In this document: positions 1 to 64,000 of the stretch, in pieces | Layout: each line of letters starts with the position of its first letter | How positions within the stretch are numbered: position 1 is the stretch's first letter | Source: Ruegeria sp. ANG-S4 | GTDB lineage: Bacteria; Pseudomonadota; Alphaproteobacteria; Rhodobacterales; Rhodobacteraceae | Assembly (NCBI RefSeq): GCF_000814005.1 | Contig: NZ_JWLK01000006.1 | Coordinates: forward strand, 1 to 64,000 | Length of the DNA: 64,000 bases | Direction: 5' to 3' | The notes under the pieces: generated by a model | Told to the model about the DNA's origin: nothing | What the model saw: the letters and a program-made list of their open reading frames with translations, nothing else | Database searches by the model: none | Translations under genes and position numbers: made by a program

Positions 1-193
1 CCGAGACACAAATCGCTTAGTCAAAGTGGGGGAATTTTGCCGAGCGGGTGTTCGCGGACACGACACCAGAGAACACGCAGAGATTGGCGCAAAACCCATC
101 GACACACTCATTGCGGGTGAACTTTTCCGCATTTGGGTGTTTGTAGTGACCGTCCGGACACTGACACTCACAACTCGTTTAGGAGCCAATGCA

Positions 194-436
194 ATGAACC
201 CCAAAAATGTAGCTGCCCTCGCAACCATCACGATTGGATTGCCTATGCTGGCCGCCGCGCAGTCTATGGATGCTGACGGAGATGGCGTTCTTACTCTTGA
301 AGAGGTGCAGGCCGTAGCACCAACTGTAGATTCCGAGACCTTCACGGTCATGGACACGAACGGCGATGGTACTCTGGACCAGGACGAGGTTCAGGTTGCT
401 CAAGACGCGGGCGTCCTTCCGCCCAGCAACGGCTAA
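194..436 (+). CDS. Small secreted EF-hand calcium-binding protein
   Basis: An 80-residue protein. Residues 1-23 form a Sec-type signal peptide (charged start, hydrophobic core, A-A-A-Q end). Two canonical 12-residue EF-hand loops follow: D26 to E37 (DADGDGVLTLEE) and D54 to E65 (DTNGDGTLDQDE), both with the D-x-D/N-G-D-G pattern and the closing Glu, so calcium binding is very likely, in the periplasm or outside. The frame is open upstream to position 26, but the ATG at 194 is preferred because AGGAG lies 8 bases upstream and the signal peptide begins there. No partner is visible next to it, and the specific role is unknown. It stands alone, with a minus-strand gene converging on it. Confidence 0.85.
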   Translation: MNPKNVAALATITIGLPMLAAAQSMDADGDGVLTLEEVQAVAPTVDSETFTVMDTNGDGTLDQDEVQVAQDAGVLPPSNG

Positions 437-616
437 ACCTCTACGACCAATGGCGGCCCAACCCTCCCAGGGCCGCCACCCTGTGCGTCGACAACTCATC
501 TCAAAAAGCAAGCATCAGACCCGCTTGTATCCGCGTGTCGGCACCCGGCTAGTCAACCATTCAGCTTGTTAGCCTGTCCAAACTTGACCAGTGGCTCGAC
601 TAAGCCTCTATCAGTT

Positions 617-901
617 TTACTTGCCTTTCAACGTCTTGGTTAGCGCGTTAAGAGCGTCATCCATTTTCTTTTTCTGTGTTGCGGCTTTCTTTTGCAGATT
701 GAATATTTTGTTCCCAATTTTGGCCAAGCCCTTCGTCGCCGGGCCCAATTTAGACATGTCGCCACTTTTTATTGCAGCTTCGAACTTACTCATTTCCTTG
801 TTGGCTTTTTCCAGCTCATCTTGCGACTTCTTGTACGCCTGCATCTCGGCATGCATCTTCTTTTGTGCGGCTTCGACCTTCTTTACGTCAGGAGCAGACA
901 T
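617..901 (-). CDS. Small Lys/Ala-rich coiled-coil protein, unknown function
   Basis: A 94-residue, strongly basic protein with no signal peptide. Nearly its whole length (residues 5-90) is predicted by eye to be helical, with heptad-like spacing of Ala, Leu, Met and Lys, for example KKVEAAQKKMHAEMQAYKK. A short Gly/Pro-containing break near residue 50 would allow a helical hairpin. The frame is open further upstream to 1051, but the ATG at 901 has a good ribosome site (GAGGAAG) and the extra N-terminal residues look non-coding. I do not recognise a family. It could be a nucleoid- or membrane-associated helical protein, but nothing in the neighbourhood tests this. Confidence 0.6.
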   Translation of the reverse strand: MSAPDVKKVEAAQKKMHAEMQAYKKSQDELEKANKEMSKFEAAIKSGDMSKLGPATKGLAKIGNKIFNLQKKAATQKKKMDDALNALTKTLKGK

Positions 902-1060
902 ATCTTTCTTCCTCGCTACAGTATGACTTCGGGCGTTGTTATAGGCTTGTGAATTTGGAACTTCAGTGACTGACATCACAGAAACCAAAGTGGGAAACAT
1001 GAACGTCGGAATCGCGTTTACCCTCTGAGGGGTTTCGTCAGTCTTGGTCAAATCTAGTGC

Positions 1061-1089
1061 AAAAAAGCCCGACCCAATTTGGGCCGAGC
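1061..1089 (-). terminator. Rho-independent terminator of the ArsR-type gene
   Basis: Read on the minus strand there is a GC-rich stem, GCTCGGCCC pairing with GGGTCGGGC (two G-T wobbles), around an AAATT loop, followed directly by six T. It lies about 20 bases downstream of the stop codon of the ArsR-family gene. Confidence 0.8.
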
Positions 1090-1108
1090 AAGTCGCCGAG
1101 GTAGTCTT

Positions 1109-1414
1109 CTACTTGGCTTTTTCGTCACTAAAGAAAAGCCTGTCCAGCAGTTTAAGGAGTGGGCGTACGCGCTTGTCACAGATTTTGTAGTACATGTGAT
1201 GGCCATCGCGCCTGCCCACAATCATCCCCTCAAGCCGCAAACGCGCCAAATGTTGGGAAACCGCCGCCTGGTTCAAGGACAAGTTATCAATCAGTTCCCC
1301 GACGGACTTCTCTCCATCAGCAAGTAAGAACAGGATTTGCAGGCGGCTAACATGGGCGAATGCCTTCAGGTAGTCGGAGGCCTCAACGGCCTTACCTCGG
1401 GCACGCGGCTTCAC
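1109..1414 (-). CDS. ArsR/SmtB-family winged-helix transcriptional regulator
   Basis: A 101-residue regulator with the ArsR fold: a helical N-terminus (VEASDYLKAFAHVSRLQIL), the recognition helix around LSLNQAAVSQHLARLRLEG (residues 45-63) and a beta-wing (IVGRRDGHHMYYKI). The Cys pair of ELCVCDL-type metal sensors is missing; at that position it reads SVGELIDN. It is therefore more like the metal-independent branch (redox, sulfide or other ligands) than an arsenic sensor. The start taken is GTG at 1414. No strong ribosome site is visible and the same frame stays open upstream without a stop for some codons, so the N-terminus is uncertain. It is monocistronic, closed by a terminator, and its target genes are not evident. 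Confidence 0.8.
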   Translation of the reverse strand: MKPRARGKAVEASDYLKAFAHVSRLQILFLLADGEKSVGELIDNLSLNQAAVSQHLARLRLEGMIVGRRDGHHMYYKICDKRVRPLLKLLDRLFFSDEKAK

Positions 1415-1646
1415 TTCTTTGCTGCTGAAAGCGGGTTTTGTGGCCTGAGCTTTTCCGCCCAGATATCGGCGTGTTCCTGAAACACGTCCGCTCGGCTATT
1501 TGACTCAATCGGCTGCCAAAACCTCATCAAATCGGTCGATCACGTCATCTAATTCTGACCCAAAACAACTGAAACACACAGATGACCATCAAATACAATC
1601 GCCCGATTGCAACAACTGCCCAGGCACGAAGTATTCTGGGCCTCTA

Positions 1647-1686
1647 GACCGGGTTTGCGCACCCTTGAAAACCCACAAACCCGGTC
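1647..1686. repeat. Perfect 11-bp inverted repeat after the pirin gene
   Basis: GACCGGGTTTG at 1647-1657 pairs exactly with CAAACCCGGTC at 1676-1686 across an 18-base loop. It starts a few bases past the stop codon of the minus-strand pirin gene, so an RNA hairpin at the 3' end of that transcript is likely. There is no T tract on either exit side, so it is not a textbook intrinsic terminator. The rest of 1415-1692 shows no gene. Confidence 0.55.
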
Positions 1687-1692
1687 AAAAAG

Positions 1693-2670
1693 TCAGGCCG
1701 AAGGCTCGGCTTTACTACTAGGCAAGGTTTGCTCAAGTTCTGGCGTGATCGGGATATGCTCCGCGTCGTCACCCGGTGGCAATTTAAAGGGGCCATCGGC
1801 CCAATCCGCCGCCTTCCAAGACTCTTTGGCGTCTTCAATCCTGTCTCGGGACGATGAAACGAAGTTCCACCAGATGTAGCGCTCCTCGCTCAGGGTTGCC
1901 CCACCCAGCGCCATGAGACGTGCACCCTTTTCGCCAGCCCGAACGCTTATTTTGTCACCGGGTCGAAAGACCATCATTTGCCCGGCTTCGAAGACGTCAC
2001 CAGCAATCTCAACCGACCCTTCAGTAACGTAGATTCCACGGTCTTCCTGATCGTCCGGCAATGGAAAGTGTGCACCCGGCGAAAGAATGACATCGACGTA
2101 AAACGTCTCGGACTGCATCGTCACGGGGCTGGATTTGCCATAGGCTGATCCGAGTATGAGCTTTGCTTGAACGCCCGTATCTTGAAGCTCCGGTAGCGCC
2201 GCGTTCTTGTGGTGTTCAAAGTCCGGTGCCATGTCTTCGCTGTCTTTTGGCAACGCGATCCATGTCTGAATCCCGAACAACCTATTGCGCTTGGCCCGCG
2301 TTTCCGCGCTGGTGCGTTCGGAATGCGTTACGCCCTTGCCTGCAACCATCCAGTTCACTTCACCCGGATAGATCATCTGATGAGTGCCAAGGCTGTCGCG
2401 ATGCTCAAACTCGCCATCATACAAATAGGTTACTGTTCCAAGACCGATATGCGGATGTGGGCGAACGTCTATACCGCCTTCCGTAATGAACTCAGCTGGG
2501 CCCATTTGGTCGAAAAAGATGAACGGTCCGACCATCTGGCGTTCGGGTGCAGGCAAAGCACGCCTGACTTCAAACCCACCAAGATCACGGGCACGCGGAA
2601 TAATCAAAGTCTCAATACTGTCAGCCGAGCTATTTGGGCACTCAGGGTTATGCGTGGGGTTCCAACTCAT
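1693..2670 (-). CDS. Pirin-family bicupin protein
   Basis: 325 residues. The N-terminal cupin carries the pirin metal motif: H-P-H in RPHPHIGLGTVTYL, then EFEHRDSLG, and further on MVAGKGVTHSER with the last His and Glu ligands. The C-terminal cupin (from about residue 190) follows with PLPDDQEDRGIYVTEGSVE. Characterised pirins are Fe-dependent quercetin 2,3-dioxygenases or redox-linked regulators; which applies here cannot be told. The ATG at 2670 is chosen over the longer frame to 2706 because AAAGGAC lies upstream at normal spacing. It may be the last gene of the long minus-strand run, 81 bp after the oxidoreductase large subunit. A second pirin opens that run. Confidence 0.85.
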   Translation of the reverse strand: MSWNPTHNPECPNSSADSIETLIIPRARDLGGFEVRRALPAPERQMVGPFIFFDQMGPAEFITEGGIDVRPHPHIGLGTVTYLYDGEFEHRDSLGTHQMIYPGEVNWMVAGKGVTHSERTSAETRAKRNRLFGIQTWIALPKDSEDMAPDFEHHKNAALPELQDTGVQAKLILGSAYGKSSPVTMQSETFYVDVILSPGAHFPLPDDQEDRGIYVTEGSVEIAGDVFEAGQMMVFRPGDKISVRAGEKGARLMALGGATLSEERYIWWNFVSSSRDRIEDAKESWKAADWADGPFKLPPGDDAEHIPITPELEQTLPSSKAEPSA

Positions 2671-2751
2671 GCATTGGGTCCTTTGTCTGTAGTTGGGTCT
2701 TGCCAAATGCGCCGCCGGTCAAAGGAAATGACCGGCAGCATCCTTAGGCAC

Positions 2752-4932
2752 CTACGTTTCCAGCGCGGCGGCGACGCGATCCGGAGTAAACGGCATGTGG
2801 CGCAGGCGCTTGCCTTGCGCGGCATAGAACGCGTTGGCAATAGCCGCGGGCACCATCGGAGTGCCAACCTCGCCAACACCAACAGGCGGTGCATCGACCT
2901 CTGCGACGTAGATCTCGATTTCCGGCATTTGCGACGCCCGCGTGATCTCGTAGTCCCAGAAGTTGCTTTGCACCACTTCGCCGTTTTCGATATCGATCTT
3001 TTCAGAAAGAGCCATCGAGATACCGAACACGATACCACCTTCGATCTGATTGAGCGCGTTGTCTGGCGTGACGATCAGTCCCGCGTCGATTGCGGCCCAG
3101 AAGTTGGTGATCTGGATCTCTCCACTGTCCGCGTCAACTTCAACTTCCGCTACACCTGCGGCCATGGAGGAGCTGTAGCCAGCGAAAGAAAGCCCTAAGT
3201 TTCGATTTCTGCGATTTTGCCAATCCGACATCTCGGCCACCTTCTCAAGCAAGTGCCGCCCGCGTGGGTTTTCTGAAACAAGATCTAGCCGGAACTCCAG
3301 AGGATCCCGGCCGGCTTGCTCTGCCAGTTCGTCCATAAAGCACTCTGCCGAAAAGGCCGTGTAGGACGCACCAATACCGCGATAGGGGGCAAGGCGGGCG
3401 TGCCGGTCCATGATCAGGTGATCGGCGCGGAAATCCTTGATCCCATAGAATTTGCTCTCTGCACCCCGCATCGAGATCACGTCGTTGGGGTTCACCGCGT
3501 CCCAACGCAGCGGGTTGAAAAAACCAATGACCGTTGGTGTCGCGACCTTGTGATACCACCCATCGAGCTTTCCTTCCGCTGTCAGACCGGCCTCAAGCTT
3601 TTGTGCCGCAGCGGGGCGAAAGGTCCCCTGCTTCACGTCGTCTTCACGCGGCCAGATCACTTTGACAGGGCGTCCAATAGCTTTCGAGCACAGCACTGCA
3701 TCGCGCACATAGTTCTGCATCAGGGCTGTGCGTCGACCAAATCCTCCGCCCATTGTCATCATGTTCAGTCGAACGCTTTCGACAGGGATGCCCAACACCT
3801 CCGACACGGTGCGCGCGGTCCACGACTGCGTTTGCGTGCCTGCCCAAACCTCAGCACCTTGCCCGTCCGCATCAACGTCAGCAACAGCCGCCATCGGCTC
3901 AATCTGAGCGTGGTAGGCATAGTCCGACAGATAGACCTGCGAAAACTGACTGTCAGCATTGGCAATAGCTGCTGGGGCGTCGCCTTTCTCGGCCCAGGTT
4001 GCCCCCGATGCTTCAGTGGCGCTGACAGCGGCGGCGTATTCGGCCAGCGTCTCTTCGCTGTTTGAGGTTCGGAAAGGTGAGGTGGTGGACCATTCGACCT
4101 CAAGCAAACCCCGTGCCCCCAAGGCAGACCAAAGGCTTTCCGCGACGACGGCGACACCGTCCGGTACTGCCACGACATCGATGACGCCGGGTACCTCGCG
4201 TGCGGAAGCGTCGTCGATGGAAAGCGGAACTTCGTCCTCGACTGGTGCACGTAGAACGGCGGCATAGGCCATATTAGGCACATCCACATCGATCGCATAT
4301 TCGGCCTGACCTGTGCTTTTCGCCGGAACGTCGCGACGCGGCAAATCTTGCCCGATGATCCGAAACGCGGATGGGTCTTTCAGTGGCACGGTCTCAGCGT
4401 CTGGTACCGTCACATCCCTTGAACCGAACGCTGCCAGTTCACCATAGGCAGCCTGTTGGCCATCGGGTCCTAAAACAACACTGGGTTTGGTCCTAAGGCT
4501 GGCTTTGTCCACACCCCATTCGCGCGCTGCGATTTGCAGCAACACGTCGCGCGCCTGAGCACCGGCCTTGCGCATCGGATCAAAATAGAACTGTGTTCCG
4601 GTGCTACCCGCCGTATACAAAACACCGCCAAACAGCTTGTTTCCAAAGCGTCGATCATCAGCGTTTAGCTGTTTGATCTCAACGTCATTCCAAGCAGCGT
4701 CCAGTTCCTCGGCCAGAATCTGCGGCAAGGTAGAATAGCTGCTTTGGCCCATCTCTGTGGACGGATGGACGATCTGAACGGTGCCATCAGCCCGGATCGT
4801 CAACCAGTGATTGACATCCAGTGTGCCGACCGCTGCTTCGGACCGGACGGATGAGATGCCGCCCGCACCGATGAAAAACGTCAGTCCTGCAGCGCCTTGT
4901 AGAAACCCACGGCGGTTCATGGTTATGGTCAT
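2752..4932 (-). CDS. Molybdopterin-binding subunit of an IorB-type aldehyde/isoquinoline oxidoreductase
   Basis: 726 residues. A twin-arginine signal opens the protein (MNRRGFLQGAAG), so the folded molybdoenzyme should be exported to the periplasm. The body matches the xanthine-oxidase family in its single-chain IorB form: GGGFGRR near residue 395, YRGIGASYTAFSAECFMDEL for the cofactor pocket, and GVGEVGTP near the C-terminus, whose Glu is the catalytic base in this family. The substrate is not predictable; relatives oxidise aldehydes or N-heterocycles. The start is well supported by AAGGAGG upstream. It begins one base after the stop of the [2Fe-2S] subunit, so the two are co-translated. The cytochrome c subunit that often completes such enzymes is not encoded nearby. 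Confidence 0.9.
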   Translation of the reverse strand: MTITMNRRGFLQGAAGLTFFIGAGGISSVRSEAAVGTLDVNHWLTIRADGTVQIVHPSTEMGQSSYSTLPQILAEELDAAWNDVEIKQLNADDRRFGNKLFGGVLYTAGSTGTQFYFDPMRKAGAQARDVLLQIAAREWGVDKASLRTKPSVVLGPDGQQAAYGELAAFGSRDVTVPDAETVPLKDPSAFRIIGQDLPRRDVPAKSTGQAEYAIDVDVPNMAYAAVLRAPVEDEVPLSIDDASAREVPGVIDVVAVPDGVAVVAESLWSALGARGLLEVEWSTTSPFRTSNSEETLAEYAAAVSATEASGATWAEKGDAPAAIANADSQFSQVYLSDYAYHAQIEPMAAVADVDADGQGAEVWAGTQTQSWTARTVSEVLGIPVESVRLNMMTMGGGFGRRTALMQNYVRDAVLCSKAIGRPVKVIWPREDDVKQGTFRPAAAQKLEAGLTAEGKLDGWYHKVATPTVIGFFNPLRWDAVNPNDVISMRGAESKFYGIKDFRADHLIMDRHARLAPYRGIGASYTAFSAECFMDELAEQAGRDPLEFRLDLVSENPRGRHLLEKVAEMSDWQNRRNRNLGLSFAGYSSSMAAGVAEVEVDADSGEIQITNFWAAIDAGLIVTPDNALNQIEGGIVFGISMALSEKIDIENGEVVQSNFWDYEITRASQMPEIEIYVAEVDAPPVGVGEVGTPMVPAAIANAFYAAQGKRLRHMPFTPDRVAAALET

Positions 4933-4933
4933 T

Positions 4934-5386
4934 TCAAACCTCCTTGGCTGCGCGTTCGATGGCTTTAAAGATTCGGTTATAGGTTCCGCAGCGACAGAGA
5001 TTCGCGCTCATCTCATCGACAATTTCCTGTCGTGTCGGAGATGGATTGTCCGCCAAAAGTGCCGCCGCGCGCATGATCTGACCCGACTGGCAATAGCCGC
5101 ATTGTGCAACCTGCTCTTCGATCCAGGCCCTCTGAACAGGATGCGAGCCGTCTTCGGACAATCCTTCGATCGTCGTGACTTGTGCATCCTCCACGTCGCT
5201 AACCGACATCTGACACGCGAAGCTCGCCACACCATCCACATGCACTGTACAGGCCCCACACATGGCAGCACCGCATCCGTATTTCGTACCTTTGAGTTTG
5301 AGCGTATCTCGAAGGACCAGCAGCAACATTTCGTCAGGGGGGTTATCAACCTCTACGGGTCGGCCGTTCAATTCGAATTTGATCAT
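4934..5386 (-). CDS. [2Fe-2S] subunit of the IorA-type molybdenum oxidoreductase
   Basis: 150 residues, the usual size for an isolated iron-sulfur subunit of the xanthine-oxidase family. The N-terminal plant-ferredoxin cluster motif is GCGAAMCGACTVHVDG with a further Cys at ASFACQ. The C-terminal cluster has CGYCQSGQI and NLCRCGTYNRI. All expected cluster ligands are present. It relays electrons from the molybdenum site of the partner encoded immediately downstream. It has no signal peptide of its own, so it is expected to be carried across the membrane with the Tat-bearing large subunit. A ribosome site AAGGAC precedes the ATG. The adaptor gene ends 58 bp upstream, so it probably belongs to the same transcript. 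Confidence 0.92.
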   Translation of the reverse strand: MIKFELNGRPVEVDNPPDEMLLLVLRDTLKLKGTKYGCGAAMCGACTVHVDGVASFACQMSVSDVEDAQVTTIEGLSEDGSHPVQRAWIEEQVAQCGYCQSGQIMRAAALLADNPSPTRQEIVDEMSANLCRCGTYNRIFKAIERAAKEV

Positions 5387-5444
5387 TTGGAACAGTCCTT
5401 GTGATGCCTGATGTTGACAGATTCTTGTGAAGTGGAATTCGTCG

Positions 5445-6347
5445 TCATGGCCTGACCATGGAGTGGTCTTGGTCAGCGCCGGTAACTGGGTAGATCATTG
5501 GCGTGACACGAACTTTCATTCCCGGTCGCAATGTAAGTTCGGAGTTTTCCAGATGTGCCCAGACACGTATTGTGCCGCTGTTTTCATCGAACCAAACCGC
5601 CGATCCGGTGAGCACAATTGCATCCTGCAGAGCCTGACCGATCTCCGTCTCAACACGAAACCGGCCGGAATTTGATAGCTCCTCTGAGTGCGTTTTGCTC
5701 GTGTTCAACCCAGAAACCCAATGGGCATAGGGAAGCTCGAAAGCAACGCGCAGGCTGTTCAGATTTACGAGTTGAAACAGGGGCGGGTCGCCCGAATTGA
5801 ACTCAACCAGCGAACCCGGTCCAACACGCGGGTCTTCAACATGTCCTGAGATCGGCGCACGTATGAGCGTGTCGTTATAGTTCGTTTGTGCGATCTCCAA
5901 CTCGGTTTCCGCCAAGGCCCTTGCGGCCTTAGCCAAAGCCAGATTGGTTTCAGCGTCCAACAAGGCAACCTCTGTTGCGGCTCCACGCGTTGAGAGTTGG
6001 GCTGCGCGATCCAGCTTGTCTTGGGCTTGAAGCAACAGAGCCTCGGCTTTGGCCAACTCTGCACTCGCGGCATCGACCGCCAGTTTCTCCAGATCGTTTC
6101 GAAGCTGCAGCAATGGCGTGCCCGCTTCGACATAGTCGCCTTGCTCAACCAGAACTTCTTCGACAATGCCTTCAGCACGGCTATAGACGTCCGATCGGTC
6201 GACTGCTTCGATACGGCCTTCAAACTCCGCACCTCCTGCGGATGCCTGATCAGGTGCGTGGGCCCAGAACAGCGCCACAATGAGTGTGGCCGAAAGCACG
6301 GGTCGAGTGATGACCAAAATCGATAGCATCTCAAACACTCTCATCAT
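5445..6347 (-). CDS. RND-type periplasmic adaptor (membrane fusion protein)
   Basis: 300 residues. After a signal/anchor segment (residues about 8-38) comes a barrel-sandwich lipoyl half (VYSRAEGIVEEVLVEQGDYV), a helical hairpin rich in Ala, Leu and Glu (about 90-155), the second lipoyl half (LIRAPISGHVEDPRVGPGSL) and a beta-barrel (VRVTPMIYPV near the end). This is the HlyD/AcrA adaptor plan, somewhat short. Its start codon overlaps the stop of the upstream MFS exporter (ATGA), so it is translationally coupled to that pump. No RND pump or outer-membrane factor lies in the window. An MFS partner for this kind of adaptor suggests a tripartite exporter, as in the EmrAB arrangement, but the identity of the export substrate is unknown. 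Confidence 0.8.
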   Translation of the reverse strand: MMRVFEMLSILVITRPVLSATLIVALFWAHAPDQASAGGAEFEGRIEAVDRSDVYSRAEGIVEEVLVEQGDYVEAGTPLLQLRNDLEKLAVDAASAELAKAEALLLQAQDKLDRAAQLSTRGAATEVALLDAETNLALAKAARALAETELEIAQTNYNDTLIRAPISGHVEDPRVGPGSLVEFNSGDPPLFQLVNLNSLRVAFELPYAHWVSGLNTSKTHSEELSNSGRFRVETEIGQALQDAIVLTGSAVWFDENSGTIRVWAHLENSELTLRPGMKVRVTPMIYPVTGADQDHSMVRP

Positions 6348-7954
6348 GGTGCGATCAGATGGCGAACGACCGGCCCGCTTTCACGGGTATCGAAGGCTGA
6401 GACGGTCCGTTGAAGATCTTGATCCTGTTGTGACACGCGCTCATGTTGGGCCAGATGTTCCTGCCAGGAAGAAACCATGAACGCTTCGACCCATAGCTCA
6501 GGCTCTTCTGCACTTTGGAAAACGCGCCAATCATAGGCTCCGTCGCGCCAGCGCTCGCCCGACCATTCCTTAATAGCGGACAGGAACGCAGCTTCGTCCT
6601 CGGGTCGAATGCGATACTCAACTTCGACCATGACAGGACCGCGGGACGCCAAGTCGTCCTCTTCCAAGGCAACCTGCGGCGCAGGCCAATGCATTGAAGG
6701 CGTCAGGTCCAGATCTTCGCCCTGACCAAGCTGGAACTTGCGTGTTAGAAGCAAGCCGACGATCAGGCCTCCAGCTGCGATCAGCAAGGTGATCGAAACA
6801 GATGTTGCCGTTGCCACCTGACCCCAGATCGCTGATCCAAACGCCATTGACCCGAAGAAGACCATCAGATTTACGGCCAACCCTCGGGCCCTGACCCAAT
6901 TGGGCAGCGCGGTCTGGGCCGAAACATTGAACGTGGTGAGAACAGCAATCCAGCTAAACCCACCCAACAGTGCGGCGATATAGGCCAGAGGAGGGGTTGT
7001 CGCCGTTGCGAGAATTGCCATGGCAACGGCAGTGCCGATGGTTCCGCCTGCTGCTGTGGTGCTTGCATCAAGCTTCGCGCGGAACTGCGGGAGGGTCAAA
7101 GCGCCCACAACAGCCCCAGCACCGATCAACGTCAGCAACAATCCATACAGCGTCGCCCCGCCACCTTCGATCGTTCGGACGACCAACGGCAGCAGAGCCC
7201 AATAGGCAGAGGCAAAGATGAAGAAGGCAAAGGATCGGATCAAAGTTGCCTTGAGCGGGCCGTTATGTGCGACGTGCCGCATGCCGGTCATCATTGCGTT
7301 GAAAACGGGCTGAGATGTCTTCGATACAGCACTTTCGTGTTTCCAAAACAACAGAGCGCCAATGATCACGAGATAGCTGACCGCGTTGACTGCAAATGGC
7401 GCCGCCAAGCTGACCGATGCAATCAAAACGCCCGCCAAGGCAGGACCGATCGCGCGGCTGATGTTGATGCCCATTGAATTCAACGCAATGGCTGGCTGCA
7501 ACGCATCACGCGGCACCAGAGTTGGCACGATCGCTTGCCAAGCAGGAGCCATGAAAGCCGTCCCAGTTCCGATGGCCAATGTGAACAGGATCAGCAGCGT
7601 AGGTGTTACCAGCTCAAGCTGAACCAGCACGGTTAGTACCGACACCAGTGCCAGAAGCACAACGTTCACTGTGATCAACAGCTTGCGTTTGTCCAATCGG
7701 TCCGCCAGCGTGCCAGCGTATAGTGCGAAGATGAACACTGGCAGGGTTGTTGCCGCCTGCACAAGTGAGACGACTGCCGGAGATGAGTTAAGCGTCGTCA
7801 TCAACCACCCAGCGCCCACATCATGCATCCACGTGCCGACGTTGGAGATCAGGGTCGCGACCCAAAGAAGCGCAAACGCCCGATGTTTGAACGGGGCCCA
7901 AGCCGAGTTTGATGCTGCAGGTGCAGGTTTCGCGATGCTACCACTGGATGACAT
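6344..7954 (-). CDS. MFS_3-type exporter with C-terminal monooxygenase-like domain
   Basis: 536 residues. About twelve membrane segments span residues 15-410, starting with FALLWVATLISNVGTWMHDV, a pattern typical of the EntS-like MFS_3 family. A soluble C-terminal domain of about 100 residues (VEVEYRIRPEDEAAFL to the end) resembles antibiotic-biosynthesis-monooxygenase ferredoxin-like folds, which are common in this family. The ATG at 7954 is chosen because GAGGAG lies just upstream and the longer frame to 8101 runs into the GNAT gene in another frame. It overlaps the GNAT gene by 17 bp and the downstream adaptor by 4 bp, so all three are coupled. Export of a small organic compound is likely; which one is not known. 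Confidence 0.85.
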   Translation of the reverse strand: MSSSGSIAKPAPAASNSAWAPFKHRAFALLWVATLISNVGTWMHDVGAGWLMTTLNSSPAVVSLVQAATTLPVFIFALYAGTLADRLDKRKLLITVNVVLLALVSVLTVLVQLELVTPTLLILFTLAIGTGTAFMAPAWQAIVPTLVPRDALQPAIALNSMGINISRAIGPALAGVLIASVSLAAPFAVNAVSYLVIIGALLFWKHESAVSKTSQPVFNAMMTGMRHVAHNGPLKATLIRSFAFFIFASAYWALLPLVVRTIEGGGATLYGLLLTLIGAGAVVGALTLPQFRAKLDASTTAAGGTIGTAVAMAILATATTPPLAYIAALLGGFSWIAVLTTFNVSAQTALPNWVRARGLAVNLMVFFGSMAFGSAIWGQVATATSVSITLLIAAGGLIVGLLLTRKFQLGQGEDLDLTPSMHWPAPQVALEEDDLASRGPVMVEVEYRIRPEDEAAFLSAIKEWSGERWRDGAYDWRVFQSAEEPELWVEAFMVSSWQEHLAQHERVSQQDQDLQRTVSAFDTRESGPVVRHLIAP

Positions 7955-8243
7955 CTGCCAACTCCTCGCGATTTCTTTCGGCGTAGGACCGCACAAACGG
8001 GCAAAGAGGCACAATGCGGAGACCCCTGTCGCGCGCGTCCGCCACAAGTTGCGCGGCCAAGGTCCGAGCCAAGCCGCGACCACGCAACTCTTCCGGGACA
8101 AACGTGTGGTCGGCGATAACGAGGCTGGGCGTGACTTTTGACAGCGTCAGTTCTGCCTCGCTCACGATCCCGGACACCGAAGCACCATACCGTGCTTTTG
8201 TATCGCTTTCGCTGTAAGTGATTTTTAGCTTTTGATCGTCCAA
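7938..8243 (-). CDS. Small GNAT-family N-acetyltransferase (YidJ/GTL3B type)
   Basis: 101 residues, matching the compact single-domain GNAT group. The acetyl-CoA binding motif is seen as FVPEELRGRGLARTLAAQLV (residues 48-67), followed by the conserved helix and IVPLCPFVRSYAERN, a C-terminal hallmark of this subgroup in which the Cys-Pro-Phe-Val stretch is typical. The acceptor is unknown; members act on small amines or thioesters or are uncharacterised. Its 3' end overlaps the MFS start by 17 bp, and its start follows the amidohydrolase stop by 27 bp, so it sits in the middle of the long minus-strand run. Confidence 0.85.
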   Translation of the reverse strand: MDDQKLKITYSESDTKARYGASVSGIVSEAELTLSKVTPSLVIADHTFVPEELRGRGLARTLAAQLVADARDRGLRIVPLCPFVRSYAERNREELADVIQW

Positions 8244-8270
8244 AACGGGAAATCTCCTGAGGTCTTATCG

Positions 8271-10004
8271 CTATTCAGCGGCAAGGCTGCCTTGGCTTTG
8301 CGTCGTAGCACCGGGCGCACCGAAAATTGGAACGGGTGACCAATCGGGAAGCTCTGGCAGTGGGGCAGGTGCATGCGCCGCAAAACGGGCCTTGGCATGT
8401 ACGATCTTGCCGCCCGTAAGTGTCAGGTCGGCCTCGATCTCGGTGATCTCATCCTCGGCAATCGAGAAATAATCCCGGTCGAGCACAGCGATATCCGCCC
8501 ATTGCCCCGCCTTGATCTGACCTTTCTTACCCGCTTCCCGGCTGAACCAAGCCCCGGCAGCGGTCCAATGACGCAGCGCGTCGTGCCGATCCAAACGGTT
8601 CGCCGCACTCCAGATGATGTCTCCGCCACGACCTTTGCCAGAAACGGCCCAGTGAATGGCCAACCACGGGTTATAGGACGACACCCGCGTCGCATCCGTG
8701 CCAGCAGCCAGAGGCACACCCGACGCCATCATCTTCTTGACCGGCATGACCTCTCGCAGGGCGTTTTCTCCATAGCGATCACGATAGGCTGTGGTCTGAA
8801 AAGCGATGCGGTTTTGATAGCTGATACCACCGCCCAGGCGCGCGACCCATTCCATGGTGGATTCTGAGATCGTCTCGCCGTGATCGAAAATCCAATTCAG
8901 CTCTTCCAGCCCTTTGTCACGGCCAACCTCCTCAATAAGGCTCAGCAACCGGTGGGCGCTTTCCTCATAGGTACAATGGAACCGGATCGGCCAGCGGTTT
9001 TCGAATAGAAATTCGAGTACCGGCCAGAGGTCTCCTTCCATCCTCTTGGGCAGATCGGGGCGCGGGTAGCTGAAATCTTCGAAATCATAGGCCGATGCGA
9101 CCAGCATCTCGCCCGCGCCCACGCATTTCAGGTAGTCGTTTCCTTCGTCTGGCTTGACGATGTCATTCCAGCGTTTGAAGTCGTCCAGTTCGAACATCGG
9201 GCGCTGAGCAAATAGCTGATAGCCTATACGTACGGTTTGCTCGCCGCGTTTGTTCAACTCGGTGATGACCCCGTAGTCGTCGGGATAGTTCAGGAACCCA
9301 CCCGCGCAATCCAAAGCCGAGGTCAATCCAAGACCATTCAGCGCCTTGAAATAGTGCTTGGTCGAGGTGACCTGCTGTTCGAGATCCAGCTTGGGGGCCA
9401 TGTCCAGAAGGGCGTAAAGCGGTTGCGCATTCGGGCGCGCCATTGCAAGACCTGTCGGGTTGCCCTGATCGTCCCGCTCTAGACGCCCTGAGACAAAGGG
9501 TTCGTAGAAATGTTTGTCGATGCCGATTGCGCGTAGGGCGGCTTTGTTCAACCAGGCCCGATCATAGAGGTGCAACACGTAGACAGGCACATCCGGCGCG
9601 ACCGCATTGATCTCATCAATCGTCGGCAAGCGTTTTTCAGCGAATTGATCAACGGACCAACCACCAACCACGCGGATCCATTGGCCAGCAGGAGTACGCT
9701 CTGCCTGAGCCTTCAGCATACGCAGACCGTCGGCAAGAGACGGAACGTGGTCCCAGCGCAGCTCCATAGCGAAGTTGTTGCCTTGTCGGATGATGTGCGT
9801 ATGGCTGTCGATCAGACCGGGGATCACACGCTGGCCGCCCAGATCAATGGTTTCGGTTTCGTGGCCCGCAAGCCCAAACATGTCCTTGTCAGTTCCAACA
9901 GCGGTGATCTGATCCCCTGAAATGGCCACAGCTGTCGCTTCTGGCGTGTCAGGATCCATTGTCGTGATCTTGCCGTTGAAGAGTATCTTGTCTGGGGCGG
10001 CCAT
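8271..10004 (-). CDS. YtcJ-like metal-dependent amidohydrolase
   Basis: 577 residues of the amidohydrolase superfamily. Seen in order: an N-terminal beta-sandwich (KILFNGKITTMDPD), the metal motif GLIDSHTHI with H-x-H, a TIM barrel with the later ligands around RFHCTYEESAHR and IFDHGETISE, an Asp in AGTDATRVSSYNP, and the closing sandwich strand (GQWADIAVLDRDYF). The length fits COG1574 enzymes, whose known members act on amides, cyclic imides or formamides. The true substrate is not inferable. The ATG at 10004 is used; the ATG nine bases earlier sits directly on the AAAGGA ribosome site. It follows the isochorismatase-family gene by 132 bp and is probably in the same operon. Confidence 0.87.
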   Translation of the reverse strand: MAAPDKILFNGKITTMDPDTPEATAVAISGDQITAVGTDKDMFGLAGHETETIDLGGQRVIPGLIDSHTHIIRQGNNFAMELRWDHVPSLADGLRMLKAQAERTPAGQWIRVVGGWSVDQFAEKRLPTIDEINAVAPDVPVYVLHLYDRAWLNKAALRAIGIDKHFYEPFVSGRLERDDQGNPTGLAMARPNAQPLYALLDMAPKLDLEQQVTSTKHYFKALNGLGLTSALDCAGGFLNYPDDYGVITELNKRGEQTVRIGYQLFAQRPMFELDDFKRWNDIVKPDEGNDYLKCVGAGEMLVASAYDFEDFSYPRPDLPKRMEGDLWPVLEFLFENRWPIRFHCTYEESAHRLLSLIEEVGRDKGLEELNWIFDHGETISESTMEWVARLGGGISYQNRIAFQTTAYRDRYGENALREVMPVKKMMASGVPLAAGTDATRVSSYNPWLAIHWAVSGKGRGGDIIWSAANRLDRHDALRHWTAAGAWFSREAGKKGQIKAGQWADIAVLDRDYFSIAEDEITEIEADLTLTGGKIVHAKARFAAHAPAPLPELPDWSPVPIFGAPGATTQSQGSLAAE

Positions 10005-10136
10005 GGCGCACATCCTTTGGCAAAGCGAGAGTTGTCGGTGCCCACCGGAAGGGCACAGATTGAGAAAGATTTGGAAAATCGCCCGCTCGGCTTCATGGGG
10101 AGGGATTAAGGGACCGAGCGAGCGTGGCGCGGGAGA

Positions 10137-10787
10137 TTATTCTGCGGCGATACCGGCTTCCGAGGCGTGCTCACCCAAAGCCCACTTCGAGAAGCGCACT
10201 TGGATACCATATGGCGTATGGGTTTTAAGGATATCCATAACGCCATCGTAGGTTTCGCCGCGTGCCCAGTCCTGCTGAAGCTCGAAGACGAACTGTAGCG
10301 CGTTCATCGGAACCGCACCCGCTTGAACCAGACGGTCCATTGCACGCTCGTGGGCTTCAGGCGTGACGTCCCCGCATGCATCAGCCGGGATATAGACTTC
10401 ATAGCCTTCGCGCAGCAGGTCGAGCGTTGGGAACATGACACAGGCCTCGGTCCACAGACCAGCCAGCACGATCTTTTTGCGACCGGTTGCAGCAACTGCC
10501 TTGCGGAAGTTTTCATCAACCCAAGAGTTGATCGAAGTCCGGTCAATGACTTCCTGATCCGGATACAGATCGGTCACTTCAGGCATGAACGGACCCGAGA
10601 AGCTGTCTTTCGCGACGGTTGAGATCACGGTCGGCAAACCAAACAGTTTCGCGCTTTTGGCAAGGATCTGCACGTTGTGCATCACCGACAGGCGATCATG
10701 GCTTTCGACGCCCTGGAACATCGCGGGCTGAAAGTCGATCAACACAAGGGCCGCGTTCTCAGGTGTGATCATTTCGTGTTTCGACAT
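10137..10787 (-). CDS. Isochorismatase-family cysteine hydrolase (YcaC-like)
   Basis: 216 residues. The family triad can be assigned: Asp in ALVLIDFQPAMF (residue about 18), a Lys in the middle (STVAKDSFSG) and the nucleophilic Cys in LAGLWTEACVMFPTLDLL (about 117). The TEACV stretch and the C-terminal extension after residue 175 fit the YcaC subgroup rather than nicotinamidase, and the substrate is unknown. It sits between the XapX protein and the amidohydrolase, both on the same strand. Clustering of an isochorismatase-fold amidase with a metal amidohydrolase suggests consecutive hydrolysis of an amide-type compound, which is inference only. Confidence 0.87.
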   Translation of the reverse strand: MSKHEMITPENAALVLIDFQPAMFQGVESHDRLSVMHNVQILAKSAKLFGLPTVISTVAKDSFSGPFMPEVTDLYPDQEVIDRTSINSWVDENFRKAVAATGRKKIVLAGLWTEACVMFPTLDLLREGYEVYIPADACGDVTPEAHERAMDRLVQAGAVPMNALQFVFELQQDWARGETYDGVMDILKTHTPYGIQVRFSKWALGEHASEAGIAAE

Positions 10788-10818
10788 TTGACTTCTCCGT
10801 TGTTGAGTTTGGATGGGG

Positions 10819-11073
10819 TTAAAGGGTTTCGGGTTTGGTTGGTTGGCTCGTCTCTTCCGCCTGCGTGACGGCGAAGGATTTCAGATGCAGGGCCTGTGAC
10901 ACAGCGTCGGAATGACCCCGGATCCATTGCACTGCAGCTTCTCCGGCGAGCATGCCCAAGAGGCCCAAAAGCGCGATGATTGGCGGGGCGGGACTGCGGA
11001 CTGTGATCAGGCCATAGATGACCCCAATCCCGAGGCCCGCTGCGAGCGATATAAGATATGGTTGCCAAGTCAC
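10819..11073 (-). CDS. XapX-domain small membrane protein
   Basis: 84 residues. The first 50 match the XapX family closely: two short hydrophobic helices separated by the invariant-looking VRSPAPPIIALLGLLGMLAG. The tail (residues 55-84) is polar and lacks similarity I recognise. XapX was named for an E. coli xanthosine-locus neighbour but has no proven function; two membrane segments suggest a small inner-membrane protein. Its start codon overlaps the pirin stop (ATGA), so it is translationally coupled to that gene. XapX genes next to pirins and isochorismatase-fold hydrolases are a recurring arrangement that I know from related bacteria. Confidence 0.85.
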   Translation of the reverse strand: MTWQPYLISLAAGLGIGVIYGLITVRSPAPPIIALLGLLGMLAGEAAVQWIRGHSDAVSQALHLKSFAVTQAEETSQPTKPETL

Positions 11074-11831
11074 GTCGGGTTTCCTTGCAATTCTGGTTCG
11101 ATTGATCTGGTTTTGAGGGTTTTAGGTTCTTTCCTTGCCGCGGGGCTTGGCATATCGAAAACCAGCGCGGCCCCGTCAGTGTGCCATTGCAGAGTGACCT
11201 GTTCGGATCGCGGAACCTGTAGACCATCACCCGCGCTCAGACGTTCGTGCTCGGCATAGGCAAGGCCATCCAGCAGATGAACGAAGTGGTCACTTTCGCC
11301 ATTTGCAGAAAGCGCAAGTTCTTGTCCTTCGCTGAACCGACGAAGCGTCAATCGCGCCCTTGATCTCAACGGGATCAAGGGGTGCAATGTGGCGGGTCCA
11401 GCGAGCAGGACATTCCCTTCGTTCGGAACCGAGGTTTGTGTGTATGAAGGCTCACCACTTACCTGATCCGGGATCAGCCAGATCTGCAGGAATTTTGCGG
11501 GCTCCGACGTGGACCCGTTGTATTCGGAATGACGCACGCCAGTGCCTGCAGACATTCCCTGCACTTCGCCTGCACGTATACTGGCGGCATTGCCCTGATC
11601 ATCATCGTGGCGCAGCTGCCCATCCAGAACCATTGTAATGATATCCATATCCGCATGATCATGTGCAGCAAAACCACCACCCGGGATCAGGCTGTCTTCG
11701 TTGATTACGCGCAGATTGGCGAACCCCATGCGCTTCGGGTCTTGGAACTGGCCGAACGAAAACGTGTGATAGCTATCCAGCCATCCGTTTTGCGTGCGTC
11801 CGCGCGATGCTTTTTCGTGGATCTTGATCAT
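11070..11831 (-). CDS. Pirin-family protein (YhhW-like)
   Basis: 253 residues of the YhhW subgroup: an N-terminal RGRTQNGWLDSYHTFSFGQF, then metal ligands HDHADMDIITMVLDG (H-x-H) and MSAGTGVRHSEYN. The C-terminal cupin is degenerate. E. coli YhhW has quercetinase activity in vitro. It differs in sequence from the pirin at 1693-2670, so the two are paralogues and not a recent duplication. The ATG at 11831 is preferred to the in-frame TTG at 11846, since GAGTGAA precedes it. It is the first gene of the minus-strand run and is divergent from a LysR gene 113 bp away, the likely regulator. Confidence 0.85.
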   Translation of the reverse strand: MIKIHEKASRGRTQNGWLDSYHTFSFGQFQDPKRMGFANLRVINEDSLIPGGGFAAHDHADMDIITMVLDGQLRHDDDQGNAASIRAGEVQGMSAGTGVRHSEYNGSTSEPAKFLQIWLIPDQVSGEPSYTQTSVPNEGNVLLAGPATLHPLIPLRSRARLTLRRFSEGQELALSANGESDHFVHLLDGLAYAEHERLSAGDGLQVPRSEQVTLQWHTDGAALVFDMPSPAARKEPKTLKTRSIEPELQGNPT

Positions 11832-11944
11832 TTCACTCAGTTCCAAGTTCTGTTGTTCTTCGATGTGGGGCGTGGTTTGAACTCGACAAAGCAGAAGTTC
11901 TGCGGGTATGCATTAGTTAGGCTAAACTGTTTTTCTGTATTGCC

Positions 11945-12913
11945 ATGCCGTTGTCCCGATTGCCTTCCTTGCTAAGTTTGCGTGCCTTTGAGGCCGCGGC
12001 GCGGCGCGGCTCGATCAAGGAAGCGGCCTATGAGCTTTCGGTGACACCAGGTGCGGTTAGCCAACAGATCAAGGCGCTGGAGGCCGACCTTGGGGTGGCT
12101 TTGTTTGTGCGAAAGACTCGCGCGATCCATCTAACACCCGAAGGGCAGCGCTTGCAGCCAATGATTAGCGAAGCGTTCTTGCAGATCCGTCAGGTGGTCG
12201 ATGAGGTCCGACCCAAGAAGACGCCCAAGCTGCGCATCCGTTCTGGCAATGCCTTGATCAGCAAGTGGCTTTTGCCCAGGCTGCACAAGTTCACCAAGAA
12301 CCACCCAGACGTTCAGGTCCACATTGAGTCCGAAAACCCTTTGGACCACAAAACCCACGCAACCGCCGATATCGAAGTTCGATACACCAGCGAACCGCCT
12401 GACGACCGTTATACGGAGTTGCTTCACCGCGAGTTGATGCTGGTGGTCGCCAGCCCAGGTGTGCTGGACACGTTCGACATTAAATCCCCCACCGACATCA
12501 AGGCAGCGCAGGTTCTGTACGATACAACGCCGATGCTGAACGGGTCGGTTCCCAGTTGGGTTCTTTGGAGCCAACACGCCGGACTTCCGAATGCGGTCGA
12601 TCCATCGAAAGCCATGCGGTTTGAAAGACCTCCGGGCGGCCAGATTGTGGACGCGGCGATCGCAGGCGCGGGTGTCGCGCTCTGCGGATCGCTGCTGGTG
12701 TATTCGGCACTTTCGGACGGACGACTTGTTTGCCCATTCGGTCCGGTGGTAGAAACCGGGTTCAGCTATTTTATATGTTGCCACCCGGGCCGGGAACGTG
12801 AAGAGCATATTCATGAGTTCATGTCCTGGGCGCGCAAGGAAGCCGCCGTCTTATCTACGTTGAATGCGATGCGTGAACCTTCACCCGGGGCCGACATCTC
12901 CGTTGAAGTGTGA
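11945..12913 (+). CDS. LysR-family regulator (GcvA-like)
   Basis: 322 residues. The N-terminal winged helix-turn-helix is clear (LLSLRAFEAAARRGSIKEAA, then LSVTPGAVSQQIKALEADLG), followed by the linker helix and a periplasmic-binding-like effector domain from about residue 95. PSLLSLRAFEAAAR and VTPGAVSQQIK are typical of the GcvA/AmpR branch. It diverges from the pirin-XapX-hydrolase operon, and the 113-bp space contains the small palindrome TTAGGCTAA near 11918, so control of that operon is plausible. The 3' end overlaps the convergent esterase gene by 33 bp. Confidence 0.9.
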   Translation: MPLSRLPSLLSLRAFEAAARRGSIKEAAYELSVTPGAVSQQIKALEADLGVALFVRKTRAIHLTPEGQRLQPMISEAFLQIRQVVDEVRPKKTPKLRIRSGNALISKWLLPRLHKFTKNHPDVQVHIESENPLDHKTHATADIEVRYTSEPPDDRYTELLHRELMLVVASPGVLDTFDIKSPTDIKAAQVLYDTTPMLNGSVPSWVLWSQHAGLPNAVDPSKAMRFERPPGGQIVDAAIAGAGVALCGSLLVYSALSDGRLVCPFGPVVETGFSYFICCHPGREREEHIHEFMSWARKEAAVLSTLNAMREPSPGADISVEV

Positions 12914-13501
12914 GGCTAAGGCCGTCAGTTCAGAGTTTCGCAGCTCGTGTCCGCCTTCATGGACGTCCGATGTGACCTCAGCACCATGATCAGAAAGCCA
13001 ACTGATAAGGCGTTCCGTCATTGGCCATGGCGTGATTGGGTCGCGTCGTCCTGCGGTCACCAGAACTTTCCGCCCCACCAGCTTAGGATGTGCGTCCGGT
13101 TCCCATGTGACCATCGGATGCAGAAGGCCGACCCGCTCGAACAGGTCCGGGCGTTTGAGAAAGACTGCCGCCAGGATGTTTGCCCCGTTCGAGTAGCCGA
13201 AGCCATAAACCGGATGACCGGAATGCGATGCGCGATGGGCTTCGATGAACGCAATCATCTTGTCCGTCGCACGGGCAAGGTCCTCCATGTCATATATGCC
13301 CTCGGCAGTGCGGCGGAAGAATCGAGCGGCCCCCATTTCAAAGACATCGCCGCGCGGTGATACGATCCCGGCGCCAGCGACGAGAGTGCCGGCCAATTCA
13401 ACAAGTTGGTGCTCGTCCCCTCCGGTGCCATGAAAGGCAAAGACCAGCGGACGGGCGGGTTGCGGCGCATGCACAAGCGCCTGATAGAGATCTTTGGACA
13501 T
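12881..13501 (-). CDS. Alpha/beta-hydrolase esterase, MhqD-like
   Basis: 206 residues. The oxyanion region FAFHGTGGDEHQL, the nucleophile elbow GFGYSNGANILAAVF (Ser near residue 107) and a C-terminal His in HEGGHELRNSEL mark a carboxylesterase/phospholipase-type serine hydrolase. This is the family of B. subtilis MhqD, which is induced by quinones. The ATG at 13501 has AGAGGT at good spacing; an alternative ATG at 13519 overlaps the stop of the dioxygenase gene. Either way it is the second gene of a two-gene operon with the ring-cleaving dioxygenase, the same partnership as MhqE/O with MhqD. Confidence 0.82.
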   Translation of the reverse strand: MSKDLYQALVHAPQPARPLVFAFHGTGGDEHQLVELAGTLVAGAGIVSPRGDVFEMGAARFFRRTAEGIYDMEDLARATDKMIAFIEAHRASHSGHPVYGFGYSNGANILAAVFLKRPDLFERVGLLHPMVTWEPDAHPKLVGRKVLVTAGRRDPITPWPMTERLISWLSDHGAEVTSDVHEGGHELRNSELTALASHFNGDVGPG

Positions 13502-13515
13502 TTCAACCTCTGAAA

Positions 13516-14451
13516 TCATGATGCAAGTGGCGGCAGGAGACTTTCGATTTTGCTACGATGTGGCTCGTAGCGGGTAGGCAACTTAAGCGCCTCACCCAGA
13601 TGGGCCGTATCTTCATCTCGGTCAAAACCCGGCTCGTTCGTAGCGATCTCAAACAGCACCCCACCTGGCGTGCGGAAATAGATCGCCCAGAAATAGTCAC
13701 GATCGATAACCGGCGTGACCTGATAGCCTGTATCCAGCAAAGCCCGCCGAACACGCAGTTGCGCGGCGCGGTCCTCGACGGCAAAAGCAATATGGTGAAC
13801 AGACCCAGCGCCCTGACCAGCGGTCGGGGTACCGGGCGGTAACTGCTGCAGATCAATCGTGTCCGCGGCGTTGCCGCCTTCGATCACATAGCGAGTGACG
13901 TCACCTTCGGTTTCAGCCTCCTGGTATCCCATGAAGGTCAGCAGTTCACCCGTTGCATCAACATCCTTCAGAGCGAACCGAGCGCCTCGGAACCCAAGAA
14001 TCGCGGCCTCATCGGGAATACCGCCCTGAGTCCAGGCTGTTCGGCCTCGCGCATCAGATTCGACTAAGGCAAAGCTATCGCCATCGGGACCGTCAAAGGA
14101 CAAACGCTTTTCTCCGAAGACCGAGCCATCGGCCAGCCCAGTCACGCCCTCAGATGCAAGACGTTGTTTCCAGAATTCGACACCACCTGCGGGGATGGCA
14201 AACTCTGTCACACCTACCTCGCCGGCGCCTCTGTGTCCTTTTGGCATCTGACCAAAAGGAAAATAGGTCATGACCGAACCCGGTGTTCCAACCTCATCCC
14301 CGTAATAGAGGTGATACACCTTAGGCGCATCGAAATTGACCGTCTTTTTCACTCGGCGCATGCCAAGGGTGTTGGTGAAGAAAGCGTTGTTGGTGCTGGC
14401 ATCTGCAGCCATCGAAGTGACGTGGTGCAGCCCTTTGATATCTTTGATCAT
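13516..14451 (-). CDS. Ring-cleaving dioxygenase of the VOC superfamily, MhqO-like
   Basis: 311 residues with two glyoxalase/VOC modules. The first begins GLHHVTSMAADASTNNAFF and the second follows after residue 155, with SVHHIAFAVEDRAAQLRVR and the metal Glu in FRTPGGVLFEIATNEPGF. The fused two-module plan and YYGDEVGTPGSVMTYFPFG are characteristic of the MhqA/E/O (LinE-like) hydroquinone-type dioxygenases. The expected role is Fe-dependent cleavage of hydroquinone-type compounds and hence detoxification of quinones, together with the downstream esterase. The gene is divergent from a LysR regulator 113 bp away. Confidence 0.87.
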   Translation of the reverse strand: MIKDIKGLHHVTSMAADASTNNAFFTNTLGMRRVKKTVNFDAPKVYHLYYGDEVGTPGSVMTYFPFGQMPKGHRGAGEVGVTEFAIPAGGVEFWKQRLASEGVTGLADGSVFGEKRLSFDGPDGDSFALVESDARGRTAWTQGGIPDEAAILGFRGARFALKDVDATGELLTFMGYQEAETEGDVTRYVIEGGNAADTIDLQQLPPGTPTAGQGAGSVHHIAFAVEDRAAQLRVRRALLDTGYQVTPVIDRDYFWAIYFRTPGGVLFEIATNEPGFDRDEDTAHLGEALKLPTRYEPHRSKIESLLPPLAS

Positions 14452-14484
14452 GTTCCGCTCCCGGGCGCGTGTTCAACTTGCATC

Positions 14485-14524
14485 AAAGATGGAGTATCGA
14501 TTATGAAAGTGAATAGACATCTTT
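14485..14524. promoter_or_regulatory. Inverted repeat in the dioxygenase/LysR divergent promoter region
   Basis: AAAGATG at 14485-14491 is repeated inverted as CATCTTT at 14518-14524, with 26 bases between. It lies between the divergent dioxygenase and LysR starts, where a LysR-type operator would be expected. A TTGACA hexamer is at 14538-14543. Both assignments are by position and pattern only. Confidence 0.35.
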
Positions 14525-14564
14525 AGCGCTTTATTATTGACAAAAACGGAATTATTAAACTGAG

Positions 14565-15476
14565 ATGATCGAGCTTAAGCCCATCCGCGTCCTGCGCGCC
14601 GTTTCAGACCTGAAAAGCTTTTCCTTGGCCGCGCGCGAACTGGGCATCGCACCAGCATCAGCAACACGCATCATAGCGCAGCTTGAGAGAGACCTCGGCA
14701 CACAGCTTTTGGTTCGCACGACACGACAAGTTTCACTAACCAGCGCCGGAGCAACTGTGCTTGCGCAGTACAGACCGCTATTGGAGGGGTTTGAGGAGGT
14801 CACACGAAGTCTTCAACGGGCCAATCAACCTGACAAAGGCCATCTGCGACTGACCGCGCCGGTATCACTGGGCGTCACGTTGCTACCGCAAGTGATCTCC
14901 GGGTTTCGTCTTGCCTATCCGAATATTTCAGTCGAGATCAACTTCACCGACACCCTGCTCGACGTGATCGAGGAAAACTGCGACCTCGCTGTACGTGTAT
15001 CGGGCCCGCCCACCGACAAATCGACAATTTGGCGCAAACTCTGCGAAGTTCCGCGGCATATGATTGCTGCGCCGTCTCTGTTTGAACGCATACCCCGGCC
15101 TGATCATCCGCGCGATCTGAACCCAGACCTTCTTATGTCATATAGCGCGCAAGGCCGCCCTGAAGCTTGGGATTTCTCTCATGCAGGTAGCAGTGTTTCA
15201 GTTCAAGCTGGCGGAAAGATAATCTCCAACAATGGAGACTTCCTCTACGCTCTTGCGGTCGCGGGAGACGGCATTTGTGTTCTACCGGATTTCATTACTG
15301 GTACGGGATTGGTTAGCGGGCAAGTCGAGCAGGTATTGCCAAACTGGTCTATCACGTCGTTGTGGCTTACGCTGTACTATCCCCCATACGAACAACTCCC
15401 ACCGATCGTCGGAACGTTTGCAGAGTACTTTGAAAAATTCGTGCAGATCCATCCGAACCTGGAAACAAAAGTTTGA
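14565..15476 (+). CDS. LysR-family regulator divergent to the dioxygenase operon
   Basis: 303 residues. The helix-turn-helix occupies residues 5-60 (VLRAVSDLKSFSLAARELGI, APASATRIIAQLERDLGTQL), followed by LRLTAPVSLGVTLLPQVI, the start of the effector-binding domain. The AVSDLKSFSLAARELGIAPA type of N-terminus belongs to the large group that resembles the AaeR/DsdC-like regulators of aromatic response. Its position, back-to-back with the quinone-type dioxygenase/esterase pair, makes it the probable regulator of that pair. Confidence 0.9.
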   Translation: MIELKPIRVLRAVSDLKSFSLAARELGIAPASATRIIAQLERDLGTQLLVRTTRQVSLTSAGATVLAQYRPLLEGFEEVTRSLQRANQPDKGHLRLTAPVSLGVTLLPQVISGFRLAYPNISVEINFTDTLLDVIEENCDLAVRVSGPPTDKSTIWRKLCEVPRHMIAAPSLFERIPRPDHPRDLNPDLLMSYSAQGRPEAWDFSHAGSSVSVQAGGKIISNNGDFLYALAVAGDGICVLPDFITGTGLVSGQVEQVLPNWSITSLWLTLYYPPYEQLPPIVGTFAEYFEKFVQIHPNLETKV

Positions 15477-15831
15477 AGCAGCGTGGGCTGCAAATTTGAA
15501 CGAAATCTGTTTGCCGAAAGCCACTAACTCCAGCCGGTTCAAACAGACTTTGACAGTACAAACTGTCTTCGCGTTGAACAGACATTCAACATAAGGAGGT
15601 GAATGGCAGCAGTGTCCGCCAACCGGTCATTTGGCAAAAAACGCTCAAAGTCTGCTGCGCGCGCACAGCAGACACTCACGGGATTTTGCTCAAAGTCCGC
15701 AACGCGCCCGGAGCCGTCTTTCTATTTCAATTAGACTGACGAGCTTTCTTCGAAACAGCCAGAGAGAATGACCGCATGAGCGAACGTGCAGTATTTGTTT
15801 GTATCAGATCCGAAAACTCAATGCGCCCACG
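15477..15831. other. Intergenic region with strong SD-like site, hairpin and a possible 43-codon ORF
   Basis: No convincing gene. TAAGGAGGTGA at 15592-15602 matches the whole anti-Shine-Dalgarno tail of 16S rRNA and runs straight into an ATG at 15603, opening a 43-codon frame to a TAG at 15732-15734 (starts MAAVSANRSFGKKRSKSAA). The spacing from GGAGG to ATG is only three bases, which is poor for initiation. Inside it, GTCTGCTG at 15650-15657 pairs perfectly with CAGCAGAC at 15666-15673. The sequence resembles the degenerate hairpin repeats seen in other gaps of this window. Confidence 0.4.
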
Positions 15832-16602
15832 TTACTTCATACCCTCATATTCGGACAGACGAGCTATCACAGCGCGGCGAAGTGTGGTCATATCGATGTC
15901 GATTGCGGTGAACACGCTGCCTGCGTCGAAAACGAGATCCAACAGTTCCGGATCCGAGGAGAGAAATCCGGCGGGTTTGCCATGGGAACGCACGCGGTGA
16001 ATGGTGTCGACGATCGCCTCCTTGACATCGGGGTGTTTCAAGTCTCCGGGGTGCCCGAGGCTGGCTGCCAGATCCGCTGGGCCGACGAAGATGGCATCAA
16101 TGCCGTCTATGGTGGCAATCTCTTCGAGATTGTTCATGGCGTCTCGCGTTTCAATCTGAACAATCAGGCATATCTCTTCGCGTGCTTTAGTGAAGTAATC
16201 GGGGATCGCGGCAAATCTGTTTGCGCGTGTACCCCCTGCAACCCCGCGCAAACCGGCGGGCGGATAGGTGACTGCCGCCGCTGCAAGCCGAGCCTCTTCT
16301 CCGTTCTGCACATATGGCACAAGAATTGTCTGCGCGCCGATATCCAGCATTTTCTTAATCTCAGCGACGTCGAGGCTTTTCACCCGTACAACCGGTTCCA
16401 CCGGATAGGCTGACATGGCATGCAACCCGTGCAGAACCTCTTGAACATCGCGCGGAGAATGCTCGCAATCGAGTACGATCCAATCATAGCCGCACCCTGC
16501 CAGCATTTCGGTCATAGCGGGGTCGCGGATCGAACTCCACAGACCCAGTTGCTGGTTGCCTTGCAGGATAGCTTCTTTGAAATGGTTCATTGGCAAGTCC
16601 AT
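15832..16602 (-). CDS. HpcH/HpaI-family class II aldolase
   Basis: 256 residues. The family landmarks are present: GYDWIVLDCEHSP (substrate-positioning His), IVQIETRDAMNNLEEI with the metal Glu, and DAIFVGPADLAASLG with the metal Asp, plus GLRGVAGGTRANRF. Members cleave 4-hydroxy-2-oxo acids such as 4-hydroxy-2-oxoheptanedioate or 2-keto-3-deoxy-L-rhamnonate to pyruvate and an aldehyde. The start at 16602 has AAAGGGAA upstream; a second Met five codons in is possible. It stands alone, without neighbouring catabolic genes to specify the substrate. Confidence 0.88.
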   Translation of the reverse strand: MDLPMNHFKEAILQGNQQLGLWSSIRDPAMTEMLAGCGYDWIVLDCEHSPRDVQEVLHGLHAMSAYPVEPVVRVKSLDVAEIKKMLDIGAQTILVPYVQNGEEARLAAAAVTYPPAGLRGVAGGTRANRFAAIPDYFTKAREEICLIVQIETRDAMNNLEEIATIDGIDAIFVGPADLAASLGHPGDLKHPDVKEAIVDTIHRVRSHGKPAGFLSSDPELLDLVFDAGSVFTAIDIDMTTLRRAVIARLSEYEGMK

Positions 16603-16953
16603 TGAGGGTTCCCTTTCAGTTTACTGGTATGAGCAGATCTTGCACGGTATCCGCCAGATTTTTCCCAGTCTTCTATCCGCTCCAAAGCGGACATCCGACA
16701 AAAGCGCTCAGATGAACGCCTTGTCCGCAACTTGGTCGTTGGCAAGCTGACGATCGCCGAACTTTACGCTTGATGCTCGACTGCAACCGTTGAGAATCGA
16801 TTAGCTTTTTAGGTGATTACAAATATGACCCATAGCAGCACTGGTTGCGGCGTGGCCAATAGTGAACAGTTCTGCGCAAGTTCGCCTCATGCGTATCGAC
16901 GCTGTTCGACCGGATTAGAATTCACCATCCGCGCTAGACACAAAAAACGAGGC
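16603..16953. other. Intergenic region without a supported gene
   Basis: About 350 bases between the aldolase and the L11-like gene. No frame with coding character is seen. It includes a short hairpin TCCGCT/AGCGGA around 16677-16693, one of the scattered degenerate repeats of this type. Confidence 0.5.
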
Positions 16954-17187
16954 TCAGGTCTGGTCCATCGGCTCAAAACTAAACGAGTAGGAATGATCCT
17001 GAAACTTAGTAATACTAGTCATCAGCAGTGTACCAAGACCTTCTCGGACAGTTTGATTGTTAAACGCTAAGCAAAACTCGGAGGCGTCAATGCCATGGGT
17101 GCCGAGCAAGGCTCCCAAAGCGTTGTTGGGCTGGGCCCGACCGGCCAAGAGCTTTAGTTTGATTTTGCCGTCAACTTCTTTAGCCAT
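16954..17187 (-). CDS. Short protein resembling the N-terminal domain of ribosomal protein L11
   Basis: 77 residues, starting MAKEVDGKIKLKLLAG. It aligns by eye with the N-terminal domain of uL11 over its full length: KIKLKLLAGRAQPNNALG, then ALLGTHGIDASEFCLAFNNQ and a final FQDHSYSFSF, corresponding to the YxDxSFTF strand. The RNA-binding C-terminal domain is absent, and nothing like it follows the stop. The prolines of the usual PPVGPALG loop, known sites of thiostrepton-resistance changes, are replaced (NNALGALLG). The ATG at 17187 has AGGGGTG about 11 bases upstream. The true rplK would lie in the ribosomal protein cluster, so this is a divergent paralogue or a relic. The frame is intact, which favours a working gene, but expression is unproven. 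Confidence 0.6.
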   Translation of the reverse strand: MAKEVDGKIKLKLLAGRAQPNNALGALLGTHGIDASEFCLAFNNQTVREGLGTLLMTSITKFQDHSYSFSFEPMDQT

Positions 17188-17500
17188 TTTGCTATTTTCA
17201 CCCCTAGTTTTCAGCTTAGGCAAGCGTACAGAAACCCTGTAGCAATGCAATGTTCAGGTATGACTTATAGCCATCCCGGGGCACATCAAGCACGCGCAGT
17301 GAAGGTCTGGAATCGTACGCATCTTTTTAATTCGATGATTGCTTGGCCAACGGGAGCTTGGCCGGTCAGCCGCCGTTCATTCATCGAGCAGCGGAATCCA
17401 ACTGTGAGCCCTGTATTCGCGATGCTAGACCTTGCGCTGATGTCTACTATCCCGCAAAAAACAGACAGGATCGCCATTTCTCAAACGATTGTGAGGGTTT
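17188..17500. other. Divergent intergenic region before the agmatine-deiminase-like gene
   Basis: About 310 bases between the divergent L11-like and deiminase genes. It must hold both promoters, but I could not assign hexamers with confidence. One frame on the plus strand stays open across 17245-17514, but its product has no coding character. Confidence 0.4.
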
Positions 17501-18571
17501 ATGAAGCGGCGTAGTATGATGGTCGGCAGCTGGGCACTGGGAACGATGGGTTTGCTGGGGATGAAAAGGGCAACGGCCAATGCTGGGTTCTACGTACCGC
17601 CGGAAGAAGATCCTCACCAGCTTACTTTCATGCAGTGGCCCGTAAACCGCGGGGTTCATCCTGACCCTGTCTTCCTCGATATGGCTCAGCAGACGATTGC
17701 CGATATCGCGAATTCAATCAGCGAGTTCGAGCCGGTGACGATGCTCTGTGCGGCTGAGGATCACGCAGGGGCACAGACAAAGCTGTCGGAAAAAGTAGAG
17801 TTGTGGGACATCCCCACGGAAGATCTCTGGTGCCGCGACGCAGGACCGATCTTTGTGGTAGACGGCGCTGGCGGTCTTGCCATCAGCCATGTCCAGTTCA
17901 ATGGCTGGGGGGAAAAACAAGTGAATGCACGCGATAGCCTGATTGCTGAGCATGTTGCCGAACGTCTGGGGCTGCAGCTCTTGCCAACCGGATTATGCGG
18001 AGAAGCGGGGGGCGTGGAGCAGGACGGGCATGGTCTGTTGATTGCACATGAAAGCAGCTGGGTGAACGACAACCGAAATCCCGGCCTAAGCCGCGACGAG
18101 ATCGAACGCCGGTTGCTGACCGCCTACGGCGCGGACCGGATGATCTGGTCGCCTGGTGTCTGGGGCGAAGACATCACCGATTATCACATTGACAGTCTTG
18201 CGCGGTTTACTGGTCCGGGAAGTGTACTGATAAATCTACCGGATGACCCCGATATGGAAGACCCGTTCCATTTCGCTGCCGTTGAGACACTTGATGTGCT
18301 GGTTGCAAACGATTTGGACGTTGAGGTCATTCCTGAACCGGTGATCCGCCGCGTAAAAAGCATCGAATTCGTAACCTCCTATGCAAACTACTATGTCTGT
18401 AATGGGGCGGTGATTGCCGCCGAATTTGGAGACCGAGAAACCGACGAGATCGCGCGAGAAGCTCTTGCGCGACGCTATCCGAGGCGGGAGATCGTAGCTT
18501 TGAATGTTGACCCATTGGGTGGGATGGGTGGCGGTATCCATTGCGCAACCCAGCAGATGCCTGCAGTATGA
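17501..18571 (+). CDS. Exported agmatine deiminase / peptidyl-arginine deiminase family protein
   Basis: 356 residues. The guanidine-modifying fold is recognised by DLWCRDAGPIFVVD near residue 108, VWGEDITDYHIDSLARF around 230 and the C-terminal catalytic Cys in GGMGGGIHCATQQMP (about 350). The sequence is complete. Unlike the usual cytoplasmic agmatine deiminase (AguA), the first 28 residues form an export signal: MKRRSMMVGSWALGTMGLLG with a paired Arg, then a cleavage-like ATANA. This suggests Tat or Sec export. The substrate could be agmatine or another guanidine compound outside the cytoplasm. No aguB or polyamine gene is next to it; the next operon is convergent and also secreted. Confidence 0.82.
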   Translation: MKRRSMMVGSWALGTMGLLGMKRATANAGFYVPPEEDPHQLTFMQWPVNRGVHPDPVFLDMAQQTIADIANSISEFEPVTMLCAAEDHAGAQTKLSEKVELWDIPTEDLWCRDAGPIFVVDGAGGLAISHVQFNGWGEKQVNARDSLIAEHVAERLGLQLLPTGLCGEAGGVEQDGHGLLIAHESSWVNDNRNPGLSRDEIERRLLTAYGADRMIWSPGVWGEDITDYHIDSLARFTGPGSVLINLPDDPDMEDPFHFAAVETLDVLVANDLDVEVIPEPVIRRVKSIEFVTSYANYYVCNGAVIAAEFGDRETDEIAREALARRYPRREIVALNVDPLGGMGGGIHCATQQMPAV

Positions 18572-18723
18572 TCTGGTTTTCGCGCAAAGTCAGCATCATC
18601 GAGGCCGCAGCCGCGCCTTGCTGCACCCGCTCTAAGGTCCGTTCTGAGCACAAAGCGGACTTCCATCGTTAACTCCAACTCTTCGGAGAAATTCAATACC
18701 CTAAATTTCTCTCGGGTACAGGT

Positions 18724-19848
18724 CTAAGGTTTGCTAGACAGCGTCACCAAGAACGAAATCAAGTCTGCAATCTCCTGCTCGGATAAACTCAATTTCGCGA
18801 GTATGTCTTCGCCATCAGCGTGCAACCGCTCAATGTCAATTTCGCTGTAATGTCGGATTACCGCTTCCAAGTCGATAAAGTTGCCGTTGTGCATATAAGG
18901 CGCGGTTTCGGCCACGCCCCGAAGGCTGGGTGTTCGAAACATTCCAAAGTCAGAATGGCTCCTTCGCACACCGCGAACTGCCCAAGCCCCTTGCTTATCT
19001 GGATCGTCGCTCCAATCCCCGTCCAGTGTAAATTCGCTTGATAGTAATATGTTCAATCCGCCGAACCGCCCTTCGTCTACTTCGGCTTCGTTCAGAAAAT
19101 ATGGTACGCCGGCGTCGTGGAACTCATTGTTGGAGAATCTTGGACCGTTGTGGCAAAACACACAATTGCCGCGTCCCAAGAACAACTGAAGACCTCGCTG
19201 AGCAGCTTCAGGGTAGTTCGCCGCTTCGACAAAATCGCCGCGTTCCAGCGCGTCTCGAAAACCGTCAAATTGTGTTGCTTCTGTGATTATAGTTTCCAGG
19301 AAGGCCGATAAAGCTTTGGCTGTGTTGACCAAAACCAATTCTGGGTCTTGCTTCTGGATTTCACCAAAAGTCTTTTCGAAATCATTAATATACGGGCTAT
19401 CAGAAATTGCCGCTTTCAGACTCTCTTTACTGTGCGCCATCTCTTCGTCTGCGATGATAGGGTGTAAACTGGCGGCCCAGAGGTTGTCACTCTTGCCGCC
19501 CCAGCCGTACCATCGAAGACCCGCAAGGTTTCTCAGAGATGGCGTGTTCCGATCAAGCAAAACCCGGCCGAGCGCGCGCGCTTCTGTCGTAGTGAATGCC
19601 TGTTCTGGATCATGGCAACTTGCGCAGGCAAATGCACCATCGACAGACAACAACGGATCGTTGAACAAAGCCGCGCCGAGCGCAATCGCACTGGCATCGT
19701 TTGAAACCCTGTTACTTGGATCCGGCTGCAAAGATGGTGGCCACGGTCCGAAGGACAGCGTTTGCTCAATTTCGTCTTCAGACAACAAAACTTCTGCATT
19801 CGCGGCACTTGCCAAGACCACCAACGCGACTGACACCCAAAGCCTCAT
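18724..19848 (-). CDS. Di-haem cytochrome c peroxidase / MauG-family protein
   Basis: 374 residues. A Sec signal peptide (MRLWVSVALVVLASAANA) leads to two CxxCH haem c sites: FACASCHDPEQAF near residue 76 and RGNCVFCHNGPRFSNNEFHD near 228. The C-terminal MFRTPSLRGVAETAPYMHNG contains the Met/His region characteristic of bacterial di-haem peroxidases and MauG. The family either reduces hydrogen peroxide or, as MauG and MbnH do, oxidises a residue in a partner protein. It is the last gene of a three-gene operon whose start overlaps the preceding YtkA-like gene by 4 bp. A periplasmic location is expected, and haem attachment needs the Ccm system encoded elsewhere. Confidence 0.88.
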   Translation of the reverse strand: MRLWVSVALVVLASAANAEVLLSEDEIEQTLSFGPWPPSLQPDPSNRVSNDASAIALGAALFNDPLLSVDGAFACASCHDPEQAFTTTEARALGRVLLDRNTPSLRNLAGLRWYGWGGKSDNLWAASLHPIIADEEMAHSKESLKAAISDSPYINDFEKTFGEIQKQDPELVLVNTAKALSAFLETIITEATQFDGFRDALERGDFVEAANYPEAAQRGLQLFLGRGNCVFCHNGPRFSNNEFHDAGVPYFLNEAEVDEGRFGGLNILLSSEFTLDGDWSDDPDKQGAWAVRGVRRSHSDFGMFRTPSLRGVAETAPYMHNGNFIDLEAVIRHYSEIDIERLHADGEDILAKLSLSEQEIADLISFLVTLSSKP

Positions 19849-20222
19849 CTCAGCGCAATCTCACTCGTATAGGAAACCAATTTCCCATTGAAGTCGACGT
19901 CCACTTGCAGTTCCCACAAACCCGGCATGTGAAACAACAGGTCATCGATACGGAATTTTCCTTCGTCTAACGCCGTTACCTTGGGAGTGTAGTTTAACCC
20001 GTGTTGGTGAGCGGGCATGATTGCATCGACAAGTATTTCACTCACAGGAGTTTCATTGCAGACTTCGATTAGAATGGAAAACGGTTGGGCCAGTGGTACT
20101 ACTTCTGAAGAGACATAGACCTCAGGTGCGTCTTCGACATCTGAGGCCGCGCGCTGCCCCACCGCTTCACACGCAACAACCGGCCCTGATGAAATCAGAA
20201 ACCAAAAAGCCCAGCGAGTCAT
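19845..20222 (-). CDS. Secreted YtkA-like domain protein
   Basis: 125 residues. The N-terminus (MTRWAFWFLISSGPVVACEA) is a signal peptide, with a Cys at residue 18 that could be a lipoprotein site, though the preceding residues are only a weak lipobox. The remainder is an immunoglobulin-like beta-sandwich of the YtkA type: PLAQPFSILIEVC, MPAHQHGLNYTPKV near residue 70, and LLFHMPGLWELQVDV. The Met-x-x-His-x-His and FHM residues are reminiscent of copper-handling relatives (FixH/PCuAC-like), but metal binding is not proven. It is coupled by 4-bp overlaps on both sides, upstream to an amidohydrolase and downstream to a di-haem peroxidase. Confidence 0.72.
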   Translation of the reverse strand: MTRWAFWFLISSGPVVACEAVGQRAASDVEDAPEVYVSSEVVPLAQPFSILIEVCNETPVSEILVDAIMPAHQHGLNYTPKVTALDEGKFRIDDLLFHMPGLWELQVDVDFNGKLVSYTSEIALR

Positions 20223-21025
20223 TCTGATGCCAACATACGTTCCGCGTTTGCATACGCAATGTTGTCTGCAATCTGATCAGGAAGTTGGTTTAACCATTCA
20301 CGCGAATAATCGGCATGAGGGCCAACATAGTACCAACGCTCTGGGGCGAATGTATCCGTGCCAACCATAAAACGATCGGGATGTGCTTCAAACGCAGCCT
20401 TCCACCCAGGGTCGATGCGGCCCCGAGAAATCATATCTGAACGAAACGCTAGATCGGCCCAGAGTCTAGGATGGGTGTCCAGGGCGTCGACCACACTGTC
20501 AGGGTCGGTAAAGCCGGAATGGGCCCACAAAACGCGGGCTTCGGGCCATGTTTCGAAGATCAGGTCAACCGCCTCGCGATCGCCGTGGTGATGCAGAATT
20601 AAATTCCGTTCTTTTGCCAAAGCGATCATATGCTGGATGACCGGCGTTTTGATATCATTGCCATAGGCGTGAAATTCGCCGATGGCTTCGTATTCGTTCT
20701 TCGCCAGATTTGATTCCAGATAGTCGACGACAGTTTCGTCGTGCATCCAAGTGTTGATCTCTCCGCGGCGACGATAAGGACGAAGTGCCGGGACAACGAT
20801 ATCTGGCGCTGCGTCCAAGAGCAGTTGAGTACCATTGTCATCAGAGCTGGAAACAAGCGCCTTTCGCACGCCAGCATCCCGCAGAATCTTAGCGACTTGT
20901 TCAGGTGGGACAAGCTCCACAGCGTCGTGACTGTAGTGAATATGAGCATCAAAGATTGGCCGGTCATCTGCGGTCGCCGTACCGCTCAACATGATTAAGG
21001 TAAAGAGAGGGAGATATTTTAGCAC
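20219..21025 (-). CDS. Secreted TIM-barrel amidohydrolase (amidohydrolase_2 type)
   Basis: 268 residues starting at GTG, preceded by AGGAAG at good spacing. Residues 1-19 are a signal peptide ending in ATA. The metal motif IFDAHIHYSHD (H-x-H) follows at once. Further candidate ligands are ILHHHGDREA near residue 145, VLWAHSGFTDPD near 170 and the Asp in FMVGTDTFAPERW near 225. This is the COG2159 family, which includes decarboxylases and lactonases, but periplasmic members are unusual. It is the first gene of a translationally coupled trio with the YtkA-like protein and the di-haem peroxidase. The substrate is not known. Confidence 0.8.
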   Translation of the reverse strand: MLKYLPLFTLIMLSGTATADDRPIFDAHIHYSHDAVELVPPEQVAKILRDAGVRKALVSSSDDNGTQLLLDAAPDIVVPALRPYRRRGEINTWMHDETVVDYLESNLAKNEYEAIGEFHAYGNDIKTPVIQHMIALAKERNLILHHHGDREAVDLIFETWPEARVLWAHSGFTDPDSVVDALDTHPRLWADLAFRSDMISRGRIDPGWKAAFEAHPDRFMVGTDTFAPERWYYVGPHADYSREWLNQLPDQIADNIAYANAERMLASE

Positions 21026-21769
21026 CGCAAGCTTCCTGATTTGAACTACTGCAGTTCCGACTGTGGAGTATTGTGGCAGAACTCCCAGAGTTTACGTCGA
21101 TCGGCCAGAGTAAAGCCAATCATTTCGTTAGTTGATATTGGCCACGTTGAACGTCTGCTTTGCACGCAAAGTAGGCGTTAAATGAATTTTAACGAATGAC
21201 CGCACACAGCCCATCCTGTGAATTCGGTTTTCTCGCTGCAAGCGCAAACAGCACAGATTTGTGCTACGCGTGCATCAACTTGAGTACGGCAATGCGGCAT
21301 AGTGAGCGGCCATTCGGACCAAGCGCAGCGAGATTTCGTCAAGCAATGAGCGAGATGCGGACTACCCATTGAGCACCGACATACATGTCATCACAGAGCT
21401 GTTTGAGAAGGGTTGAGGGTTCTGTTGTGCAATTACTTGCTGAGTGCAAGTATCGCGCCGCATGCTCGGGTTATGCGGCCAGTTCACGCCCGGATTCTGT
21501 CCGTTTCGTCAACTCGCTGTGAGCGTCATTACAATCGCTCGAAATGGTCTTCGCTGCCAAAAGACTGCAACGGAATCTGTTGGGCATTTCACCGCACGGA
21601 CTGACCCAAGGCTCTGCGGTAAACTGGTAACTATTGGTTCGAGTAGACTACAACGTGTTTTGGTTATCGATGATAGTGAATTCAGTTTTTAGACACACGT
21701 CCATAACCTTTTGAACTTAAAGACCCTGTTAATATCGCTCCATTAATTAAGGGGGCGAAAATGCGTATA
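21026..21769. other. Long intergenic region, no supported gene
   Basis: About 740 bases. Short open frames here have no coding character or ribosome sites. A degenerate copy of the scattered hairpin-type repeat is near 21149-21184 (GTCTGC...CGCAAAG). The end, near 21725-21760, is AT-rich. It lies between the ends or starts of minus-strand operons, so it should contain the promoter of the secreted trio near 21040-21150 and the 3' end of the sugar-transport transcript. Confidence 0.45.
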
Positions 21770-22762
21770 TCAGAGGCGGGTCCCATGCTGATCAAAACGA
21801 TAAGTGCGATTGGGCGTATAACCAAACCGAACAGTTTCACCCGCATCGACTTGGTACTGGCCGAATAGACGCGCGGTGATCTGATGATCCTGCATCATCG
21901 CGATTACGTTGGTATCTCCACCTAGATGTTCGACGTGAGTGACATTTGCGGTGATCGGGCCCTCATCTGCCAAAAACAGATCTTCGGGGCGAATGCCCGT
22001 AGTGATGTCTGCCCGCTCGCCGATCAGGCTGGAGGGGAAGAAATTCATCGACGGCGCGCCTAGGAAACCTGCGACGAATTGGTTGGCAGGGTTGTTGTAA
22101 AGCTCCATCGGGCTGCCGACCTGTTCGACGCGCCCGTCGCGCAGCACAACGATTTTGTCAGCCAGCGTCATCGCTTCAGTCTGGTCATGGGTGACGTAGA
22201 TCATCGAGGCATCAAGCTGCTGGTGCAGGTTGGCGATTTCCAAACGGGTGTTCATGCGCAGGGCGGCGTCGAGATTGGACAAAGGTTCGTCAAACAGAAA
22301 CAGCTTAGGTTCGCGCACAATTGCGCGACCGATGGCCACGCGTTGGCGCTGGCCACCGGACAGTTCAGACGGGTAGCGGTCGATATAGGGCTCAAGGTTC
22401 AGCATCTTGCTGGCCTTGGCGACCCGTTCTTCAATAACCTGCTTGCTCTGACCTTCCTGTTTCAGCGCCAGCGACATGTTTTTTCGGACATTCAGATGAG
22501 GGTAAAGCGCATAGCTCTGGAACACCATCGCGATGCCGCGTTTCGACGGCGGGGTGAGGTTCATGAGCTCTCCTCCAATGCGCACCTCGCCCGAGGTTAC
22601 GTCCTCTAGCCCCGCGATCACGCGTAGAAGGGTCGACTTGCCACAGCCCGAGGGGCCGACAAAAACGACGAATTCGCCGTCTTCAACGTCGATGTTGATA
22701 TCCTTGAGGACCTCGACGGTTCCAAAGGACTTGTTCACGTTTGTAAGCGTCAGGGCGGTCAT
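21770..22762 (-). CDS. Sugar ABC transporter ATP-binding protein (UgpC/MsmK type)
   Basis: 330 residues. Walker A is GPSGCGKST (residues 36-44), the Q loop MVFQSYALYPHL, the ABC signature LSGGQRQR, Walker B LFLFDEP and the H-switch YVTHD. The C-terminal regulatory OB-type domain (from about 240, FLGAPSMNFFPSS, TTGIRPEDLF) marks the carbohydrate CUT1 group that energises several sugar permeases. Its start overlaps the Gfo/Idh stop by 4 bp. As the last gene of the murQ-led operon it powers the two permeases encoded upstream. Confidence 0.93.
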   Translation of the reverse strand: MTALTLTNVNKSFGTVEVLKDINIDVEDGEFVVFVGPSGCGKSTLLRVIAGLEDVTSGEVRIGGELMNLTPPSKRGIAMVFQSYALYPHLNVRKNMSLALKQEGQSKQVIEERVAKASKMLNLEPYIDRYPSELSGGQRQRVAIGRAIVREPKLFLFDEPLSNLDAALRMNTRLEIANLHQQLDASMIYVTHDQTEAMTLADKIVVLRDGRVEQVGSPMELYNNPANQFVAGFLGAPSMNFFPSSLIGERADITTGIRPEDLFLADEGPITANVTHVEHLGGDTNVIAMMQDHQITARLFGQYQVDAGETVRFGYTPNRTYRFDQHGTRL

Positions 22763-23793
22763 GTGCGTGCCTCTTTCAGCGAAATGGGTTGGCCGGTGCG
22801 GATGCTCTCATCGGCGGCCAGACAAATGGCCAGCGATTGCACGGCGTCGTTCATGTGGCGGGTTAGGTCGATATCTTCAGCAATGGCGCGCAGCATGTAA
22901 GCTTGCTCGGCATCGCAGAGTTCCTGATGGCCGGGCTCATCGGGCATGTCGATTGTCTGGTCGCCATCGGGGCGGTGGACCAGAAGGCCACCGACCTTGG
23001 TGTGGCCGTCGATATCAGCCGATGCGCCTTTGTTGCCATCGGTGATCGAGACCGAGCCCTTGGGCGAGACGATGTCTTTCACGAAGAATGCGGTCTCGGA
23101 CATCATCGGACCCCAGCCGGCCTCGTACCAGCCGACCGAGCCATCCTCGAAGACCACCTGAAACTGACCATAATTGTACATGTCTTCGGCGATCTCGTCG
23201 CTCAGCCGCAGGCCCATACCGTGGACGCGCACTGGGTCGGAGTCAGTGATCTGGCACATCACGTCGACATAATGCACACCGCAATCGACGATGGGCGAGG
23301 TCGTCTGTATCAGGGCTTTATGCGTTTCCCACTCGGCCCCGCTGCTTTGTTGATTGAGGTTTAGACGGAAGACATACGGTCCGCCGAGATCGCGCGCCTC
23401 GGAGATCAGGCGCATCCAGGAGGGGTGGTGCCTCAGGATGTAGCCGATCACCAGCTTGCGGTTTGTTTCGATAGCCTTCGCAACAACACGTTTGGCGTCG
23501 GCTACGGTGGTTGCTAGGGGTTTTTCAACGAACACATGCGCGCCTGCTTCCATCGCGGCGCAGGCATAATCGGCGTGGCTGTCGGAATATGTGGCGATAA
23601 TCACCAGATCAGGGCTGGTTTCTGACAGAGCGCTCGCGAAATCAGAATAGGCGGGATACCCAGCAAGATCGGGATGATCCACGCGGCCAGAGCGGTTCAC
23701 CAGCCCAACGATTTGCGCGTCTGGATGGTGGTGATGGGCCAGGGCGTGGCTCAGGCCCATATTGCCAAGGCCAGCGATCAGAACTCGGTTCAT
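22759..23793 (-). CDS. Gfo/Idh/MocA-family NAD(P)-dependent oxidoreductase
   Basis: 344 residues. The Rossmann fold begins VLIAGLGNMGLSHALAHH (G-x-G-x-x-G). The dinucleotide-site EKPL is in HVFVEKPLATTVADA, and the C-terminal sheet domain includes the catalytic-site motif SPIVDCGVHYVDVMC. The family oxidises or reduces sugars and cyclitols; specificity cannot be read from the sequence. It lies inside a sugar ABC operon, between permease and ATPase, with 4-bp overlaps to both. It presumably acts on the imported sugar or a derivative such as an anhydro- or keto-sugar. Confidence 0.88.
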   Translation of the reverse strand: MNRVLIAGLGNMGLSHALAHHHHPDAQIVGLVNRSGRVDHPDLAGYPAYSDFASALSETSPDLVIIATYSDSHADYACAAMEAGAHVFVEKPLATTVADAKRVVAKAIETNRKLVIGYILRHHPSWMRLISEARDLGGPYVFRLNLNQQSSGAEWETHKALIQTTSPIVDCGVHYVDVMCQITDSDPVRVHGMGLRLSDEIAEDMYNYGQFQVVFEDGSVGWYEAGWGPMMSETAFFVKDIVSPKGSVSITDGNKGASADIDGHTKVGGLLVHRPDGDQTIDMPDEPGHQELCDAEQAYMLRAIAEDIDLTRHMNDAVQSLAICLAADESIRTGQPISLKEART

Positions 23794-24629
23794 TTGACAG
23801 CTCCTGAAGTGATGCCGCGGATCAATTGGCGCGAGAAGATGACATACAGAACCAGCACCGGCAGGATCGCCATGGAAAGCGCGGACAGAACCGCGTTCCA
23901 GTCGGTGACGAACTGGCCGATGAAGACTTGGCTACCCAGCGTCAGGGTTTTGGTTTCCTCAGCAGGGGCGAGGATCAAGGGGAACCAGAGGTCGTTCCAG
24001 ATGGGGATCATGTTGAACACGGCGACCGTGGCCATGGCAGGGCGGACGAGAGGCAGGACCAACCGGAAGAAGATCGTGTATTCCGACAACCCATCGACGC
24101 GGCCTGCGTTCTTTAGATCATCAGAAACCTGACGCATGAATTCGGACAAGATGAACACAGCCAAAGGCAAGCCTTGCGCGGTGTAGACCAAAATGAGCGC
24201 CCAAAGCGTGTTGACCAAGCCGGTGGCAACCATCATCTCAAGGATCGCGACCGTACCGATGCGGATCGGGATCATGATCCCCAGCGCTAGGTATAGGCCC
24301 ATCAGGGTGTTGCCTTTGAACTTGTACTCGCTTAGCGCAAAGGCGGCCATGGCGCCGAACAGCAGGACAAAGGCCAGTGATACCACAGTAACTATCAGCG
24401 AGTTCTGGAAATAGAGGAAGAAATCCCCTTGTTTCATAACCGTCTGGTAACCGATCAGCGAGAAGCTTTCGGCATCGGGCAGAGCAAGAGGCTCGCGAAA
24501 GATAGAGCGACGGGTTTTAAAACTGTTGATGATGATCACAAAGACCGGGAACAGGGCGATCAGTGTGTAGAGGATCAGCGCCCCATGCATGGCGGCTGTG
24601 TTCAGCGGGTTTTGGCGTGCTTTGTTCAT
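23790..24629 (-). CDS. Carbohydrate ABC transporter permease (MalG type)
   Basis: 279 residues with six membrane segments, beginning HGALILYTLIALFPVFVIII. The EAA loop that contacts the ATPase is seen as NAGRVDGLSEYTIFFRLVLP. MalG-like CUT1 permeases have this length. The frame is open well upstream, but GAGGGT lies eight bases before the ATG at 24629; another ATG is at 24635. It starts 11 bp after the stop of the partner permease and overlaps the Gfo/Idh gene by 4 bp. Confidence 0.9.
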   Translation of the reverse strand: MNKARQNPLNTAAMHGALILYTLIALFPVFVIIINSFKTRRSIFREPLALPDAESFSLIGYQTVMKQGDFFLYFQNSLIVTVVSLAFVLLFGAMAAFALSEYKFKGNTLMGLYLALGIMIPIRIGTVAILEMMVATGLVNTLWALILVYTAQGLPLAVFILSEFMRQVSDDLKNAGRVDGLSEYTIFFRLVLPLVRPAMATVAVFNMIPIWNDLWFPLILAPAEETKTLTLGSQVFIGQFVTDWNAVLSALSMAILPVLVLYVIFSRQLIRGITSGAVK

Positions 24630-24639
24630 CGTCATACCC

Positions 24640-25554
24640 TCACAGCTGATACCGGCGCATCCGGGTCTGGATGCCGAACAGGTAGATGCAGACCCCAACA
24701 AGGATGATGGCGAACATCGCCCCGGCAATCGCCGATCCCATATGCGGGTCACCGAGTTGCAATTGGAAGCCAAAGAAGGTGCGATACATGAAAGTACCAA
24801 GGATATCGGTTGAGAAATCCGGCCCCGCAAGCGCGCCTTGCGAGACGTAGATCAGGTCGAACGCGTTGAAGTTACCGACAAAAGTGAGGATCGAGATGAT
24901 GCCGATCGAAGGCAGGATCAAGGGCAGTTTGATCTTCCAGAACGCCGACGCTCCGGTGATGCCGTCAATCTCGCCAGCCTCAAGGATTTCCTCGGGAATC
25001 GACAGCAGGGCGGCATATATGAGCATCATCGGAATACCGACGAATTGCCAGACCGAGACCAGTGCAAGTGTGGTCAGGGCGTATTCCTCCTTGCCAAGCC
25101 ACGGCGCGAACAACGATTTCAGGCCAATCGCGTCCAGCATCGAGGGTGCGATGCCCCACAGTGGCGACAGGATCAGCTTCCAGGCAAAGCCTACGATTAC
25201 AAAGCTCAGGATTGTCGGGATGAAAATCGCTGACCGATAGAGCGCGGCAAACCGCAACCTCGGATGTGACAGAAGCGCTGCCAAGGCGACGCCGATGGGG
25301 TTCTGCACCAGCATGTGTATAAGGAAGAACCAGAAGTTGTTGCCCAAGGCGTTCCAAAACTGTTCGGACCAGATCGGGTCGAAGAACAGCGTGCGGAAAT
25401 TCTGCAGGCCCACGTAAACGCGCGTCTGATCGACCTCAGTGAACAGCGCAAGGCGCAGTGTGTTGAACAAGGGGAAGATCATCACCGCCGTGTAGACCAG
25501 CACCGCTGGGGCGAGGAAAACAGCGATGTGCCAGCGTATGCGGCGGGTTTGCAT
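24640..25554 (-). CDS. Carbohydrate ABC transporter permease (MalF type)
   Basis: 304 residues. Six membrane helices begin with WHIAVFLAPAVLVYTAVMIF. The EAA motif is LEAGEIDGITGASAFWKIKLP near residue 205. The architecture is that of CUT1-type first permeases, forming a heterodimer with the downstream MalG-type subunit. It follows the solute-binding protein gene by 67 bp. Confidence 0.9.
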   Translation of the reverse strand: MQTRRIRWHIAVFLAPAVLVYTAVMIFPLFNTLRLALFTEVDQTRVYVGLQNFRTLFFDPIWSEQFWNALGNNFWFFLIHMLVQNPIGVALAALLSHPRLRFAALYRSAIFIPTILSFVIVGFAWKLILSPLWGIAPSMLDAIGLKSLFAPWLGKEEYALTTLALVSVWQFVGIPMMLIYAALLSIPEEILEAGEIDGITGASAFWKIKLPLILPSIGIISILTFVGNFNAFDLIYVSQGALAGPDFSTDILGTFMYRTFFGFQLQLGDPHMGSAIAGAMFAIILVGVCIYLFGIQTRMRRYQL

Positions 25555-25621
25555 GAGACTCTCCGGGGGAATTAAGTCCGGACGCGACGCGGGGCCGCGT
25601 CCGATCTGAGTGGCTTAAACT

Positions 25622-26875
25622 TTACTGATGCGGTGCATACCAGCTGGCCAGGCCGTCCTGCAGCTTTTGACCAAGTGCTTCAGGTGCCTCGGCACCCTTG
25701 ATGGCTGCAACAGAAGCGCCCCAGGTTTCGTTTTCCAGATTAGGTGTACCGCGTGACAGGATCTGATAGGTCGAGCGGATCGTGCTTTCGCACTCTTCAC
25801 GCCATCCAACGATTTCCTTAGCCAGCGGGTCGTCCAATTCGACCGGAGTGCTGGACAGCGGGAAGAAACCGGGCAGAGCGTTGCCGAAGATGCCCGCAAA
25901 CTCAGGGCTCGCGACCCAGGCCAGGAAGGTGCGCGCAGCCTCCTGGTTTTCGCTGGCGGCGTTCATGCCGATGCCAATATCGGTGTGATCGGAAATATAG
26001 CAAGTGTCGCCTGCGTTCTGGACGGGTGGCTTAAAAGCACCCATTTCGAAATCGGCCTGCGTGTTAAAGCCCGAGATTTCCCAGCTGCCCGCTGGATAAA
26101 CAGCCGCTCGGCCCAACGTGAACAGGTTCTGGCTGTCGGGATAGGTCTGTGCCTCGTATCCGTCACCCAGATAACCGGCCCATTTTGCCAGCGTCGCATA
26201 GGGGGCGACCCACTGAGGATCGGTCAGTTTCTGTTCACCATTTATGAGTGCCAGGCGACCTTCCTCACCTTTCCAGTAGTTCGGGCCGATGTTGTTGTAG
26301 CCCATTGTTGCAGCTTCCCACTGGTCGTTTGTGCCCATTGCCATCGGGATGTAAGTGCCGTCTTCCTTGATCATGTCGAGTGCGGCAAAGAACTCGGCCT
26401 CGGTCGTGGGCACTTCGATACCCAGCTCGTTGAACGCGTCCTTGTTGTAGATGAAGCCATGGATCACCGAGGCCATTGGTACGCAGAAGCTGACCGAGGC
26501 ATCATCGGTCTGCCAGGCGGATTTTGCGACGTCCGAGAAGTTACTCATTGCTTCCAGATCAGACAGATCGGTTAGATGGCCTGCCTCATATAGCGCCAGT
26601 GACGCGTCAAACGGGCGGCAGGTAATCAGATCACCGGCAGAGCCGGCTTCGAGTTTAGAGTTCAAGACGGCGTTGTATTCCGCAGGGGCTGACGGGGAAA
26701 ACACGACCTTGATACCGGGATTGGCCGCTTCAAATGCGGGGATGATCTTTTCCTGCCACAGGGCAAGGTCATCGTTGCGCCAGCTCTCGATGGTCAGCGT
26801 CGCATCTTGCGCATAAGCGCCACTGGCGATAAGTGCAGTGCTCATCAGGGCAAGGCTTAGTACATTACGTTTCAT
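25622..26875 (-). CDS. Periplasmic sugar-binding protein of the ABC importer
   Basis: 417 residues. A signal peptide (MKRNVLSLALMSTALIASG, AYAQ) precedes a family-1 extracellular binding protein: LTIESWRNDDLALWQEKIIP, then KVVFSPSAPAEYNAVLNSKL and RAAVYPAGSWEISGF. It should capture a sugar in the periplasm for the two permeases downstream. Its gene overlaps the end of murQ by 4 bp, so amino sugars or muropeptide-derived sugars such as GlcNAc or MurNAc are the best-guess ligands. Confidence 0.9.
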   Translation of the reverse strand: MKRNVLSLALMSTALIASGAYAQDATLTIESWRNDDLALWQEKIIPAFEAANPGIKVVFSPSAPAEYNAVLNSKLEAGSAGDLITCRPFDASLALYEAGHLTDLSDLEAMSNFSDVAKSAWQTDDASVSFCVPMASVIHGFIYNKDAFNELGIEVPTTEAEFFAALDMIKEDGTYIPMAMGTNDQWEAATMGYNNIGPNYWKGEEGRLALINGEQKLTDPQWVAPYATLAKWAGYLGDGYEAQTYPDSQNLFTLGRAAVYPAGSWEISGFNTQADFEMGAFKPPVQNAGDTCYISDHTDIGIGMNAASENQEAARTFLAWVASPEFAGIFGNALPGFFPLSSTPVELDDPLAKEIVGWREECESTIRSTYQILSRGTPNLENETWGASVAAIKGAEAPEALGQKLQDGLASWYAPHQ

Positions 26876-27795
26876 TTGGTTTCTCCCAGGTTGTTAGTTT
26901 CGTTGTCTTGCTTCAATCGGTTCATGGCGGTGCGCAAATGGCCCGCTGTCTCGGTCAACAATTCCTCAGCTGCCTCTAGTGATTTGGCACCAGCAGCAAT
27001 AAGCGCCGCGCTTTTCAGTGCGCCGTTCGTGGACCTGAGTGCTGCATCGGCGGTTTCGGGAGTTACGTCAGTCAACTGGCAGACAATCCCGTTGGCACGC
27101 GCGCGCAGCTTGTCATTGTCCGCACGTAAATTGATCATCATGCCGTCCTGGATATGCCCCAGCTCGACAGCCATAAGTGTTGACAGCATGTTCAATGCAA
27201 TCTTCTGCGCAGTTCCCGCTCCCATTCGAGTTGAGCCGGAAATCAATTCGGGCGGCGTAGGCAGCAACACGGCATGATCCGCCAGTTGAAGCAATAATGA
27301 TCCCGCGTTATTGGCAATCCCGATGACAGGCACGTCTTTGGCCTGTGCCATCTTGGCAGCGGCAATCGTATAAGGTGTCGTTCCGCTGGCCGAAACCGCG
27401 ATTAGAGTATCATTCGCGTGCAGGTCAGCCAGCTCATACTCCAGCGTATCCGCCGCGTCTTCCACGTCGCCCGGCATTTCAGCCGTGGTTGGCAAACCGC
27501 CCGCCATGTGGATAGCAATCTGTTCCGTCGGGATTGAGAAGGTGCCGCCAAGCTCCAACGCGTCCGAAGCAGCCATCAGGCCGGATGACCCTGCCGCCAG
27601 ATAGCGCAGCTTTCCACCCGAACGGATCGAGTTGGCCATTGCCCGCGCACCGGCGCATATCGCGGCTAAAGCCTTCAAAGGTGCCTGTGCTGCTGATGCT
27701 TGTGAGTCCGCCAGAAGTTCCGCAACCTCGATCAGCGGCCGGGTATCAAGCCCCTGCGCGTCCTGATGCAGTTGTTCCGTTACCGGCTTGTTCAC
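26872..27795 (-). CDS. murQ: N-acetylmuramic acid 6-phosphate etherase
   Basis: 307 residues. A SIS domain with GGKLRYLAAGSSGLMAASDA and ASGTTPYTIAAAKMA is followed by the MurQ signature GSTRMGAGTAQKIALNMLST (residues about 190-209). It cleaves the D-lactyl ether of MurNAc 6-phosphate to give GlcNAc 6-phosphate and D-lactate. A GTG start at 27795 is chosen: GGGGGAG lies six bases upstream, whereas the frame otherwise begins with a TTG inside that site. It is the first gene of the importer operon and diverges from the kinase/GntR/NagA arm, which supplies the other steps of MurNAc use. Confidence 0.9.
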   Translation of the reverse strand: MNKPVTEQLHQDAQGLDTRPLIEVAELLADSQASAAQAPLKALAAICAGARAMANSIRSGGKLRYLAAGSSGLMAASDALELGGTFSIPTEQIAIHMAGGLPTTAEMPGDVEDAADTLEYELADLHANDTLIAVSASGTTPYTIAAAKMAQAKDVPVIGIANNAGSLLLQLADHAVLLPTPPELISGSTRMGAGTAQKIALNMLSTLMAVELGHIQDGMMINLRADNDKLRARANGIVCQLTDVTPETADAALRSTNGALKSAALIAAGAKSLEAAEELLTETAGHLRTAMNRLKQDNETNNLGETK

Positions 27796-27836
27796 GTGAT
27801 TCTCCCCCAAAAGCTCCCACGATCATACCTTTTAGA

Positions 27837-27854
27837 TACCATTAGTCTACCATT
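27837..27854. promoter_or_regulatory. Candidate GntR operator: TACCATT direct repeat
   Basis: TACCATT at 27837-27843 recurs at 27848-27854, exactly one helical turn (11 bases) apart, in the 160-bp space between murQ and the divergent kinase gene. On the other strand this reads AATGGTA twice, resembling the TGGT half-sites of NagR/DasR-type GntR operators. The regulator gene is in the adjacent operon. Assignment is by pattern and position only. Confidence 0.35.
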
Positions 27855-27955
27855 TATTTTTCGACCCCGCCTTCAGGGCTTACATAGGCAAATATTGCGT
27901 ATTTGGTCATAATTGGGACTTTAATTCTGACAATAGGTATTATATAGGCCTCTAT

Positions 27956-28843
27956 ATGACTCGATCTTCAAAACCACTGATTCTGGCTGTAGACGGGGGC
28001 GGGACACGCTGTCGACTTGCGCTTTGTGACGGTGTTACGCGTCATAGGGTCGAGGTGGGCGCGGCAAACGTATCCACTGATTTCGACGCCGCCTGTCGCG
28101 CATTACAGCGCGGGTTAGAGGCACTGATATCTCAATCAGGTCATTCCTTTGAGGAACTCACACAAGCCCCCGCCTATATGGGGTTGGCCGGGATCACAGG
28201 TGATGCGATTGCGGAAAAACTGGCAGCAGCTTTGCCGTTCCATAACATTCGCATTGAGGATGATCGCGCGGCTGCTTTGCGCGGGGCGCTCGGCCCAGAT
28301 GATGGGTTTGTCGCACATTGCGGGACTGGGTCTTTCATCGCCAAACAACGGGCTGGCGTGATCGGACTGGCCGGAGGATGGGGGCCCGTTCTGGGCGATC
28401 ATGCTTCAGCACAGTGGATTGGGAAACGAGCGCTGTCGAAGGCTTTGGATCACGTTGATGGCTTAAGCCCGCCTTCTCATTTGGCGCAGGATCTGCTGTC
28501 TGAGCATGGTGGCGCACCCGGACTGGTTCGAGCAGCTGCGCAGATGTCCCCAACCGAATTTGGCGCAATCGCACCGCAGGTTACAGAGTTGGCCCGCAAA
28601 AAGGATGCGCTCGCGATCAAGCTTTTGCAGGACGGCGCGGATTATCTGGCAGGTATGTTGCATAAGATGGGGTGGGCACCTGGTCTGCCGATTTGCCTGA
28701 CCGGAGGCATCGGACCCTACTATGCGGCGTATCTGCCTCAAACCATGCAAGCTGCGTTGGTCGAGCCTTTGGGCGATCCATTATCTGGCGCTTTGGCTTT
28801 GGTACGTGCCTATCAGAAGGAAATCGAACATGAATGTAGCTGA
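27956..28843 (+). CDS. BadF/BadG-family sugar kinase (GlcNAc/MurNAc kinase)
   Basis: 295 residues of the ASKHA fold. The phosphate-1 loop is ILAVDGGGTRCRLALCD (residues 8-24), the phosphate-2/adenosine regions include FVAHCGTGSFIAK and ICLTGGIGPYYAAYL. The family includes human N-acetylglucosamine kinase and bacterial MurK, which phosphorylates both MurNAc and GlcNAc at O6. In this locus the product would feed MurQ and NagA. It heads the plus-strand arm and overlaps the GntR gene by 14 bp. The promoter shares the 160-bp divergent space with murQ. Confidence 0.85.
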   Translation: MTRSSKPLILAVDGGGTRCRLALCDGVTRHRVEVGAANVSTDFDAACRALQRGLEALISQSGHSFEELTQAPAYMGLAGITGDAIAEKLAAALPFHNIRIEDDRAAALRGALGPDDGFVAHCGTGSFIAKQRAGVIGLAGGWGPVLGDHASAQWIGKRALSKALDHVDGLSPPSHLAQDLLSEHGGAPGLVRAAAQMSPTEFGAIAPQVTELARKKDALAIKLLQDGADYLAGMLHKMGWAPGLPICLTGGIGPYYAAYLPQTMQAALVEPLGDPLSGALALVRAYQKEIEHECS

Positions 28844-29585
28844 TTTCCTGCGACCCGAAGGATGGCTGGGGCAAAACGCTGGTCCGCGCTATGTACAGCT
28901 GCGTCAACGACTGGAAAAGGGGATCGAGGACGGAATCCTGCCCCCCAACAGCTCGCTGCCGCCTGAACGAGAGATAGCCGAACTGACCGACTTGTCGCGC
29001 GTGACCGTGCGCAAGGCCATTCAGGAACTGGTGCGTAAAGGCGCGGTTGAACAGCGACAGGGATCGGGGTCTTTCGTGCGTGAACCCGTTGCCCGGGTCG
29101 AACAATCGCTGTCTCATCTGACCTCTTTCACCGAAGATATGGAAAGGCGCGGCCTCAAGACCACTTCAACCTGGCTTGAACGCGGCATTTTCCTACCCTC
29201 GCCCGAAGAGATGATGGCCCTTGGCCTGTCCACCAATGAACAGGTTGCCCGCATCCACCGTTTGCGCGCGGCTGGGGGGCGACCGATGGCACTTGAACGC
29301 GCGGCGCTGCCACTGGATATTCTGCCGAACCCGACCGAAGTGAGCGGATCGCTTTACGCTGTTCTCGAACAAACCGGGTTTCGACCGATGCGCGCGATCC
29401 AGAAAATTTCGGCCATCAACCTCGAGGCGCCAGAGGCCGAGCTTCTGGACGTCGCCGAGGGCACTGCCGGTCTTCGGATTCAACGCACCTCTTATCTGGA
29501 AAGCGGGCGGGTCGCTGAACTGACCCGCTCAATCTATCGCGGTGACGCTTACGACTTCGTGGCCGAACTGCGACTATCTAATTGA
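28830..29585 (+). CDS. GntR-family regulator with UTRA domain (NagR-like)
   Basis: 251 residues. The GntR winged helix lies in residues 20-85 (PRYVQLRQRLEKGIEDGIL, LPPEREIAELTDLSRVTVRK, GSGSFVRE). A UTRA effector domain of the HutC subfamily follows (DMERRGLKTTSTWLERGIF to the end), as in NagR/YvoA, which respond to GlcN6P or GlcNAc6P. The ATG at 28830 has AGAAGGAAA upstream and lies inside the end of the kinase gene. The regulator probably represses both arms of the locus until amino-sugar phosphates accumulate. Confidence 0.9.
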   Translation: MNVADFLRPEGWLGQNAGPRYVQLRQRLEKGIEDGILPPNSSLPPEREIAELTDLSRVTVRKAIQELVRKGAVEQRQGSGSFVREPVARVEQSLSHLTSFTEDMERRGLKTTSTWLERGIFLPSPEEMMALGLSTNEQVARIHRLRAAGGRPMALERAALPLDILPNPTEVSGSLYAVLEQTGFRPMRAIQKISAINLEAPEAELLDVAEGTAGLRIQRTSYLESGRVAELTRSIYRGDAYDFVAELRLSN

Positions 29586-29597
29586 AAGCCTGGGACC

Positions 29598-30626
29598 ATG
29601 TCTGACAATACCACTCAAATGCAGCGGGAGATTAATGAGATACCCGACGCAGTCGATCGCCTGCTGACCGAAGGCGCAAGCCGGGTTTTGCAAACGGCTG
29701 ATGAAATCCGGGCCCGCGATCCAAGGTTCCTGATCTCGGTTGCGCGGGGCTCTTCGGATCATGCCTGTAGCTTCCTTAAATACGCGTCTGAGTTACTGCT
29801 GGGCTTGCCAATGGCCTCGGTCGGGCCGTCGGTCAAATCGATCTATGGCGTCGACATGCGCTGCGAGGATGCAGTCTGTATCTCGGTCTCACAATCTGGG
29901 CAAAGCCCGGACATCGTGCAGCTCACGCAATCTGTAACTTCGGCCGGGGCCTATTCTGTTGCGATCACCAACAACACCGCCTCGGCTCTGGCCGATGCGT
30001 CTAATGCTACGCTGCCAATCCATGCGGGCCCCGAGCTGAGTGTGGCCGCAACAAAAACTTTCGTCACCTCCCTGGTCACGGGTCTGTGGCTGATCGCACA
30101 GGTGAAACGCGACGACTTGCTGTTGCGTGCAATTCATGACTTGCCAGACAGCCTCTCGGAAGCCATCGCCTGTGATTGGAGCGCGGTGGCGGATGCGGTT
30201 GATGGCAGTTCGCTGTTCACTTTGGGGCGTGGTCTGTCGCTGGCCATTTCCAACGAAGCCGCATTGAAGTTCAAGGAGACCTGCCAGATTCACGCCGAAA
30301 GCTATTCGGCGGCCGAGGTGCTGCATGGCCCTGTCTCTATCGTCGATCATGGTTTTCCGGTGTTGGCCTTGTCATCCGGCGACGCGACCGAGTCCTACCT
30401 AGCCGAGATCGCAGATGAACTGTCGGCCAAAGGGGCAGATGTCTTTGCCACCACCAGCCGAGTAAAACAAGCGACGGTCCTGCCGCATGTCAGGACATCA
30501 CACTGGATGACCGACCCGATCCCCGTAATCGCGTCCTTTTACGGAATGGTTGAAAGCGTCGCCACTCGGCGTGGGGTTGATCCGGACATGCCCCGGCACC
30601 TGAAGAAAGTGACGGAAACGGTATGA
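29598..30626 (+). CDS. SIS-domain glucosamine-6-phosphate deaminase (NagB-II/GlmS-like)
   Basis: 342 residues, equal to the isomerase half of GlmS without the glutaminase domain. Two SIS modules are visible: ISVARGSSDHACSFLKYASE with VCISVSQSGQSPDIVQLTQS, then LFTLGRGLSLAISNEAALKF, KETCQIHAESYSAAEVLHGP, the typical GlmS/NagB-II segment. Without the glutaminase half, the expected reaction is deamination/isomerisation of GlcN6P to fructose 6-phosphate plus ammonia. The start is twelve bases after the GntR gene, and the 3' end overlaps nagA by 4 bp. There is no classical NagB nearby, which supports this assignment. Confidence 0.87.
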   Translation: MSDNTTQMQREINEIPDAVDRLLTEGASRVLQTADEIRARDPRFLISVARGSSDHACSFLKYASELLLGLPMASVGPSVKSIYGVDMRCEDAVCISVSQSGQSPDIVQLTQSVTSAGAYSVAITNNTASALADASNATLPIHAGPELSVAATKTFVTSLVTGLWLIAQVKRDDLLLRAIHDLPDSLSEAIACDWSAVADAVDGSSLFTLGRGLSLAISNEAALKFKETCQIHAESYSAAEVLHGPVSIVDHGFPVLALSSGDATESYLAEIADELSAKGADVFATTSRVKQATVLPHVRTSHWMTDPIPVIASFYGMVESVATRRGVDPDMPRHLKKVTETV

Positions 30627-31756
30627 CCGGTCCTTCGATCACCTTCGCAGGCGGCCCGATTTTTGATGGCAGTGATCTGCACGATGGCTATGCCGCCCGG
30701 TTTCAAAACGGGGTGATGGAGGCATTGGTCCCCGAGGATCAGATACCCTCGGACGCCCGGATCGAGGACCTCGCAGGGCGCATCCTCAGTCCTGGATATG
30801 TGGATCTACAGGTCAATGGTGGTGATGGTGTGATGTTCAACGACGACCCGTCCGTTGATACACTGACCCGGATCGCAAAGGCGCATCGCGGGTTAGGGGC
30901 GACCCGCATCCTGCCCACCCTGATCACGGACACGGCCGAAAAGACACGGGCCGCGATTGGAGCATCTATCGAAGCCATTCAGGCAGGCATTCCGGGCATC
31001 GCCGGCCTGCATCTTGAAGGCCCACATCTGTCAGAGCGCCGCAAAGGGGCACATGATGCAGCGCTGATCCGCCCGATGGAGCAAGCCGATCTGGACGCGA
31101 TGATTGCCGCGGCAGAGCATTTGCCCGCCTTGATGGTCACGCTTGCACCCGAATCTACGACGCAAGAGCAAGTGATGGCGCTGACGCAGGCCGGAATCAT
31201 CGTCTCGCTTGGCCACACCGATGCATCCTTTGAGACCTGCATGGCCTATGCCGATGCAGGTGCGCGCTGCGCCACACATCTGTTCAACGCCATGAGCCAG
31301 CTTGGCAACCGAGAGCCGGGACTGGTCGGTGCCGCATTATCTCATGGGTTGATGTCGGCGGGGCTGATTGCGGACGGGGTGCATGTTCATCCCGAAGCCA
31401 TGCGCACCGCGTGGGCTACCAAGCGGGGACCCGGGCAGGTTTTTCTTGTCAGCGATGCAATGGCCGTCGCCGGGACTGATTTGACAGAATTCCAATTGGA
31501 AGGCCGCCCGATCCGGCGGGAAGATGGTAAGCTGACCTTGCAAGATGGCACCTTGGCTGGGGCCGATCTATGCCTGACCCAGGCAGTGAAGGTTCTGACG
31601 GAACAGGTCGATATCCCCTTGCCACAGTCACTGGCCGCAGCCACCAGCGTACCGCATCAGGTCATTGCGAAGCGGGGTGAAAGGCTAGCGCTTGATCTGG
31701 CACACATGATCCTGATCATGCGGGATTTGTCAGCCGCACAACCGGTTCAATTCTGA
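30623..31756 (+). CDS. nagA: N-acetylglucosamine-6-phosphate deacetylase
   Basis: 377 residues. Landmarks: GYVDLQVNGGDGVMFNDD (metal-site H-x-N variant is here Q-x-N), GLHLEGPHLSERRKGAHD with the metal Glu, SLGHTDASFETC and CATHLFNAMSQL with metal His, and LVSDAMAVAGT with the catalytic Asp. It hydrolyses GlcNAc6P to GlcN6P and acetate in the cytoplasm. It overlaps the SIS deaminase gene by 4 bp, and its product is that enzyme's substrate. Confidence 0.92.
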   Translation: MTGPSITFAGGPIFDGSDLHDGYAARFQNGVMEALVPEDQIPSDARIEDLAGRILSPGYVDLQVNGGDGVMFNDDPSVDTLTRIAKAHRGLGATRILPTLITDTAEKTRAAIGASIEAIQAGIPGIAGLHLEGPHLSERRKGAHDAALIRPMEQADLDAMIAAAEHLPALMVTLAPESTTQEQVMALTQAGIIVSLGHTDASFETCMAYADAGARCATHLFNAMSQLGNREPGLVGAALSHGLMSAGLIADGVHVHPEAMRTAWATKRGPGQVFLVSDAMAVAGTDLTEFQLEGRPIRREDGKLTLQDGTLAGADLCLTQAVKVLTEQVDIPLPQSLAAATSVPHQVIAKRGERLALDLAHMILIMRDLSAAQPVQF

Positions 31757-32274
31757 TCAACCCTCTGAGGAGCCGACAACCGACAGGCTGTCAGTTAGGG
31801 TTTCCGAGAGTAGACCGAGCGAAAAACGCTACGCTGCCTTCTCGGACCATAACGAACCGCGAACATCGTTGAACAAGAGTTATATGAATCGATCTCTGGT
31901 TGCGTGGTCAGTTCAACTGCTGGTCAAACGTACAATCACGATCACCGACTCCGAAGCCGCCGTACGTGCGAACCGCAGAAAACGACGGCACTGAGCCCAA
32001 AATGGCAAATGCCGCGCTATAGGTTAACTGGTGGGATCCAAGCATTGTTGCCCGTGAACATGACAAGGGTCGGCCCAAAGCTGCCGCTCATCGGTTCTTT
32101 CAGAGCACACATGTGATCAAATTGCATCATACAAAAGACCAGTCAGAAATTAGTTAGTATATCGTTAATCGGAACATCAAAAAGTCATCATTTTTTTGCT
32201 GCTAACAGACACGCGGGTGTTTCCGCGCAAAAAAGTTGCGGTGGTTTCCAGACCACCCTTAAGGGGTGAACAAG
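31757..32274. other. Intergenic region before the autotransporter, with 5'-leader hairpin
   Basis: About 520 bases without a supported gene. AACCCT at 31759-31764 pairs with AGGGTT at 31797-31802 just after nagA, enclosing a smaller palindrome GACAGGCTGTC; no T tract follows. Close to the autotransporter start, GGTGGT at 32240-32245 pairs with ACCACC at 32252-32257, ending a few bases before the AAGGGG ribosome site, so it could influence translation. Confidence 0.4.
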
Positions 32275-35200
32275 ATGTTTCGAGTAAGCGGTTTAAACCG
32301 TAAAGCGCACCGTCGTGCGGCGGCACTTTCCAAAGCACAGACCAGCAAATTCCATCAGAGAAAACCTGCTGCATTGCGTGCTTTCGCTGCTCCGATTGCG
32401 GCCGGTGCGATAGGTTTGGGCGCTTCGATTGGAGTGGCAACTCCTTCGGTGGCGCAAACGGTTGTTCCTCCGTCAAATGGTCCCTGTATTGTTGCGGGTG
32501 ACCTCGCCACTTGTACGGGAGATGTTTCAACGGGTGTACAGGCGAACGGGCCAACACTCGAAACGCTCAATATCAATAACGTGACAGCTGCGGGAATTGC
32601 ACCAGGCGGTGGAACAGACGGCGTGGCTTTCAGCACACCAACAGGCAACGCAACCCTTAACATCCGGACGACTGGTACAAGCGGCATTGTCACTACCGGG
32701 AACGGCGCGGATGGGATTGTCGTGGACGCAGACGGCGACGGGGATGTTTCGATCACATCAACGGGCGACCTTGCAACAAACGGACGCCGATCCTTTGGCA
32801 TTCGATCCGATCTTGAGGGTGATGGTGCTGTGTCGGTCAACTCTACAGGCAACATCACAACGTCTGGACGCAGCAGAAGCGTCGGTATCGGCGCCACTCA
32901 ACAAGGTGGTGATGGCGATGTGTCAGTGGTTTCAGATGGTCGTATCAGCACATCGGGCAACCGTTCAGACGGAATTTACGCCAATCAGGACGGTGGAGGC
33001 GGCACGGTATCGGTTAACTCAGCAGGCGACATCAGCACGGCCGGAAATCGATCAACAGGCATCACCGCGCTTCAGAGTGGCGGCGAAGGGGATGTCTCGG
33101 TGGTCTCGAATGGCAATATCTCGACGGCCGGGAACAACTCTGGTGGTATACTTGGACAGCAAAGCGATGACGATGGCGACATCGCGATCCAATCGACTGG
33201 AAATATCACGACAGAAGGAAACAACGCGAACGCCATCTTGGCGCGTCAAAATGGCGGAGATGGGGATGTCACCGTTGAAACCGAGGGCAACCTTTCGACT
33301 TCTGGCAACAACGCCCGTGGTATCTTTGCCCGGCAAGATGACGGTGACGGCGATATCACGATCCGCTCGACCGGAAACATCACGACCGGTGGCAACAACG
33401 CTGATGGCATCTTTGCCCGCCAAAGGGGCGGAGACGGAGATATCAGCGTCACTTCGTCGGGCAATATTTCGTCCGCAAGGGACGGCATCCGCGCGCTTGT
33501 GACTAATGATGGCGACATTACCATTACAAACCGCGGCGATGTCAGCGGTGCAGCAGCGGGCGACGGTATCAACGCAATGGTGAATGGCGCGGGAGATGTC
33601 GTCATCGACAGCATCGGGGATATTACTGGCAGAGAATACGGGATCTACGGCGCAGCCAATGCAACAGGCACCGTAACGATCAATTCCAACGGCAACATTT
33701 CTGCTGACGAAGAACATGCGATCTTTGCTGACGCCGAGGACGGGAATGTGACCGTCAATGTGACCGGCGACGTCCAATCGCGCGACAGCGATGCAATTGA
33801 TGTGGAAACCGGCAGCCCCGGTGGCGTGATTGACGTCACCGTAGTGGGCAATATCACAGGGGGTGCGATCGGTATTGACGCTGATGCCGAGGATTCCGGT
33901 GACATAACCATTCAAGTCACAGGTGATATCCGCGCCGATTCGGATGACGGCATCGAAGCCGAAGTTGATGGTGACGGCGACATCTCGATCACGATGAACG
34001 GTGATATTGAAGCTAGCGAACACGGCATCCGCAGCTTTTTTGCAGGCGATGGAAACATCGTGGTTGAGGCGTCGGGTGATATCACGGCTGAGAACATTGA
34101 TGGCATTAACGCTGAAATAGACGGAAACGGTGATGTCACCATTTCAGCAACCGGCACCATCGATGCCGAAGTTGACGGAATCTTCGCCCATGTGACCGAG
34201 AACGGCAACATAAGCATCACAAACTCTGCATCCATAACCGCCAGAAATGACGAGGGAATTGACGCCGAAATCTTTGGAGATGGCGATGTTTTTATTAGCA
34301 ATTCTGGTCAGATAACCTCTCGCGAAGACGATGCGGTCGAAGTAGATGTCGAGGGAAGCGGCAACGTCAGTATTGAGAACACTGCCCGTCTTACCGCCGA
34401 TTCCGACGCTATTGACATCGAGTTAAACGGCGACGGTGATGCCAGGGTCACCAACGGCGGGGCGTTGCGTTCGCTGGACAATAACGGGATCGAAGTGGAT
34501 GTAGACGGAGCCGGTTCGATCACCATTGTGAACACCGGAAAAATTGATGCGTTCGAATACGGTATCGAGATCGAAGATCGTGATAACAATGCCGCCGCAA
34601 CCATCACGAACTCGGCCCGCATCACCGGACGCGAAGGCTTTTCCATCGTATTTGGAGGGGACGGCAATGACACGTTAACGCTCGAACCCGGCTCGGTCCT
34701 GAATGGTTCGGTCGATTTCGGTAATGGTAATGATGGAATGGGCGGAACAAACCCGAATGACTTCGACACGTTGAACTTTGCGCGCGGAATGAACGCGGTT
34801 GTTAATTTTGCCGATGCTTCGGGTGACGACAATGACCTCGCGTCCGCCCCCGAAATCGTCAATTTCGGAGGGGCCGGCGTTTTGGCCAACAATGGCCTCA
34901 CGGCGGTTTCGGTCGATACAACAGGATTTGCGGCCCAAGGTACCTTCATCAGCGATCTGACCGACGCAGTATTCAACACGATTGAAACCGCCAGCCCCTA
35001 TGCGTCCGGGTCATCGGACGGTCAGGTCAGCAGAAACCTGGGTCCCTTCGGGTATGTCGAACAGGATAACGGTCCATATGTATGGGCTTCGGCCTTTGGC
35101 GGAGATCGCGATGTTGAAGAAGACGGTTCAAACCTTGGGTTCAGCCATCGCATGTACGGTTTCGTAGTTGGTGCCGAAACGAATGAACTCATCGATAGTA

Positions 35201-35889
35201 GCGATTTTGGTGTTCTTGTCGGATATAACGACAGCCAGATCTCGCTCGATCAAGACGCAGGCGATACCGATATCACTTCATATTTTGGTGGCGTTTACCT
35301 CGAAAGAGACTACGGACGATATAGCATCAACGCGACGCTTCTCGCTGGCGTAACCGACAACGACGTGACCCGAAACGTTGATGGCGGCGAAGCGAAGGGC
35401 GACTTTGACGGGACTTTCATTGCTCCGTCGCTCTCAATCTCGGCACCCATCGACGCCTTGCCAATACCTGCCTTCTTCAGTGCGCGCGTAAGCTATGTTT
35501 TTCTGAAACTTGATGAATATACCGAAACAGGCACGGCGTATCCCCTAACCGTCGAAGATCGGAACGTTTCGCTCTTCAACACGCGGGCGCAATTGAACTT
35601 GCCGCGCCTTTACGAGGCCGCAAATGGATCGAGCACCTACCTGAACTTTGCCGTTGGAGTAGATGCAACTTTCGATGCTGGATCCGACGATGTGGACGCA
35701 ATCGTGGCAGCGACGCCCTTTTCTTTCGTGGCTTCTACAGAAGATGCAACTGCGGGGTTTCTTGGCTTTACGCTTGAACATACATCTGCGGATGGAAACC
35801 GATCGATAGGCTTCAGCGGTGAGTACCAATCAACATTTGGTGGTGGATCCAGCGTTGTCGGAGAGCTTACGGCTTCCATAAGGTTTTGA
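32275..35889 (+). CDS. Repeat-rich autotransporter (type V secretion) protein
   Basis: 1204 residues. An extended signal region (positively charged first 35 residues, then AAPIAAGAIGLGASIGVAT) ends near ATPSVAQT. Residues about 70-790 are roughly 26 imperfect repeats of 22-28 residues with the form GDGDISITxxGDI plus DGI, predicting a right-handed beta-helix passenger that is highly acidic. A junction region (about 800-900) leads to the C-terminal beta-barrel: GPYVWASAFGGDRDVEEDG, alternating strands, and the final strand ending S-I-R-F with a terminal aromatic, as needed for BAM insertion. ATG at 32275 has AAGGGG upstream; an in-frame GTG is nine bases earlier. No adhesin motif such as RGD or protease triad was seen; the role may be surface adhesion. 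Confidence 0.85.
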   Translation: MFRVSGLNRKAHRRAAALSKAQTSKFHQRKPAALRAFAAPIAAGAIGLGASIGVATPSVAQTVVPPSNGPCIVAGDLATCTGDVSTGVQANGPTLETLNINNVTAAGIAPGGGTDGVAFSTPTGNATLNIRTTGTSGIVTTGNGADGIVVDADGDGDVSITSTGDLATNGRRSFGIRSDLEGDGAVSVNSTGNITTSGRSRSVGIGATQQGGDGDVSVVSDGRISTSGNRSDGIYANQDGGGGTVSVNSAGDISTAGNRSTGITALQSGGEGDVSVVSNGNISTAGNNSGGILGQQSDDDGDIAIQSTGNITTEGNNANAILARQNGGDGDVTVETEGNLSTSGNNARGIFARQDDGDGDITIRSTGNITTGGNNADGIFARQRGGDGDISVTSSGNISSARDGIRALVTNDGDITITNRGDVSGAAAGDGINAMVNGAGDVVIDSIGDITGREYGIYGAANATGTVTINSNGNISADEEHAIFADAEDGNVTVNVTGDVQSRDSDAIDVETGSPGGVIDVTVVGNITGGAIGIDADAEDSGDITIQVTGDIRADSDDGIEAEVDGDGDISITMNGDIEASEHGIRSFFAGDGNIVVEASGDITAENIDGINAEIDGNGDVTISATGTIDAEVDGIFAHVTENGNISITNSASITARNDEGIDAEIFGDGDVFISNSGQITSREDDAVEVDVEGSGNVSIENTARLTADSDAIDIELNGDGDARVTNGGALRSLDNNGIEVDVDGAGSITIVNTGKIDAFEYGIEIEDRDNNAAATITNSARITGREGFSIVFGGDGNDTLTLEPGSVLNGSVDFGNGNDGMGGTNPNDFDTLNFARGMNAVVNFADASGDDNDLASAPEIVNFGGAGVLANNGLTAVSVDTTGFAAQGTFISDLTDAVFNTIETASPYASGSSDGQVSRNLGPFGYVEQDNGPYVWASAFGGDRDVEEDGSNLGFSHRMYGFVVGAETNELIDSSDFGVLVGYNDSQISLDQDAGDTDITSYFGGVYLERDYGRYSINATLLAGVTDNDVTRNVDGGEAKGDFDGTFIAPSLSISAPIDALPIPAFFSARVSYVFLKLDEYTETGTAYPLTVEDRNVSLFNTRAQLNLPRLYEAANGSSTYLNFAVGVDATFDAGSDDVDAIVAATPFSFVASTEDATAGFLGFTLEHTSADGNRSIGFSGEYQSTFGGGSSVVGELTASIRF

Positions 35890-35895
35890 ACCTTT

Positions 35896-35940
35896 GGATG
35901 GCTGCATGCTTGGCCGGTTTCTGGTGCCAAACATCCTTTT
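35896..35940 (+). terminator. Probable terminator of the autotransporter gene
   Basis: GGATG at 35896 pairs with CATCC at 35932-35936, and inside it TTGGC (35910-35914) pairs with GCCAA (35926-35930). Four T follow. The first arm is seven bases past the stop codon. The two-part stem with an internal bulge and short T run makes this moderate only. Confidence 0.4.
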
Positions 35941-36538
35941 CAATCGGACTACCTTCCAGACCATGAGGAGTTCTGTTTAGTTCCGCCACGCATATCCAAG
36001 CCACGTCCGTCCATGAAATCAGAGGGGTTTTGTGAATTTAAGAAACTAGCCGCGAGCATCGACTTCAAACGCCGGCTTTCGCCTAAGTCAGATAGATTTG
36101 CGACCATTGCGAGAGTCCGTTTCTGCCGCCTTGATGTTTTTTACTGCGATCACGAGGTGCCGAAAGCCGCCGCTAGATCATGCGCAGCGAAAGCACACTT
36201 TGTCCGCAAAGTAGACATTCAAGTAAGTTGCAGCGAACGTCCGCTACGCGGACAAAGCAGTCGCTACATTTATGGTCGATCAAGAGTTTTATGGGCTCAA
36301 GCTGTACCGTCGGAAATTATTCGGCTTTGGACTACAACGCACTCAAAGCGGGCCTTCACGTAAGAGACATCATTTGCATAGGTCCGCTGTCCACCATTAG
36401 TTTGGGGCTTCATTTGGTTGTCGCAATATTTATCTGAAGAAATCGACAAAACGGGTTTTAATGTTGCTTGGTGGTACTGACTCCCGGCACTGCCTATTCT
36501 TCAAACTCAGAAACAGAGTTTAACGGTAGGAGGGTCGA
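35941..36538. other. Intergenic region with degenerate hairpin repeats
   Basis: About 600 bases, no supported gene. Two related elements occur: TTTGTCCGCAAAGTAGACATTCA near 36199-36221 and a perfect hairpin GTCCGC-TAC-GCGGAC at 36239-36253 followed by AAAGCAG. Similar elements occur in other gaps of this window. Confidence 0.45.
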
Positions 36539-37330
36539 GTGCATAGCATCTCTGATCGAAGTATGTTCGCCACTAAAGTGGCTGAAGAAGCAGGCGCGTT
36601 GGCTATAAGATATTTTGCCAACAGAGACACTCTGGTGGTGGATGCAAAGGGTGCTCAGGATTGGGTCAGCGAAGCCGACCGGAATGTCGAGACGTATGTT
36701 CGCGAAAAAATAATTGAGGCCTATCCCGATGACGGAATCTTCGGTGAGGAGCACGCTGCGAAATCAGGGTCCAGCGGGTTTGACTGGGTGATCGACCCAA
36801 TTGACGGCACCACGAACTTCGTAAACGGCATTCCGGCGTGGACGATCGTCCTGGCGGTTGTTTCAGAGGGACAAACACAAATCGGTGTCATTCACGAGCC
36901 GAACGTGGCTGAGACCTATGTCGCCATCCGGGGGGCGGGAGCAACGCTCAACGGGCAGCCAATGCAGGTCGCATCAGACGTCGATATGGCAAGCGGGACC
37001 GTCTCGGTCGGATATTCGAACCGCATCGAAGCTTCAAAGGTGATCCCAATCATTTCAGCCATCATCGAACGCGGGGCCATGTATCATCGCAATGCAAGCG
37101 GAGCGCTGTCGCTTGCCTATGTCGCGGCAGGCCGGCTGTTGGGGTACGTCGAAGAGCATATGAACGCGTGGGACTGTCTTGCCGGTCAGCTGTTGATCGC
37201 AGAGGCCGGTGGTGTCGTCGAAGAACAGGACGCCAATGAAATGATCCGCGATGGTGGCCGCGTCATTGCCGGTACGCCAAAGATCTTTGATGATCTCAAA
37301 GCAATTTGCGAGAAGGCATGGAACGTCTAA
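36539..37330 (+). CDS. Inositol-monophosphatase-family phosphatase
   Basis: 263 residues. Metal motif 1 is GEEH in DDGIFGEEHAAKSG, the family signature is WVIDPIDGTTNFVNGIPAW (residues about 81-99), and the second metal motif is MNAWDCLAGQLLIAEAGG near 210. It is complete and normal in length. The GTG at 36539 is taken as start because AGGAGG stands six bases before it; an ATG nine codons later is possible. Members hydrolyse inositol phosphates, fructose 1,6-bisphosphate, histidinol phosphate or PAP. It converges with the ABC operon, ending six bases from a histidine-phosphatase gene. Confidence 0.88.
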   Translation: MHSISDRSMFATKVAEEAGALAIRYFANRDTLVVDAKGAQDWVSEADRNVETYVREKIIEAYPDDGIFGEEHAAKSGSSGFDWVIDPIDGTTNFVNGIPAWTIVLAVVSEGQTQIGVIHEPNVAETYVAIRGAGATLNGQPMQVASDVDMASGTVSVGYSNRIEASKVIPIISAIIERGAMYHRNASGALSLAYVAAGRLLGYVEEHMNAWDCLAGQLLIAEAGGVVEEQDANEMIRDGGRVIAGTPKIFDDLKAICEKAWNV

Positions 37331-37336
37331 TTTGCG

Positions 37337-37903
37337 TCAGGCGATAGCCAGCCAGCCTTGGTTACAGCACAGCGTGTCCAAATCAGCGCTCCAGAAATGC
37401 CCCTGCCCTGGCTGGTCGCGCTGGCGATCAATCCGCACTCCGGAGAGATGACACCAGAGCAGCGTCCCAACCGCTCCATGGGTTACGATGGCAAGATCAC
37501 CACCATCGTGCGCGTCCATGATTGACGTGACTGCCCCAACAATCCGGGCCTGAGCATCTGTCGCGGTTTCCCAGCCGCGAAAGCTCACGTCGGGTGCAGC
37601 GAAGAATGCATCGGCGGCGGCTTCGAACTGGTGCGGTGGCAGGAAACCGGTAGCACTGCGGTCATTTTCGCCCAGCGCCAGGTTTACTTTCACCTCAAGG
37701 CCGTGCGGTTTGGCCAGGATCGCAGCTGTCTGTTCTGCCTTGCGTTCCGTACTGGACCAGATGGCGCTGACCGAGGCCATGATCGGCGCATTGGCAAATG
37801 CTTCGGCCCGGGTGCGACCCACCTCACTCAGTTCCCAGTTGGTGATTGCAATCTCTGGGTTCACGACCACTTCCGGGTGCGAAATGATAACGAGTTTCGG
37901 CAA
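37337..37903 (-). CDS. Histidine-phosphatase-superfamily protein with altered RHG motif
   Basis: 188 residues with a phosphoglycerate-mutase fold: N-terminal LVIISHPEVVV, W-E-L-S-E-V-G-R-T-R-A-E-A, the second arginine in IWSSTERKAEQTA, and the later His in LAIVTHGAVGTLLW. The first motif reads S-H-P-E instead of R-H-G-E, so the phosphate-binding Arg next to the nucleophilic His is missing, while the His itself stays. The variant may be a functional subfamily with different substrate preference. The gene starts two bases after the stop of the ABC ATPase, so it is part of that operon, which suggests dephosphorylation of the imported compound. Confidence 0.8.
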   Translation of the reverse strand: MPKLVIISHPEVVVNPEIAITNWELSEVGRTRAEAFANAPIMASVSAIWSSTERKAEQTAAILAKPHGLEVKVNLALGENDRSATGFLPPHQFEAAADAFFAAPDVSFRGWETATDAQARIVGAVTSIMDAHDGGDLAIVTHGAVGTLLWCHLSGVRIDRQRDQPGQGHFWSADLDTLCCNQGWLAIA

Positions 37904-37905
37904 TG

Positions 37906-38979
37906 TCAGACCTTCGGCAGCAAAACCGGTCCCCGGTCTGCAAAGGCCATTTTGACGTCAGCGCCCGGTTGCAACGGGTCATCCACGTCGTCCTGCACGG
38001 CAAACACCTGTCCGAATGCGCCGGTCAGCGTGTATTCCATGCGCACGCCGACATAGGTGGCCTTGGAGACTTTTGCCGGGATGCCGGTTTCGTATCCGAT
38101 CAGGACGCGGGACGGACGCACCGCCAGCGTTGCCGGACCCACGGGCAAATCGCGAGAGGGCAAGCTGTGGCGGTGTCCTTCGATGTCGATTGTTGCCTGA
38201 TCGCCATCGACTTCGACGATTTTGCACTCGATCAGGTTCGCTTCACCGATGAAGTCAGCCACGAAGCGGTCGATTGGTGCGTCATAGAGTTGCCGTGGCG
38301 TGCCGATTTGGGCGACGGCGGCGTTGCGCATGACGACGATCTCGTCAGACACGGCAAGCGCTTCTTCCTGATCGTGGGTTACATAGACAACCGTCAGTCT
38401 GAGGTCCCGCTGAATGGAGCGAATGTCTTCGCGCACCTGTCGGCGTAGTTTGGCATCAAGGTTCGACAGGGGTTCGTCAAAGAGGAGCACCTGCGGTTCC
38501 AGCACCAGCGCGCGGGCGACTGCGACACGTTGTTGCTGGCCTCCTGACAGCTCGCTAGGCAAACGGTTGTCGAAGCCTTTGAGACCCACCAGTTCCAACC
38601 CGTTGAGCGCGCGCGATCTGGCCTCGCTCTTATCAAAGCCTGAGAATGTCAAACCGTACATCACGTTTTCCAGCACACTCATATGTGGGAACAGGGCGTA
38701 AGACTGAAACACCATAGACACATCGCGATCGGTCGCGGGCAGCTTGGTTACGTCACGATCGCCAATCACGATCCGGCCCGAGCTGGCCATCTCCAGACCG
38801 GCAATCATGCGCAGCGTCGTTGTTTTGCCGCAGCCCGATGGCCCCAGCAGTGTCACCAGTTTACCTGCTTCCACATGGAGGTCGATGTTGTCGACGGCCA
38901 CGACATCTTTGCCAAATACCTTTGACACTCCTTCGAACCGAACCGGCGCGGCTTTACTAACAATGTTGGTATCCGTCAT
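37906..38979 (-). CDS. ABC transporter ATP-binding protein, FbpC/AfuC type
   Basis: 357 residues. Walker A GPSGCGKTT, Q-loop MVFQSYALFPHM, signature LSGGQQQR, Walker B VLLFDEP, and YVTHDQEEAL switch. The C-terminal TOBE region runs from about residue 240 (ADFIGEANLIECKIV) and includes LAVRPSRVLIG. Proteins of this kind energise ferric-ion, 2-aminoethylphosphonate or sugar-phosphate importers. The 5' end overlaps the permease stop by 4 bp. Confidence 0.9.
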   Translation of the reverse strand: MTDTNIVSKAAPVRFEGVSKVFGKDVVAVDNIDLHVEAGKLVTLLGPSGCGKTTTLRMIAGLEMASSGRIVIGDRDVTKLPATDRDVSMVFQSYALFPHMSVLENVMYGLTFSGFDKSEARSRALNGLELVGLKGFDNRLPSELSGGQQQRVAVARALVLEPQVLLFDEPLSNLDAKLRRQVREDIRSIQRDLRLTVVYVTHDQEEALAVSDEIVVMRNAAVAQIGTPRQLYDAPIDRFVADFIGEANLIECKIVEVDGDQATIDIEGHRHSLPSRDLPVGPATLAVRPSRVLIGYETGIPAKVSKATYVGVRMEYTLTGAFGQVFAVQDDVDDPLQPGADVKMAFADRGPVLLPKV

Positions 38980-41192
38980 ATCGTTCTTTCCGCTCCGATC
39001 TGGGTGCGCCGTCCGATCTGTACGCGGCCCACGAGGAATTGCAAAAGCCCGACAGATGCCAACATCACGAAGATCAGCGTGGTGGAATAGGCGATGGCGA
39101 GGCCATAATCATTGTTCTCGACGCGCCCGATGATGTAGCTGGTCGCCATGTCGTATTCGGCCGATACCAGAAAAATGACTGCCGAGATCGCGGTCATCGC
39201 GCGGACAAAACTGTAGACAAGTGCCGCTAGGATGGCGGGTTTGAGCAGGGGCAGGATCACGCGTCGGAACGTCTGCCACGAGTTTGCTCCCAGCGTCAGC
39301 GAGGATTCATCAAGCGACTTGTCCAATTGCGACATGGATGCAATGCCCGCACGCACGCCGACGGGCATGTTGCGGAAAATGAAGCTGACCACGAGGATCA
39401 CACCGGTGCCTGTGATTTCGATCGGGGGAACGTTGAAAGCCAGGATGTAGCTGACCCCGATGACGGTACCGGGAATTGCGAAGGACAGCATCGTTCCGAA
39501 TTCGAAGGCGTTCTTTCCGGCGAAATTTTGGCGCGTGAGCAAGTAGGCGGTCACCAGTCCAACAGCTGCCGTCAGCGGAGCCGCTATGGCCGCAATACTG
39601 ATGGTGGTCCAGAAACTGTCCCATGCAGCACCCGTCCAGCGAATGCCTTCCTCTTCAAAGCGCACTGAGAAGGCGGTGACATAGTGTTTGAAGGTGAGCG
39701 TGTTGTTGACGCCCCAAAGCTCAACGACGCTGCCGTAAATGATCATGCCGTACACAACCGCTGTAAACAGTGCCCAGATGGTCGCGATGGCCAGCACGGG
39801 TATTGCCAGCCCATTGGGCATAAGCGGATGTACGCCGGCGTCCCCTTTGCCGGAAACGGTGGTATAGCTTTTCTTACCGAGCCAGGCGCGTTGCGCGTAA
39901 AAGGCAGACAGCGTGAAGAAGAGCAGTACCATAGCCAGCACGGCGGCCCGACCCTGATCATATTGCGCGCCGACGATGGCAAAGAATATCTCGGTCGACA
40001 GAACGTCAAAATTACCACCTAGAACAAGGGGGTTGCCGAAGTCGGCCATGCTTTCGATGAAGCCGAGCAGAAAGGCATTCGCCAGACCGGGTCTCATCAG
40101 GGGTAGCGACACCGTTCGGAAGGTTTGCCACCTATTGGCCCGCAGCGTTTGGGCGGCTTCCTCCATCGACGGCGACACGCCTTCGACAACACCAATCAGC
40201 ACCAGAAATGCGATGGGAGTGAAGGCCAGCGTCTGGGCGATCAGGACACCAGGCATTCCATAGAGCCACCGCGACGGTTGCACGCCAAAAAGATCAGCGA
40301 AAAAGACTGTGACCGACCCGGATAAACCGAAGAGTAGGATCAAGGCCAGCCCGATTACGAAGGGAGGCGTGATGATTGGCAAAACAGTCAGCGCGCGTAT
40401 CCCACGCTTGAACCGCAACCCTGACCTGGTGACCACAAGTGCAAAACAAAGTCCCAGAACCGTGGTGATCAGGCCGACGACAATGGCCAAAAAGAGGGAG
40501 TTCCACGCGGCGCCGCATTTCGCACCCCAAAAACAACCCAATCCCCAGAGACGGTCATCAAAGAATTTCGAGGCAAAAGCAGATACCGAATAGGCGCCGT
40601 CTTCGGTCACAAAGGCCGAAAACAGCATGTTGGCAATTGGAAAGAACACGAAGGCGGTGACGATTGTAATGACGCCGCCGATGGCGCTTACGACAAACAC
40701 GTCACCGTTGACTGCACCGCGCGCCGCGATGCCCTGCGTGAGCAGGAACAGGAAGGCCGACGCACAGAGCATCGCGCCATACCCCATTCCGAACTGTCGG
40801 ATTTTTGGCTCGCCAAACAGGGCCTTGAGCCAGTCGAAGTTGAAGCCGCGAATGCCGATCCCGAAGCCTTGCGCAATCAGCCAGCCAAAGCCCAGTGCAC
40901 CCGCAAGTATCAGGATCTTAGCATAGATCGGATCAGATTTAGGTTTCCCCAGCAACAGTATTGGCAATGCCAGCGGGATCAGCAAGGGTGCAAGCCAGAG
41001 CTTTTCACCCTGCCCGATCAGAAATAGAGCGGGCGCAAAATCTTCGTCAAACGGATAGCCGTTAAAGAGCCATTCAAATGACCAAAGGCCATCCTCAACC
41101 ATGTACCATGGCAGCAGGACGTAGCCGACCCACCCGACAATGATCCAGAAGATCAATACCGGGTGGGTCCTGGTTTTCGCAGTGTCAGTCAC
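38976..41192 (-). CDS. Fused two-domain ABC permease, FbpB/AfuB type
   Basis: 738 residues, with two copies of the permease module in one chain: about twelve membrane segments plus an N-terminal extension. EAA-like loops occur twice: SMEEAAQTLRANRWQTFRTV near residue 350 and DESSLTLGANSWQTFRRVIL near 640. This double layout is standard for FbpB/AfuB/PhnU-V fused permeases. It lies directly after the binding-protein gene (no gap) and overlaps the ATPase gene by 4 bp. Confidence 0.9.
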   Translation of the reverse strand: MTDTAKTRTHPVLIFWIIVGWVGYVLLPWYMVEDGLWSFEWLFNGYPFDEDFAPALFLIGQGEKLWLAPLLIPLALPILLLGKPKSDPIYAKILILAGALGFGWLIAQGFGIGIRGFNFDWLKALFGEPKIRQFGMGYGAMLCASAFLFLLTQGIAARGAVNGDVFVVSAIGGVITIVTAFVFFPIANMLFSAFVTEDGAYSVSAFASKFFDDRLWGLGCFWGAKCGAAWNSLFLAIVVGLITTVLGLCFALVVTRSGLRFKRGIRALTVLPIITPPFVIGLALILLFGLSGSVTVFFADLFGVQPSRWLYGMPGVLIAQTLAFTPIAFLVLIGVVEGVSPSMEEAAQTLRANRWQTFRTVSLPLMRPGLANAFLLGFIESMADFGNPLVLGGNFDVLSTEIFFAIVGAQYDQGRAAVLAMVLLFFTLSAFYAQRAWLGKKSYTTVSGKGDAGVHPLMPNGLAIPVLAIATIWALFTAVVYGMIIYGSVVELWGVNNTLTFKHYVTAFSVRFEEEGIRWTGAAWDSFWTTISIAAIAAPLTAAVGLVTAYLLTRQNFAGKNAFEFGTMLSFAIPGTVIGVSYILAFNVPPIEITGTGVILVVSFIFRNMPVGVRAGIASMSQLDKSLDESSLTLGANSWQTFRRVILPLLKPAILAALVYSFVRAMTAISAVIFLVSAEYDMATSYIIGRVENNDYGLAIAYSTTLIFVMLASVGLLQFLVGRVQIGRRTQIGAERTI

Positions 41193-42218
41193 TTACTGCG
41201 GCAGCACCGAAACGTCTTCGTCCCACTTTTGCAGCAGACGCTTGCGCTCGTCAGAGGAGCCGTACTTCTTGAAGTCGTAGTCGATCAGTTTGATCTGGCT
41301 CATATCCGGGGCGCTTTCAGATGTTTGTGCACCCTTGTTGGACGGGACCTGAAAGGCATTGACTTCAAGTGCGAGGTTCTGCGCTTCGGCACTTAACGCC
41401 CAGTCGTAAAACTTTTTGGCTTCTTCTTCGTTGCGAGCGCCTTCAATAATCGACATCGAACCGATCTCGTAACCAGTGCCTTCGCACGGGGCGACAACCT
41501 TTACAGGGAAGCCCGACACCGCCTGCTTAACCGCGTCATGCATGAAGACAATGCCGATCGTGTTCTCGCCACGACCCGCGGCCTTGATGGGTGCCGATCC
41601 GGATTTGGTGTACTGATTTATGTTGGCGTGCAGGCCTTTCATGAACTCAAAGCCCTCGTCCTCGCCAAAGATCTGCACCATCGACGCCAGCGTTGTGTAG
41701 GCAGTTCCGGACGAATTCGGGTTCGCCATCTGAACGTGCCCTTTATATTCCGGCTTGAGCAAGTCCTTCCAGCAGGCGGGTTCCGGCAGGTTGTTGGCCG
41801 CCAGAAGGTCAGAGTTGTAGCCATAGCCCAACGCACCCGAATAGATACCGATGGTCTTGTTGCCAGCACTTTCGGCCTGTGAAATCGCCCAGTCATGCAA
41901 CTGGTCACGCATGGGCGAGACATATTCCATAGTTAATCCTTCTTCGGCCGCTTGAAGGTGCGGGTCACCCGTGCCGCCCCACCAGACATCTCCTTTTGGG
42001 TTTGAGCTTTCCGCACGGATTTGCGCAAAGGTCTCGCCAGAGGATTTGCGAGTCATGTTCACATCAATGCCGGTGGCGTCCTCGAAGCTGCGCGCCATCA
42101 GCTGGCACCAGTCTTCCTGCGCCGAACAGTAGAATGTCAGCTTGTCGGCTTGCGCAGCACCCAAGGAAGCGGCGAATGCGATCAGTGAGCCAGCAAGTGT
42201 ATTTGTTAGTTTTTTCAA
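41193..42218 (-). CDS. Periplasmic binding protein, AfuA/FbpA-type
   Basis: 341 residues. A signal peptide (MKKLTNTLAGSLIAFAASLG, AAQA) is followed by a type-2 binding fold: LTFYCSAQEDWCQLMARSFE, DVWWGGTGDPHLQAAEEG, and ALGYGYNSDLLAANNLP. The paired Tyr residues that bind iron in FbpA are not evident near the C-terminus. DVWWGGTGDPH is instead typical of AfuA-like proteins that bind phosphorylated sugars or phosphonates. A TTG start at 42218 is chosen because GGAGG sits seven bases before it; the ATG at 42233 would place that site inside the gene. It heads the operon binding protein, permease, ATPase, phosphatase. Confidence 0.85.
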   Translation of the reverse strand: MKKLTNTLAGSLIAFAASLGAAQADKLTFYCSAQEDWCQLMARSFEDATGIDVNMTRKSSGETFAQIRAESSNPKGDVWWGGTGDPHLQAAEEGLTMEYVSPMRDQLHDWAISQAESAGNKTIGIYSGALGYGYNSDLLAANNLPEPACWKDLLKPEYKGHVQMANPNSSGTAYTTLASMVQIFGEDEGFEFMKGLHANINQYTKSGSAPIKAAGRGENTIGIVFMHDAVKQAVSGFPVKVVAPCEGTGYEIGSMSIIEGARNEEEAKKFYDWALSAEAQNLALEVNAFQVPSNKGAQTSESAPDMSQIKLIDYDFKKYGSSDERKRLLQKWDEDVSVLPQ

Positions 42219-42818
42219 TGTCTTTCCTCCCATAGTTACCCGGCTACCAGCTTTGAGCTGGGAACCGTCATGTCACCTGCGAGGGCGGCCACGCTTAATT
42301 GTGGCATTTTTTGATTTCACCAGTCTCGGTACGGCTTTTCCTCTTTGTGACTATGTAAGTCTGACCACTCTAACACTTGTTTCGCAAGGATTTTTACAGA
42401 GTGACAAAATCAGTGCGATCTAAACGGAGTGCCTCTACTAGCGTTATTCAAAGGAAGATCGCAAGCTCATCCATAGCCTTCGAATGCGCAGAGCTTGACT
42501 CGTGCGCCGATTGGCGAAGGTGTTCTGGCAATCAGATTGTCTAGCGGCGATACAGATTCTGTGGCGAATGTTGAAAACTAGCTTCTGATTTTGGCCCCAC
42601 TTGTGATGTGTGGGTTCACGCAGTGAGTGCGTTCTCATCGCCCTGTATGACCGAGGCAACTTACCCTGCGAACGTCAATAATGGGCTCGATGCTGACGTT
42701 CACCTGAATATCGCGAGCGACCGCTGTGCGGACTAAGCAGACATTTAAAGCGCAGGCCAATGCCAATTCAACCAACGTCCCTTCGGTTCTAGGGATCTTG
42801 CAACGTGGAAGGACAGCG
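42219..42818. other. Intergenic region upstream of the ABC operon, with a hairpin repeat
   Basis: About 600 bases, no supported gene. It must hold the promoter of the importer operon, but no hexamers could be assigned surely. A CCGC-TGT-GCGG hairpin followed by ACTAAGCAGACATT is at 42721-42745, another copy of the scattered repeat. Confidence 0.45.
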
Positions 42819-43205
42819 ATGCACTATGCACGCATGTTAAACTTGCGGCTGATCATAATTCCAGCAATCACTCTGATGCTCGTTAGTACGGCGGCGGTAT
42901 CTTTGGAGATTTCCTGCACTCACCCCGAAAGGCCTAATCACACTTATCGCGTTACCGGTGATCAGGGTGTCTTTACCTGGGACGACCACGAAATCGAACG
43001 CACTTGGCTGCTCAAGTGCAATGACCAACGAAACGGCGTATCTGCGTGCCACAGGTCAGAGAGCTTCGGCGAGCGCGGCGCCAGTGTGATGACTTTCGTG
43101 ATGCTTCCAGACGGTATCTTAGTCGAAAGCGGTTATTGGGCTCTGCTCGATACAAGTCACGTCAGTATAACGTCGGGCTTTGTTTGTGAGTCCGAAAGCG
43201 AGTGA
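42819..43205 (+). CDS. Secreted hypothetical protein with Cys residues
   Basis: 128 residues. The first 28 contain a hydrophobic stretch (LRLIIIPAITLMLVSTAAV) that can serve as signal peptide. The mature part has four Cys (ISCTHPE, LLKCNDQ, SACHRSE, FVCESES) that could form disulfides, and a Trp-rich middle (FTWDDHEIERTWLL). No family is recognised. The ATG at 42819 is chosen because GGAAGGA lies six bases upstream; the frame is open to 42726. It is isolated, and its neighbours converge on it. Confidence 0.6.
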   Translation: MHYARMLNLRLIIIPAITLMLVSTAAVSLEISCTHPERPNHTYRVTGDQGVFTWDDHEIERTWLLKCNDQRNGVSACHRSESFGERGASVMTFVMLPDGILVESGYWALLDTSHVSITSGFVCESESE

Positions 43206-43283
43206 CAGCATTGTGATTGGGTGGACCTTCTGTTTTGTCCAACAAGTAACCGCTTGTGGCAGCAGGTACACCACTTACTTTGG

Positions 43284-43937
43284 TCAGTACATTGTCTGGC
43301 GATACTCTCGCTCCAGATTTTCGTCCAACCTAAGTTGTTCCTCGGGATCGGTCGGTGCGCCAGATGTTTGATCCAGTATGATCTTCATTAGAGACGGTAC
43401 GTCGTCACGGTTCTGATGCTGATCGACATCCCAAAGTTTTGATCGGCGAAGAGCTTTCGCACAATGAATGAAGACTTCATCGACATGCACCGCGATGGCA
43501 ATTTTGGGAACTCGTTCATTTACGGCCATCATGGAAAGCAAATCAGGATCACGCGTGAGTTCCGCGTGACCATTTACCCTCATAGTGTCATCGAATCCGG
43601 GCACTAAGAATAGTAGGCCGACTTTGGAATTGGTCAGAATATTTGACAGTGTATCCAAACGGTTGTTGCCCGGTCTGTCGGGGATCAAGAGGGTCGTGTC
43701 ATCCAATATCTTTACGAACCCGCACGGATCACCTCTAGGACTTACGTCCGCAGAACCATCCGGTGATTGGGTACCGATACAAACAAATGGAGATCTTTCA
43801 ATAAACTTCCGCGCGTGCTCATCGATATGTTTCAGGCATTTTTTGATAGCGATTTCATGCGTTTCAGAGAACTGTGACCTCAGGTCAGTTTCATTTCGGA
43901 CTAGGAACGCAGTATTGAGTTTGCTGTTCTTGGGCAT
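43284..43937 (-). CDS. Pyridoxamine-5'-phosphate-oxidase-like FMN-binding protein
   Basis: 217 residues. The split-barrel flavin fold is recognised by SPFVCIGTQSPDGSADVSPR, the following LLIPDRPGNNRLDTLSNIL, and VGLLFLVPGFDDTMRVNGHA, all features of the MSMEG_1061-type family within the PNPOx superfamily. About 50 N-terminal residues precede the barrel. Members use FMN, F420 or haem; PGNNRLDTLSNIL is typical of the FMN-linked subgroup. The exact reaction is unknown. It stands alone with weak-GC flanks. Confidence 0.82.
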   Translation of the reverse strand: MPKNSKLNTAFLVRNETDLRSQFSETHEIAIKKCLKHIDEHARKFIERSPFVCIGTQSPDGSADVSPRGDPCGFVKILDDTTLLIPDRPGNNRLDTLSNILTNSKVGLLFLVPGFDDTMRVNGHAELTRDPDLLSMMAVNERVPKIAIAVHVDEVFIHCAKALRRSKLWDVDQHQNRDDVPSLMKIILDQTSGAPTDPEEQLRLDENLEREYRQTMY

Positions 43938-44227
43938 CTTACCTCCAAATACTGCTCAGATCAGCATGACGGGACGATTTGTTTCGGTGCAAAGCCTACG
44001 ATGCGAACGGACACGGGGGCAACTTGCAGGATCGGTCAATTTGGGATCGCTGCGTACGTTCACTGAATTCTAACACGTTGGTATGTTGCGGCATGAAATA
44101 ATGACGGAGGTCCCAAAAGAATAGGTCATAAAGCATTCGCTAACCGCAGTCCTTCGTTGCTATCTGCTTGGGATGCCTTTCCGCGAATACAGCCGCCATT
44201 AGATCTGCACCACTTTCGATTGTCCCT

Positions 44228-44884
44228 TCAGGTGTCCGATATCACGTCCGAAGCTTTGCGCTGGTGAGGAAAATCACCGGCGGCGATGTAGACTTCCTCC
44301 GCGACGGTAGACGTTCGACCGAGTACCTTGTTCCGGTGCGGATGACGCCCGAACCTCTCGATTACTTTGCGAACAGTTCTTTTCTGCCCATTCGCACCGT
44401 CGGCCAAAGGCGCCAAGGCCTTCGGCCACAGCGATGCCATTTCATCGACCAAACGGATTCACAAGTCGATCCGATCATGGTGGTCAGGCCCTTCACAATG
44501 GCCAATTGCGATGACATAGAACATCTGCTCCCATGGCGTCGACAGCGCGGCATAGTGCCCGTTGGTTATACCCTCCAAACATAATCGGCATGCCAAGATG
44601 TCCTGACCAAAAGCGGCGGGTGTATCCCGCCAGAGTGAACGGGGAAATTGATCTAATAGCAGGATCAGTGCCATCCTTCCTCTGGCAGTCTCGGACCATC
44701 CATCCAACTCGCCGCGAGCCCCGGCCTCGGTCAATTCGGCAAACTCGCTGCAGATTATTTCGTCCATGCCACCCTGCATGCGTTCGTCCCAGAACTGCAT
44801 GTGTGTTTGGGGGCTGTTCCAGTGCTCCGTATCGGGAAACCATAGGTCGAGAACTTGGGTCGCGCGAGAGTCTAGATCGTCCAT
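44228..44884 (-). pseudogene. DUF924-family gene interrupted by an in-frame TGA
   Basis: The minus strand encodes 141 residues (from ATG 44884) that match the first two thirds of DUF924: VLDLWFPDTEHW, LLLDQFPRSLWRDTPAAFGQ. The frame then meets TGA at 44459-44461, after DHHDRIDL. The same frame continues without shift for 77 more residues with the expected C-terminal part, including RKVIERFGRHPHRNKVLGR. One base change would restore a normal-length protein of about 218 residues. This is a nonsense mutation or a sequencing error. Function of the family is unknown. The truncated product would lack the conserved FGRxPHRN motif, so it is probably inactive. Confidence 0.8.
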
Positions 44885-45085
44885 CTTGCCATCCTGTAAA
44901 CTACAATCCGATTATGTCCGAAATTCTGATTTTGAAAAACAAACCCAGTTTCTTGGTGCAGCGGAACTCCCTGCGAACGCTTGCCTTCTGCAACTAACTC
45001 TTTTCCGCGTGTTCTAAATCATGAAAAACTTTGGAATTCGTCGGCACTGAGCAATACTAGGTTTGTGTCACCTGCGGAATGCTCC

Positions 45086-46426
45086 ATGGTCCCTTTTGCT
45101 AAGCCAATTACTAAGTTTACACGCGCTGGCGATGTTGCGATTGCCTACCAAGTAATTGGAGACGGACCCATTGATCTTATCTACATCTCTGGTTGGCTCC
45201 ATAATATCGAGATCGTTTGGGAACACCCTGGATACCGAAAGTTTCTCGAGGGATTAGCCGAGAAATGCCGAGTCATCATCTTTGATAAACGCGGTACCGG
45301 TATGTCGGATCGCAACGTTGGAGCGCCGACGCTGGAAGAACGCGCGGAAGACATTCGAGCAGTCATGTCTGCTGTTGGCAGCACCAAGGCTGCAATTTTC
45401 GGAATAAGCGAAGGGGGAGCCATGACTGCCGTCTTCGCAGCTTGTTATCCGGAAATGGTCAGCTCGATAGTTATGATTGGTAGCCGCCCCTGCGACGCAT
45501 GGAAACCTGATTGGCCACGAGGCCGACGCCGTGCGGAATTCGAGAATGACCTCAAACAACTCGAAGCCAGTTGGGGCGATCTCGGTCACGAGTTAGAGTG
45601 GGCGGCCCCTTCCGTTAAGGACGAACCAGAAGAACAGGCGTTTTTCAACAAGCTACTTACACAGTCGGCGAGCCCGAGTTCAGCCATTGCCATCACGCGT
45701 CTGAACTACGAAATCGACTACAGGTCGGTCCTCCCAGCAATCGAAGCTCCTGCGCTGATCCTTCATCCTGAAAAGGATATCGCAGTTTCTGTAGAAGACG
45801 GTAAATACCTCGCCGAGAATATTAGAAATGCTAGCTTTGAATTCGTTGACAACTCAGATCACCTTCCATGGATCGGGGATACCAGCGGTATTGTTCGACA
45901 AATCACTGATTTCGTCTGTAATGCCACCTCTGAGACAAGGGAAACCCGTGTCCTGTCTACAATTCTTATGACCGATATCGAAGGGTCAACTGCTATAGCA
46001 TCGCGCATTGGCGACGAAAACTGGAAAAACACTATTGAGGAGCACGAAGCGGCAGCGGCTCGGGCGATTGCTCGGTACGACGGCGCTCTGATCAAAACCA
46101 TGGGTGACGGGGTACTCGCAACTTTCACGGGCCCTAGCCGCGCGATTGCGTGTGCCAACGACATTAAAACAAAGGCATCGGACCTTGGTCTGGTCGTACG
46201 TGCCGGTATCCATACTGGTGAGTGCCTAAGACGGGATAACGATGTTTCTGGTTTGGCAGTTACCATTGCCGCACGAATTCTTGAGTTCGTACCGGGAGGT
46301 GAAACATGGGTTTCTGGTGTGGTTAGAAGCCTGGTCGTGGGTTCGGGCTTGCAGTTTGAACCAATCGGAGAAAGGCAACTAAAGGGTGTCCCCGACAAAT
46401 GGCCTTTGTTCAAGGTCGAAAACTAG
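45086..46426 (+). CDS. Alpha/beta-hydrolase fused to class III nucleotidyl cyclase
   Basis: 446 residues. The N-terminal half is an alpha/beta hydrolase: IDLIYISGWLHNIEIVWEHP, nucleophile elbow AAIFGISEGGAM, acid in LHPEKD and His in VDNSDHLPW. The C-terminal half (from about 290) is a class III cyclase: first metal site LMTDIEGSTAIASR, Lys and second metal site IKTMGDGVLATF, and DVSGLAVTIAARI with the transition-state Arg. The usual Asn four residues before that Arg is Thr. Adenylate cyclase activity is likely but should be tested. The ATG at 45086 is taken; in-frame starts exist back to 44981. Such hydrolase-cyclase fusions are known from alphaproteobacteria, with unclear signal. Confidence 0.85.
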   Translation: MVPFAKPITKFTRAGDVAIAYQVIGDGPIDLIYISGWLHNIEIVWEHPGYRKFLEGLAEKCRVIIFDKRGTGMSDRNVGAPTLEERAEDIRAVMSAVGSTKAAIFGISEGGAMTAVFAACYPEMVSSIVMIGSRPCDAWKPDWPRGRRRAEFENDLKQLEASWGDLGHELEWAAPSVKDEPEEQAFFNKLLTQSASPSSAIAITRLNYEIDYRSVLPAIEAPALILHPEKDIAVSVEDGKYLAENIRNASFEFVDNSDHLPWIGDTSGIVRQITDFVCNATSETRETRVLSTILMTDIEGSTAIASRIGDENWKNTIEEHEAAAARAIARYDGALIKTMGDGVLATFTGPSRAIACANDIKTKASDLGLVVRAGIHTGECLRRDNDVSGLAVTIAARILEFVPGGETWVSGVVRSLVVGSGLQFEPIGERQLKGVPDKWPLFKVEN

Positions 46427-46471
46427 TTTTCCTATTTCTCTCAATTCAACGTCTGATTAGGGCTCGCAGCG

Positions 46472-46498
46472 GTCATCTGACTGTTTTTCTCAGATGAC
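46472..46498. repeat. Perfect 9-bp inverted repeat upstream of the recombinase module
   Basis: GTCATCTGA at 46472-46480 pairs with TCAGATGAC at 46490-46498 around a T-rich nine-base loop. It lies between the cyclase gene and the DUF3489 gene. The T tract is in the loop and not after the stem, so a terminator is doubtful; it may be a protein-binding or recombination site. Confidence 0.4.
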
Positions 46499-46672
46499 GG
46501 CTTTCCTGCGGTAAGCGGTCATTCTCCCACTGGACTTGTGAGCCAAACGGAGCGGTACTGTCCATGTCGCAACGCACCCAATACTACGCCGCGCCTTTTG
46601 CGCCCGGGTCCCCGGGCTCTCCTCGGTAGCAGGGTTCCTTTCAGCCTGCGTGAACCAAAAGGAGAAGAGCAA

Positions 46673-46939
46673 ATGGCAAAATCATCTAAGCCAAAAACCA
46701 AGAAAGAAGAGCTCATTCAGATGTTGACCCGGAAAGCCGGGGCGGATGTGGCTATGATCAGCGACAAGCTCGGCTGGCAGGCGCACACGACGCGGGCGGC
46801 GCTGACAGGTCTGCGCAAGGCGGGCTACGAGGTTCTGGGCGAGAAGCCATATGAGGGCAAGCCCAAACGCTACCGGATCTCGGCTACGTCCGCCCAAACA
46901 GGCGAGATTGCAGGCGCCGAAATGACCGATGCCCGGTAA
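46673..46939 (+). CDS. DUF3489 protein, first gene of the recombinase module
   Basis: 88 residues. The family core is KKEELIQMLTRKAGADVAMI, LGWQAHTTRAALTGLRKAGY, then EVLGEKPYEGKPKRYRI. It reads as a small winged-helix-like DNA-binding protein: helices, a recognition-type TTRAALTGLRKAG, and a beta hairpin. The N-terminus is Lys-rich. AAAAGGAG precedes the ATG at good spacing; the frame is open to 46538 without such a site. It overlaps the DUF2924 gene by 11 bp. The three genes DUF3489, DUF2924 and recombinase occur together in many alphaproteobacteria; the role of the two small ones is unknown. Confidence 0.88.
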   Translation: MAKSSKPKTKKEELIQMLTRKAGADVAMISDKLGWQAHTTRAALTGLRKAGYEVLGEKPYEGKPKRYRISATSAQTGEIAGAEMTDAR

Positions 46940-47339
46940 GCCGGATCCGGATCGACCGCTGGCAATTGGTGCCTGGGAAGAGGCTTTCGGGTCTTCTCCG
47001 CCGCCATACCTGTCCGTGGCGTTCATGCGCAAGGCGGTGGCTTATGAAGAGCAGTGCCGCTCTTCGGGCGGTCTACCGGCGGCGACACGGCGCAAGCTGC
47101 GACAGATCGCAGAAGGCAAAGGGATTGCACCTGTCAGCAGCGGCGACCTTCGATCCGGCGCGCACCTCGTCCGAGAATGGAATGGCCGAACTTATCAGGT
47201 AGAGGTGACCGAGCGCGGATATCATATGGATGGTAAAGACTGGCCGTCGCTCTCGGCCATCGCAAAGCACATCACTGGCACCACCTGGTCTGGTCCCCGG
47301 TTCTTCGGCCTGACCCGCAGGGCAGGGGGCGGCAGATGA
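46929..47339 (+). CDS. DUF2924 protein, second gene of the recombinase module
   Basis: 136 residues. Recognisable DUF2924 features: PPPYLSVAFMRKAVAYEEQC in the N-terminal helical half, then LVREWNGRTYQVEVTERGYH and the C-terminal WPSLSAIAKHITGTTWSGPR followed by FFGLTRR. The C-terminal half resembles a compact DNA-binding fold of the type found next to recombinases. It begins inside the DUF3489 gene and ends 4 bp into the recombinase gene (ATGA), so the three are co-translated. Confidence 0.88.
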   Translation: MPGKPDPDRPLAIGAWEEAFGSSPPPYLSVAFMRKAVAYEEQCRSSGGLPAATRRKLRQIAEGKGIAPVSSGDLRSGAHLVREWNGRTYQVEVTERGYHMDGKDWPSLSAIAKHITGTTWSGPRFFGLTRRAGGGR

Positions 47340-48976
47340 AGAAGGTTCGCTGCGCCATCTACACCCGCAAAAGCTCGGAAGATGGTCTGGAACAGGAGTT
47401 CAACTCGCTGCATGCCCAGCGGGAGGCCTGTGCTGCTTACATCGCCAGTCAGAAACATGAAGGCTGGCTTTTGGTGCGAGACCATTACTACGACGGCGGG
47501 CTGTCCGGAGGATCGCTGGAACGCCCGGCCTTGCAGCAGCTACTGGCGGATATCCGGGATGGGAAGATCGACCAGATCGTCGTATACAAGATTGACCGCC
47601 TGACCCGGTCGCTGGCCGACTTCGCCAAGATTGTCGATATCCTGGATGCCGCCGGCGCCTCTTTCGTCTCGGTCACGCAGTCGTTCAACACGGCGACCAG
47701 CATGGGACGTCTGACGCTGAACATGCTGCTCAGTTTCGCCCAGTTCGAACGCGAGGTGACGGCGGAACGAATTCGGGACAAGATAGCAGCCTCGAAACGC
47801 CGCGGGCTTTGGATGGGCGGGCAGGTGCCGATGGGGTATGATCCGGATGGCAGGACGCTGAAGGTCAACGAACGCGAAGCCGAGACGATCCGAACGCTCT
47901 ACGCGCTTTACGAGCAGTACGGTTTCATCCGGGTGGTGAAAGAGAAGGGCGATGTGCTAGGGTTGCGCACCCGGCGCAGAACACTGTCTTCTGGTGAGAT
48001 CCGTGGCGGCGGCGCCTTCGACCGCGGGCATATCCATCACATCCTGACGAACCCGGTCTATGCGGGGCGGATCCGGCACAAAGATCAAGTGCATGAGGGT
48101 CAGCATGACGCGATCATTGCCCCCGACCGATGGGACGCGGTTCAGCTCAGGTTGCAAGGGATGGCTTCCCGAATACGCTTGAGAAAGGCGCCGCGCCGCG
48201 TGTCGCTGCTCTGCGGGAAGATCTTCGATGAAACCGGAGACCGTCTGACGCCCTCGCATTCACGAACAAAAAAGGGTACCCGTTTGCGCTACTATGTCTC
48301 GCACCGGTTGATCGCGCGCAGCGGGGAGGAGAACCTTGATGGCTGGCGCCTGCCGGCGGATCATCTCGAGGCCCAGGTCGGCAATCTTGCGCGCGGCCAT
48401 CTTGCCAGCCCGACATTTGCAGGGCGTCTCTGCCCACAGTCCGGCGCCGGTGAGATCGCCCGGGTTCTCCACAAACTTACGGACCTGACCTCAGGGCCGA
48501 ATGTCAAAGACATCCTCTCGCTCGTCGAATGCATCGAGATTGCGCCGGGTAAAGTCATGCTCAAGCTCGATTCCAAAGCCGTCGCGGTTGCTCTGGATAT
48601 CGACATCACTGCAATGGACGCAATTGCGCTCCAGCTCGAAGCGCCTTTCCAGCTACGGAAGCGTGGCGTTGAGACGAAGATTATTCTGGCCGAAACTCCA
48701 GTTGGGAAAGACGAGGCTTTGATACGGAACATAGCGCTCGCACATCACTGGATGGAGCGGATCAAGGCGGGTGAGACCTTTGGCGATATCGCTAGAAACG
48801 ACGGCATCTCCAAACGACGCGTTCAGCACATGATTGATCTTGCCTTCCTCGCACCAGATATCATTCACGACGTTCTGACGGGCAAACAGCCCCTCGGCTT
48901 TACGTCCGACTGGTGCAAGTCGCGAACCCTGCCATCAGACTGGCAGGACCAGCGCGCGCTTCTCGCGACTCTCTGA
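47336..48976 (+). CDS. Large serine site-specific recombinase
   Basis: 546 residues. The resolvase domain has CAIYTRKSSEDGLEQEFNSL, where the first Ser after the Arg is the expected nucleophile, then YKIDRLTRSLADFAKIVDIL and SFAQFEREVTAERIRDKIAA. The PF07508-type recombinase domain runs about 170-290 (IRTLYALYEQYGFIRVVKEK, HHILTNPVYAGRI). The zinc ribbon expected next (paired CxxC) is replaced by LLCGKIFDETGDRL with only one Cys, and the tail (about 350-546) holds a helix-turn-helix-like GDIARNDGISKRRVQHMI. All catalytic residues of the resolvase part seem intact. It ends 172 bp from the 3' end of tRNA-Gln. Confidence 0.9.
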   Translation: MKKVRCAIYTRKSSEDGLEQEFNSLHAQREACAAYIASQKHEGWLLVRDHYYDGGLSGGSLERPALQQLLADIRDGKIDQIVVYKIDRLTRSLADFAKIVDILDAAGASFVSVTQSFNTATSMGRLTLNMLLSFAQFEREVTAERIRDKIAASKRRGLWMGGQVPMGYDPDGRTLKVNEREAETIRTLYALYEQYGFIRVVKEKGDVLGLRTRRRTLSSGEIRGGGAFDRGHIHHILTNPVYAGRIRHKDQVHEGQHDAIIAPDRWDAVQLRLQGMASRIRLRKAPRRVSLLCGKIFDETGDRLTPSHSRTKKGTRLRYYVSHRLIARSGEENLDGWRLPADHLEAQVGNLARGHLASPTFAGRLCPQSGAGEIARVLHKLTDLTSGPNVKDILSLVECIEIAPGKVMLKLDSKAVAVALDIDITAMDAIALQLEAPFQLRKRGVETKIILAETPVGKDEALIRNIALAHHWMERIKAGETFGDIARNDGISKRRVQHMIDLAFLAPDIIHDVLTGKQPLGFTSDWCKSRTLPSDWQDQRALLATL

Positions 48977-49148
48977 TCCACCAAACCGACACCTGCTACC
49001 GCGAAAATGCCGAGCGCAGACTTTCGGAGATTTGCGGCCGTGTACCGGCACGGTCCACGGTCTGCGCGATTGCGCCGCGCCGCTAACCCACGGATAATGC
49101 TCGGCTATTCGAAGTTCACCTTTTATGGTTTGGAGAAGGGGGAGTGGT

Positions 49149-49223
49149 TGGCTGGGGTGGTAGGATTCGAACCTACGATACACGGTACCAAAAACCGCTG
49201 CCTTACCACTTGGCTACACCCCA
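49149..49223 (-). tRNA. tRNA-Gln (anticodon TTG)
   Basis: 75 nt on the minus strand. The acceptor stem TGGGGTG pairs with CACCCCA, followed by a discriminator G and an encoded CCA. The anticodon stem GCGGT/ACCGT closes the seven-base loop TTTTGGT with anticodon TTG, which reads CAA glutamine codons. The T arm is GTAGG-TTCGAAT-CCTAC. The 3' end faces the recombinase module. No second copy of the 3' end is found on the other side of the module. Confidence 0.95.
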
Positions 49224-49587
49224 ACGGTGAGCGGCTGTCTACGACTGTTGCATTCTGGGTTCAAGAGCTTTTTCAGCAAAAAACCATCCGACAAGGCAAA
49301 ATGTTCGCGAGGTAACAATAGGCCCGGCTTCTGTGGTCCATTCACTCGGATTGGCCCCTTCATTGGCTTTGATCAGTGGCCGATTTTACTCAGAACATTA
49401 ACTCTTTCGAGATTGGCTTAAGTGGGATTGCACCGTCACTGTAAAAGATGAGATTTCGCGGATTTTCCAGTTGCGCGGCATTCTGTTAAAGTATTGAAAG
49501 AATGAGAAAATTAACGCTTCGGGTTGACTTAATTGACTGAGCGTGTACCTGTATTGAACCCGAATGCGATACTCAAGGGATTGGCAC
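49224..49587. other. Intergenic region between tRNA-Gln and ferritin
   Basis: About 360 bases with no supported gene. It must contain both divergent promoters. The ferritin-proximal 150 bases are AT-rich. I did not find a convincing iron-box palindrome. Confidence 0.4.
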
Positions 49588-50085
49588 ATGAACCTTCATC
49601 AGAAAGTCGCAGAAGCGCTGAACAAGCAGATCAATAACGAGTTGCACGCATCTTACACGTACCTCGCAATGGCGGCCTATTTTGAAGGGCAGGACTTGCC
49701 GGGGTTTGCCAGCTGGTTCCGGGGGCATTCCGCCGAAGAAGGCACGCACGCCATGCGGATTTTCGACTTCATTGCCAAACGCGGCGGGCGGATCGAGTTG
49801 GAAGGTATCAATAAGCCGCAGACAGACTACGCGTCACCCGTGGATGTTTTGGAGCAGTCGCTGGCGCAGGAAAAAACCGTGACGGGACAAATCAATGCCC
49901 TGTTCGAACTTGCGCATGAGGTCAAGGAATACAGTACGCAGAACATGTTGAACTGGTTTTTGGCCGAGCAGATCGAGGAAGAGGATTTGTTTTCGACGAT
50001 CCTGGATAAGGCACGAGCGGCCAGCGACGACCGTTGGAACCTTTTGCTGCTGGACAAGGAATTGGCGCAACGCGGCGAAGCGTAG
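49588..50085 (+). CDS. Ferritin
   Basis: 165 residues, the normal size of a bacterial non-haem ferritin. The ferroxidase site is seen in NNELHASYTYLAMAAYFEGQ (Glu 17, Tyr 24) and GHSAEEGTHAMRIFDFIAKR (Glu 50, His 53), plus QSLAQEKTVTGQIN (Glu near 94) and NWFLAEQIEEEDLF (Glu and Gln near 126). It stores iron in a 24-mer in the cytoplasm. The haem-ligating Met of bacterioferritin is not evident. The ATG at 49588 has AAGGGA at normal spacing; an earlier ATG at 49564 lacks one. Confidence 0.92.
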   Translation: MNLHQKVAEALNKQINNELHASYTYLAMAAYFEGQDLPGFASWFRGHSAEEGTHAMRIFDFIAKRGGRIELEGINKPQTDYASPVDVLEQSLAQEKTVTGQINALFELAHEVKEYSTQNMLNWFLAEQIEEEDLFSTILDKARAASDDRWNLLLLDKELAQRGEA

Positions 50086-50101
50086 ACCGGCGCTGCGGGC
50101 T

Positions 50102-50605
50102 CTATTCTCGAATCTCCGACGCATCAACGCCCCAGAGGTTGGATTTGAGCGTCCACCCACGGTATCCGCCGGCGGATACGCGGCACCAGTCGGGTGTGCA
50201 CGCCCCCAACCGGGCCACGACGCCGGTTTCGAAATGTGCGTTGATCTGTGAATTTGGGTCGGGCGTGGCATAAACCGGCAGCAGATCGGTTTCGATCAAA
50301 ACGGTTCGAACACCGGAAAGCAGGGCGTAGTGCACCCATCCGCCGGCACCGTCCCGGTCCTGAACCTTACGCCAGTTTCCATATTCCGCGGTGATTTGCA
50401 GGGGCATGCCGCGCCGCTTGAACACCCAATCGATTCGATGTGTCAGGGACGGGCCGCGCCGAACATTGCCTTCGGCGGCTTTCATTGAAACGTATCGTGG
50501 CAACGGCAGGTTTGTTACTTGGCCACGCGCATCCTGGGCGCTGGCCACGGTTGTTCCCAGCGCGACACCAAATGCGAACGTAGCCGCCAAACAAAGGCGT
50601 TTCAC
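50102..50605 (-). CDS. Secreted SH3-domain protein (SH3_4 type)
   Basis: 167 residues from a GTG start that leads directly into a signal peptide (VKRLCLAATFAFGVALGTTV, ASAQ). Two bacterial SH3-like modules follow: GNVRRGPSLTHRIDWVFKRR with GNWRKVQDRDGAGGWVHYAL, then DLLPVYATPDPNSQINAHFE with DWCRVSAGGYRGWTLKSNLW. This is the common alphaproteobacterial periplasmic protein of the PF06347 family; some bind cell-wall peptides, but function is largely unknown. The start is unsure: the frame stays open to 50743, with an ATG at 50683 that has no good ribosome site. It diverges from the 2-hydroxyacid dehydrogenase gene. Confidence 0.8.
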   Translation of the reverse strand: MKRLCLAATFAFGVALGTTVASAQDARGQVTNLPLPRYVSMKAAEGNVRRGPSLTHRIDWVFKRRGMPLQITAEYGNWRKVQDRDGAGGWVHYALLSGVRTVLIETDLLPVYATPDPNSQINAHFETGVVARLGACTPDWCRVSAGGYRGWTLKSNLWGVDASEIRE

Positions 50606-50761
50606 CAAAAAAATAGCACTCACTGCCTGCCTGCTCGTATGCCTGTTTGTCGTGCTTCGAAAAAAGGTTGCTTCAACACTCATGGGGTTCTTGTGCCCCG
50701 TCTGTTCCTGCGCCACGATGCCATGGCGCGCATCTGATTGCAAAGCGGTAGGAGGACTGAG

Positions 50762-51748
50762 GTGCCAAGAGAACGTCTGAGTGTTGTCGTTACGCGACGG
50801 TTGCCCGAGGCGGTTGAAACCCGGTTGAGCGAGCTATTCGATGTGAAGCTGCGCGAGACAGATGAACCGATGACGCGCGAGGAACTGACCGCCGCCGTCA
50901 AGCAAGCGGATGTGCTTGTTCCAACGATCACGGACGCGATTGATGCCGGTGTTTTGGGGCAGGCCGGGGAAAAGCTGCGCCTGATTGCCAATTATGGGGC
51001 AGGGGTCGACAACATTGACGTCTCAACTGCAAGGCAACGGGGCATTCTTGTCTCGAATACGCCGGGTGTTTTGACTGACGATACCGCGGACATGACCATG
51101 GCGTTGATCCTTGCCGTCACGCGCCGCTTTCCAGAAGGTGTGAACCTGATGCAAAAAGGCGATTGGAGCGGCTGGGCACCAACTGCTTTGCTTGGTGGAC
51201 GGATCGGGGGGCGCCGCCTGGGGATTCTTGGAATGGGCCGCATTGGGCAGGCTGTTGCACGCCGCGCCAAGGCGTTCGGAATGCAGGTCCACTATCATAA
51301 CCGCCGCAGATTGCGCGCCGAGATCGAAGACGACCTGGAAGCCACGTATTGGGACAGTCTCGACCAGATGGTTGCGCGGATGGATGTGTTGACGATCCAT
51401 TGCCCATCGACACCTTCCACATTTCACCTTATGAATGCGCGGCGGTTGAAGCTGATGAAACCTTCGGCGGTGATCGTGAATACCTCGCGCGGTGAGGTTA
51501 TCGACGAGAACGCGCTGACCCGCATGATCCGCGCGGACGAGATCGCAGGTGCCGGACTTGACGTGTACGAGCATGGCACGGATGTGAATCCACGGTTGCG
51601 GCAATTGCCGAACGTGGTTCTGCTGCCGCATATGGGTTCGGCCACGCTGGAAGGCCGGATCGAGATGGGCGAGAAAGTCATCATCAACATCAAGACATTC
51701 GAGGACGGCCACCGCCCACCGGATCAGGTCGTGCCTGCGATGCTGTGA
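50762..51748 (+). CDS. D-2-hydroxyacid dehydrogenase (glyoxylate reductase type)
   Basis: 328 residues. The NAD(P) site is LGILGMGRIGQAVARRAKAF, with HNRRR after strand two favouring NADP. Catalytic residues: Arg in VIVNTSRGEVIDENAL, Glu in AGAGLDVYEHGTD, and His in VVLLPHMGSAT. The N-terminal substrate domain has LIANYGAGVDNIDVSTARQR. It reduces glyoxylate, hydroxypyruvate or a similar 2-oxoacid. The GTG at 50762 has GGAGGA right upstream. The FAD-linked oxidase gene follows 30 bp later, probably in one transcript, so together they may interconvert a 2-hydroxyacid and 2-oxoacid. Confidence 0.9.
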   Translation: MPRERLSVVVTRRLPEAVETRLSELFDVKLRETDEPMTREELTAAVKQADVLVPTITDAIDAGVLGQAGEKLRLIANYGAGVDNIDVSTARQRGILVSNTPGVLTDDTADMTMALILAVTRRFPEGVNLMQKGDWSGWAPTALLGGRIGGRRLGILGMGRIGQAVARRAKAFGMQVHYHNRRRLRAEIEDDLEATYWDSLDQMVARMDVLTIHCPSTPSTFHLMNARRLKLMKPSAVIVNTSRGEVIDENALTRMIRADEIAGAGLDVYEHGTDVNPRLRQLPNVVLLPHMGSATLEGRIEMGEKVIINIKTFEDGHRPPDQVVPAML

Positions 51749-51778
51749 ACACTAACTGAGCTCACGGGGAGAATAGGA

Positions 51779-53176
51779 ATGGTGCAGGCGATGGCATTGC
51801 CGCGCAACACGGTTGGCATAGAAACAGTAATTGGAATTCTCAAGCAGCGTTTCGGGGATCGGCTTCAGACTGGGTCTGCAATCCGCGAACAGCACGGCCA
51901 TACGACCACCTGGATCGAAAACCAAAGCCCGGACGCGGTCGTTTTCCCACGATCAACCGAAGATGTTGCCGAGATTATAAAAGCCTGTGCGGCGCACAAG
52001 GTCCCGGTTATTGCCTTTGGGACCGGGACATCGCTGGAGGGACATGTAAACGCGCCCGCAGGTGGTATTTCTGTCGATCTGAGCCAGATGAATAAGGTTC
52101 TTGCCGTGCATGCCAGCGATCTGGATTGCGTTGTCCAGCCGGGCGTCACGCGTGAGGATCTGAACACCCATCTGCGGGATCAGGGGCTCTTCTTTCCGAT
52201 TGATCCGGGTGCCAATGCGTCATTGGGCGGCATGGCAGCAACTCGCGCGTCCGGCACCAACGCAGTGCGATACGGCACAATGAAAGACAACGTTCTCAGC
52301 CTTGAGGCGGTCATGCCCGATGGGAAAATCATCCGGACCGGGCACAGGGCCAAGAAATCTTCGGCCGGGTATGACCTGACACGCTTGCTGATCGGGGCCG
52401 AGGGCACGTTGGGGATTATCACCGAATTGACGCTGCGATTGCACGGCATCCCCGAGGCGATCAGCTCGGCCAGATGCTCTTTCCCGACGGTGGACGCTGC
52501 CTGTCAGGCCGTCATGATGACGATCCAATATGGCGTTCCCGTCGCACGTATCGAACTGCTGGATGAAATGTCTGTTCGTGCGGCAAACGCTTATTCCGGG
52601 CTGTCTTTGCCGGAAACGCCGCTTTTGTTGCTGGAATTTCACGGATCGGACAATGGCGCGGCTGAGCAGGCCGAGACATTTGGTCAGATCGCGCAGGAAT
52701 TCGGTGGTACGGATTTCACCGCAACGTCCACAACGGAAGACAGAAACAAGTTGTGGCAGGCGCGGCACGATATGTATTGGGCCTGCCTGCAGTTGCGTCC
52801 TGCCGCTCGGGGGATTTCGACCGACGTTTGTGTGCCGATATCGCGCCTCGCCGAATGCGTAACCGCAACTCAGAACAAGGCGTCAGAGCTTGGGTTGCTG
52901 GCCCCGATTGTGGGTCACGTTGGCGATGGCAACTTTCACACTCTGCTGTTGATCGACATGGAAAATGCGGACGAGATGACCAAAGCCGGTGAATTCGTTG
53001 GCTGGCTGAACGACATGGCGATTTCTATGGATGGCACGTGCACAGGGGAACACGGAATCGGACAGGGCAAACGCCCCTACCTGACCAAAGAACTTGGGTC
53101 AGCCGTGTCTTATATGGCTGCCATCAAGTCAGCTTTGGACCCGGACAACATCATGAACCCGGGTAAGATAATCTAA
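51779..53176 (+). CDS. FAD-linked 2-hydroxyacid oxidase (D-lactate/glycolate dehydrogenase, GlcD-like)
   Basis: 465 residues. The PCMH-type FAD domain is seen in DAVVFPRSTEDVAEIIKACA, VIAFGTGTSLEGHVNAPAGG, and FPIDPGANASLGGMAATRAS, with GTMKDNVLSLEAVMPDGKII. The C-terminal FAD-oxidase domain contains GHVGDGNFHTLLLID and GTCTGEHGIGQGKRPYL, whose His residues are substrate or metal ligands. Electrons should pass to the quinone pool. It may oxidise D-lactate, and D-lactate is what MurQ releases 24 kb away, though it could equally be glycolate. GGGGAG precedes the ATG. Confidence 0.9.
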   Translation: MVQAMALPRNTVGIETVIGILKQRFGDRLQTGSAIREQHGHTTTWIENQSPDAVVFPRSTEDVAEIIKACAAHKVPVIAFGTGTSLEGHVNAPAGGISVDLSQMNKVLAVHASDLDCVVQPGVTREDLNTHLRDQGLFFPIDPGANASLGGMAATRASGTNAVRYGTMKDNVLSLEAVMPDGKIIRTGHRAKKSSAGYDLTRLLIGAEGTLGIITELTLRLHGIPEAISSARCSFPTVDAACQAVMMTIQYGVPVARIELLDEMSVRAANAYSGLSLPETPLLLLEFHGSDNGAAEQAETFGQIAQEFGGTDFTATSTTEDRNKLWQARHDMYWACLQLRPAARGISTDVCVPISRLAECVTATQNKASELGLLAPIVGHVGDGNFHTLLLIDMENADEMTKAGEFVGWLNDMAISMDGTCTGEHGIGQGKRPYLTKELGSAVSYMAAIKSALDPDNIMNPGKII

Positions 53177-53353
53177 CGCGGAATTGCTTAGCCCTTTCAA
53201 GGCAACGCGACCAATGCCGCGAACCGTCGGGGAAAGCCCGATTGTCTTTCGCCAGCGTCGGTTTTGTGCGCAATTGCGTCGGATGGACTTGGCGCTATGG
53301 CCTGCGGTTGGGCATAAACCTTGCCAAACAGATTCAATCCGGAGAACGGGATT

Positions 53354-55861
53354 ATGAAGACCCAAGTCAAAGCACTGGTCGTTGGCGGCGGCGCCATCGG
53401 AACCTCGATTGCCTATCATCTGGCCAAGGCGGGCTGGGACGATGTGATGCTGATCGAGCGGGACGAGCTGACCTCGGGTTCCACCTGGCACGCGGCGGGT
53501 CTGCTGCCGCTGTTCAATATGTCTTATGCGACGACCCACATCCACAAATACTCGGTCGATTTCTACAAGACGCTTGAGGAAGAAACTGGGCTGAATGCGG
53601 GCTTCGCCGTGGTGGGCAACCTGCGCATGGCACAAACGCAGGATCGGATGGATGAGTACATGCTGTATGCGTCCACGGCTGAGACCTGCGATGTGAAATA
53701 TGAGTGGCTGACGCCTGATCAGATCAAGGAACGCTGGCCGCTGATCGAAACCGGCGATCTGAAAGGTGCGATTTACCACACCGAGGATGGATACATTAAC
53801 CCCGCCGATGTGACCCAGGCGATGGCCAAGGGCGCGCGTCAGCGCGGTGTTGATATCGTGCGCAAGATGCAGGCTGATGCCTTCCACTGGAACGGCACAC
53901 ATTGGGAGGTCACCTGCACCAAGATGGTCGAGCAGGGGGGTAACCTTGTACCGTCCGATGAGCAGGTGGTGATCACTGCCGAGCATGTCGTGACCGCCTC
54001 GGGCAACCACGCGCAGCGCACCGCCAAGATGCTGGGCATCAAGATGCCCGCCATCCCGGTCGAGCATACCTTCATCGTCATGGACAAAGACCCGGAACTG
54101 GTCAAATGGCGTGAAGCCGGCAATGCCGAGCACCCCGTGGTGCGGGACGCCGACAACGAATCCTATGCGCGTGAAGAACGCGGTGGCTGGATTCTGGGTA
54201 TCTACGAACACGGCGCGCCTGCACGTTTCGAATACGGTGTGCCCGACAGCTTCCGCGCCGACCTGTTCCCGCTCGATCTGGACCGGATCGCCGAGCAGTA
54301 CATGGCAATGGCCGAGCGCGTACCGTCTTGTGCCGACTCCGGTTTGAAAGACGATTTCAACGGCCCGATCTGCTACACGCCCGATGGCAACCCGCTGGTT
54401 GGCCCCGCTCCGGGTCTGCGCAATATGTGGCTGGCCGAGGGTTTCAGCTTTGGCATCACCGCTGCGGGCGGCACCGGCTATTATCTTGCGCAGATGATGG
54501 TCGATGGCGAAGCCGAGATCGACATGGCCTCGCTGGACCCCAAGCGTTACAGCAGCAACTGGATGACCACAGAATTCGCAGCGCGCAAGAACGAAGAGTG
54601 CTATGAGCACGTCTACATCCTGCACCACCCGGATGAAGAGCGTGAAGCCTGCCGTCCGCTGCGTACCGTTCCGGCGTACGACCGTCAGAAAGCACGTGGC
54701 GCACAGTTCGGCTGGGTCAACGGCTGGGAGCGTCCGAACTATTTCGGCCCGCTGGACGCACCCGACAACTTCGACAAAGAGAGCCGTTCGTTCCGCCGCG
54801 GCGGCTGGTGGCAATATGCCGTCGAAGAAGCCAAGGCAATCCGCGAAGGCGTTGGCCTGATCGACGCATCGGCCTTCACCAAACATGTTGTCAAAGGCCC
54901 CGGTGCGACCCAGTTCCTGGATTGGTTCACCTGCAACAAGCTGCCCAAGGTCGGTCGTATCAACCTGACCTATGCGCTGACCTCGCACGGCACCACCCGC
55001 ACCGAATACACCATTGTTCGCAATGGCGAGAACAACTACTACATCGTCTCTGCTGGTGCCTGGACCGAATACGACGCCGATTACCTGCGCAAAGCGGCCG
55101 AGGACAAGATGGAGGAGTTCGGTTACATCGAGATCCAGGACGTGACCACTCAGTGGGGCGTCTTCGCCATCGCCGGACCCAAGTCGCGCGACGTTCTGCA
55201 AGAGGTCATCAAGGACGCCGATCCGGAAACCGCTCTGTCCAACAAACGCTTCCCATGGCTGTCAGCCCGTCAGATCGAACTGGGCATGTGCCCGGTCAAC
55301 GCGATCCGCGTGGCCTATACTGGCGAGCTGGGCTGGGAACTGCACCATCCGATCGAGATGCAGAACTACCTATTCGATCTGCTTGAAAAAGCGGGTGAGA
55401 AGCATGGTATGAAACTGGTCGGTGCCCGCGCCCAGAACTGGCTGCGTCAGGAGAAGTCCTATCGCGCCTTCGGCACCGAACTGGGCCGCGACGCGACCCC
55501 ACTGGAAGCCGACCTGCCGCGTTTTGTCGATCTGTCCAAGGAGTTTCACGGCAAGGCCAAGCTGGAAGAAACCGGTGTGCGCGTGAAGTGCTGCACCTTG
55601 CTGATCGACGGACCGGACGATGCGGACCCTTGGGGCCGTGAGGCTCTGTATACGCCGGAAGGCGAACGCGTTGGTCGACTGACCTCTGGCGGCTACTCGG
55701 TGGCCTTCGAAAAATCCATTGGCATGGGCTATGTGAAGCCCGAACTGGCCATTGAGGGCACCAAGCTGAAGGTCAAGATGCAGGACAAGCTGTGGGATGC
55801 GGTCGTGACATGCGACAGCCCTTACGATCCCAAGAATGAAACCATCCGCAAGGACGGGTAA
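53354..55861 (+). CDS. Dimethylglycine-dehydrogenase-like flavoprotein with GcvT domain
   Basis: 835 residues. An N-terminal FAD/DAO domain begins VVGGGAIGTSIAYHLAKAGW; its STWHAAGLLPLF has the His to which FAD is covalently attached in mammalian dimethylglycine dehydrogenase. After the DAO and FAO-M linker domains (to about 435) comes the GcvT folate-binding region (about 440-740: AIREGVGLIDASAFTKHVVK, GELGWELHHP) and its C-terminal domain. It should N-demethylate dimethylglycine, sarcosine or a related methylamine, passing the methyl to tetrahydrofolate. ATG at 53354 follows GGAGAACGGG. Codon use is strongly GC3-biased, suggesting high expression. It ends with a strong terminator. Confidence 0.88.
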   Translation: MKTQVKALVVGGGAIGTSIAYHLAKAGWDDVMLIERDELTSGSTWHAAGLLPLFNMSYATTHIHKYSVDFYKTLEEETGLNAGFAVVGNLRMAQTQDRMDEYMLYASTAETCDVKYEWLTPDQIKERWPLIETGDLKGAIYHTEDGYINPADVTQAMAKGARQRGVDIVRKMQADAFHWNGTHWEVTCTKMVEQGGNLVPSDEQVVITAEHVVTASGNHAQRTAKMLGIKMPAIPVEHTFIVMDKDPELVKWREAGNAEHPVVRDADNESYAREERGGWILGIYEHGAPARFEYGVPDSFRADLFPLDLDRIAEQYMAMAERVPSCADSGLKDDFNGPICYTPDGNPLVGPAPGLRNMWLAEGFSFGITAAGGTGYYLAQMMVDGEAEIDMASLDPKRYSSNWMTTEFAARKNEECYEHVYILHHPDEEREACRPLRTVPAYDRQKARGAQFGWVNGWERPNYFGPLDAPDNFDKESRSFRRGGWWQYAVEEAKAIREGVGLIDASAFTKHVVKGPGATQFLDWFTCNKLPKVGRINLTYALTSHGTTRTEYTIVRNGENNYYIVSAGAWTEYDADYLRKAAEDKMEEFGYIEIQDVTTQWGVFAIAGPKSRDVLQEVIKDADPETALSNKRFPWLSARQIELGMCPVNAIRVAYTGELGWELHHPIEMQNYLFDLLEKAGEKHGMKLVGARAQNWLRQEKSYRAFGTELGRDATPLEADLPRFVDLSKEFHGKAKLEETGVRVKCCTLLIDGPDDADPWGREALYTPEGERVGRLTSGGYSVAFEKSIGMGYVKPELAIEGTKLKVKMQDKLWDAVVTCDSPYDPKNETIRKDG

Positions 55862-55874
55862 CACGAAGCCCCAG

Positions 55875-55900
55875 AAAAGCCCGCTTAGGCGGGCTTTTTT
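55875..55900. terminator. Bidirectional terminator between the flavoprotein and methyltransferase genes
   Basis: AAAAGCCCGC (55875-55884) pairs with GCGGGCTTTT (55889-55898) around a TTAG loop, with further T following. A/T runs on both sides make it usable in both directions. The stop codon (TAA) of the minus-strand methyltransferase lies inside the loop at 55885-55887. Confidence 0.85.
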
Positions 55901-56535
55901 GCGACAAAAGCCAAGTTGTTGGCGGGCATTTCCACGGCTTCGACGACATCCAGCCCGGAATTGTGCAGCAAGTCCAACATGTCGGCGTCGTTCTTGTACC
56001 CGATCTCGGCATCTTGCTGGATCAGGGCGTCATGAAACCGTTGATCGCCCTCGCTCGTTAACTGACCATCGCGCATGAAAGGACCATAGAGGATCAAGCA
56101 CCCGTTGGGATGCAACGCCTGGGCTGCTTCGCGAACCAGCGTTTGAACTTCACCCCAACTGATCAGATGCAGCAGATTGATCAAAACGACCAGGTCCTGA
56201 CCACCAATGGCTGCGTGCCACCCCTCAACAGTGGCATTCAAATTGACAGCGTTTGAGACATTTGCAAGGCCCTGCGCGTAGGCGTCTATGCTGGCCCGGC
56301 GTTCCGAATCGATTTCGCTGGGCTGCCATTTCAAGTCGGGCAGGCGCTGGGCAAACGCGGCAACGTGCTGCCCGGTTCCGCTGGCCAGTTCCAAGGCGCG
56401 TCCTTTCGTTGGCGCAAAGCGCGCCAAAAGATCGCACAATGCATCCGCATTTCTGCTTGCGGCGGGTGCGACCAACCTTTTGCCCAGTCCTTTGGTCGCC
56501 ACGCTCGCGTTCGATGGAAGTTTGCGTGTCGTCAT
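55885..56535 (-). CDS. DUF938-family SAM-dependent methyltransferase
   Basis: 216 residues. The SAM site is RALELASGTGQHVAAFAQRL, followed by DLKWQPSEIDSERRASIDAY and the post-II region LVVLINLLHLISWGEV. LAPAASRNADALCDLLARFA-type N-termini and LYGPFMRDGQLTSEGDQRFH are distinctive for DUF938, a family without a firmly known substrate. It overlaps the upstream FAD oxidase gene by 4 bp and stops inside the shared terminator. Confidence 0.88.
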   Translation of the reverse strand: MTTRKLPSNASVATKGLGKRLVAPAASRNADALCDLLARFAPTKGRALELASGTGQHVAAFAQRLPDLKWQPSEIDSERRASIDAYAQGLANVSNAVNLNATVEGWHAAIGGQDLVVLINLLHLISWGEVQTLVREAAQALHPNGCLILYGPFMRDGQLTSEGDQRFHDALIQQDAEIGYKNDADMLDLLHNSGLDVVEAVEMPANNLAFVAKKPA

Positions 56536-57605
56536 CGGCGTAGCCTATCCGGTCTGAGTGCTGCGATGTCTTTCGGGTCCAGATCGGGCTGTGCCCCGAC
56601 AACCAAGTCCGCGACCAGTTGCGATGCGGCGGGCGCTGTTTGAAACCCGTACCCGCCCTGACCGGCTGACCAGACAAAACTGGCATCCGCCGGATCAGGC
56701 CCCAGTACAAGCGTTCCATCGGAAACGAAGCTGCGCAAGCCTGCCCAACTGGTTTCCACACGGATGACAGGTTCGGTTACCATCGCTTCGTATCGCGCCA
56801 ATCCTTCTGCAAGGACCATGTCATCCGAATAGGCGTCATGCGGCGTAACAGGGTCCGCCTCGGACGGTGAGACCAAAAGCTTTCCGGCATCGGGCTTGGC
56901 GTACCAACTGTCGCCGGCGCCCAACAACATGGGCCACGTTGTCACATCGTGACCACCGGGCGCTGGCAACCGCGCCATCGACCGGCGGCATGGGGTGATG
57001 CCGATCCCGGCAATTCCCGCCAATGCGGCGACCTCGTCGACCCAGGCCCCGGCGGCATTCACGATTATCCGAGCTTCAAACGTACCATCTGCTTCGACTG
57101 TCCAATGCTCGTTCTTGCGGATGCCAGTCACTTTGCGACCGGTCAAAACTGAACCTCCGCCTGCACGGATCACTCTTGCAAAATCCTGAAGCAACCGGTC
57201 CGTGTCGATGTCGAACGCAGCTTCACCGACAGCTGCGAAAGCGACGGAGCCGCGATCAATAATCGGAACGCAGGCGCGGGCCTCCACCACAGTGATGCCC
57301 TGCATATTCAGGTCTTTGACGTCATCATCAAATTGGTCTGCTTGGTCTCGGCTCGCAAGCAGCATAAGACCGCGCCGCGAGAGATAGCCACCGTTTTCGG
57401 AAAACAAATACCGGGCACCCGCTTTGTTCAGCGCCACAACCGAAGGGGGGCCGTAATTTTCTTCGAACATTGCAGCCGAACGTCCCGAGGCGTGGTAACC
57501 CAACGCGTCTTCAGCCTCCAACACCGTAACCGAGCCATGTTTGGATAGACGGGCAGCGGCGCTGATGCCAGCGATACCGCCGCCGATGACGAGGAAGTCA
57601 ATCAA
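56532..57605 (-). CDS. FAD-dependent D-amino-acid-type dehydrogenase (DAO family)
   Basis: 357 residues. The Rossmann motif is FLVIGGGIAGISAAARLSKH, then VTVLEAEDALGYHASGRSAA with the GYHASGRSAA typical of D-arginine-dehydrogenase-like enzymes. The C-terminal FAD contact is VWSAGQGGYGFQTAPAASQL. It probably oxidises D-amino acids or amines, with electrons to the respiratory chain or oxygen. It forms a two-gene operon with the methyltransferase. Confidence 0.87.
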   Translation of the reverse strand: MIDFLVIGGGIAGISAAARLSKHGSVTVLEAEDALGYHASGRSAAMFEENYGPPSVVALNKAGARYLFSENGGYLSRRGLMLLASRDQADQFDDDVKDLNMQGITVVEARACVPIIDRGSVAFAAVGEAAFDIDTDRLLQDFARVIRAGGGSVLTGRKVTGIRKNEHWTVEADGTFEARIIVNAAGAWVDEVAALAGIAGIGITPCRRSMARLPAPGGHDVTTWPMLLGAGDSWYAKPDAGKLLVSPSEADPVTPHDAYSDDMVLAEGLARYEAMVTEPVIRVETSWAGLRSFVSDGTLVLGPDPADASFVWSAGQGGYGFQTAPAASQLVADLVVGAQPDLDPKDIAALRPDRLRR

Positions 57606-57765
57606 AGCCCATGATCCCTATGCGATGGGCACGCCAAATATCTTTGAACTGCATGTTGGCCCCTAAACTCTTGAACTCTCTCATGTGAAGGTCGGCAGAC
57701 TATAAGCAGCCTTGAATTTGACCTTCAACCCGGTCAAAGAAGTACAAAAGCAACAGGAGGGCAAG

Positions 57766-58188
57766 GTGACCGCAGCAGACCTTCATCCAATGGCCACCGG
57801 ACACATTCCCCGGTACGTCGTCGCCGCAGACGGAAGCGATTACCTGTTTTCCGCCATGGTCGTCTTCTTCGTTGTTGTCGTTTTGTTGGTCGGGGTCGGA
57901 TATCTTACGCTGCACTCGGTTCCCGAAAAAATGGCCCATGAAAACAACCATCCGCAGTTTCAGCTGGTGGGGATATTGGCGTTGCTTGCGCTGTTTACCC
58001 ATAACGGGATCTTTTGGGTCGCGGCCATTCTGGTGGCCGGATTTCAGTTTCCGGACTTTGCGGCCCCGCTCAAGAACATCGCGGACGCAATCCGATCCCT
58101 TGGGCGATCCCCGGTGCCAGAGCCTGTCTCGGAAACGGCTGTGCCGGATGCACCTGCTGCAGACGTAAAAGAACCGCAGGAGCAGTAA
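57766..58188 (+). CDS. YiaW-like (DUF3302) inner-membrane protein
   Basis: 140 residues, GTG start with AGGAGG six bases upstream. Two membrane helices (SDYLFSAMVVFFVVVVLLVG and LALLALFTHNGIFWVAAILV) flank the loop LTLHSVPEKMAHENNHPQFQ, which matches DUF3302/YiaW. The N- and C-terminal polar extensions (Pro/Glu-rich tail) exceed the E. coli protein. It precedes an HlyD-type gene by 3 bp, exactly as yiaW partners yiaV in E. coli, so the two form a membrane complex of unknown function. Confidence 0.78.
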   Translation: MTAADLHPMATGHIPRYVVAADGSDYLFSAMVVFFVVVVLLVGVGYLTLHSVPEKMAHENNHPQFQLVGILALLALFTHNGIFWVAAILVAGFQFPDFAAPLKNIADAIRSLGRSPVPEPVSETAVPDAPAADVKEPQEQ

Positions 58189-58191
58189 AAC

Positions 58192-59424
58192 ATGATCGAG
58201 ACCCTGCTTTGCGCACTGATCACGGTGCTGCCCGACTACCTGTTTCGACGCTTTGTCCAAGGCAAACGGATCGGGCACGAAATCACGCTTTTTACCATGT
58301 GGTACGAGTTGCGTTGGGGTCTGACGACCTGCGCGATCCTTGCGCTTACGGTGATCACCACACTGTTTTACTTCCACCCCTCCAGCAGCACCGCTGCCTC
58401 TTATTTCCGAACGGTGACGATCCTGCCGCAACTGGGTGGGCGCGTATCCGAAGTCTATGTTCGCAACAACGAACACGTGGTTGCGGGTCAGCCGATTTTC
58501 CGGATCGAGGACTTCACCCAGACCGCACAGGTTCAGGCCGCAAACGCGCAGATCGCACAGGTTCAGGCGTCGCTCAAGGTAGCCCAGACCGATTTGGCAG
58601 AAGCCGAGGCCGGGATTGCAGGAGCAAGGGCCGCTTTGGATCAGGCGCTGGAAGATCTTGAACGCAACACCACGTTGCGCGACGAAGGGTCCAGCGCGGT
58701 GCGCCTGGCCGAAATCGACAGGTTGGAGAATCTCGTTGCCGAGCGCGAGGCGCAGGTCACCGCCGCCGAGTCCCAACGCGCCGCCGTCGTTCAGCAGATC
58801 GAAGAGTTAATACCTGCGCAGCTCACCAGTGCCAACGCCCAGTTGGATGCGGCCCTGACCGAGCTGGAAAAGACCGTGATCAATGCCGGCGTCTCCGGGC
58901 GGGTTGAACAGTTCGGATTGCAGGTGGGCGATTATGTCAGCCCACTGCTGCGGCCCGCGGGCATTCTTGTGCCTTCCAACTCGGGGCATGATCGTTTTCA
59001 GGCGGCGTTCAACCAACTGTCCGCGCAGGTCATCAAGCCCGGGATGATCGGCGAGCTGGGCTGCATGACCAAGCCGTTCACGGTCATTCCCGTTGTTGTC
59101 GTCGAGATTCAGGATGTCATCCCGTCGGGCCAAATCCGCCCGTCGGACGAATTGCGGGATGTGCAGGCCAACACGAACCCGGGGTCGATCCTCGTCTATC
59201 TGGAACCCTTGTACAAAGGCATGGCGGATGACATTCCGCCGGGCAGCAATTGCCTTGCAAATGTCTACACCGACAATCACGAGCGCTTGGAACACGATGA
59301 TCTTGGTTTTTGGGAAGCTGCATTCCTGCACGTGGTCGATACAATTGGCGTCGTACATGCCGCAGGGCTGCGTTTGCGATTGATCCTGATGCCGGTAAAC
59401 ACTCTGGTTCTTTCCGGTCACTGA
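58192..59424 (+). CDS. HlyD-family membrane fusion protein (YiaV-like)
   Basis: 410 residues. A short cytoplasmic start and a transmembrane segment (RWGLTTCAILALTVITTLFY) lead to the lipoyl half ILPQLGGRVSEVYVRNNEHV, a long Ala/Gln/Glu helical hairpin (about 110-215), and the barrel ending INAGVSGRVEQFGLQVGDYV. Unlike typical efflux adaptors no pump is adjacent; the partner is the DUF3302 protein encoded 3 bp upstream. The C-terminal part also carries SYPG-like membrane-proximal strands. Its role may be envelope maintenance or transport, unproven. Confidence 0.83.
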   Translation: MIETLLCALITVLPDYLFRRFVQGKRIGHEITLFTMWYELRWGLTTCAILALTVITTLFYFHPSSSTAASYFRTVTILPQLGGRVSEVYVRNNEHVVAGQPIFRIEDFTQTAQVQAANAQIAQVQASLKVAQTDLAEAEAGIAGARAALDQALEDLERNTTLRDEGSSAVRLAEIDRLENLVAEREAQVTAAESQRAAVVQQIEELIPAQLTSANAQLDAALTELEKTVINAGVSGRVEQFGLQVGDYVSPLLRPAGILVPSNSGHDRFQAAFNQLSAQVIKPGMIGELGCMTKPFTVIPVVVVEIQDVIPSGQIRPSDELRDVQANTNPGSILVYLEPLYKGMADDIPPGSNCLANVYTDNHERLEHDDLGFWEAAFLHVVDTIGVVHAAGLRLRLILMPVNTLVLSGH

Positions 59425-59457
59425 TCAGCTTGACCTAGGCGGTCTCGGTTGGGCGCG

Positions 59458-60762
59458 TCAGGCTTGGTTGCCACTGCTTAGCGAGCGGAACGAATACAGC
59501 AACACGCAGGCTGCAAAGCCTGCAACGAAGCTGAAGACCAAAGGGTATGAAGCCGTGATGGCGAAGACTGAGCTGCCCAACGCCATTCCGACCGTGCCGC
59601 CCAACAACTGAAATGTCATCGAGATTCCGCTGGCCTGCCCATGCAGGTTCCGCGGAACCGAAACCATGATTGCGCGCCGGGGCGGGACAAACAAAAACGG
59701 TACGCACACACCCCACAGGACAAAACCTGCGTAGATCAGCGCGGCGAAATTCACGTACATCCCCAAGGCCACCAAGCAAACGGCGATGATCCCAAAGGCG
59801 GTTCCTGTCAATGACGGGACACGTGTTCCGAACTTGTCCGCAACCCTCCCGGCGATGGGTGCGATGAAAATCTGCGGAAGTGCAATGGGCAACAGGGCCG
59901 CTCCGGCAATCAGCGGAGAATACCCAAGCGATGACTGAAAATAGGCCGCGCCGAAAACAAACAGAACGATTTTGCCAAACTGGGCTGTAAACAGGATCAT
60001 GTTCGAGGCAGCCAGATTCGCGTTGGCAAAGAGTGACACTGCAATCAAAGGGGCAGGGATTCTTCGCTCGATCCCGGCGAAAGCACCAAGGCAGAAAACA
60101 CCGAACACCAAACCCGCAAGAACTTCGGGCTGACCCCAACCCCGATCGGGGCCTTCCATGATCCCAAAGACCAAGGCGGCCAAGCCGAGTACCAAGAGCA
60201 CCAGACCTTTCCAATCAAACCCATGTTCCATCTGCCGTGGCGTATCGCGCCAGAACATCCAAGCCACAGCGCCGACGACCAGCACGATTGGCGGGTTCAA
60301 CCAGAAAATCCAGCGCCAAGACAGGTATTCTGTCAGCAGCCCACCAACCAGCGGGCCCAGGGACAAGAAAACGGTCCCGATCCCGCCGTACAACCCCAAC
60401 GCCAGCCCGCGTTCCTTTTCGTCAAAGGATTGGACCAGAATGACCAGCGATAGCGGAAAGATCAGCGCGGCCCCGAACCCTTGGATCGCACGCGCGGTCA
60501 ACAGTGCGAACCCGTTTTGGGCAAAACCGCCCAACGCCGACGATAACCCAAAGATCAGCAACCCCGTGCTGAGCAAGGCCCGAATGCCAAGTATATCGCC
60601 CAACCGACCTGCCGCAGCCGCAAAGCAGGCCAGTACCAACAGGTAGATGTTGACCACCCAATGCGCATCCAATCGCGAGAGGTGAAGCTCTTTGCGGATT
60701 GTGGGTAAGGCGACGCTGACTACGGTTTCATCCAGTGATATGACACCAAGAATGGCCCCCAT
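59458..60762 (-). CDS. MFS transporter (DHA2-like) with a displaced N-terminus
   Basis: 434 residues in the open frame. Membrane segments and the motifs ISLDETVVSVALPTIRKELH, GRLGDILGIRALLSTGL and RAIQGFGAALIFPLSLVILV are typical DHA drug/metabolite exporters. The start seen at 60762 lies in the middle of the first membrane helix. Upstream, in the next frame, an ATG at 60818 opens M-T-N-A-D-R-E, and a run of only seven A (read on the minus strand) separates it from the helix: one extra A would join them into MTNADREKKDHSRWWILGAM. So the gene seems frameshifted at the A tract, or is read by slippage. It converges with the HlyD gene. Confidence 0.75.
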   Translation of the reverse strand: MGAILGVISLDETVVSVALPTIRKELHLSRLDAHWVVNIYLLVLACFAAAAGRLGDILGIRALLSTGLLIFGLSSALGGFAQNGFALLTARAIQGFGAALIFPLSLVILVQSFDEKERGLALGLYGGIGTVFLSLGPLVGGLLTEYLSWRWIFWLNPPIVLVVGAVAWMFWRDTPRQMEHGFDWKGLVLLVLGLAALVFGIMEGPDRGWGQPEVLAGLVFGVFCLGAFAGIERRIPAPLIAVSLFANANLAASNMILFTAQFGKIVLFVFGAAYFQSSLGYSPLIAGAALLPIALPQIFIAPIAGRVADKFGTRVPSLTGTAFGIIAVCLVALGMYVNFAALIYAGFVLWGVCVPFLFVPPRRAIMVSVPRNLHGQASGISMTFQLLGGTVGMALGSSVFAITASYPLVFSFVAGFAACVLLYSFRSLSSGNQA

Positions 60763-60899
60763 CGCGCCGAGAATCCACCAGCGGCTGTGGTCTTTTTTTC
60801 ACGGTCTGCATTGGTCATTTTTCCAAAGTCGACGGATCGGCTGTTCCATCAGGTCCGGTGTCAACCCGTTCGTCAAGGCCGCGACTGCGTCCTTGCAAC

Positions 60900-60927
60900 A
60901 AAAAAGGGCTGACCAATTGGCCAGCCC
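60900..60927 (-). terminator. Rho-independent terminator after the BMP gene
   Basis: On the minus strand GGGCTGGCC pairs with GGTCAGCCC (one G-T wobble) around AATT, followed by six T. It begins 23 bases after the BMP stop codon and separates it from the MFS gene. Confidence 0.88.
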
Positions 60928-60949
60928 CGAACGGTGTTTCCAGCCCTGA

Positions 60950-62023
60950 TTACTGCGGGATTTCGCCTTCCAGCCCTTCGACATAGAAGTTCATGCCAGC
61001 CAGAGTGCCATCATCGGCCACTTCGCCTTCGGCCAGCCAATCGCTGCCGTCCTGCTTTTTCAACGGGCCAGTGAACGGGTGGTATTCACCCGCGGCCATT
61101 GCCGCCTTCAGCGCCAGAGCCTCTTCCTTGACATCGGCCGGAACCGCATCCGAGATTTCGCCGATGGCAACCATTCCTTCGCGGATACCATCCCACGTAT
61201 TTGCGCTTTCCCATGAGCCATCCATGACAGCCTGGGTCCGTGCAATATAATAGGGTGCCCAATCATCGATAATCGACGAAACGCGCGGGAACGGAGCGTA
61301 TTCGCTCATGTCCGACGCCTGACCAAAGGTGACGACGTTGCCCGCCTCTTGCGCGGCCGCTTGCGGCGCGGTCGAGTCGGTGTGCTGCAGGATCACGTCC
61401 GCACCCTGTTCTATCAGAACGGTGGCCGCGTCAGCCTCTTTCGCCGGGTCGAACCAAGTGTAGGCCCAGACGATCTTGAACTCGACATCCGGATTGACCT
61501 TCTTGGCGTGGACATAGGCCGAGTTGATGCCGCGGATCACTTCGGGGATCGGGTAAGAGCCGATATAGCCGATGATGTTCGACTTGGTCATATTGCCTGC
61601 GATGTGCCCCTGAACGGCGCGCCCTTCGTAGAAACGTGCCGAATAGACCGCGACGTTATCAGCCGTTTTATAACCCGTTGCATGCTCGAACTTCACGTCC
61701 GGGAATTTCTGGGCCACGTTGATGGTTGGATCCATGTAGCCGAACGAGGTGGTGAAGATCAGGTCAGCCCCTTCCAGAGCCATCTGCGTCATCACACGTT
61801 CCGCATCGGGCCCTTCGGGAACCGATTCAACGAACACGGTTTCAACCTTGTCGCCAAAATGCTCTTCAACCGCCAAACGGCCCTTGTTGTGCTCATAGGT
61901 CCAGCCGCCATCGCCGACGGGACCGACGTAAACAAACCCGACCTTGGTTTTGTCCTGCGCAACAGCGCCGGTCGCAAGGCCCAGCGCGATAGCCGCGCTC
62001 GCCAAAAGTGATGTGAATTTCAT
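60950..62023 (-). CDS. BMP-family substrate-binding protein of a nucleoside-type ABC importer
   Basis: 357 residues. The signal peptide is MKFTSLLASAAIALGLATGA with cleavage near VAQ. The BMP fold shows TKVGFVYVGPVGDGGWTYEH, FTTSFGYMDPTINVAQKFPD, GYIGSYPIPEVIRGINSAYV and DVILQHTDSTAPQAAA. The YVGPVGDGGWTYEHNKG form is typical of purine/nucleoside-binding members in Rhodobacterales. A strong terminator follows. The permease genes lie upstream on the same strand, 31 bp away. Confidence 0.92.
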   Translation of the reverse strand: MKFTSLLASAAIALGLATGAVAQDKTKVGFVYVGPVGDGGWTYEHNKGRLAVEEHFGDKVETVFVESVPEGPDAERVMTQMALEGADLIFTTSFGYMDPTINVAQKFPDVKFEHATGYKTADNVAVYSARFYEGRAVQGHIAGNMTKSNIIGYIGSYPIPEVIRGINSAYVHAKKVNPDVEFKIVWAYTWFDPAKEADAATVLIEQGADVILQHTDSTAPQAAAQEAGNVVTFGQASDMSEYAPFPRVSSIIDDWAPYYIARTQAVMDGSWESANTWDGIREGMVAIGEISDAVPADVKEEALALKAAMAAGEYHPFTGPLKKQDGSDWLAEGEVADDGTLAGMNFYVEGLEGEIPQ

Positions 62024-62054
62024 ATGTTACTCCCCAAGTTGATAAAGTTGGCCC

Positions 62055-62975
62055 CTAGTGCGAGGCATGGAAGGTTCGGCCCAGCGAGGCAGGTGCGCTG
62101 CTCTTGTCGGCCGAAAGGATCACAAGCACAAGGATCGTGATGATATAGGGCGACATTGCCAGATACTCGACCGGAATGGCAACGCCCGCTGCCTGCAAAT
62201 TCAGCTGCAACACGGTGATGCCGCCAAACAAATAGGCACCCAGCAAGGCACGCCACGGCTTCCAGCTGGCAAACACCACCAGGGCGAGGGCGATCCAGCC
62301 GACCCCGGCGGTCATGCCCTCGGTCCATTGGGGGACGCGGATCAGGCTGATATAGGCACCGCCCAAGCCCGCGCAGGCCCCGCCAAAAAGGATCGCCATG
62401 ATGCGGATCTTGATTACCTTATATCCCAGCGCATGTGCCGCATCGTGGTTTTCGCCGACCGCGCGCAGGATCAGACCAACACGCGAATATTTCAACGTCG
62501 CCCAGACCGCGGTCGTCAAAGCGATGCCCACGTAAAGGATCGGGTCATGCTGAAACAGGATCGGGCCTATCACTGGAATGTCGCTGATGACCGGGATGTG
62601 AATCTCACCCATATCTGGTGGTTTGACACCCACATAGCTCTGCCCCATGAGGGCACTGAACCCAAGCCCGAACAGGGTCAGGGCCAACCCGCTGGCCACC
62701 TGATTGGCCAGGGCCACCTGCGTAAGTAGCACGAATAGCAAAGACAGGACAGCACCACCCACAGCCGCCGCAATAAAGCCCAGCCAGGGCGAGCCGGTTT
62801 CAACCGAGATCGCAAAGCCGCTGATCGCGCCGACGATCATCATGCCCTCGACCCCAAGGTTCAGAACGCCGGCCTTTTCGACAACCAGCTCTCCGATCGC
62901 GGCCAGCAGCAGGGGGGTCGCGGCCACCATCAGCGAGGCGACCAGAAGTACGGGATTAATCTCACCAAGGTCCAT
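62055..62975 (-). CDS. ABC permease for nucleosides (BmpE/NupQ type)
   Basis: 306 residues with about eight to nine membrane segments. Diagnostic stretches are GVLNLGVEGMMIVGAISGFA near residue 35 and VALANQVASGLALTLFGLGF, and later LRAVGENHDAAHALGYKVIK. This branched-chain-amino-acid-permease-like family forms the second permease of BMP systems. It overlaps no neighbour; it ends 31 bp before the BMP gene and starts 3 bp after the other permease stop. Confidence 0.9.
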   Translation of the reverse strand: MDLGEINPVLLVASLMVAATPLLLAAIGELVVEKAGVLNLGVEGMMIVGAISGFAISVETGSPWLGFIAAAVGGAVLSLLFVLLTQVALANQVASGLALTLFGLGFSALMGQSYVGVKPPDMGEIHIPVISDIPVIGPILFQHDPILYVGIALTTAVWATLKYSRVGLILRAVGENHDAAHALGYKVIKIRIMAILFGGACAGLGGAYISLIRVPQWTEGMTAGVGWIALALVVFASWKPWRALLGAYLFGGITVLQLNLQAAGVAIPVEYLAMSPYIITILVLVILSADKSSAPASLGRTFHASH

Positions 62976-62978
62976 GGG

Positions 62979-64000
62979 TCACGCCACCTCGCTACGGGCC
63001 GCACGGATGCGGTAGTTTGTCAGAAGATCGAAGGCCAGAAGAAAGAACAGCAGCATCCCCTGGAACACCTGAATGGCCGCGGCGGGCAGGCCCAGCTGAG
63101 ACTGCGCGATCTCGCCACCGATATAGGTCAGTGCCATCAGGAACCCTGCCAGCAAAATGCCAACCGGATGCAACCGACCCAGAAAGGCCACGATGATCGC
63201 GGTAAAGCCATAGCCTACGTTAAAGTCGATGCTGACCACGCCCGAGGGACCAGACACTTCGAACATCCCTGCCAGACCTGCAAGCGCACCGGACAAGCCA
63301 AGACAGAACAGGATCAGCCGCGCCGGATTCACACCGGCGAACTTCGCGGCGCGCGGGGCTTCACCCGTCAGGCGGATGTGAAAGCCCAGCATATGGCGGT
63401 TGAGCAGCACATAGGCAAAGATCACCGCAATCAGCGCAGCCACCACACCCCAGTGCATCCCCGATCCTGCGATCAGTTCGGCGTTGTGCGCACTCTCATA
63501 AGACTGCAGGTTGCGCGAACCCGGAAACCCAAATCCTTCGGGGTTTTTCAGCAGACCCAGCGACACCGAGGCCAACATCTGCTCGGCCACATAAACCAGC
63601 ATGAGCGAGACAAGAATCTCGTTGGTGCCAAAGCGCACCTTCAGAATGGCCGGGATCATCGCCCACAGCCACCCGCCAAACGCACCGGCAATCACCATGA
63701 TCGGAAAGATGTACCACGCATCCAGGGGGTAAAAGGCCAGACCCGCGCCCGCGCCGAAAATGGCGCCCATGATATACTGACCCTCGGCCCCGATATTCCA
63801 GATGCCCGCGCGAAAACCCAAAGACAGACCAATCGCGATCAGCACCAAAGGGGCGCCTTTCACCAGCAATTGCGGGCGATAGTAAAACGAGAACTCGCCA
63901 AACAAAGGCTCCCAGAAAATGGTGCCAATGGCCTCGACCGGGTTCTTCCCGAGAATGGCAAACAGGACGCCGCCAAAAACCATCGTCGCCAGCACAGCGA
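62979..64000 (-). CDS. ABC permease for nucleosides (BmpD/NupP type), 5' end outside the window
   Basis: At least 338 residues. The membrane domain has LGFRAGIWNIGAEGQYIMGA, MIPAILKVRFGTNEILVSLM, and HIRLTGEAPRAAKFAGVNPA, standard for this family. The most N-terminal segment available begins within the first membrane helix, with no ribosome site, so the real start is probably upstream of position 64000 (beyond the end). It is the first permease of the BMP operon. Confidence 0.88.
   Translation of the reverse strand, partial: AVLATMVFGGVLFAILGKNPVEAIGTIFWEPLFGEFSFYYRPQLLVKGAPLVLIAIGLSLGFRAGIWNIGAEGQYIMGAIFGAGAGLAFYPLDAWYIFPIMVIAGAFGGWLWAMIPAILKVRFGTNEILVSLMLVYVAEQMLASVSLGLLKNPEGFGFPGSRNLQSYESAHNAELIAGSGMHWGVVAALIAVIFAYVLLNRHMLGFHIRLTGEAPRAAKFAGVNPARLILFCLGLSGALAGLAGMFEVSGPSGVVSIDFNVGYGFTAIIVAFLGRLHPVGILLAGFLMALTYIGGEIAQSQLGLPAAAIQVFQGMLLFFLLAFDLLTNYRIRAARSEVA

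Follow-up and report, generated by a model that had tools for sequence, protein, structure and literature searches.

What could three overlapping genes for an amidohydrolase-type protein, a small YtkA-like protein and a di-haem peroxidase-type enzyme do together, and which of the products would act on which? The question is raised by a 64,000-nucleotide stretch of DNA from Ruegeria sp. ANG-S4 (hereafter, the window), in which these genes, here called AH, YTK and DHP, lie side by side.

Gene layout and linkage of the trio

Reading of the open reading frames confirmed three minus-strand genes in series. AH (20219..21025; GTG start, 268 aa) encodes a predicted exported TIM-barrel metal-dependent hydrolase (Amidohydro_2, 1.6e-8), YTK (19845..20222; 125 aa) a YtkA/CrdA-like, probable copper-binding protein, and DHP (18724..19848; 374 aa) a di-haem MauG/MbnH-like enzyme. 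The 4-bp overlaps that the first-pass annotation had described were borne out: on the minus strand, ATGA joins AH to YTK at 20219..20222 and YTK to DHP at 19845..19848, and it is common at both junctions across loci (31 of the 42 AH/YTK junctions scored and 34 of 48 YTK/DHP junctions). On visual inspection, the N termini carry stretches resembling signal peptides, so that all three products appear to be exported; for DHP this is also expected because its two c-haem motifs need the periplasm.

The three genes are grouped far beyond chance, given that they keep the same order in all 20 Ruegeria copies (window included) and that, at 53 loci found with YTK alone, DHP lies directly downstream of YTK in 48 and AH lies directly upstream or is fused in 46 (a count that takes in L045, L068, L076 and the fused L082). 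With a YTK profile, 29 of 385 Alphaproteobacteria matched, DHP being near YTK in 28 of these genomes and AH in 26; DHP was present in 14 of 15 YTK genomes in a separate count, and adjoins all five plasmid YTK matches. With a DHP profile searched against 398 Pseudomonadota, YTK was adjacent in each of the top 14 matches and in none of the next 16 loci. The families thus co-occur in both profile searches rather than being scattered. The proposal of a conserved three-gene system holds for this co-occurrence in both directions, but the near-obligate unit is the YTK–DHP pair, which AH joined only in one derived clade: 13 of the 14 Pseudomonadota pairs found with the DHP profile have no AH, which is therefore dispensable for the core function. 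A literature search of titles, abstracts and passages, covering few subscription journals, returned no description of a YtkA–DHP pair or of the trio.

The di-haem enzyme and its small partner

DHP matches Pfam CCP_MauG (7.4e-31) and carries two CXXCH haem-c motifs, C75-x-x-C78-H79 (19612..19626, minus strand) and C229-x-x-C232-H233 (19150..19164, minus strand), each invariant in 57/57 sequences. Its scores against the MauG profile TIGR03791 (137.7 bits; equivalog cut-off, 443.85) and the MbnH profile TIGR04039 (135.6 bits; cut-off, 362.85) lie below both cut-offs and are similar, so the protein was placed by a tree. There, the YTK-linked DHPs form their own clade (100/100 support; 25 rows, among them L086, in which DHP lies 1.8 kb from YTK on the opposite strand), apart from the MauG and MbnH references and from the one annotated CcP reference. 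DHP matches the aligned MauG positions Trp93, Glu113 and Tyr294. The counterpart of Trp93, Trp116, is kept in 37/37 YTK-linked DHPs and opens a short segment (19477..19503, minus strand) that ends at the clade-specific Trp124, which is found in 37/37 YTK-linked DHPs and in 0/38 others (L086 being in neither group). DHP thus shares two haem motifs and these aligned residues with the MauG of the mau operon, but differs from it in clade, in the extra Trp124 and in that no mau gene was seen beside it.

The counterpart of MauG Tyr294, which we take to be the distal ligand of a six-coordinate haem, is Tyr334 (18847..18849, minus strand). It is Tyr in 37/37 YTK-linked DHPs; among the 38 other DHPs the position holds Tyr in 35 and Met in three, including the CcP reference L117. 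DHP therefore has Tyr334 where a classical bacterial CcP has the Met ligand of its high-potential haem. Tyr–His haem ligation is also described in passages of PMC6405878. Both the Tyr at this position and the separate clade speak for DHP being of the MauG/MbnH kind rather than CcpA; the grouping with ordinary CcpA that would have counted against the first-pass proposal is not borne out. All 37 YTK-linked DHPs are without a Trp at the position of Trp199, a surface residue of MauG; we dropped this as an argument against partner oxidation because a Trp is likewise missing there from L107, a MauG of a mau operon.

YTK matches Pfam YtkA (PF13115) with an E value of 3.9e-5 (24.7 bits; gathering cut-off, 25.9), and 42 of the 46 aligned YTK members match it with E values of at most 0.01 (lowest, 3.7e-18). 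The predicted fold (pLDDT 91.3) is nearest to CrdA (Z 12.2 and rmsd 2.0 over 95 residues at 17% identity, against Z 9.9 and 9.2 for the next other rows), a copper protein the structure of which was solved with silver. A candidate metal loop, Met69-Pro-x-His72-x-His74 (20001..20018, minus strand), is accompanied by the segment Phe97-His98-Met99-Pro-Gly-x-Trp103 (19914..19934, minus strand); Met69, His72, His74, Met99 and Trp103 are kept in 46/46 members and in 27/27 further copies. Phe97 (46/46 but 13/27) and His98 (41/46 and 25/27) are not invariant, and Trp103 is the only aromatic residue kept throughout among the positions counted. Met69, His72, residue 76 and Met99 align with CrdA Met residues, and Trp103 aligns with a CrdA Trp. 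From its sequence, YTK is probably a copper-binding, CrdA-like beta-sandwich. To our knowledge, CrdA has no di-haem partner. YTK shares its fold and the position of its metal loop with CrdA of Helicobacter pylori (9ll4, 9ll2) and with the YtkA domains of CtaK/YcnJ, proteins to which passages of PMC9182242 and PMC13344008 ascribe copper trafficking roles; the CrdA loop, in contrast to that of YTK, is described in the former as a Met loop without His. A His/Met site is not necessarily redox-active.

The sole YTK-like protein found without DHP, a single case (G516), has none of the five candidate metal ligands where they would align (T, Q, L, L and A stand at positions 69, 72, 74, 98 and 99), although one loop His lies at aligned position 73; it retains C18, C55 and W103. 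Because Trp103 is kept in this homologue and aligns with the CrdA Trp, it looks structural, and we rejected it as a DHP-specific mark. The suggestion that the YtkA-like protein is a substrate or metal chaperone is accordingly sustained as far as YTK is a linked and probably copper-binding partner, and is weakened in its plain form, in which a MauG-type enzyme modifies a YtkA Trp.

The hydrolase and its genomic neighbourhood

The AlphaFold2 (AF2) model of AH (pLDDT 89.6) is closest to 3cjp, 3irs, TatD proteins and a PTE homologue (Z 21.8 to 19.7), and a 2,6-dihydroxybenzoate decarboxylase stands lower in the list (Z 17.9). As modelled, AH is a TatD/PTE-like metal hydrolase. Its first metal ligands lie in the motif D26-x-H28-x-H30 (20936..20950, minus strand), invariant in 29/29 aligned AH (two of them solo); further candidates are E117, H147, H169 and D224, and the amidohydrolase-superfamily set H28, H30, H147, H169 and D224 is invariant in the same 29/29 on the TIM barrel. 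The catalytic metal ligands are equally present in trio AH and in 12 solo AH. Residues of trio AH that are missing from 12/12 solo AH include His33, Asp34 and His237 (32 trio and 12 solo rows, after removal of 15 other Ruegeria rows and L065; L033 was unused), a difference expected anyway because a single bacterial family supplies 10 of the 12 solo AH. In-frame AH–YTK fusions occur at two divergent loci, L082 and L200. Searching the PDB with single AH or YTK sequences yielded nothing of use.

In Ruegeria, the gene immediately before the trio encodes an intradiol dioxygenase in 18 of the 20 loci, the window and L020 being without it, and at 15 of the 16 larger loci TRAP-transporter and FAA-hydrolase genes come before the dioxygenase; at the loci searched outside Ruegeria, tblastn placed the dioxygenase next to none of the trios. 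Among the clusters listed, no recurrent neighbour spans the whole set: these clusters reflect lineage synteny (Planctomycetota loci and one rhizobial-type group) and generic families, one clustering having used one Ruegeria locus for all Ruegeria with six other duplicates dropped. No copper-related recurrent cluster appeared among the neighbours clustered, mostly without a Pfam scan, and the planctomycete locus L087 is the only one at which a neighbour with an HMA domain was confirmed. The window neighbours scanned include no mau gene; a search for the methylamine dehydrogenase light chain (PF02975) drew a blank in this genome and in the control genomes alike, and so does not bear on the question. 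A footprint alignment meant to reveal any regulatory motif common to the regions ahead of AH was set aside; that comparison is uninformative on regulation because other Ruegeria have the coding end of the dioxygenase there.

A possible copper-and-peroxide module and its rivals

On the basis of gene order, co-occurrence, the DHP clade, conserved candidate ligands, predicted folds and the two AH–YTK fusions, we tentatively favour, at somewhat less than an even chance, a periplasmic copper-and-peroxide module in which DHP would act on the copper site of YTK and AH would work with YTK. YTK would bind copper through Met69/His72/His74 and Met99 and would be the standing protein partner of DHP, with which we infer direct contact. 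DHP, with putative His/Tyr haem ligation, would use H2O2 as the oxidant on the YTK metal site—either bound Cu(I) would be oxidised, so that YTK would serve as a cupredoxin-like electron donor, or the oxidation would fall on a side chain of the ligand loop or its surroundings. In the AH-containing clade, the exported metal-dependent hydrolase would work physically with YTK, and the product would be coupled to this hydrolase. The orphan YTK without the candidate ligands also speaks for the module, as far as a single case can; the absence of copper-related recurrent clusters among the neighbours clustered and the AH-less pairs speak against it. We know of no MauG-family system that joins haem oxidation to both a copper carrier and a hydrolase. 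A speculative and rather unlikely form of this proposal is a new machine of three parts: a MauG-like enzyme would use H2O2 to oxidise copper on a CrdA-like protein that is tethered to a hydrolase and switches or supplies it; if true, the AH–YTK fusions would be hydrolases with their own copper domain.

Protein partners are known for only a few enzymes of the MauG family, and YtkA/CrdA-like proteins, linked in both directions, would add a partner family, members of which could be found by the Trp124 signature. Solo AH, the ligand-less orphan YTK, AH-less pairs and AH–YTK fusions are natural controls; with the linkage and the signature, they make the action of a MauG-like enzyme on a copper protein directly testable on three small proteins.

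Known systems offer comparisons and suggest other readings. MbnP/MbnH (TIGR04052/TIGR04039) likewise encodes a MauG-like di-haem enzyme beside a partner protein, but here the partner is not MbnP, AH has no counterpart and the tree separates the MbnH references from DHP. YTK–DHP is best read, by this comparison, as working like MbnP/MbnH with an unrelated partner. MbnH is said to convert a Trp of MbnP to kynurenine, and DHP might in the same way convert Trp103 (for example, to kynurenine) and thereby complete the copper site. The pairing with a small, probably copper-binding protein and the invariance of Trp103 are consistent with this conversion; its persistence in the DHP-less orphan, its alignment with the CrdA Trp and the different partner family make it improbable. 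Genes annotated MbnP adjoin DHP in L110, L111 and L113, and passages of PMC3621798 describe the MbnP/MbnH pair as conserved far beyond one pathway. In Burkholderia, a MauG-like enzyme, BthA, is always near the exported PhosA according to passages of PMC6405878, the main text of which does not contain the word YtkA; that partner is also a metallohydrolase, but a putative purple acid phosphatase. The order of an enzyme, a copper chaperone and a MauG-like gene recurs in mtoX-SCO1/senC-mauG (passages of PMC5739008), so that AH might be a catalytic client served by YTK as copper chaperone and by DHP as oxidative maturase, as the fusions and the residues particular to trio AH would also suggest. We consider this unlikely: AH is a TIM-barrel hydrolase (Amidohydro_2) rather than SBP56, the chaperone family differs, the AH metal ligands are kept equally in solo AH, and DHP would not be mainly an AH maturase because nearly all of the Pseudomonadota pairs are without AH.

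There are two further readings. AH might hydrolyse and DHP oxidise a small molecule in a periplasmic aromatic-compound pathway, with YTK as an accessory, in keeping with the dioxygenase, TRAP-transporter and FAA-hydrolase genes of Ruegeria and with the decarboxylase among the AH folds; this is doubtful, given that the dioxygenase is missing beside the window trio, L020 and the trios searched outside Ruegeria, and that the travel of the DHP clade with YTK is left unexplained. That DHP is an ordinary CcP that only removes H2O2, with incidental neighbours, fits its membership of the CCP_MauG family and is very improbable against the Tyr that replaces Met at the haem ligand position, the clade apart from the CcP reference and the strict linkage to YTK.

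Gene organization and linkage of the trio

Three minus-strand genes of the window encode a putative exported amidohydrolase-type metal hydrolase (AH; 21025–20219, 268 aa; Pfam Amidohydro_2, 1.6e-8), a YtkA/CrdA-like protein (YTK; 20222–19845, 125 aa; Pfam YtkA, 3.9e-5, 24.7 bits versus a cut-off of 25.9) and a di-haem MauG/MbnH-like enzyme (DHP; 19848–18724, 374 aa; Pfam CCP_MauG, 7.4e-31). Each adjacent gene pair overlaps by the four bases ATGA, and visual inspection shows a signal-peptide-like stretch at the start of all three proteins. The host genome is 4.53 Mb. Convergent to the trio lies a PAD_porph (peptidyl-arginine/agmatine deiminase family) gene (17501–18571, plus strand), the product of which has an N-terminal Arg-Arg signal-like stretch and scores well under the agmatine deiminase cut-off.

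In a set of 101 related genomes, 20 of the 54 from the same genus (window counted) carry a trio-type DHP, as does one other genus of the family; AH occurs in exactly those 21 genomes and in two with a 39–40% AH homologue. The order AH–YTK–DHP was kept in 20/20 same-genus loci. A scan of 84,980 species, which ran on two YTK peptide patterns and therefore under-sampled distant types, yielded 53 loci from YTK alignment alone, about a third of them from Ruegeria. DHP directly follows YTK in 48; a contig edge lies just after YTK in four (L075, L077, L082 and L088), and in L086 DHP is 1.8 kb away on the opposite strand. AH is upstream of or fused to YTK in 46 and absent in six (L077, L086, L087, L089, L090 and L091), and one locus (L092) is cut. 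ATGA marks the YTK/DHP junction in 34/48 loci and the AH/YTK junction in 31/42 scored.

Of 398 Pseudomonadota genomes searched with the DHP profile (A4), 205 had a match of some kind; with at most four candidates scored per genome, 14 matches reached 371–552 bits, the next one down being at 240 bits. YTK adjoins DHP in all 14, and in 0/16 of the next-best loci (best 30 loci of many more matches). The YTK profile, run on an equal number of genomes, matched 15, and the 14 of these with DHP are those found with the DHP profile. In 385 Alphaproteobacteria (window included; the window genome and one exception, G516, are common to both YTK samples), 29 genomes matched, with DHP in 28 and AH in 26 within about 1.5 kb. 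In plasmid records, DHP adjoins YTK at 5/5 YTK matches. AH was found in 16 of 295 genomes of the family: the six high-scoring homologues (447–470 bits; four loci fetched, the window and L021, the YTK of the L094 contig being recorded as L073) all lie in YTK–DHP loci, and the ten low-scoring ones (251–272 bits) have neither YTK nor DHP in the range covered, which began about 3.5 kb ahead of AH and ended about 4.5 kb past it.

Predicted folds and conserved residues

The YTK model, which is of high confidence (mean pLDDT 91.3), is a seven-stranded beta-sandwich. Its two nearest solved chains are both CrdA, the copper resistance determinant of Helicobacter pylori, in silver-containing (9ll4; Z 12.2, rmsd 2.0, 95 residues) and apo (9ll2; Z 11.9) structures, with the following entries at Z 9.9 and 9.2. 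CrdA was also the sole match of the YTK profile among PDB sequences (E 0.0023); in that alignment M69, H72, residue 76 and M99 fall on CrdA Met residues and W103 on a CrdA Trp. The Met loop of CrdA has been proposed as a copper-binding site (PMC9182242). M69, H72, H74, M99 and W103 are kept in 46/46 aligned YTKs and 27/27 further ones. Phe97 (13/27 in the second set) and His98 (41/46 and 25/27) are not invariant; Cys18, Cys55, Asn77 and Tyr78 are, like His98, each present in 25/27 of the second set, and AH is present at 25 of those 27 loci, not necessarily the same 25. Twelve AH-less proteobacterial pairs have HGLPT as the YTK loop, with His at residue 98 in one; planctomycete pairs and L086 retain His98 (alignment A5).

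The sole YTK-profile match without DHP in the two genome samples, G516 (L176), serves as a natural control; the 13 kb of sequence holding its YTK-like gene contain no AH or DHP, and it is not among the genomes listed as matching A4. In its protein, the residues aligned with M69, H72, H74, H98 and M99 are T, Q, L, L and A, leaving one His (aligned position 73), whereas C18, C55, P70, F97, G101 and W103 are retained. Ligands changed and W103 kept where DHP is missing suggest, from this one case, that the candidate metal ligands, rather than Trp103, accompany DHP.

The AH model is a TIM barrel (pLDDT 89.6), nearest to 3cjp (Z 21.8), 3irs (20.8), TatD proteins (about 20) and a phosphotriesterase homologue (19.7). 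H28, H30, E117, H147, H169 and D224 are common to trio AH and solo AH (homologues without YTK and DHP beside them); S32-H33-D34 and H237 occur in trio AH alone, a contrast limited by the origin of 10 of the 12 solo AH in one family. AH and YTK form single in-frame proteins, lacking a YTK signal peptide and clearly different in sequence, in L082 (9104–10258) and L200 (658–1830). The DHP start overlaps the end of the fusion gene in L200; in L082 a signal-peptide-like start does so, and then the contig stops.

DHP Trp116, Glu136 and Tyr334 align with MauG Trp93, Glu113 and Tyr294; a classical peroxidase reference (L117) has Met at the position of Tyr334. A 100/100 branch divides the 42-protein tree: on one side are the 25 YTK-linked DHPs (L086 and 24 that adjoin YTK), and on the other are one MauG, three MbnH-type proteins, one CcP, further references and paralogues from Ruegeria; the 15 AH-linked DHPs form a 100/100 group. 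Trp124 is found in 37/37 YTK-linked DHPs versus 0/38 others. The profile scores of DHP are as close to MauG as to MbnH and fall far short of the equivalog cut-off of either.

Proposed mechanism and alternatives

Most likely, YTK is a putative copper-binding partner of DHP, which would oxidise the YTK metal site using H2O2, and AH would use YTK or be served by it. The linkage, the DHP clade, the predicted folds and the AH–YTK fusions are the observed part of this mechanism; we infer copper, haem ligation, H2O2, YTK–DHP contact and precisely which step takes place. Azurin and other small copper proteins supply electrons to bacterial peroxidases. MauG-like enzymes with neighbouring partners are known in MbnP/MbnH, MopE/SACCP and CorA/CorB (PMC3621798) and in BthA/PhosA (PMC6405878), and YtkA-domain proteins have been implicated in Bacillus copper-centre assembly (PMC13344008). 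The literature searched gave no account of a YtkA–DHP pair or of the trio.

AH could instead be the client of YTK/DHP, given that the trio order resembles mtoX–SCO1–mauG (PMC5739008), but AH is missing from 13/14 pairs found with the DHP profile, which makes this reading less probable. A small-molecule pathway would fit the intradiol dioxygenase gene adjoining the trio in 18/20 Ruegeria loci, yet no dioxygenase adjoins it at the window, L020 or the searched loci of other genera; we likewise consider it less likely than YTK acting as a partner of DHP.

Neighbouring genes at other loci

A set of FAA-hydrolase, TRAP and intradiol-dioxygenase genes stands directly 5' of the trio in 15/16 larger Ruegeria loci (L040–L053 and L056, about 3200–9176), and not in the window; nitroreductase- and OsmC-family genes are also there in the scanned L044. 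Two same-genus genomes (G019 and G039) have a second YTK–DHP pair (L022, 4107–8879, and L023). At L022, the one scanned, a membrane-dipeptidase (M19) gene lies upstream and an Amidohydro_1 gene downstream, placing another hydrolase by the pair. Two trio loci and one solo AH have a gene for a small exported protein close by (L094, 3002–3493; L095, 4030–5246; L105, 7148–8254), with weak, below-cut-off matches to intradiol dioxygenase (L094) or a carboxypeptidase regulatory domain (L095 and L105); a ferric-reductase-like membrane protein adjoins it in L095 and L105. On a Cereibacter plasmid (L036, 1–7784), genes for a Sel1-repeat protein, a large autotransporter and a GMC oxidoreductase precede the pair. 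The Planctomycetota pairs L087, L089 and L091 have a recurring NHL-repeat-type protein upstream and a recurring protein of about 750–870 aa downstream (no Pfam match in L087), and an HMA-domain gene was confirmed in L087.
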